Part shown: in pieces, positions 1-24,254 of the stretch
How the letters are laid out: each line of letters begins with the position of its first letter
Position numbering within the stretch: the stretch's first letter is position 1
From: a virus
Strand: one strand, 5' to 3'
Length of the DNA stretch: 24,254 nt
Virus record (IMG/VR): IMGVR_UViG_3300006735_000244
Location: 1-24,254 of that record
Translations under genes and position numbers: made by a program
Notes under the pieces: model-generated
What the model saw: the letters and a program-made list of their open reading frames with translations, nothing else
Database searches by the model: none
Told to the model about the DNA's origin: nothing

Positions 1-119
1 GCATTAGTATCGACTGCGTTATCTGCCAGTTCACTAGCTTCTATCTGGTTTGCTGGTATTTTTGTTTTTGTGATTGCGTCATTCTTGACACCATCTGTTG
101 ATACTTGTGTTAATCCCAT
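1..119 (-). CDS. Second tail-fibre-like protein, N-terminal fragment (cut by left edge)
   Basis: An open frame starts at ATG 119-117 and stays open for 39 codons to the window edge, so only the N-terminus is seen. It begins MGLTQVSTDGVKNDAITKTK and continues with EASELADNAVDTNA. The latter closely matches the collagen-like or coiled repeat of the large fibre gene in this window (TASELANNAVDTNA, near 3600). The start lies 2 nt after the stop of the 108-aa gene, as expected for the next gene of the same operon. I infer a second fibre or adhesin subunit, or a shorter accessory fibre protein, sharing the repeat module with gp17. Its length, C-terminus and receptor-binding part are outside the window. 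The repeat type is common in marine phage fibres, so function is reasonably clear but identity is not. Confidence 0.72.
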   Translation of the reverse strand, partial: MGLTQVSTDGVKNDAITKTKIPANQIEASELADNAVDTN

Positions 120-121
120 AG

Positions 122-448
122 TTAGCTAGGTTTTGGGTACTTGGTTTTGACAGGATCGACTATATCTGTCTTCCATTTTTCTATACCGTTGTGGTAAATA
201 TAATCGAGTTGTGTACCATAGTCTGGGTACTCAAATACTCTTTTACGAGCATACTCTTGTGCATCGAAAGTATCTTGCATAGTTTTTAAACCAGCAGTTA
301 CTTCACTTTCTGTAGGTTTAGAACCACCGTCTTCTACTACTAAGTTTGCATAAGTTTGAGTCTTACCATTATATGAATACCAAGCTCCTGTTCTATAGCT
401 TGCAAGCCAATCATTTATGTGATTTGGTCTTCCTGTTTGAAAATCCAT
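122..448 (-). CDS. Tail fibre assembly / chaperone-like small protein (108 aa)
   Basis: A 108-aa soluble protein with no signal peptide or membrane segment. The C-terminal half contains EYARKRVFEYPDYGTQLDYI, then a Trp-Lys segment and the ending VKTKYPKPS. This pattern (paired Tyr-Pro, QLD, W-K, terminal YPKP) recurs in small proteins next to tail fibre genes of marine phages and resembles XkdW or tail-fibre-assembly type proteins. Its ATG overlaps the stop of the upstream C1q-like gene as TAATG, so it is probably translationally coupled. Lying between two fibre-type genes supports a role in folding or attaching fibres. It could instead be a structural tip component, because family members are named inconsistently. 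The role is inferred from resemblance and position. Confidence 0.7.
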   Translation of the reverse strand: MDFQTGRPNHINDWLASYRTGAWYSYNGKTQTYANLVVEDGGSKPTESEVTAGLKTMQDTFDAQEYARKRVFEYPDYGTQLDYIYHNGIEKWKTDIVDPVKTKYPKPS

Positions 449-963
449 TATGTGTCTCCTACTTTTTGAAAATATGCGTAAGTAGTATTACCGCCACTCC
501 AGCCACCTACATACTCAAATCCTTGACCCATACCACATTCAAACCGTACTTTTGTATTTGTTGTTTCTGTAACGTCAAGCAAATATTCACATGAAGCCGA
601 ATTATCTGTATTTAAACCAGTACTATATCCACCACCTCCAAAATGACAGGGAACGCTTGCTGCATGCCCATAATTACTATTATCAGTAGTGATTCTAATA
701 TTTGCTGAACATCTTTGTGATTTACTTGTTGTGTTGTTAATATACAAATAGGCAGTAAATGATATGTAATAAATACCAGTTTCTGAAAAAGAAAATGTTC
801 CTGACGAATTGTTTATACCACCAACAATACCTGGACTATAAGTATCTGCTCTTTCCCAGTTATTAGCTGTAAGCAATGTATTTCCTTGATGAGCTGCTGT
901 GTACCTCCAAAGATCTGCTATTAAACCTTTTTGACTTGTACTGTTACCATAGTGTATAGCCAT
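448..963 (-). CDS. C1q/TNF-like jelly-roll tail adhesin (171 aa)
   Basis: A 171-aa protein rich in beta-strand, Gly, Ser, Thr and aromatic residues. The middle carries FSFSETGIYYISFTAYLYI (around residues 57-75), the pattern of a C1q/TNF-like strand (F-x-x-x-G-x-Y-x-I/V-x-F). The last strand, TYAYFQKVGDT, is the usual C-terminal strand of this fold. Four cysteines (in RCSAN, PCHFG, SCEYL and FECGM) could pair or bind metal. Phage proteins of this type usually form trimeric knobs at fibre tips and bind host surface molecules. The gene follows gp17 through a TAATG overlap and precedes a fibre-assembly-like gene, so I infer a separately encoded fibre tip or host-range adhesin. The fold call is from pattern only, and the receptor is unknown. 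Confidence 0.72.
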   Translation of the reverse strand: MAIHYGNSTSQKGLIADLWRYTAAHQGNTLLTANNWERADTYSPGIVGGINNSSGTFSFSETGIYYISFTAYLYINNTTSKSQRCSANIRITTDNSNYGHAASVPCHFGGGGYSTGLNTDNSASCEYLLDVTETTNTKVRFECGMGQGFEYVGGWSGGNTTYAYFQKVGDT

Positions 964-3900
964 TACGATACCTCCGTTAAATTAAACTTGTACTTCTTAC
1001 CATTGCGTTTGTTCACTAAGAACAGATCCTCTGCTCCTTCTTGTATAGTATAACTTCCCCAAGTTCCGTCAACATCATTCGATCCACCTTCGTTAGATAA
1101 GTTAAGGTCATTGGTGTAGATGTTTCTCCAACGTAAACTTGTAGTGCCTAAATCGTAAGTGTTGTTAAGATCAGGAACGGTATCACGATACATTCGAACA
1201 AGACTGTTGTGGACTCTCATTCTCGTTGTACCATTAGTTTTGAATGCAATTTCATCATTTGCATCAAAGTGAATTAATGTATTTGTATCACCTTCGTGTA
1301 AAACAGCACCAGCAGTAACTAAATCATCACAAGTTATACTGCCATCTACATTAATTCCAGCACTTGTAGTCTCAAATTTTTTACTACCTGAATGATTTAA
1401 TTCACAAGCTCCGTTTTCTATAAATTTAGCTTGAACCTGATTACCTGCTGCATTCTCAAAATGATTTTGAGTCGAACGATGATATAAATAATTAGTACTA
1501 TTTACAAGGTAAGAATGGCTTCCATCGTGATAAATTTGTAGGTCCGAAGAATCTCCAAAGTTAACCTTATGGTTATCATCTAAAGAAATATTATGGCTGT
1601 TTGTATCTAAGTCACCGCCTAGTTGTGGTGAACTGTCAGATACTAAGTCAGAGTTAATTGTAGTCCAACTTGTAGTTCCACTTCCATTTGTAGTAAGAGC
1701 TTGACCATTAGTTCCTGATATAGGAGGAAAGGTAAATGTATAGCTTGCTTGTCCTGATTGATCTGATGGTGCAGCTAGTTTTACATACTGGGTATTTCTG
1801 CCAAGTTGTAATCCAGAGTTATTTAAGATTGATCCAAAGGCTCCACTAGCATTTGTACAAGTTCTTAAAGTTATATTTGCTAAACTACCTGGAGTAATTG
1901 TAGGCTCAGCGTTACTGCTATCCCTAACTAATACAATGTCGTGACCTTGAAAAGTATCTCCAGAAATAGTAAAAGTATTACTTGCAGTAAAATTTCCCGA
2001 CCCATCAGTTGTTTGAATAGCATTACTAGCTCCTGTAGCTGCTGCTACTGTCTCAAACGTAGGGTCAGCACCATTATTAGCTCTTAAAAACTTTCCGTTA
2101 CTATTGCTATCACCATGTAATAACTTATCTAAAGTGACCGCCTGATCTGCCAACTTAGCGGTTATGACTGATCCGTTCTGTAAGATAGTACTTGTTACTG
2201 TGTTGTTTCCTGGAGTAGCCAGGTTAACAGTAGAACCCATTACGACAACAAAATAATCTGTGCCACTTGCAGGAGCAGATCCTGTAGGTAATTGAAGTGT
2301 TCCTCCATTTAAAGAAAAACCTTCAGATGGTCTACCAGTACCTTCGTTTGGTTTTTGTATAACACCAGCAATACTAAGCAATACTTGTTGAGCGTTTACA
2401 GGTGCATTGCTTAAAGTAAAGTCAATAAGACTTCCGTTAAAAGCAGGGGTAAGTGTAGATACAAAGAAGTTACCTACTGATTGAGTTTCTTTAAATGCAG
2501 CTGGAGATAAAGATGTATCGTAAACTAAAAGTTTATTTTGATCTTTTGCGTAAATTAAATCTCCTTCTGAGTTACCTGTCGCATCGCCAACTGTATCTAC
2601 TACTCTGTATCTTTCTCCAAAATCGTTTATATCGTCACTAAGTTGTTTAACGTCAACTTCTTTAGCAAGTAATTTATGGTAGTTGTAAGTGTTAGAAGAT
2701 CCTGTAGACGTAACCATCAAGCCAAGTCCAGCACCTAATGTTTGACTAAATAGACTAGAAGGAAATCCGTTTATTGTTACGTTGTCAGATCCATTACCAC
2801 TTGTTCTTGCGTTACTTGCTACACCAGATCCGTTAGTAATAAGACCGCCAGCATCAGCAATAGATATAACTACACCAGAAGAAGGTTGCGTAGCAGGGAA
2901 AACAGTTTCATTTGCTATAACTTCTAGTCCACCAATAGGAGCTATTTGTGCAGCTACATAATCTACGACTGCTCCAGAGGTAGGAAACTTTGCGTCATCA
3001 TCAGTAATAGTGGTCTGTTTAGCCATACCATCTAACTGGTTAAGATCAGCTATGTCAGAAGTAAGGGCTGTATTGTCAGCTAATTTAGATGCCGTACCTG
3101 ACTGCATACCAGCTAACTGCGTTAACTCGCTATCGAGAGGCTGAAGAGTTGCAGCAACAGAGGCAATGTAGGCTTTGCTTGATTGCTGTGTAGGTACTTT
3201 TGTGTCTAAGTTAGAACTAAAATTATCTTCGTCTACAACAAACTGCATAGCAGCTGTAGTTGTATCGCTGTTCATTACAGCACCAGCTGCATCTACATTT
3301 GTTGCATCTGTAACGTCTGCGCTTGCTTCAATAGCATTTAGTTTTGTGTGGTCAGCATCTGTAAAAACATTACTGTCTGATGCAGATTCCACCAGGGTTC
3401 TTATTTCTGCTGCTGTTTGATCTGCTGTAGCACCATCTTCTACGTTCAACATTGTGCGAACATTAGCTGGCGTAATCTCTTCTACTACCCCTGCACCACT
3501 AGAATCTCTACCTAAAATTCTGTCTGTAGCTGATACGTTTTGAATTTTTGCGTAGGTAACTGCATCATCTGCAACAGCATTTGTGTCTACCGCATTGTTT
3601 GCTAACTCACTTGCAGTAATAGCGTCAGCTGCAATTTGAGTTGCAGTAATAGTATCGTTAACTAACTTTGCGCCTGTAATTGTAGTGTTTGCAATATCTC
3701 CGTTAACTATGGTTGCATCAGCAATCTGTGTCGATGTAATACTGCCACTCCTCTCTAGATACGCTTTTGTTACTACATCCTGGGCGTTTACTGGATCTGC
3801 AACATTAGATAATCTTTGACTGCTTAAAGTAGGAATACCTGTACTTGCATCAATAGATATACCTTGTTTAAGTGCGTCATCTAACTCCTGGGCTATAAAT

Positions 3901-4217
3901 AAACTTTGCTTTTCTGCGGTATCTAAATCAGCAGCTGTAAGAGTTGACCCATCTTCAAAGTCAACTAATGGTGTAGCTAGCGATGATATTCTTTTTATTT
4001 CTACCCTGGTATTTGCACTAGCTAATCCTGTATTTAAAGATATTTTCTTAGGAGTAGTATTAGTTATTACTTGAAACTCAGTACTTCCTGTACCCTGGGC
4101 TTTTTCTACAAAGTTAACAAATACTTTTATGTGTTCTTCTTTTATGTAAGGAAAGGTAAAAGTAAATTCCTGATCTCCAGCAGAGTTGCTAGTTATAATT
4201 CTTTGTGCGTAAGCCAT
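963..4217 (-). CDS. gp17: Tail fibre protein, T7 gp17-like N-terminus (1084 aa)
   Basis: Residues 1-150 match the tail-attachment domain of T7 gp17: start MAYAQRIITSNSAGDQEFTF, then FPYIKEEHIKVFVN, FEDGSTLTAADLDTAEKQSL and QELDDAL. This part docks to the gp11/gp12 tail tube. Residues about 159-225 form a run of short degenerate repeats (T-x-T-Q-I-A-D-A-T/I type), followed by long Thr/Asp/Ala-rich beta regions. Around residue 880 there is a DSSDLQIYHDGSHSYL block typical of marine phage fibres, and the C-terminus ends DLFLVNKRNGKKYKFNLTEV. The protein is about twice the T7 length (553 aa); the extra length lies in the shaft and distal part. I see no clear intramolecular chaperone or depolymerase motif. 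The start codon overlaps the gp16 stop (TAATG). Trimeric assembly is inferred from the family. Confidence 0.93.
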   Translation of the reverse strand: MAYAQRIITSNSAGDQEFTFTFPYIKEEHIKVFVNFVEKAQGTGSTEFQVITNTTPKKISLNTGLASANTRVEIKRISSLATPLVDFEDGSTLTAADLDTAEKQSLFIAQELDDALKQGISIDASTGIPTLSSQRLSNVADPVNAQDVVTKAYLERSGSITSTQIADATIVNGDIANTTITGAKLVNDTITATQIAADAITASELANNAVDTNAVADDAVTYAKIQNVSATDRILGRDSSGAGVVEEITPANVRTMLNVEDGATADQTAAEIRTLVESASDSNVFTDADHTKLNAIEASADVTDATNVDAAGAVMNSDTTTAAMQFVVDEDNFSSNLDTKVPTQQSSKAYIASVAATLQPLDSELTQLAGMQSGTASKLADNTALTSDIADLNQLDGMAKQTTITDDDAKFPTSGAVVDYVAAQIAPIGGLEVIANETVFPATQPSSGVVISIADAGGLITNGSGVASNARTSGNGSDNVTINGFPSSLFSQTLGAGLGLMVTSTGSSNTYNYHKLLAKEVDVKQLSDDINDFGERYRVVDTVGDATGNSEGDLIYAKDQNKLLVYDTSLSPAAFKETQSVGNFFVSTLTPAFNGSLIDFTLSNAPVNAQQVLLSIAGVIQKPNEGTGRPSEGFSLNGGTLQLPTGSAPASGTDYFVVVMGSTVNLATPGNNTVTSTILQNGSVITAKLADQAVTLDKLLHGDSNSNGKFLRANNGADPTFETVAAATGASNAIQTTDGSGNFTASNTFTISGDTFQGHDIVLVRDSSNAEPTITPGSLANITLRTCTNASGAFGSILNNSGLQLGRNTQYVKLAAPSDQSGQASYTFTFPPISGTNGQALTTNGSGTTSWTTINSDLVSDSSPQLGGDLDTNSHNISLDDNHKVNFGDSSDLQIYHDGSHSYLVNSTNYLYHRSTQNHFENAAGNQVQAKFIENGACELNHSGSKKFETTSAGINVDGSITCDDLVTAGAVLHEGDTNTLIHFDANDEIAFKTNGTTRMRVHNSLVRMYRDTVPDLNNTYDLGTTSLRWRNIYTNDLNLSNEGGSNDVDGTWGSYTIQEGAEDLFLVNKRNGKKYKFNLTEVS
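3543..3743 (-). repeat. Degenerate peptide repeats in tail fibre shaft
   Basis: Fibre residues about 159-225 consist of imperfect units of 9-10 residues built on 'A-D/N-x-A/T-I/V-T/D-x-x-x-I/L-A/V' (SITSTQIADATI, TITGAKLVNDTI, TATQIAADAI, TASELANNAV, DTNAVADDAV). A similar unit returns near residues 675-700 (nt 2118-2195). The DNA copies differ mostly at third positions, so the peptide is conserved rather than the DNA freshly duplicated. The same motif appears in the fragment gene at the left edge. Confidence 0.75.
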
Positions 4218-7200
4218 TAGTTAAGTTGAGCTAAGAACTGCTGTGAATCATTGCGACTTTGTTTATCGCTCATACTGTTTAGTCTATCTCTTGTGTATTG
4301 TTTATCAATGATTTTCTGTTGTTTATCATTTATCATTTGTTGTATATCAGGTCTTTCTTCTAAAAACTTCAATTTTGCTTTGTCTTTAAATTCCGCAACA
4401 ACATTCTTAATCATTGTCATTCTTGGGCTTTCAACTTCGCTGCTAACATAATAATCTAAAGAGGCATAAACTGGATCTTTTGTGACTAACGATGTTAGTT
4501 CTTCCCATAAAGTATTACCAGATTGGTTTTTTATTTCTTTTGTACCTATTGTTATAAGCCTGTTTAATTCCTCTCTGTTTAAAACTTTGTCTGATAAGTT
4601 AAAAATATTATCATTCCAGGGTTTGTAGTTAGAACCTTTACCATACAACTTACTTAGCTCTACATCGACAGGATGCGTAGATTTAGAGCGACTAGGAAAT
4701 GCGGAAGTCGGTGTAATCATTTTATAGAAAAACTTTAACCAGGGCATATCTTCTGGTATTGCACCTGTACCAGCGTAATCTCTGTCGTCTATAGGATCTC
4801 CTGAGTAGTTATGTAATACAGGTGGTAGCCCTTCTCTTGCTCCAGGAACTTGTAATTGTATTCTTTGACCTGTGTTTGATACAACATTAAATGGAAAAGG
4901 TAGTTCACTAGCTACAATATCTCTTCTTGCTTCTCCTATATTAATTTTTCTAATAGCAGCTGGCACTAGCAATGATGATAGCTTTCTTTCTATATATCTA
5001 CTAAATGCACCAGTTTTACCTTTCTTCATTCTTCTTGCAGCATCTTCATCGAAACCAGCCACAACGTCAAATATTTCAGTAATACTAGATAATATTTGTT
5101 TGCTAAATTGACCCATACCTAATGCTCTTGCAACGTGTGCAATTTTCATTGTAACTATAGAGCTTTCTACCTCTTTTTCTTCTTCTGTAAGGCTATTGCC
5201 AACTTCTGCATATTCTCCTATTGCACCAAAGATATTGCTTAATGTATCAAAAGTCTGTAGTGAGTACCAGGGTGTCCACTCTTCGCTATCGCTAAATGGA
5301 TTCTTAAATCTTATACTCATAGGCTCTCTACCTCTCTCTACACTTTCTGGGCCAGCTTCTCTGTTTCTAAAGTTAGTAGACCTAAAGCCAGTAAACTCAA
5401 CTAATCCTGTAGATAGTAACGCTATACCACCAGCTAGTGTTGTAGTACCTAACGCCATCTCCCCTATAGCTCTATCTCTTGTAAATAAATCTTCTGAAGT
5501 TATATCTCTCCAAAATGTATCTACAAATGGAGCAGTAATAGGAAATGCTCTTGCGCTTGCCTTTACAATATTTATTGGCCCTCTAGGTAGTGGATATATA
5601 AGACCAAATGCAGGGTAGTTTTCTACTACGTTTCCTAGTGCTTTTGGTACAAGTCCAACAGCTTGAGATGCTTTTGCCATGCCACCAGCTACACCTCCTT
5701 GATTAAATATGTTACTTCCTTCGTTTATGTATTTGTTTGCAAAGTTATGTACGTCTAAAGGATCTGTAATACCACTTTCTCTAGCTTTTCTTACACCATA
5801 ATCGTATGTTCTTGGTGCTGGTACAACATCTAGTGAATCAGTAAAGTTAACCCAATCCATAATATATCTTGCATTTTGACCAGTAAGCGCACCATTTTCT
5901 ATTTTCTTACCATTAGCAAGTGTTACATCTACCATTTCTGCTTTGACTAACTCAACAGCCCTGTCACTTGCATAGTTAAACGCCTCGTTAGATCCAGGGC
6001 GCATACCTAATACTGTCTCTGCGTGGTATAACTCCTGGTCTAAAAACCTAACGTATTCCATACTTGGGCCAACTAATGAACTCATAAATGTATCTACACC
6101 ACCAGCTAAACGACCTGTAGCTTTTGGTACTGCGCTAATTACTCTTAAGGCAGCATTAGCAAAAAAGTTTTTATTGTTTGGATCTGCGTGCCATATATCA
6201 CTTTTCTTACTTACCTGTACTTCATCACTTCCCAGGCTAAGTTGGTCAACAGGATTAAATCTACTATTAGTTCTTAGTTGCATCTGATCTACACCTAAGT
6301 TACCAAAGGTTTCATTCTCCATTAAAGTTGCGCCCATAAGACGAAAAGCATTACCTAAATTTTGGTAGTACTGTCCATATATCATTGCTCCTAATCTTGC
6401 CCTTCTAAAACTCTTATACGCCTCTGCTTTGTTTCCTGTTATAGATTGGCCTACGCCTCGACTAAAGCCTCCCATAGTCTGTATAACAGGCAATGTAGCT
6501 GCTCTATATAAACCACCTATCATCATCTTCCAGGTAGTTTCTCCTGACAGTAATATTGCACCTCGATAAAAGTTAAGTAGTCTTCTTTGCGTTAAGCCAC
6601 CTTTAGGAGTTTGTTGAATTAAGTCAGATATATGTTTGTTAAATCCTCTATTTTTTTGTGAGTAGTTAGAGATAGCAACCATTACATCTCCTAGCTCTAT
6701 TGCTTCTTGTGTTAGTTCTCCGCTTTCGATAGCATCTAGCAACTTAGGATCTAACTTATCGTTCAATAAGTCTTCTGATTTTGCAATAGCTTGTTCTAAT
6801 AAAGTTCTTTTTGGTGCTTCTGGAGTTGCACTAGGAGGTACGCTTGCATCAGATCCTATGATTCTGTTAGCAGAATTGTTATCAAAGATAGCTATTTCAT
6901 CTGCTGGCGCATTAGGGCGACCAGTATCTCTAGGCTCGTATCTTATTCCTGCATAACCCCTGTCTGTTAAATATGCTTTTATACCTTCTATTTGTGCAGG
7001 GTTTAGTTCTAATCCGTTCTTGGTTTTCTTTACCTGACCTAATCCTAAGTCAACTACTAAATCAGTTAGCCTTTTATTCATTGCAGATAAGTCTAATATT
7101 TTTATGTCGTTAATTAAATCACCATATACTTCTGCATTATCGTAGCCATCCATAACTTTTATACTGCTTTCGTCAGTAGTAAAATAAACAGCTTGACCCA

Positions 7201-10200
7201 TAGCACCTGTTTCCTGGGTAACGTCAAAGCCGTCAGTAAGAGCTTTTGTACCAGCTTCATTAGATGTACCTTTTCTAAGAGTTACTTCGCTAGGTAAATC
7301 AGATAAATCTACGTCATCTGCCCTAAACATTAACTTACCCATACTTAGTCTTTGTCCTGTCTTTCTCATTACACTCATATACGCAACATCTAATTTAAGT
7401 TGCTCTCCTAGCATTGCTTTAAATCTTTGTAGTTCAATACCTTTTTCTGACTCAGGAGCAGATAAATATGCTTGGCTTTGTATTCCTGTTTTGTTTCTTA
7501 CAATGTCTGTTTGTAGTTGTAGTGTAGCTAGAGCTATTAAATCATCTGCCGATCTTGGATCTCCTTTCAATGCTCTTTCTACGCTTGATATTATTGCATC
7601 TGAATCTCCACCATCCATCTTTAATTTATCTACAGCCTGGTTAAATAACATAGCTCTATCAAGATTTGCTATACCTGTAGCTTCTGCTCTGTCAAACGTA
7701 AGGTTGTATATTAAATCGTTAAAGGCTTTATAGGATGCAGCTAACTGTTCGCTAGGAGTTTCTACATATTGTGTTTTACCGCTGCGACTAATTAATCTTC
7801 TAGGCTCATCTACTGCTTGGTTCTTAAGAGCTTCTTCTATACTCATATCTCCGCTATTTATTGCGTTTATATTTTTCTTTATTTCGTTAGCTAGTTTATC
7901 TGGATCTGGAGGATCAATAGCAAGTTGTGTTGCTGGTGCAATTAAGTCATTTGATACAGCTTGTTCTGCTGTTTCTCCACGCATTGATCTCTCAAATACG
8001 TCATCCCAAGTTTGATAACCTCTACCTTTTAAGAAATTACCTGTACGTTCAATAATCTGCGCAATCTTCTTAAACGGCTCTGACCAGGTTGCTTTTGGAT
8101 AATCTGTGTTACGCATATACCAATCACTAAACGCTATAGCTTCTATCTCTTGCCTACCTAATGTGCCATCGAGGATGCTGTCTCTAAACTCTGGCATAGT
8201 CTTAGCAGCTAACTCTCTTATCTCTCTTTCTCCTGCAATAAGAGCTTTTTGATCTGCCTTGCTAAGTAATCTTTTTTGTATTCTGTGGAATGATTCGTGA
8301 AAAGCAGTCCTTAATAATTTATTAAAACCTCTATAGCCACCCTTACTAAACATAGAAATCATTATTAAATCATCTGCTGGATTTTTAGCAGAGATAAATT
8401 CTCCAGCTGCGCTATAGCTATCTCCTTCTGTTAACCCATAGTCAGCTGCTTGTTTAGCTGTAAGCTTACCTTCTAACTCTGCTACAAATTGTACGTTTAC
8501 ATCTTTGCCAGCCATTCTTTGCACTTCTTCTAACAACTCAAATTTCTCTCTATAGTTCAGCATATTCATGCCTGTATAGTCGTTACCTAGTGTTCCGTAG
8601 GATCTTTTATGTATAGGATTTATTCCGTTAAGTGGATCTAAGCTAAGTTGTCCTGACTTATAACCTAGTGACTTGTAACCAGCTTGGGCTACATACTCTA
8701 CACCTTCTCTGTAGTTGGCCTTAAAATCATCATATAAGCTATCTGCTATACGAATAATATCTTGCTCTGTAAAGCCATTATCATCCATTAAGAATTTAAT
8801 GTAGTCTGGATTATTTTTACTACCACCTGTCATCTCTACAACTGTTCTTCTGTTAGGCCGTTTAGTAACTATATAAATAGCTTTATCAATGTCATTATCA
8901 AAAGATACACTCATTTGACGATACCTAGACTTAGCTCCTTTTAATCTTTTAGGTAGTTCTGGCTCTGTAATAATGTTTGATGTACCTGTAGCTACTGTCT
9001 CAGTAGTTTGTTTTACAAAAATTGTGTCTGGTTTTTTATTAATTTCTGTAGGATTATTAGTTACACCACCTCTTTTTACTTGCTCTTCAACAATAGTTTT
9101 ATATTCCAGGTCTAACTCTAATCGCTGCACATTATTATTAGCTTTCATGTAAGCGTTATATTTCTCCTCTAATTTCTTTGATTCAATATCAAACAGTCTT
9201 TCTGCTTCTTTTTCTGTGTTTTTACCTAAGTTTTCTAAAAACTCATCAGTTGTTATTTCCATGTGGAAAAGATGATGGTCTTTTGTTAACTGTCTAGCGT
9301 AACCTCTTGGATCTTTACCGCTATAACCTTCTATGTTTTTTAATTGTCTTGCAGATAAAGGATAGCCTTCCTTCTCTAGCTCTAACTTTCTAGTCTGTAA
9401 ATATTCATTTGAACCTTCAAAAATTTTTAAAACATTTGTTTTATATGCGTATCCGCTTCCTGGTGCATCTGCTATAGGCATTAACTGCTCGTCAACAAAT
9501 TTTTCTAATTTTTCTTTTCCGCTTAAAATGTCTTGCTTTTTAGTTGTTGTTAAAGTTGCTTCTTCTCTAAGTACTGTTTTTATTTTTTGTATGTTTGCTT
9601 GCACGACAGTAGCAGCTTTTTTGTTTCCTTTAACTTGTTTTATTAGGTCATTAACTAAATCACTTAGCTTACCTTCCGTTCCAACAAGTCTGTTAAATAC
9701 GACTTCTCCCTGTAAAGATTCATCTCTTGCAGCTTTACTAGCATCAACATCAATAACATTTCCTACACTTTCTAATGTTCCTGCTTTTTTTGTGTTTGCA
9801 GCAACTCCTAATGCGTTTATTTCTGACCTTAACTGTTGTCTAATTGCAATGCGTACATTTAATTGTTTCTCAAAGTTAGATGTAATAAGCGTGTCATAGC
9901 CAAGAAGAGGTAGAGCATTTGGATCAGTAGTCTCTATAACACTTGACTGCCTTGCAATCATTCCAGCTTCTGCTGTTTTAGATGCACTCCAGCCTTTCTT
10001 CTTTGCAGCTTTTGCCAGGTCAAACATTACTTGAGTTTGCGCATTGCTGCTTCCTATCGCTACTCCCATGTCTTCTGTCATTCTTCCTGTGGCAACTTGG
10101 TCAAATAATGCTCCAGGTAACTTTGACAAAGGTATTGCTTTTTTCATTACTACACCGCTAGGGCTAATACCTTGCTGTACCATTTCTTCTACGCCCATCT

Positions 10201-11833
10201 TTGTCTCTCTAATTATCTTTGCTGCATCAACACCTGTACCATTTCCTTCTGCAATATTCTGCATAGCACCTTTTACTCTTGCAGTTGCTGCATCTGGAGC
10301 ATCAAGATACCTAACATTTACAGTCGGTATTTGATGCCTTTTTGCTGCTGCTAACCTGTTATGTCCATTAACAACATAAGTTTTTCCGTCAGCTGGATCT
10401 CTCCATACACTTACAACACCAGCTAAGTCAGTATTGTATTTAGTTATTGCACCTAAAGATCCACTCTGTCCAGTTTTTGTTTGCCCTGCTTGTTTAAATT
10501 GAAATCTTTGTGAATTGACAGCAATATCATTTACTCCAATAGTTGCAAGTTCTGTACTAGGTACAGGTTGTAAATCTAGACTTTTAGTCTCATCTATACC
10601 TCCTGTCGACTCAGCTATAAATTTCTGCCTTGATGCCTTTACTTCTAAATTTTTTCTAGCTTGCTCTAATTCATTTAATGCGTCATTAAATTCTAATTCG
10701 CTTTGATCTACTCCATCTGTATTAAGTTGCTGTCCGCTAGTGCCTGGAAAATCTTTTGCTTTTTGTGCCTTATCTTGCTCTTGGATAATTTCTACAGCTT
10801 GCTCTGTTGCTGACTTCTTTTCTCTACCTGTAAGTTTCGTAATCCCTACTTCTGCCGACTCTTGATCTGTGAGTTCTTTTAAGGGGTTAGCTATACCTCT
10901 AGCTGTATTTCCTTTCTTAGCAACTTTTGCACCTTTAGTAAAATAATCTGCAATAGCATCAAACATTATTAAAGTTTCTCTTTTACCACCACCTAATTGC
11001 TCTAGTGATCCACCTAATAAAGGGCCAGCTATAAATGTACCTACTACTCCATTCTTTAATTTTGCTTCTGCTAAGGTATCGTCTTCTGTAACTGCAAATT
11101 CATTTAATAGATTTTTTAATTTTCCGTCTGGTACGGCACTAGCAAGTAAGTTGACCATATTACCATCCCAGGGATCTTCTATAGCAAAATCATTTATTGC
11201 TCCTGGAAGCCAACCTTCTTGCGCACCTCGTATAAATCTACCTTGTGATCTTTCAAAAAAACCTTTTAACTTAGGTGCTTTACTTGCAAGCTTAGTTTTC
11301 ATAGTGCCTTTAAATAAAGGAACTTGCGGTACTTTTACACCACTAGATTTAAGTCCTTTAGCAACTAATGCAAACTGGCCTATCGAAGCCAGTAATCCAC
11401 CAATCATGTGTTCCGCATTGTTTTGCGCAACATTGTCAAATGGTTTACCTAGAAAAGGAATGTCAGCATCTGGGTTTTCAAAGGTAGTAGGTTGCATATT
11501 AAATGCTTTACCTATTATTCCTGGTTTAGTTTCTTTAGGTTTGTTTGTAAAAAAGTCTCTACCTGTAATACTTTCATATAGATTGCCACCTGACATTACA
11601 TTCTTTATTGCGTCAGTAGGGTTATATGTAGCTACTTCATCGTAAACAGAATCGTATATATTTTGAACAAAGTCTCTACCAGCCTGTCCAAATGTTCTAC
11701 CGACAGATGCACCTAAATCAAAATCTCCACCTTCCTGGAATCCTTCTTTTGGTTGTTCTTTTATAGATCCCTCTGGAGCAACGTAACGAGTTTTAGTTTC
11801 TCCGTTCTCGTCTTTATATTCTTCAAAAGGCAT
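4217..11833 (-). CDS. gp16: Giant gp16-like internal virion / ejection protein with polyvalent-type enzyme domains (2538 aa)
   Basis: By position (after gp14 and gp15, before gp17) and by its long C-terminal helical region, this is the gp16-like core protein, which in T7 is ejected into the host with the DNA. It is 2538 aa against 1318 in T7. Visible parts: N-terminal helical region 1-420 with a hydrophobic stretch near 142-160; ParB-like domain about 425-545 (VVNGHNRLAAAKR near 487-499, then ALFDQVATGRMTEDMG); a segment at 970-1045 resembling accessory domains of large polyvalent proteins (FDNDIDKAIYIV, DYIKFLMDDNGF); a zincin-like region with HESFH at 1179-1183 and candidate third ligands E1229 or E1231; an ADP-ribosyltransferase-like region 1515-1660 (LRKGTS, QAVYFTT, GYAGIRYE, DEIAIFDNNS); and a C-terminal structural region 1670-2538 with LLNFYRGAILLSGETTW and a hydrophobic segment near 2126-2150. 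No lytic transglycosylase is seen at its N-terminus. It starts 2 nt after the gp15-like gene and ends in a TAATG overlap with gp17. Enzyme activities are predictions. Confidence 0.85.
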   Translation of the reverse strand: MPFEEYKDENGETKTRYVAPEGSIKEQPKEGFQEGGDFDLGASVGRTFGQAGRDFVQNIYDSVYDEVATYNPTDAIKNVMSGGNLYESITGRDFFTNKPKETKPGIIGKAFNMQPTTFENPDADIPFLGKPFDNVAQNNAEHMIGGLLASIGQFALVAKGLKSSGVKVPQVPLFKGTMKTKLASKAPKLKGFFERSQGRFIRGAQEGWLPGAINDFAIEDPWDGNMVNLLASAVPDGKLKNLLNEFAVTEDDTLAEAKLKNGVVGTFIAGPLLGGSLEQLGGGKRETLIMFDAIADYFTKGAKVAKKGNTARGIANPLKELTDQESAEVGITKLTGREKKSATEQAVEIIQEQDKAQKAKDFPGTSGQQLNTDGVDQSELEFNDALNELEQARKNLEVKASRQKFIAESTGGIDETKSLDLQPVPSTELATIGVNDIAVNSQRFQFKQAGQTKTGQSGSLGAITKYNTDLAGVVSVWRDPADGKTYVVNGHNRLAAAKRHQIPTVNVRYLDAPDAATARVKGAMQNIAEGNGTGVDAAKIIRETKMGVEEMVQQGISPSGVVMKKAIPLSKLPGALFDQVATGRMTEDMGVAIGSSNAQTQVMFDLAKAAKKKGWSASKTAEAGMIARQSSVIETTDPNALPLLGYDTLITSNFEKQLNVRIAIRQQLRSEINALGVAANTKKAGTLESVGNVIDVDASKAARDESLQGEVVFNRLVGTEGKLSDLVNDLIKQVKGNKKAATVVQANIQKIKTVLREEATLTTTKKQDILSGKEKLEKFVDEQLMPIADAPGSGYAYKTNVLKIFEGSNEYLQTRKLELEKEGYPLSARQLKNIEGYSGKDPRGYARQLTKDHHLFHMEITTDEFLENLGKNTEKEAERLFDIESKKLEEKYNAYMKANNNVQRLELDLEYKTIVEEQVKRGGVTNNPTEINKKPDTIFVKQTTETVATGTSNIITEPELPKRLKGAKSRYRQMSVSFDNDIDKAIYIVTKRPNRRTVVEMTGGSKNNPDYIKFLMDDNGFTEQDIIRIADSLYDDFKANYREGVEYVAQAGYKSLGYKSGQLSLDPLNGINPIHKRSYGTLGNDYTGMNMLNYREKFELLEEVQRMAGKDVNVQFVAELEGKLTAKQAADYGLTEGDSYSAAGEFISAKNPADDLIMISMFSKGGYRGFNKLLRTAFHESFHRIQKRLLSKADQKALIAGEREIRELAAKTMPEFRDSILDGTLGRQEIEAIAFSDWYMRNTDYPKATWSEPFKKIAQIIERTGNFLKGRGYQTWDDVFERSMRGETAEQAVSNDLIAPATQLAIDPPDPDKLANEIKKNINAINSGDMSIEEALKNQAVDEPRRLISRSGKTQYVETPSEQLAASYKAFNDLIYNLTFDRAEATGIANLDRAMLFNQAVDKLKMDGGDSDAIISSVERALKGDPRSADDLIALATLQLQTDIVRNKTGIQSQAYLSAPESEKGIELQRFKAMLGEQLKLDVAYMSVMRKTGQRLSMGKLMFRADDVDLSDLPSEVTLRKGTSNEAGTKALTDGFDVTQETGAMGQAVYFTTDESSIKVMDGYDNAEVYGDLINDIKILDLSAMNKRLTDLVVDLGLGQVKKTKNGLELNPAQIEGIKAYLTDRGYAGIRYEPRDTGRPNAPADEIAIFDNNSANRIIGSDASVPPSATPEAPKRTLLEQAIAKSEDLLNDKLDPKLLDAIESGELTQEAIELGDVMVAISNYSQKNRGFNKHISDLIQQTPKGGLTQRRLLNFYRGAILLSGETTWKMMIGGLYRAATLPVIQTMGGFSRGVGQSITGNKAEAYKSFRRARLGAMIYGQYYQNLGNAFRLMGATLMENETFGNLGVDQMQLRTNSRFNPVDQLSLGSDEVQVSKKSDIWHADPNNKNFFANAALRVISAVPKATGRLAGGVDTFMSSLVGPSMEYVRFLDQELYHAETVLGMRPGSNEAFNYASDRAVELVKAEMVDVTLANGKKIENGALTGQNARYIMDWVNFTDSLDVVPAPRTYDYGVRKARESGITDPLDVHNFANKYINEGSNIFNQGGVAGGMAKASQAVGLVPKALGNVVENYPAFGLIYPLPRGPINIVKASARAFPITAPFVDTFWRDITSEDLFTRDRAIGEMALGTTTLAGGIALLSTGLVEFTGFRSTNFRNREAGPESVERGREPMSIRFKNPFSDSEEWTPWYSLQTFDTLSNIFGAIGEYAEVGNSLTEEEKEVESSIVTMKIAHVARALGMGQFSKQILSSITEIFDVVAGFDEDAARRMKKGKTGAFSRYIERKLSSLLVPAAIRKINIGEARRDIVASELPFPFNVVSNTGQRIQLQVPGAREGLPPVLHNYSGDPIDDRDYAGTGAIPEDMPWLKFFYKMITPTSAFPSRSKSTHPVDVELSKLYGKGSNYKPWNDNIFNLSDKVLNREELNRLITIGTKEIKNQSGNTLWEELTSLVTKDPVYASLDYYVSSEVESPRMTMIKNVVAEFKDKAKLKFLEERPDIQQMINDKQQKIIDKQYTRDRLNSMSDKQSRNDSQQFLAQLN

Positions 11834-11835
11834 GA

Positions 11836-14682
11836 TTAATTAGAAAGTGATTTTAGAGCTTCTTCAGCAGCTGGCAGATACTTTAGGTAAGCACCTGTCC
11901 TATAAACTGTCCATGCTTTAAAGCCTTGCATATCATAGATATACTTAGCTCCTCTACCATTGATTAATGGATCGAACAGTTGCTCATTTGAGTCTAGCGC
12001 AAGTTGCCCTCTACGCTCTTCTCCCATCATAAATCCAGGTCTATCTAACATATTTATTTGCCACAGTCCGTAACTGTTGTCATCTCCTTCTGTGTTATGT
12101 GCGTGTGGTCTACCACTAGATTCTGCCATTCCTATTGCTGCCATAATTACAGCTTCATTCTCTGTAAAGTCAGAAGTAAGTGCAATCTTCAGCATACTAG
12201 GAATTGTTTGTGTACCTTCAGCAGGGATGTAGTTATAGGGATTATTATTAACTTCTCCTGCCATGACAGATCCACCAAGCAATAGTTCGACAGGGAACAT
12301 TGCAACTTTTTGTATGAAGCTAGGAGGTTTTGGTGTGTTGGTATTTATCTTTGAGTACTTTTTATTAAATCCATCTATGTCATTTATCATTGTTTCTGAC
12401 AAAGAAATACCATGCTTATGTAATTGGTTATTAAAAAATTGATATGGAGTTACACCGTTATATTTTTTTAACGCTCTAAACATTTTTTTAATATCTTTGT
12501 CTATTCCGTCTATACCATTAGTGTTCCAATCATTTAATATTTTGTCTAAATCTTCTTTAGGTAACATAGGTACTTTGCTTTTGTACATAGTCACTAACCT
12601 TGTGGCCTCACCTTTGTCAATTTTTCCTTTTTGATCTACGCCAATCATTACATTTTTAAAATCTTGTATTGAGTCAAATGCTTTTGGTGTTTCTCCGTCT
12701 AAATTTTTGTCTTGATATTTACTCACTAAACCAAAGTCAGTTTCTTGAAAGTATTTAGTTAGTTCTGCGTTAATAACTGACGAACTTTTATTATTTTTTA
12801 ATCCCTCTTCTATTATTTTATTTGCACCATTTGTCATTTTTTGCTCTGCATTACTTAATTCTAACTGTTCTTCCAAGATAAATTCTGATCCTCCAGGAGA
12901 GTCAGACTCAAAGAAATAACCTTTACTTTTAGAACTGGCAAATTTATCTAAATTACTTTTTATAATATCAGCTGCAAAATCTTGATTAGGTTTTGCTACC
13001 TCGCTAACAATAGTGTTTGTTCTATTTATAAGATTCATTCCAACATTTGCATCTATTGCACCAGAGCCAATAAGCCTAGTTACCTTGTCTCTAAACGCAA
13101 CTGCTTTTTGTGGGTTAAGAAATACTTGTGAGTATTCTTTGTTTAGTTCTGTCGCTAACAATGTTCTTTCTGGCCCAAACAATAAGCCATCACTTGTTAC
13201 TATTTTTTTATTTGCGTAAGTTAAAACGCCTTCTTGATGTCTTATAGGAACACCAGAGATTATTTCGTTTTTTCTTTCTTCAAATTTTTGTTTAACTTTT
13301 GTTAGTTCTGTTTGTATTTTTTCAGAAGCAAATCCACCTTCTGTCTTACTAGCTAACTCATCTATCTTTTTTAACTCAGGTAATATTTCTTCTGTAAACA
13401 TTTTATCTATAAAGTTATTACCTTTTTGTTCCTGTGTTGTTTTTTGTTGATTTCTAGCGTTAACTAATTCCTGGTTGTATTTGTATTTAGTATTAGCTTC
13501 CCATCCTGCTCCAGCACCTTTGTACCATAATAGATTTTCGTTAATACCTATAACCTCTTTATTACCCTTATCAAATCTAATACGATCTTCTTTCTTCCCT
13601 GTCATTAATTTTAACCAGGGATCAAATGCTTCATCTGCTTCTAAGAAGTTTCCTGTTTCTTGACCATTAATAAATAAAGCGTCTTTCCATTGAGTAACAA
13701 TCTTTTCTATAAACTTATCTCTTTCTTCTTTTGTTCTATATAGCTGCATAAATCTAGAATCATCGAGTATGGCATTTAATTCTTTAACTACTTCGTCTTC
13801 GCTGTTACCTATAAGGTGCATCCCTGCTAATCCATTAACTTGTATTAAGGATTCTTCTTCATACTTATCTTTGTTGTATTGAATAACCGCTTTTTCTTGC
13901 CTGTTTATGTCGTTAGCATAAGCAGCTAAGACAGTAGGAGATACTTCTTTCGACTCTAATTCAGTTAAAGGTATTACACTTCCATCGCTACTCCCATAAA
14001 CAGTATCCCTTCTCCATTTTTGATATAGTTCGCTATCTGGCCTAAGACTGTTTAAAGGTATTTCAGTACCATCTGCTGCTATTACTATTGCTCCTGCTGC
14101 CTTACTAGACAAACTTGCTGCGTTAGTCTTTATATTTATAATTCTATTTTGCGACTGTAGGTGAGGTATAAGTAAGCTGTTTCTTGCATCTATGTAATCA
14201 AGGCTTTTATCAGCTGCTTTCTTTTGTTCAATAGTTGAGCTTGTATCTTCAACTATCTTTTGCAAGTCTTGCCTGGTATCTTGCAGTATTTCTACAGGAG
14301 ATTTTTTACTACCAAAGTTTTGTAACGCAAGGCTTTTGCTGTAATCCTTTGCTTTTGTATCTATTTGTTTTGTTCTTTTAGCTAAAGTACCAGCTGTAGC
14401 TACCAGTTGAGTGTTGAATTGTCCAAGCGAGTCAGCTAAGTTTTGTATATCCCTAGAATTATCCATACCTATGCTGCTGTCAAAGAACTTTCCTAGCTGC
14501 AAACTAGGTACATTCATCCTTTCTACTTGCTGGTAAGTATCAACAATAGGAGCAGATACTTTTATTCCTGGAGGAGTAAGACCCTTAGTAGTAATAGTCG
14601 AGTCAACACCATATTGACTTAGTAATCTTCTTGAAGTTTTACGGCTGCTATCGCCTGATGATTTGCCTAGAGAAATTGCCAT
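11836..14682 (-). CDS. gp15: gp15-like internal virion protein with C-terminal lytic transglycosylase domain (948 aa)
   Basis: The long charged helical N-terminal 800 residues, the place between gp14 and gp16 and the size (T7 gp15 is 747 aa) mark this as the gp15-like ejected core protein. Residues about 825-945 form a lysozyme-like transglycosylase domain: AAIGMAESSGRPHAHN with likely catalytic Glu854, SYGLWQINM at 870-878, and a closing FKAWTVYRTGAYLKYL segment. This is the SLT/goose-lysozyme fold pattern. In T7 this activity is at the N-terminus of gp16, so here it has moved across the gene border. A short hydrophobic stretch lies at about 792-808. I infer local peptidoglycan cleavage for tube passage through the periplasm at DNA entry. 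The ATG overlaps the gp14 stop (TAATG), and the gene ends 2 nt before gp16. Confidence 0.88.
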   Translation of the reverse strand: MAISLGKSSGDSSRKTSRRLLSQYGVDSTITTKGLTPPGIKVSAPIVDTYQQVERMNVPSLQLGKFFDSSIGMDNSRDIQNLADSLGQFNTQLVATAGTLAKRTKQIDTKAKDYSKSLALQNFGSKKSPVEILQDTRQDLQKIVEDTSSTIEQKKAADKSLDYIDARNSLLIPHLQSQNRIINIKTNAASLSSKAAGAIVIAADGTEIPLNSLRPDSELYQKWRRDTVYGSSDGSVIPLTELESKEVSPTVLAAYANDINRQEKAVIQYNKDKYEEESLIQVNGLAGMHLIGNSEDEVVKELNAILDDSRFMQLYRTKEERDKFIEKIVTQWKDALFINGQETGNFLEADEAFDPWLKLMTGKKEDRIRFDKGNKEVIGINENLLWYKGAGAGWEANTKYKYNQELVNARNQQKTTQEQKGNNFIDKMFTEEILPELKKIDELASKTEGGFASEKIQTELTKVKQKFEERKNEIISGVPIRHQEGVLTYANKKIVTSDGLLFGPERTLLATELNKEYSQVFLNPQKAVAFRDKVTRLIGSGAIDANVGMNLINRTNTIVSEVAKPNQDFAADIIKSNLDKFASSKSKGYFFESDSPGGSEFILEEQLELSNAEQKMTNGANKIIEEGLKNNKSSSVINAELTKYFQETDFGLVSKYQDKNLDGETPKAFDSIQDFKNVMIGVDQKGKIDKGEATRLVTMYKSKVPMLPKEDLDKILNDWNTNGIDGIDKDIKKMFRALKKYNGVTPYQFFNNQLHKHGISLSETMINDIDGFNKKYSKINTNTPKPPSFIQKVAMFPVELLLGGSVMAGEVNNNPYNYIPAEGTQTIPSMLKIALTSDFTENEAVIMAAIGMAESSGRPHAHNTEGDDNSYGLWQINMLDRPGFMMGEERRGQLALDSNEQLFDPLINGRGAKYIYDMQGFKAWTVYRTGAYLKYLPAAEEALKSLSN

Positions 14683-15332
14683 TAGCTAGTAGCGATTTTG
14701 TAATTGACACCAGCATTTACACCACTCATAATGCCAGCACCGATAGAGAATGGACTTAAACTTACTTTAGGTCTAGGTACAGGTTTCATAGGATCGAGAA
14801 TAGTTTTCTTTAAGTATGGAGATATGCTTGCAATTCTACTAGCTCGTTCAGTTATGAATCCTACTTTCTCTGTCTGCTTACCAGCTGTAGCAAAGGCTAA
14901 GTTAGTGTCACTATAGTAATCGTATTTTCCTAGCTCTCTGTTTACATCTGCAAGTAAGTTAGCAACATTAGCTCCTGCTCTACCTGTCGCCAGTATCGTA
15001 CCTTTCTGTTCTTTAGCTTCTAACTGCGCTTCTCTTGTTTCTTGTGCTGACTTCTGTTGCATCTGTCTTATCTGTTGATTAGCCTGGTTCATTTTATTTG
15101 CTTCTGCTATTAACGCTAGCTCTTCATTCTGAAACATCTGTTCGTTTCTTAATGTCTCTTGGTTAGCTTCAAAGTTTCTTTGGTTCTGAGCAGAGAGAGT
15201 ATTGTACTCATATTGAAACTGGTCAGATAAATTAGCTGCTTCTATCGCTCTGTTCTGTGCAGCGTTTTGAGCAATAGCTTGACCTATGCTCATAATTCCA
15301 CTAAAGATACCAATAGCAACAGCGGTACACAT
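14682..15332 (-). CDS. gp14: gp14-like internal virion protein (216 aa)
   Basis: A 216-aa protein, close to T7 gp14 (196 aa). The N-terminus MCTAVAIGIFSGIMSIGQAI is a hydrophobic, Gly-rich segment that could insert in a membrane. It is followed by a long Gln/Asn/Glu-rich amphipathic helix (about 20-110, with QANQQIRQMQQK and ETREAQLEAKEQKG) and the conserved-looking ATGRAGANVANLLADVNREL. The C-terminus, ending GAGIMSGVNAGVNYKIATS, is again Gly-rich. T7 gp14 forms the outer-membrane part of the ejection channel. The gene lies 2 nt after the gp13-like gene and overlaps the gp15-like gene (TAATG), the classic 13-14-15-16 order. Identification rests on size, composition, helix pattern and synteny together. 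Confidence 0.87.
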   Translation of the reverse strand: MCTAVAIGIFSGIMSIGQAIAQNAAQNRAIEAANLSDQFQYEYNTLSAQNQRNFEANQETLRNEQMFQNEELALIAEANKMNQANQQIRQMQQKSAQETREAQLEAKEQKGTILATGRAGANVANLLADVNRELGKYDYYSDTNLAFATAGKQTEKVGFITERASRIASISPYLKKTILDPMKPVPRPKVSLSPFSIGAGIMSGVNAGVNYKIATS

Positions 15333-15334
15333 AA

Positions 15335-15835
15335 TTAAATCTTTACAAATTCGTAGAATGGTCGACCTTCGTACCCAAATATTTCATGTTTTTTTATTAT
15401 GGTAAACCCCATAAACTTTAACCATCGAAGATGTACTGTGTTTCGTGCATCAATGTAATTAAACAAAACAGGAAACTCTTTGTGTAATTTTTTTAATTCT
15501 ATCCTAGATTGCCTTAAAAACTCACGTTTGTCTCTAGTATCTTCAAGCATATTTTTACAACCTAGCATCCAAACTTGTCCAGAATTGTTAGGTTGCTTTG
15601 TTATTCCCCACATTCCCATAGGTTTACCATGTCTACTAATCATAGTCATACAAGGGTTACTCGTAAAGAAGCACTCAAATAAAGACTGTATGGGTGATGC
15701 TCCAGAATGTGCAAAACATTCCTCTATATCTTCCTTCCTCATGTGTGTTCCTACATAGGAAACATCGTCTATATTAGCTGGCCTTTGATACGCCTTTATA
15801 ATCTTGACGCTCGTTCCTGATACCATCCTTCCCAT
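15335..15835 (-). CDS. gp13-like protein with GNAT-like fold (166 aa)
   Basis: The C-terminal half shows YIDARNTVHLRWLKFMGFTI, the pattern of T7 gp13 and GNAT acyltransferase-like proteins (N-x-x-H-x-R-x-L-x-x-x-G-F), after two strand-like segments (KPMGMWGI and QVWMLGC). T7 gp13 (138 aa) is needed for proper virion assembly but is not kept in mature particles. I infer the same helper role; no acetyl-CoA site is evident enough to claim catalysis. The chosen start overlaps the gp12 end by 40 nt. A second in-frame ATG three codons later would also fit, and no strong ribosome site decides between them. Synteny (gp12, this gene, gp14) supports the call. Confidence 0.8.
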   Translation of the reverse strand: MGRMVSGTSVKIIKAYQRPANIDDVSYVGTHMRKEDIEECFAHSGASPIQSLFECFFTSNPCMTMISRHGKPMGMWGITKQPNNSGQVWMLGCKNMLEDTRDKREFLRQSRIELKKLHKEFPVLFNYIDARNTVHLRWLKFMGFTIIKKHEIFGYEGRPFYEFVKI

Positions 15836-18216
15836 TCAGCTGACTGTACCCTACAGGGTAGCGGAGAATCGCTAAAGAGTACAATTTTTGCTTCAATGTT
15901 TTGTGCCATTACAGGAACTCTAAACTTACCTGTAGCTAAAGAAGGTGTGCCTACAGGGAATTGACCACTACCTATCTTGTAACCATTAAAAGGATAAGTC
16001 TGTTCATCTCTTTGTGATGGCGTAATCTTTACGCTAAAATTAGAAGTCTCGTCAAAGATAATACTCCAGGTACGCAACTGTAATCTTGGGCCAGCAAGCA
16101 CAGCTAATCCTCCTCCTGGAGGTGTTTCTTTTAAATATGGTGTAGAGAACTGGTAAGTCATACTATATATTTCTCCTACAAAAAACTTTGCACTACTCAA
16201 ATCTCCAGGCACAGTCATAGTTCCATTACCACTAGCTCCACCTGTAAGAGTTTCAGCTGTAGCTTTTATAACTTGGCCGTGAGCAATAGTATTACTTGAA
16301 TCAAACCTACCAACTACTGCCATTGTTCCTGTATTAGCCATAGGGTAAGGCAATGTAATAACAGTCTGAACTCCTAATGCACCTGAGTTAATTAGAGATG
16401 TAGAGCAAGCAGCCTCTGTAGTCTTTCTATCTAGCAGTATCTCAAACTCTGTACCACTATCTACTGTCTCTGGTCTTAGCTGTGTCTTTTCTAAATACAC
16501 TCCATCTGAATATTCAACAACTGTATATAAATCGCTGTCGAGAACACTACCGCCTAATAAGCTTTTGTTTGCTGCTACTTCCCAATAAGACCAGGATGAT
16601 TGCAGTTTCTGGTCATCGTCAAAGAAAAACTTGTAAAGATAAATCCTTCGAGGCTGATCCTTACTTATCATTGTTATCACTTCTTCTGATACAGAAGGAG
16701 ACATACTGACTAAATTATCAGGTACAAATCTAGGCACGGAAGATGTTACTTCTTCTGATAAAGGTATTGGGCCACTAGCATCAGGTAGGAAATATTCTCG
16801 TAAACCATTAAAGTCTCCCTTTGGTATTCCAAAGTAAACAGTACGACCTACACCTATGGGGTCAACTGTATCAACAATATCAAATGTAGTTATAGCTGTT
16901 ATGGTTGCAGTCTTAGGAGTAAGGGATGTACCTATAGCTGTAGATCCTGTATCCAATCTGAACTGACCATGCAAACTGAAGAGCAATAAAGTATTAGCAA
17001 AAGCCAAGCTACTGTTTAAGAAGTTAACTGATGTACCACCAGAACTAATATCAATAGGATCAGAGTCTAGAGATGTTTGTACTGTCTCAGGAAAAAACCT
17101 TTCAAAGGCATCGGCAGCCGACAGTATTACGTTTTCATCGGCTAAGAATACAAGTCTGTTTCTAAACAAGTTAATGTTTTTTATCTGACTACCAACAAAT
17201 GTAGGGTTAGGTGCAGTTGTATAGTCTCCAGCTACTCGACCTGTGTAGTTAAACTGTGCAAAAGTAAACGTACCATTAGCATTTCTAACTAATGTATGCG
17301 GCATTGTTGACTTATCAAACAGGTAATTAATATTAGGTGCGACAGTCTCTCTCCATACTCCTGGGCCAAACCCACTTCCAGCTGTAGCTTCAAACTTTAC
17401 ATAGTAATCATCGAAGGCTGTAGCAGCTGAACCCTGGATCTTAACTGTGAAGTTATGCTCTGCAATAGTAGGCAAGTCAGTAATACTATCTACTGTTCCT
17501 TTGATTGTTGACGTTGCAGTAGCAGTTTTAGTGTCACTACTTTCTAATGTATAATCTCCTCCGTCATCCTTTGTGATTCTAATTATGTAGTCAGTATTGG
17601 TTACAGTAAATCCAGAAATAGTATTTAACTGAGTAGCTAAGTCGTTAGCAATAGTCACAGTATCAGGTGCAGATCCAGAAGAGTTACCTGTAGTTACGCT
17701 CTTCTCTGTACCCCCTAACTTAACTCTGTAAGTAGTAGAGAAGTCAGCAGATTTTATAAACACCATTGACTTTGTACCCCAGTTATAGGAGTTGTTGCTT
17801 GTGTCCATAGCAACTGTCTTCTCTCTGTTAACTATGAAAGTAAAGTCAGCAATAGAAGCAACCCTAAATGTAGAGCTAGGCTCTCCTGTTATATCTAAAT
17901 AGGCTGTGCCATTCGGTGTAGATACTGTCTGTGCATTGCCATCTAAATCAAATACTTTGATTGCATTATCCTGGATAACAATTAAATATCTTATAACTCC
18001 ATCTCTATCAACGATATGTGTAAAGGGTCTGCCAGAACCAGCTGACCCTGCAAACAACTTTTTAATGTGTTGCATCGGTGGCCTTTTCTTTAGTCCTTCT
18101 ACAGGGCTAGGCATACAGTTAATAACTTCTTCTGCCTGGGATGCTAAACGTAGTGCAGCTGGTTGCTGACTCACTCCATTAATAAGGTTAGGAATAGAGC
18201 TACTAATTAATGGCAT
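15796..18216 (-). CDS. gp12: Tail tubular protein B / nozzle, gp12-like (806 aa)
   Basis: The start MPLISSSIPNLINGVSQQPA, followed by LRLASQAEEVINCMPSPVEG and LKKRPP, is the highly conserved opening of T7 gp12-like nozzle proteins. The length (806 aa) is near T7's 794. Internal features include VGRTVYFGIPKGDFNGLREYF, FKNL-like beta-propeller strands and DQPRRIYLYKFF. The C-terminus ends EWEGWYQERASRL, as is typical of the family. The protein makes the distal tail tube and, with gp11, holds the fibres; the channel opens for DNA ejection. It begins 2 nt after gp11 and overlaps the gp13-like gene by 40 nt at its 3' end. Nothing looks broken. Confidence 0.96.
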   Translation of the reverse strand: MPLISSSIPNLINGVSQQPAALRLASQAEEVINCMPSPVEGLKKRPPMQHIKKLFAGSAGSGRPFTHIVDRDGVIRYLIVIQDNAIKVFDLDGNAQTVSTPNGTAYLDITGEPSSTFRVASIADFTFIVNREKTVAMDTSNNSYNWGTKSMVFIKSADFSTTYRVKLGGTEKSVTTGNSSGSAPDTVTIANDLATQLNTISGFTVTNTDYIIRITKDDGGDYTLESSDTKTATATSTIKGTVDSITDLPTIAEHNFTVKIQGSAATAFDDYYVKFEATAGSGFGPGVWRETVAPNINYLFDKSTMPHTLVRNANGTFTFAQFNYTGRVAGDYTTAPNPTFVGSQIKNINLFRNRLVFLADENVILSAADAFERFFPETVQTSLDSDPIDISSGGTSVNFLNSSLAFANTLLLFSLHGQFRLDTGSTAIGTSLTPKTATITAITTFDIVDTVDPIGVGRTVYFGIPKGDFNGLREYFLPDASGPIPLSEEVTSSVPRFVPDNLVSMSPSVSEEVITMISKDQPRRIYLYKFFFDDDQKLQSSWSYWEVAANKSLLGGSVLDSDLYTVVEYSDGVYLEKTQLRPETVDSGTEFEILLDRKTTEAACSTSLINSGALGVQTVITLPYPMANTGTMAVVGRFDSSNTIAHGQVIKATAETLTGGASGNGTMTVPGDLSSAKFFVGEIYSMTYQFSTPYLKETPPGGGLAVLAGPRLQLRTWSIIFDETSNFSVKITPSQRDEQTYPFNGYKIGSGQFPVGTPSLATGKFRVPVMAQNIEAKIVLFSDSPLPCRVQSAEWEGWYQERASRL

Positions 18217-18218
18217 GG

Positions 18219-18824
18219 TTAACGCTCAAGTGTACGAGAAGGTAAGTAAGTATTGATAGGGCTTGTTCTATTTAGATGGCCTCTTAACATACTGTGTTCT
18301 GTCTTAGTTGTTTCTTCCTCCAGGAAAGCACTTCGAGCCTCCAGTTCTTGTGTCAGGTTTAACTTAGTTAAATCAGCAGAACCAATAATCGCTTCTTGTA
18401 ATTGTCTTCCTGCCTTAATAGTTATATATTGCCGTGCGTGTTCGGGGAGTAAATCCCACTCAAGGATGGTTGTCATATCAACTATTAAATCAGACTCAAA
18501 TGTATATCTATTATTTCTTCTGTCGTATAACTTGTCTCCTCGTTGCACTACATCTATATCTGGGTACTCCAAGTTATCAACTACAACTCGACTTACATTA
18601 CTCGATAACTCTATCTCGTTAGTCGATGTCCGTTCCAGTTTCTTTTCTAGGTCTGTATTAAACGACCAACCTTCTGATTGCAATGTCCTGCTTACATCGT
18701 TCAATGTATCTTCTGCTTGCTTTGCCAATCCAAATTGACCTTGCAAACTGTTAACAGGTGCTTCTCCAAGCATTTGCAGAACTCTGTTAACTGCTTCTAG
18801 AAAGCTGGTGCGGTTAAGTGCCAT
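18219..18824 (-). CDS. gp11: Tail tubular protein A / adaptor, gp11-like (201 aa)
   Basis: A 201-aa protein, against 196 in T7 gp11. Conserved family features: RTSFLEAVNRVLQMLGEAPV near the N-terminus, NDVSRTLQSEGWSFNTD, YDRRNNRYTFESDLIVDMTT, and the basic segment ITIKAGRQLQEAIIGSADL. It forms the ring joining the portal to the nozzle and is the docking site for fibres. The ATG is in a TAATG overlap with the preceding 53-aa gene, so the small gene and gp11 are probably coupled. The gp12 start follows after 2 nt. Confidence 0.95.
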   Translation of the reverse strand: MALNRTSFLEAVNRVLQMLGEAPVNSLQGQFGLAKQAEDTLNDVSRTLQSEGWSFNTDLEKKLERTSTNEIELSSNVSRVVVDNLEYPDIDVVQRGDKLYDRRNNRYTFESDLIVDMTTILEWDLLPEHARQYITIKAGRQLQEAIIGSADLTKLNLTQELEARSAFLEEETTKTEHSMLRGHLNRTSPINTYLPSRTLER

Positions 18825-18985
18825 TACTTCTTCTTCCTTTTCTTAGCAGTCTTTGCTGATCTCTTAAAGTTAGCAGCAGTAGGTGCGCCTTTTGCTCCAG
18901 GCTTACGCATCTTCTCTCCACTACCAGCTTTTATTCTCTTACGCTTTGCGTGTATGTTTGCGTAGAGTCCTTTCTTTTTTGCCAT
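18824..18985 (-). CDS. Small Lys/Arg-rich protein (53 aa), unknown function
   Basis: ATG at 18985-18983, stop TAA at 18826-18824. The 53-aa product starts MAKKKGLYANIHAKRKRIKA and goes on GSGEKMRKPGAKGAPTAANF with a Lys/Arg-only tail. 21 of 53 residues are Lys or Arg and one is acidic. The gene fills the gap between the 84-aa gene (2 nt upstream) and gp11 (TAATG overlap), and without it a 160-bp hole would be left in a packed operon. From memory, proteins with the same KKGLYANIHAKRKRI...GSGEKMRKPG pattern are common in marine phages, which supports a real gene. Such charge suggests nucleic-acid or capsid-interior binding, but no function is known to me. Confidence 0.85.
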   Translation of the reverse strand: MAKKKGLYANIHAKRKRIKAGSGEKMRKPGAKGAPTAANFKRSAKTAKKRKKK

Positions 18986-18987
18986 AG

Positions 18988-19242
18988 TTAACACTTCCAT
19001 TTACGAAGGGCTTTGTTGATCCTGCTCTTAGGATTCCTAGCAGTTTTGCTAGATGTTCTTTTCTTCTTCATCCCTTCCATCCTGGCGCAAAAAGATTTCT
19101 TTCTTTTGCCGCCTCCAGGTTGAGGTGCTTTCAGATTAGAACCTGTTGCTTTATTTATCTTTCTTCTACCAGCAGCTGTTAAACCGCCTGACCTACTCTT
19201 ATGTTTGCCCATTTTAAGGCGTACATTTTTCTTAGTAGCCAT
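18988..19242 (-). CDS. Small basic conserved protein (84 aa), unknown function
   Basis: An 84-aa protein with 29 Lys/Arg and a single acidic residue. Core motifs are KSRSGGLTAAGRRKINKATG, SNLKAPQPGGGKRKKSFCAR, then MEGMKKKRTSS and the ending ALRKWKC, with Cys52 and Cys84. I recognise this as a family widespread in environmental phages and some bacteria that has no assigned role (possibly the DUF6321 type, not verified). The SGGL and SFCARMxGMK motifs are more specific than mere basic composition. The ATG directly follows the stop of the 25-aa gene in the same frame (TAA ATG). Position between capsid and gp11 suggests a head-related or DNA-binding part, by context only. Confidence 0.88.
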   Translation of the reverse strand: MATKKNVRLKMGKHKSRSGGLTAAGRRKINKATGSNLKAPQPGGGKRKKSFCARMEGMKKKRTSSKTARNPKSRINKALRKWKC

Positions 19243-19320
19243 TTACTTTTTCTTTTTCTTTTTCTTTTTAGGAGGTCTGCCTACCTTAGTACCATAAGTA
19301 CCTTTGCCATAAGGAGCCAT
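19243..19320 (-). CDS. 25-aa mini-protein ending in eight lysines
   Basis: ATG at 19320-19318 encodes MAPYGKGTYGTKVGRPP followed by eight Lys and a TAA at 19245-19243. The 'PYGKGTYGxKxGRPPKKK' pattern is one I have seen in many marine phage genomes next to other tiny basic genes, so it is likely real despite its size. It begins 7 nt after the terminator hairpin and ends directly against the ATG of the 84-aa gene in the same frame, so a single stop codon separates them. I see no good Shine-Dalgarno. The GRPP-Lys segment resembles an AT-hook-like minor-groove binding stretch, but this is only resemblance. Function unknown. Confidence 0.65.
   Translation of the reverse strand: MAPYGKGTYGTKVGRPPKKKKKKKK
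19246..19269 (-). repeat. Four tandem AAAAAG hexamers
   Basis: The minus strand has four perfect copies of AAAAAG, coding for the eight C-terminal lysines of the 25-aa mini-protein. The purine-rich tract lies directly before the TAA and the ATG of the 84-aa gene and could help ribosome loading there. It is also a site where polymerase or ribosome slippage is plausible. Confidence 0.8.
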
Positions 19321-19349
19321 AAGAATAAAGGGGGTTGTGTTACCCCCTT
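19321..19349 (-). terminator. Rho-independent-type terminator after the capsid gene
   Basis: On the transcribed strand AAGGGGGT and ACCCCCTT (19349-19342 and 19335-19328) form a perfect 8-bp stem with five G-C pairs around a 6-nt loop, followed by the T-rich TATTCTTA. It sits 11 nt after the capsid stop codon, the position of T-phi after gene 10 in T7. Likely a partial terminator that lowers transcription of downstream tail genes relative to capsid. The T-tract is imperfect, in line with read-through. Confidence 0.82.
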
Positions 19350-19360
19350 ATATTAACGGC

Positions 19361-20347
19361 TTATGAGTTAGCTGCATAGAGTTCGATTGCACAGTCTGGG
19401 CGAAGTACGCCTGTTCCGTGAACCATGCTTCCAACAAGGAATGTTCCCTGGTATAAAGCGTGGACATCTGCTCCTGTCTGCTCCATCTTAAGATCCATCA
19501 ACTTAACTGTACCAACAGCTTGCTTGTTAAATACAAGACCAATGTTATCGGTGTAGTTAGCGTGGTATGTGTTATTCTCTCCAGTTACCGCTGATCTGTT
19601 TGTCTTAGGTAAATGGTTAGATTTCACAATGTGGATTCCTGCAACTTTAAGGACTTCTCCTTCTGCGTATGCTCCTTGTCCACCCCAATCTCTGTTGATG
19701 ACATCAGTAGTTTTAGCAAGCTTGTAGTAGTTTGCTGGATCTAAACAACAGTATCTATCCTCTTCTGGAAGGTTGTTAACATCCATCTGTTCAGCAGCAG
19801 AGAACAAAGCAGTTGCTAAGTCAGCACCAGTTACGGCAGCGACAGCAGCAGCTGTGTTAGCTGTACCTGATTTAAGGATCTTAACTCTTGTACCACCTGG
19901 AAGATCGGTGTTGAAGTTAGTACTTGTTCTTGCAGCTTGAGCTATTGAAGCAGCTACGTTCTGATCGAACTGGTATGCTAAAGCATTTCCCATCTGAACT
20001 GAGTACTGGCTTCTCACATCGTAGTGATTCTTGGCCTCGTCAATGTCTGCAATAAATGTATTCGACACTAATTTGTCGTCAATATTTATTGTAGCTTCAG
20101 CGTGCTTGATAGCATTACCAGTAAGTTGTGTACCTGGAGTATGATAAGCAGTACTAGAAAGTCCAATAATTGGAAATTGTGCTGATTTTCCAGAACTTAT
20201 AGTTCTGACAGTATGTAAATCTTCAAAGATAGTTGCCTTTCTAAAACTTGAAAGTACCTCTCCTGCAAAGACTTTGAGAAAAAGTGCATCGTAGCCAGTA
20301 CCTGTATTGTTAACAAGTCCGAGCCTTGATGACGTAAAGTTAGCCAT
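19361..20347 (-). CDS. gp10: Major capsid protein, gp10-like (328 aa)
   Basis: A 328-aa protein (T7 gp10A is 345 aa) with typical podovirus capsid segments: SRLGLVNNTGTGYDALFLKV near the N-terminus, FAGEVLSSFRKA, HTVRTISSGKSAQFPIIGLS, TAYHTPGTQL, INIDDKLVSNTFIADIDEAK and DVRSQYSVQMGNALAYQFDQ. The C-terminal part has GTFLVGSMVHGTGVLRPDCA. These fit the HK97-like fold of T7-like capsids. The gene follows scaffold after a 110-nt control region and is followed by a strong hairpin terminator. Only a weak AGGT-type ribosome site, about 9 nt from the ATG, is visible. I saw no slippery heptamer in the last 40 nt, so a gp10B-like frameshift product is not supported. Confidence 0.97.
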   Translation of the reverse strand: MANFTSSRLGLVNNTGTGYDALFLKVFAGEVLSSFRKATIFEDLHTVRTISSGKSAQFPIIGLSSTAYHTPGTQLTGNAIKHAEATINIDDKLVSNTFIADIDEAKNHYDVRSQYSVQMGNALAYQFDQNVAASIAQAARTSTNFNTDLPGGTRVKILKSGTANTAAAVAAVTGADLATALFSAAEQMDVNNLPEEDRYCCLDPANYYKLAKTTDVINRDWGGQGAYAEGEVLKVAGIHIVKSNHLPKTNRSAVTGENNTYHANYTDNIGLVFNKQAVGTVKLMDLKMEQTGADVHALYQGTFLVGSMVHGTGVLRPDCAIELYAANS

Positions 20348-20457
20348 CGGTTAAATACCTAGAATTAATGATTATCCAGACCATTACTTCTGCATAGGTG
20401 TCCTTCGCAAAGGGCTTTGCTTCTGTTAGAAGGTCTAGGTTGATCTAACTATAGCGT
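20348..20457 (-). promoter_or_regulatory. Scaffold-capsid intergenic control region with small palindromes
   Basis: The only gap over 100 bp between genes. On the plus strand 20407-20420 is the palindrome GCAAAGGGCTTTGC, and 20420-20432 is CTTCT-GTT-AGAAG, a perfect 5-bp stem with a 3-nt loop. CCTTC at 20402-20406 can also pair with GAAGG at 20429-20433 around them. In RNA this would be a structured leader of the capsid message. It holds no open frame of note. Confidence 0.6.
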
Positions 20458-20480
20458 TTAAAGTATGTTAGATCGACCTA
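20436..20480 (-). promoter_or_regulatory. 14-nt inverted repeat spanning the scaffold stop codon
   Basis: Arms TAGGTTGATCTAAC (20436-20449) and GTTAGATCGACCTA (20467-20480, plus strand) pair over 14 positions with one mismatch. The 17-nt loop holds the scaffold TAA. There is no T-run after the stem, so an RNA-processing or mRNA-stability element (RNase III type, as between T7 late genes) is more likely than a terminator. Which of these applies is inference. Confidence 0.6.
20444..20466 (-). promoter_or_regulatory. Candidate phage RNA polymerase promoter upstream of capsid
   Basis: The minus strand reads AAACGCTATAGTTAGA at 20459-20444. It agrees with the T7 late promoter in the core CxCTATAG and in the AGA at +4 to +6, with +1 at G20449. 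It is in the expected phi10 place, about 100 nt before the capsid ATG. The -17 to -8 part does not match T7, and I found no clear second copy in the window, so the call is tentative. Confidence 0.35.
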
Positions 20481-21255
20481 ACTTTTCACTAACCTTCTTT
20501 CTGTATGCACTATCTTTTTGATAACGAGGATCATTCATAGCTTCTACTAACTGTGCATTGGATTCAAACTTATCATTGCTTCCACCTCTAGATGATCTGC
20601 CTCCAATCAATCTTGGCTCTTGATCTGTAGCTGCCATGTAACGTGCCTGGAGTCCATCGACTGCGAGCTTGACATAGTTAACGTCAGTAGATTTCATTGC
20701 CTTATCGTAGGCTGCCCTCTCTTGTTCGTTGAAGTTTTGTCCAGCCCAAGTAACCATCTCCTTATATCTTTCTGCTCCTCCATATTCATTCTGTAAATCA
20801 GTAGCCTGTTGAACACTCAGTTCATTATCTTTTGTAGCTCTGTACTGCAAGCCATCAAGATATGACTCGACCATATCTCTACTAAAGCCAGCACCTTGTA
20901 GTGATTCATAGTCTGAATCCTCTAGCTTTCCATTCTTTTGCCAACGCTCATTCATGTTGCCGTAGTCAACACCAGCTTCTTCTAGTTTGCTTCCTACTAA
21001 ATCTCCGTAAATTTCTTTAGCAGTTCCCTGTGGTGTTTCAGTTACTTGCTCTTCTGACTTTGACGGCTGACTCTGCATCTTTTGCAGTTCGATGTAAGCC
21101 TTCTCTAATTCTTCCTGGCTCTTGTATTTACCAGCTAGCAGTTTCTCTTCACCCTGGATCTCAACATTATCATCTTGAGTAAGTTGTTGTTCCTCTGCAA
21201 GTGCAGGATCTACAGCTGTGGTAGGTTCATCTTTGATGGTAATAGCTTCTGGCAT
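20458..21255 (-). CDS. gp9: Scaffolding (capsid assembly) protein, gp9-like (265 aa)
   Basis: An acidic 265-aa protein between portal and capsid, where T7 gene 9 (307 aa) lies. It has an N-terminal disordered Glu/Gln/Thr-rich part, then LLAGKYKSQEELEKAYIELQ (about 39-58), a signature of podovirus scaffolds. A helical, Glu/Lys-rich middle follows (AYDKAMKSTDVNYVKLAVDG). The C-terminus is basic (YRKKVSEKLGRSNIL), as expected for the capsid-contacting helix-turn-helix of scaffolds. It begins 5 nt after the 58-aa gene without a clear Shine-Dalgarno, so it may be coupled to that gene's translation. Its stop codon lies in the loop of an inverted repeat. Confidence 0.92.
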   Translation of the reverse strand: MPEAITIKDEPTTAVDPALAEEQQLTQDDNVEIQGEEKLLAGKYKSQEELEKAYIELQKMQSQPSKSEEQVTETPQGTAKEIYGDLVGSKLEEAGVDYGNMNERWQKNGKLEDSDYESLQGAGFSRDMVESYLDGLQYRATKDNELSVQQATDLQNEYGGAERYKEMVTWAGQNFNEQERAAYDKAMKSTDVNYVKLAVDGLQARYMAATDQEPRLIGGRSSRGGSNDKFESNAQLVEAMNDPRYQKDSAYRKKVSEKLGRSNIL

Positions 21256-21260
21256 AATTT

Positions 21261-21437
21261 TTAACTAATAATGATTTCGTTTTTATCAGGATTGCGAGTA
21301 ATAGTCGGTAGTGATGTATCAGGTTCTACAAAATCAGAACCTTTAATGACTATCTCTTTGACTCCTGGTACTACAGGTGCATCCGATACAGGTTTCTTAG
21401 CCTGTTTCTTGGATGGTTTCTGCGAACTGGCTGGCAT
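21261..21437 (-). CDS. Small protein (58 aa) between portal and scaffold, unknown function
   Basis: ATG at 21437-21435 and TAA at 21263-21261 give a 58-aa frame that begins inside the last 41 nt of the portal gene in another frame. It starts MPASSQKPSKKQAKKPVSDA (basic, disordered) and continues with EIVIKGSDFVEPDTSLPTIT and the ending RNPDKNEIIIS, a short beta-like acidic part. The best ribosome site of the window, AAGGAGG, lies 5 nt before the ATG. It fills an otherwise empty 141-bp gap and stops 5 nt before the scaffold start. I do not recognise the family. A minor head or assembly factor is plausible from position only. Confidence 0.78.
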   Translation of the reverse strand: MPASSQKPSKKQAKKPVSDAPVVPGVKEIVIKGSDFVEPDTSLPTITRNPDKNEIIIS

Positions 21438-23103
21438 CAATTCCTCCTTGATTTGTAATTGCAGTTAGTGCTTCGGCAGCCCTATCAGGGGTTGTACCCT
21501 GGAAGTTCTTAACTGCCTGTGCCATAGCTGGTGATTGGATTCCCTTCTCTAGCAACTGTTGTTGTTGCTGTTGTTGGGCTGCCTCTGCTTGTGCAGCAGC
21601 TTCTTGTTGTAACTGCTGTGAAGTCTTGACTAAGTTCGTTGTATCTATTGAACCACTAGCTGCAAGTCTGCGTAGCGCTTCTTCGACATTAAGAAACTTC
21701 ATCATCGCTTCTGGGCCAAGTGCATTGTTGGCAGTTTGAATGAAGTCTACAAGTTTATTGCGATCATCGCCACGGCCAATCGCTTCGATACCTGTAACTG
21801 CCTTCTCTTTAATTAATGGTTCTCCTGTTATCTCGCTGTTAGGGAAGTCAGGTAACTTACGCTTCTTGCGTAGTATGTGAGTCAGTCGTCTAACAAGTGG
21901 TAACTGTAGTTCTTGGCTAAGTATGGAATACAATCCTGAGATACCAGCATCTAGCTCCTGCGCCATATATCTTATCTCTTCTGCTGTAACTCTTTCCCCT
22001 GGTCTTTGTATCGCTGTGTTAAGCATGAACGCAAAAGCTAACCTTTGCTCTATTCGTTCTATGGTTTGGTTTGCTATCTGTAAATCTTGTGATTTACCAG
22101 CAGCCTGGAGTACTGTGACATCTGCTGCATTGCCTTGTACGATAGATCCATTCGATGCCTGGCTAAGTGTGCGTGGCCTTGTTGTGCCATTTGGGTTACA
22201 TAAAAATAAAACTTTACTGAGACTTGCGCTCGCTTCCAATATAGCTTTGTATAAATTTTCTAGTGCAAGTAAGTCGCCATAATACTGCTCGACATACGAC
22301 CTTCCGTACATTTCTGAATCCACCCGATCTTGCCTCAATGCAATCCAGGGAGATACATCTGCCTTGCATTTACCATGAGTGCCTGGTATCTCTTTACCTT
22401 TTATTTCTTGATACCAATAGCAGTAATTATCCATGTATTTAACACAGGTATATATCTTGACCATACGTTTCTCCATCTCTTCCTCGTCTTCTTCATCCTC
22501 CTCCAGGTATTCGTCTGGAAGTGCATCTTTAAATATCTCTTCTTCTACTACTATCTCTGTCACGTTACCCATAGGGTCACGACAAAGCACATAAGAATCT
22601 AAATGTATAACCTTTATCCCTTCGTCACTTACATACAACAGAACATTACCACCTACAAGTAAATGCTTTATTGCTTCGTGCATTGCAGCACGCCCACCCA
22701 TAGTCTCTAGTAATCTCATTACTGCCTGTTCTACTTTGACTAATGCGGTATCGAACTCAGTAATCATCTGCGGATCTTGTTGATCTGCCATCAAAGCCAG
22801 GCTATCTATTTCTAATTTAAAAAAATTTTCGTTAGTAGGGAAAAGAGTACCAGCAAGCTTACTGGTCATGTGACCAACACCTCTTGCGCCTAGTGATTGA
22901 TATGGAGTTGGCAACCTACCAGCATCTCCATAGTTCTCATCTTCTATTAGTCCAGGAATAGTAACCTTACTACAATCTCTTGCACGCATTAACTGCGAGT
23001 CTCTATCTATTCGCAGCTGCTCGTAGCGTTGTGAAGCCGTGCCGTTAGGTGTGCCATACAACGCTGACTGTGCATCAACATTATTAGTAAGTTTAATCTT
23101 CAT
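21397..23103 (-). CDS. gp8: Portal (head-tail connector) protein, gp8-like (568 aa)
   Basis: Strongly T7 gp8-like, and 568 aa against 536. Shared segments: YQSLGARGVGHMTSKLAGTL (68-87), GGNVLLY (151-157), YGRSYVEQYYGDLLALENLY (266-285), QRLAFAFMLNTAIQRPGERV (353-372), TAEEIRYMAQELD and GLYSILSQELQLPLVRRL (390-407). The ring of twelve subunits is the DNA gate at the capsid vertex. An acidic insert at 196-212 (EEDEEDEEE) and a Gln/Ala-rich C-terminal tail (seven consecutive Gln) are lineage features also common in marine relatives. The ATG overlaps the preceding stop (TAATG). The 3' end overlaps the 58-aa gene by 41 nt. Confidence 0.97.
   Translation of the reverse strand: MKIKLTNNVDAQSALYGTPNGTASQRYEQLRIDRDSQLMRARDCSKVTIPGLIEDENYGDAGRLPTPYQSLGARGVGHMTSKLAGTLFPTNENFFKLEIDSLALMADQQDPQMITEFDTALVKVEQAVMRLLETMGGRAAMHEAIKHLLVGGNVLLYVSDEGIKVIHLDSYVLCRDPMGNVTEIVVEEEIFKDALPDEYLEEDEEDEEEMEKRMVKIYTCVKYMDNYCYWYQEIKGKEIPGTHGKCKADVSPWIALRQDRVDSEMYGRSYVEQYYGDLLALENLYKAILEASASLSKVLFLCNPNGTTRPRTLSQASNGSIVQGNAADVTVLQAAGKSQDLQIANQTIERIEQRLAFAFMLNTAIQRPGERVTAEEIRYMAQELDAGISGLYSILSQELQLPLVRRLTHILRKKRKLPDFPNSEITGEPLIKEKAVTGIEAIGRGDDRNKLVDFIQTANNALGPEAMMKFLNVEEALRRLAASGSIDTTNLVKTSQQLQQEAAAQAEAAQQQQQQQLLEKGIQSPAMAQAVKNFQGTTPDRAAEALTAITNQGGIDASQFAETIQETG
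21443..21449 (-). promoter_or_regulatory. Near-perfect Shine-Dalgarno of the 58-aa gene
   Basis: AAGGAGG on the minus strand, 5 nt before the ATG at 21437, inside the portal coding end (Gln-Gly-Gly codons). It decides the start of the small gene and may also feed ribosomes to scaffold. Most other genes here have weak sites. Confidence 0.75.
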
Positions 23104-23516
23104 TACATTGTGTTAGGTATAGTCAAAGTGCCAGAACCACCAGCACCTGGAACTATATCAGTTCTATAACGTCTTCTATTAGAACCAGCTTTGTTTGTTA
23201 AAGGAGCAGAAGAAGAACCGATCTGCATAGATGCTGCGCCAGCAGCTGTCTGTGCGTTAGCACCTTGTATTGAAGGATCGGAAAGTGGAGCAGGAGCAAC
23301 TTCTGTTGCGCTTGCAGCTGTTTCAGCTATTGGCTCTGGTGCAGCTGGAGGAGCAGCTAGTGCTGCCTGTTGCTGTGCCTCGAACCTTTCTCTTTGGGCT
23401 TCTAGGTTTCTCTCGAACTGTTCTTGTTGGATACGCATTTGTTCTTTCTGCATTTCCATCTGTTCTTGATGCCTTCTTTCGGCTTCACCATCGTCACCGC
23501 CACCGCCTCTGCACAT
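23103..23516 (-). CDS. gp7.3-like small virion / tail assembly protein (137 aa)
   Basis: I place the start at ATG 23516-23514 (MCRGGGGDDGEAERR), 4 nt after the previous stop. A longer frame from TTG 23561 would overlap that gene and has no support. Residues about 10-50 form a charged Gln/Glu/Arg-rich helix or coiled coil (EMQKEQMRIQQEQFERNLEA). An Ala/Pro-rich linker follows, and the C-terminus NRRRYRTDIVPGAGGSGTLT ends IPNTM. The MC-x-GGGG start and the basic plus Gly-rich ending followed by a hydrophobic strand recall T7 gp7.3 and marine homologues, located just before the portal gene. T7 gp7.3 is a small tail-linked virion protein needed for infectivity. The homology is weak, so the role is a fair guess. 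It ends in TAATG with the portal gene. Confidence 0.72.
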   Translation of the reverse strand: MCRGGGGDDGEAERRHQEQMEMQKEQMRIQQEQFERNLEAQRERFEAQQQAALAAPPAAPEPIAETAASATEVAPAPLSDPSIQGANAQTAAGAASMQIGSSSAPLTNKAGSNRRRYRTDIVPGAGGSGTLTIPNTM

Positions 23517-23520
23517 AATC

Positions 23521-23721
23521 TTAATTTTGTAGGTTGTTTTGTTCAATATAAACTGATTCAAGAATTTTTACCAGCTTTACCTGACCAGAATATAACCAAA
23601 TCTCACGATCAGTCATATCAATCGTAGGGCAACGCTCTGGAAATAACTCTTTTAGTTTAATAATAAGTGCTTCGTCAATAGCTGGATAACCTTCGTTTAC
23701 TGTATCGTCAATGGCTGCCAT
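23521..23721 (-). CDS. Conserved small protein (66 aa), unknown function
   Basis: A 66-aa acidic protein starting MAAIDDTVNEGYPAIDEALI, with FPERCPTIDMTDREIWLYSG and QVKLVKILESVYIEQN. The DREIW-x-x-x-GQ-x-x-V-x-x-L pattern resembles small proteins between exonuclease and portal genes of other marine T7-like phages, as I recall; no function is known to me. The start is supported by AGGAGAGG at 23736-23729, 7 nt before the ATG. It overlaps the exonuclease end by 25 nt in another frame and is followed after 4 nt by the gp7.3-like gene. Confidence 0.8.
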   Translation of the reverse strand: MAAIDDTVNEGYPAIDEALIIKLKELFPERCPTIDMTDREIWLYSGQVKLVKILESVYIEQNNLQN

Positions 23722-24254
23722 AACTGTACCTCTCCTGTAGTGTAATTGTACTCTTCATCCCGAAGGATGCGAGTAAGTTGGGCTGTCATTATTGCATCGG
23801 CATAGGTTTTGTTTTTCTTTTCGTAACTCTTCACAACCTTATCCCACATCTCTTCGACAGTAGTTGCGCCCTCTAGCATTTTCTCTGCTGTCTTTGGTCC
23901 AACTCCTACAAGTCCTTCGATGTTATCTGTATGATCTCCTGACAATACTTGTTGCATCCAATGTCTATCTGCTTTCTTTCTTGTAATTAATTCGAGGTCA
24001 TCGTTAGCAAGTAAGGTGCAAGGTACTCCTCTCATATCTTTATCTGGAGAAACAATAATAGGATTATCATGTTGACCATTCGTTGCCAATAGCCCCATTA
24101 CGTCATCTCCTTCGAGTCCGTTAAAAGCAACAGAGTGATAGCGTTCCTTGGATATTCTTATGGTGTCACGCAATGCTAGTGGGTGACGCTTGCCTACCCT
24201 ATTAGCTTTGTAGTCCTGGAATATTCCGTGACGGAAAGTAGGGTATTGAGTGAA
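23697..24254 (-). CDS. gp6: 5'-3' exonuclease, T7 gp6-like, C-terminal part (cut by right edge)
   Basis: The frame is open to the window edge, so the true start is outside; 185 residues are visible of about 300 in T7 gp6. The first visible part has DYKANRVGKRHPLALRDTIR, the arch-helix motif of FEN/T5-type nucleases. Then come LEGDDVMGLLA with metal-binding acidic residues, SPDKDMRG with the next Asp pair, and GDHTDNIEGLVGVGPKTAEK, the H3TH DNA-binding and metal site. All key acidic positions visible here are intact. In T7 the enzyme degrades host DNA to supply nucleotides and removes RNA primers. The gene closes the replication block and overlaps the 66-aa gene by 25 nt. A frame start at the TTG near 24173 is an artefact of requiring a start codon. 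Confidence 0.95.
   Translation of the reverse strand, partial: FTQYPTFRHGIFQDYKANRVGKRHPLALRDTIRISKERYHSVAFNGLEGDDVMGLLATNGQHDNPIIVSPDKDMRGVPCTLLANDDLELITRKKADRHWMQQVLSGDHTDNIEGLVGVGPKTAEKMLEGATTVEEMWDKVVKSYEKKNKTYADAIMTAQLTRILRDEEYNYTTGEVQLWQPLTIQ

Follow-up and report, generated by a model that had tools for sequence, protein, structure and literature searches.

The locus analysed here raises two questions: what fills the middle of a protein that occupies the gp16 position of a T7-like podovirus and is twice the usual size, and whether that middle part reaches the host with the phage DNA. The window, by which we mean the whole 24,254-nucleotide stretch of IMG/VR virus record IMGVR_UViG_3300006735_000244, is a fragment of a marine, Prochlorococcus-infecting MPP-C cyanopodovirus of the P-SCSP1 group (about 90% identity over the whole protein). 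Its nearest records are 17 Prochlorococcus phages, P-SCSP1a–u, which match the 2538-aa protein over its full length at 88.8–90.6% identity; these phages are described as MPP-C clade isolates in the accessible text of PMC9860041. The first-pass annotation had placed a gp16-like gene at 4217–11833 without naming a strand. As Table 1 shows, a single 2538-aa reading frame in the gp16 position does fill this interval, and it lies on the minus strand; the plus strand has no open frame there. The gene sits between the 948-aa gp15-position gene and the T7-type tail-fibre gene, and upstream of it are gp14-like, gp13-like and nozzle (PF25675) genes. An 84-aa, very basic protein is encoded at 18988–19242 (minus strand), between the capsid and adaptor genes. 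In P-SCSP1u, the counterpart of the large gene takes up 20.3% of the 37.9-kb genome and is annotated as hypothetical.

Table 1. Features of the gp16-position gene and its neighbours (window positions; residues refer to the protein concerned)
Feature	Location	Strand	Basis or remark
gp16-position internal virion protein with module block, 2538 aa	4217..11833	-	single uninterrupted ORF
N-terminal part	10562..11833, residues 1-424	-	weak profile similarity
ParB/Noc-like NTPase + HTH module	9542..10561, residues 425-764; NGHNR 489-493	-	fold + profile
Variable, mostly helical linker	8969..9541, residues 765-955	-	partly lacking or substituted in relatives
Small conserved alpha/beta subdomain before zincin	8657..8968, residues 956-1059	-	also in the P-SCSP2 protein (no HExxH)
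Zincin-like domain	8054..8578, residues 1086-1260	-	model + motif
HESFH	8285-8299, residues 1179-1183	-	HExxH motif
E1229, downstream Glu of zincin	8147-8149	-	conserved column
ADP-ribosyltransferase (ART)-like fold	6851..7309, residues 1509-1661	-	triad positions K1521, Y1550, E1646
Conserved internal-virion-protein core	4220..6595, residues about 1747-2538	-	profile homology
gp15-position protein, 948 aa	11836..14682	-	PF18896 5.1e-13, PF01464 1.1e-4
SLT lysozyme-like domain of gp15-position protein	11908-12186, residues 833-925	-	Pfam
gp14-like internal virion protein	14682..15332	-	PF24072 1.8e-9
Tail fibre, T7-type N-terminal domain, next downstream	963..4217	-	PF03906 3.5e-26

A Pfam scan of the 2538 residues gives nothing above noise, the rows for the window in the ART and block alignments likewise have no Pfam match above noise, and neither Pfam nor PHROG scans yield an RNA polymerase match. 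PDB sequence searches with the core, ART, block, ART+core and whole protein return no match at E ≤ 0.01. The weaker matches include FtsH (0.032), which aligns with the HExxH stretch, and PARP3 (0.4); a CheY match to the ART profile at 0.023 is taken as chance. Hydropathy reveals weak segments only, at 143–161 and 2122–2150. Because Pfam scores for the window protein and for the narrow ParB, zincin and ART alignments stayed at noise or below threshold, predicted folds and wider sequence sets were needed. The first scan turned up relatives at 36 IMG/VR loci, and profiles of five protein parts, each built from the window and six or seven of these loci, were later widened over 51 non-redundant representatives. 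The core alignment has 24 rows; among the loci listed for modelling, 44 of 48 were taken into A7 and 36 of 37 into A8. Residue counts at motif columns set gap rows aside, and in the VIA structure comparisons Z < 8 is the tool's caution level.

The C-terminal ~790 residues share homology with the C-terminal halves of internal virion proteins of ordinary length, 1230–1402 aa. In hhalign, this core aligns with residues 497–1244 of the P-SSP7 gp16 family at 99.3% (E 2.7e-19; 97.3% over residues 582–1227 with other settings), and with the C-terminal halves of the HTVC011P, CRP-114, ProddE and S-CBP1 proteins at 99.0, 99.8, 99.4 and 97.0%. The core profile matches 35 of 82 P-SSP7-type frames and all four named marine or environmental gp16s. 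A tblastn search from the core of relative L162 recovers the P-SCSP1 phages (29%, 2e-82), P-SSP7 (3e-6) and also genes labelled 'internal virion protein D'. PHROG 6651, 'internal virion protein', of which P-SSP7 gp16 is a strong member, is matched by 11 of the 24 core rows, the window row not being among them. Finally, a BFVD search with the ART+core model gives 33 matches at E ≤ 0.001, which include internal virion proteins of pelagiphages and Synechococcus phages as well as entries named 'large polyvalent protein' and 'ART-PolyVal-like'; some relatives have thus already been so labelled. The gp16-like designation therefore stands with respect to the core of marine internal virion proteins, while with respect to T7 gp16 itself the likeness is one of synteny only: hhalign gives a probability of 0.3% against a five-sequence T7 profile, which is too remote to exclude kinship, and T7 gp16 is absent among the 50 PDB Foldseek rows listed for the ART+core model, an absence that excludes nothing. 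The same data bear on whether the gene encodes a late intracellular effector that merely adjoins structural genes and is not a virion protein. Homology of the core to internal virion proteins, the gp16 position and the run of gp12–gp15 and fibre neighbours make this extremely improbable.

The 2538-aa protein owes its doubled size to three enzyme-like modules in its middle. Removal of residues 425–1680 leaves 1283 aa, against 1245 aa for P-SSP7 gp16; a remainder of roughly 1300 residues, near the length of T7 gp16, had been proposed. The block is not ordinary gp16 sequence: the ParB, zincin and ART profiles match none of the 82 P-SSP7-type frames (68 of them complete, 1234–1420 aa), nor do they match any of the other nine named gp16s, of which four are marine or environmental and five T7-type. 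Against the P-SSP7 family, hhalign of the three profiles gives ≤0.4%. The N-terminal part shows weaker similarity, with hhalign values of 91.9, 89.7 and 82.3% against the N parts of the HTVC011P, CRP-114 and ProddE proteins over 65–102 columns, 23.7% against the P-SSP7 family, 7.3% against S-CBP1 and 0.1% against T7. A clear match, at 99.8%, is to the N part of the L162 protein (L162:7289–12436), a 1716-aa core homologue that lacks all three modules and nests among block-bearing relatives; its residues 1–905 have no Pfam match. Taken together, the sequence pattern of N part and core would fit an insertion between two older halves. The suggestion that the block was inserted is thus upheld in that ordinary relatives lack it; given the weak match of the N part to P-SSP7 (23.7%), the idea of one clean insertion separating two shared halves stays tentative.

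The first module had been called ParB-like at residues 425–545. Structure prediction and PHROG 21 (residues 426–738, 1e-42) bear this out and extend it: residues 425–764 are predicted to adopt a ParB N-domain fold followed by an HTH. In an AlphaFold2 model of residues 425–1310 (mean pLDDT 77), pLDDT exceeds 90 across most of the ParB region. Foldseek returns 19 matches at E ≤ 0.001, all of them ParB, Noc or KorB (best 1.1e-5), and VIA gives Z up to 10.9, with the N-domain alone superposing 94 residues at 2.5 Å on 7bm8; the structural match continues through the HTH, to about model residue 204. Four of 45 rows match PF17762 (HTH_ParB), the best of them at 2.1e-4. Within NGHNR, which we take to be a ParB motif, the G, H and R are kept in all 43 covering rows. 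The same ParB+HTH module recurs in other phages, where it lies behind the portal domain of the portal protein (L117:4524–7589, L120:8327–11878 and L121:1865–4555); each of these proteins has a PHROG 21 or 113 portal match together with the ParB profile. A module in that location points to a role in handling DNA at the portal vertex no less than to attack on the host. Giant proteins of about 4200–5560 aa with a ParB module occur at L109–L114, some of them ending at contig ends.

The second module was expected to be zincin-like between residues 970 and 1290, and the HESFH motif supports that assignment, with a structure match that is only moderate. An HExxH motif has an expected count of 0.007 from composition; it is kept in 35 of 35 covering rows (42 rows, seven with gaps at the column), and the downstream Glu in 32 of 35. 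We did not accept a lone HExxH as proof of a zincin: T7 gp16 has HERLH at 559, a motif that is present in none of four other T7-type gp16s. In the model, the zincin region has pLDDT mostly of 80–93, and model residues ~650–836 match lethal-factor domains, PPEP-3, Zmp1 and Wss1 at moderate VIA Z of 5.6–6.3. The best of these (Z 6.3, 135 aligned, 4.1 Å) lies below the caution level of 8, and several lethal-factor rows align on the N-terminal, not the catalytic, part of that protein. A helical stretch between the zincin and ART regions (residues 1301–1500; 7334–7933, minus strand) has no known match.

The third module, proposed as ART-like at residues 1515–1660, is a mixed case, as the fold is recovered at 1509–1661 (model range 165–317; Z 7.5) and the catalytic His is not, its place being taken by Lys. 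The AlphaFold2 model of residues 1345–2538 (ART+core) has a mean pLDDT of 71. Its 20 best VIA rows fall on model residues ~160–318 and are diphtheria-toxin-type, MbcT and NatT chains, which we take to be ART folds, at Z 6.2–7.5; the best match (130 aligned, 4.4 Å) is below the caution level of 8. Further rows are tankyrase, PARP, KptA and an anti-CRISPR protein at Z ~5, and from rank 24 on the rows are mixed with unrelated folds elsewhere on the model. Among the 50 PDB rows listed by plain Foldseek for this model there is no ART or gp16 chain, and none has E ≤ 0.001. At the profile level, PF00644 (PARP) is found in 9 of 37 rows (best 4.4e-6) and ART-PolyVal in 1 of 37 at 0.023, the window being among neither; L149 reaches 0.0023 with ART-PolyVal, below its cut-off. 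The L149 protein (L149:3842–7711) is gp16-like without ParB and has a second ART-like stretch at residues 1043–1109 (DUF3990 1.5e-4, below cut-off). Across 26 representatives the triad is H-Y-E in 13, K-Y-E in four, which form the window clade, and something else in nine; the role of each residue at K1521, Y1550 and E1646 is assumed here. Because the catalytic His is absent in the window clade, an active ADP-ribosyltransferase is doubtful here. On this comparison the ART site has decayed or changed several times, with the ParB and zincin motifs fixed. By predicted fold and motif, then, the protein would hold at least two domains of unrelated activity in one polypeptide, and the polyvalent-type domain set that had been proposed, with ParB, zincin-like and ART-like folds together, is recovered. 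Neither of the outcomes named beforehand as fatal to that proposal, models lacking these folds or a block common to all T7-like gp16 proteins, was obtained.

The modules do not travel as a unit. The 36 core-bearing representatives show six module combinations: 19 carry ParB, zincin and ART, seven ParB and zincin, four zincin and ART without ParB, two, which are truncated, zincin and ART, two ParB only, one ParB and ART, and one none. On a core tree built from the 36 core spans of at least 600 aa among the 51 representatives and eight chosen outgroup rows, these labels need ten changes, two for the truncated label; the eight outgroup rows are block-free and lie across a 100/99 branch. The tree carries a warning of long branches, and the changes on it may be gains or losses of modules. 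Module absence in L070, L107, L162 and L069 holds by both motif and HMM. In Nohivirus S31C1 (L002:18417–26311), a 1484-aa ORF with ParB and zincin is directly followed by a 1145-aa ORF. For the latter, hhalign gives 8.8–21.7% against the window core and, over 92 columns, 69.7% against the P-SSP7 family; the ART+core model finds, at 4.3e-4, a BFVD entry of Nohivirus S31C1 that is of equal length. This pair is suggestive only of cargo and core on two genes.

P-SCSP2, a sister phage from the same clade, provides a comparison close to the window. Its gp16-position protein (1596 aa, L124:10595–15385, locus tag 00030) has the core (92.6–93.4%) and the small pre-zincin subdomain (5.4e-17) only; it has no ParB or ART profile match and no HExxH, NGHNR or ART motif. 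P-SCSP2 was isolated on MED4, the same strain as P-SCSP1, and no stable growth curve was obtained for P-SCSP2, as the available text of PMC9860041 relates. The block is thus not strictly needed to infect MED4, as a phage from the same strain does without the three signatures. In that text, a 2022 description of MPP-C, internal virion proteins are placed by gene size and position only and are called unannotatable, and no similarity between P-SCSP1a and P-SCSP2 is reported in g20/g21 and g29/g31, a numbering that may not mean 00030.

Selection on the modules was gauged by dN/dS. Relative to P-SCSP1u, the values are 0.115 for ParB, 0.055 for zincin, 0.094 for ART and 0.085 for the core, with 0.189 for the N part and 0.142 for the linker. 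The corresponding values for ParB, zincin, ART and core are 0.167, 0.122, 0.105 and 0.071 against L014 and 0.240, 0.186, 0.218 and 0.176 against L018, both sets being rough since dS is near or above 1. No part has a lower dN/dS against P-SCSP1u than the helical stretch at 1301–1500 (0.034), and none a higher one against L018 (0.450). Judged from these ratios, the modules are kept nearly as strictly as the core. These values bear directly on the idea that the block is a degenerate remnant, in which inactive folds are kept as spacer or capsid filler. Loss of the ART catalytic His in the window clade and the freely varying linker at 765–955 speak for such decay; the module dN/dS close to that of the core, the invariance of the zincin and ParB motif residues wherever rows cover them, and the 20.3% of a 37.9-kb genome that the gene costs speak against it, and we regard it as very unlikely. 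Shuffling, together with the absence of modules in relatives and in P-SCSP2, instead indicates an insert that is accessory and exchangeable, resembles cargo and evolves under purifying selection. With module sets that differ among relatives, the protein looks like a swappable carrier of these modules into the host along with the DNA.

We therefore consider it probable that this is the gp16-position ejection protein of an MPP-C phage, with a conserved core and an exchangeable module block of ~1250 aa that is ejected with the DNA. Its architecture, core homology, module shuffling and constraint are read from the sequences, and from there we infer ejection, the purpose of which may be host takeover, counter-defence or DNA entry. 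The protein would be packed in the capsid and ejected with the gp14- and gp15-like proteins, the gp15-position protein supplying the lysozyme; an iterated SLT search over the locus frames of 51 representatives finds the domain at 4 of 51 loci, all from close relatives and always in the gp15-position protein. The core would form the inner-membrane or cytoplasmic end of the ejectosome, and the module block would come out into the cytoplasm together with the leading phage DNA. Inside the cell, the ParB-HTH module would most likely bind the entering phage DNA or meter nucleotides, the zincin would most likely cleave its own polypeptide or a host protein, thereby freeing modules or terminating ejection, and the ART module might bind or modify a host target, with a chemistry that may be altered or lost in the window clade.

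The same block could also serve DNA entry, not takeover, with the ParB-HTH clamping or ratcheting DNA, the zincin maturing or dismantling the ejectosome and the ART fold acting only as a binding scaffold. The ParB module behind portal domains (L117, L120 and L121) is consistent with this, as is the fixation of the NGHNR G, H and R (43/43) and of HExxH (35/35) while the ART triad decays; T7 gp16-C, moreover, is placed in the cytoplasm, with DNA-binding activity, by the available text of PMC8954989. P-SSP7 and HTVC011P, however, infect normally with a gp16 that lacks every module, four complete relatives have zincin and ART and no ParB, and the H-Y-E triad in 13 of 26 ART rows suggests real chemistry in many relatives. 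On balance, a role in DNA entry is a possible reading, though clearly the less probable one. A more specific proposal, that a ParB-type nucleotide-gated DNA clamp in the ejectosome, and behind the portal in other phages, ratchets phage DNA inward with the zincin as release switch, is more doubtful again. If true, it would be a kind of DNA-entry motor not met in the literature searched, and the middle of an ejection protein would be an exchangeable cargo bay.

Should the protein be ejected as we propose, T7-like cyanophages would bring enzyme-like modules into the cell ahead of all phage gene expression, by means of a carrier whose job was previously thought to be DNA entry alone. The module shuffle provides natural experiments, with P-SCSP1 having the block and P-SCSP2 lacking it, both from MED4. 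A cytoplasmic role could be probed at named residues: H1179, E1180, H1183 and E1229 in the zincin, NGHNR at 489–493, and K1521, Y1550 and E1646 in the ART region.

Among known systems, P-SSP7 gp16 and internal virion protein D of marine Autographiviridae (PHROG 6651) share gene position and the core (~260–750 aligned columns) with the window protein; unlike it, they have 1230–1402 aa and no ParB, zincin or ART profile match. T7 gp16 is comparable in position and in the size of the block-free remainder, with no detectable sequence similarity, and its SLT domain is in gp16 itself, whereas in the window it is near the C-terminus of the gp15-position protein. In the accessible part of PMC8954989, gp16 homologues span 609–1337 aa, the lysozyme can swap to gp15, and the C-terminal part of T7 gp16 is placed in the host cytoplasm, where it binds DNA. 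For P-SCSP1u itself, the ejectosome is visible, not reconstructed, in slices mentioned in the available portion of a paper on another phage (PMC11440229), and the accessible text of the P-SCSP1u cryo-EM paper describes no core protein.

N4 vRNAP gp50 resembles the window protein as a giant ejectosome component with an HExxH domain; excerpts of a preprint (PMC12633501) describe it as ejected and propose that it refolds in the host cytoplasm. It is an RNA polymerase of ~3500 aa, whereas the window protein has a gp16-type core instead. In the cyanophage A4 pre-ejectosome (PDB 9K3A), chain residues 1419–1600 match the ART model (Z 5.6, 122 aligned, 4.4 Å). ORF27 of Anabaena phage A-4L (L258, 20116–25269, minus strand; 1717 aa), which from its protein length is presumably the chain in 9K3A, has LYHGT and GSGTYF motifs in the ART-matching stretch. 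Against the window family, ORF27 gives hhalign values of ≤5.4% for ART+core and ≤0.3% for single modules, and it belongs to another phage family. N4 vRNAP and, by structure match, the A4 ejectosome are precedents.

A further parallel is with the polyvalent proteins of Iyer et al. 2017 (PMC5512222), which, in the available text, bring several dissimilar domains (MPTase, ART, a ParB) together in a single giant chain, as the window protein does, and which are encoded beside virion genes and predicted to be injected; the window gene likewise has a virion late-gene context. The same text proposes self-processing or release by a peptidase and describes polyvalent proteins as scarce in cyanobacteria. 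Its ParB is DdrB-like, in contrast to the ParB/Noc-like domain with HTH in the window, and the term 'internal virion' does not occur in the text available, whereas the carrier in the window is a T7-like ejection-protein core. None of the titles and abstract openings listed for openly licensed papers pairs a T7-like internal virion protein with these domains, a weak absence. The window protein is a variant of the polyvalent-protein theme in which a T7-like ejection-protein core serves as the carrier.
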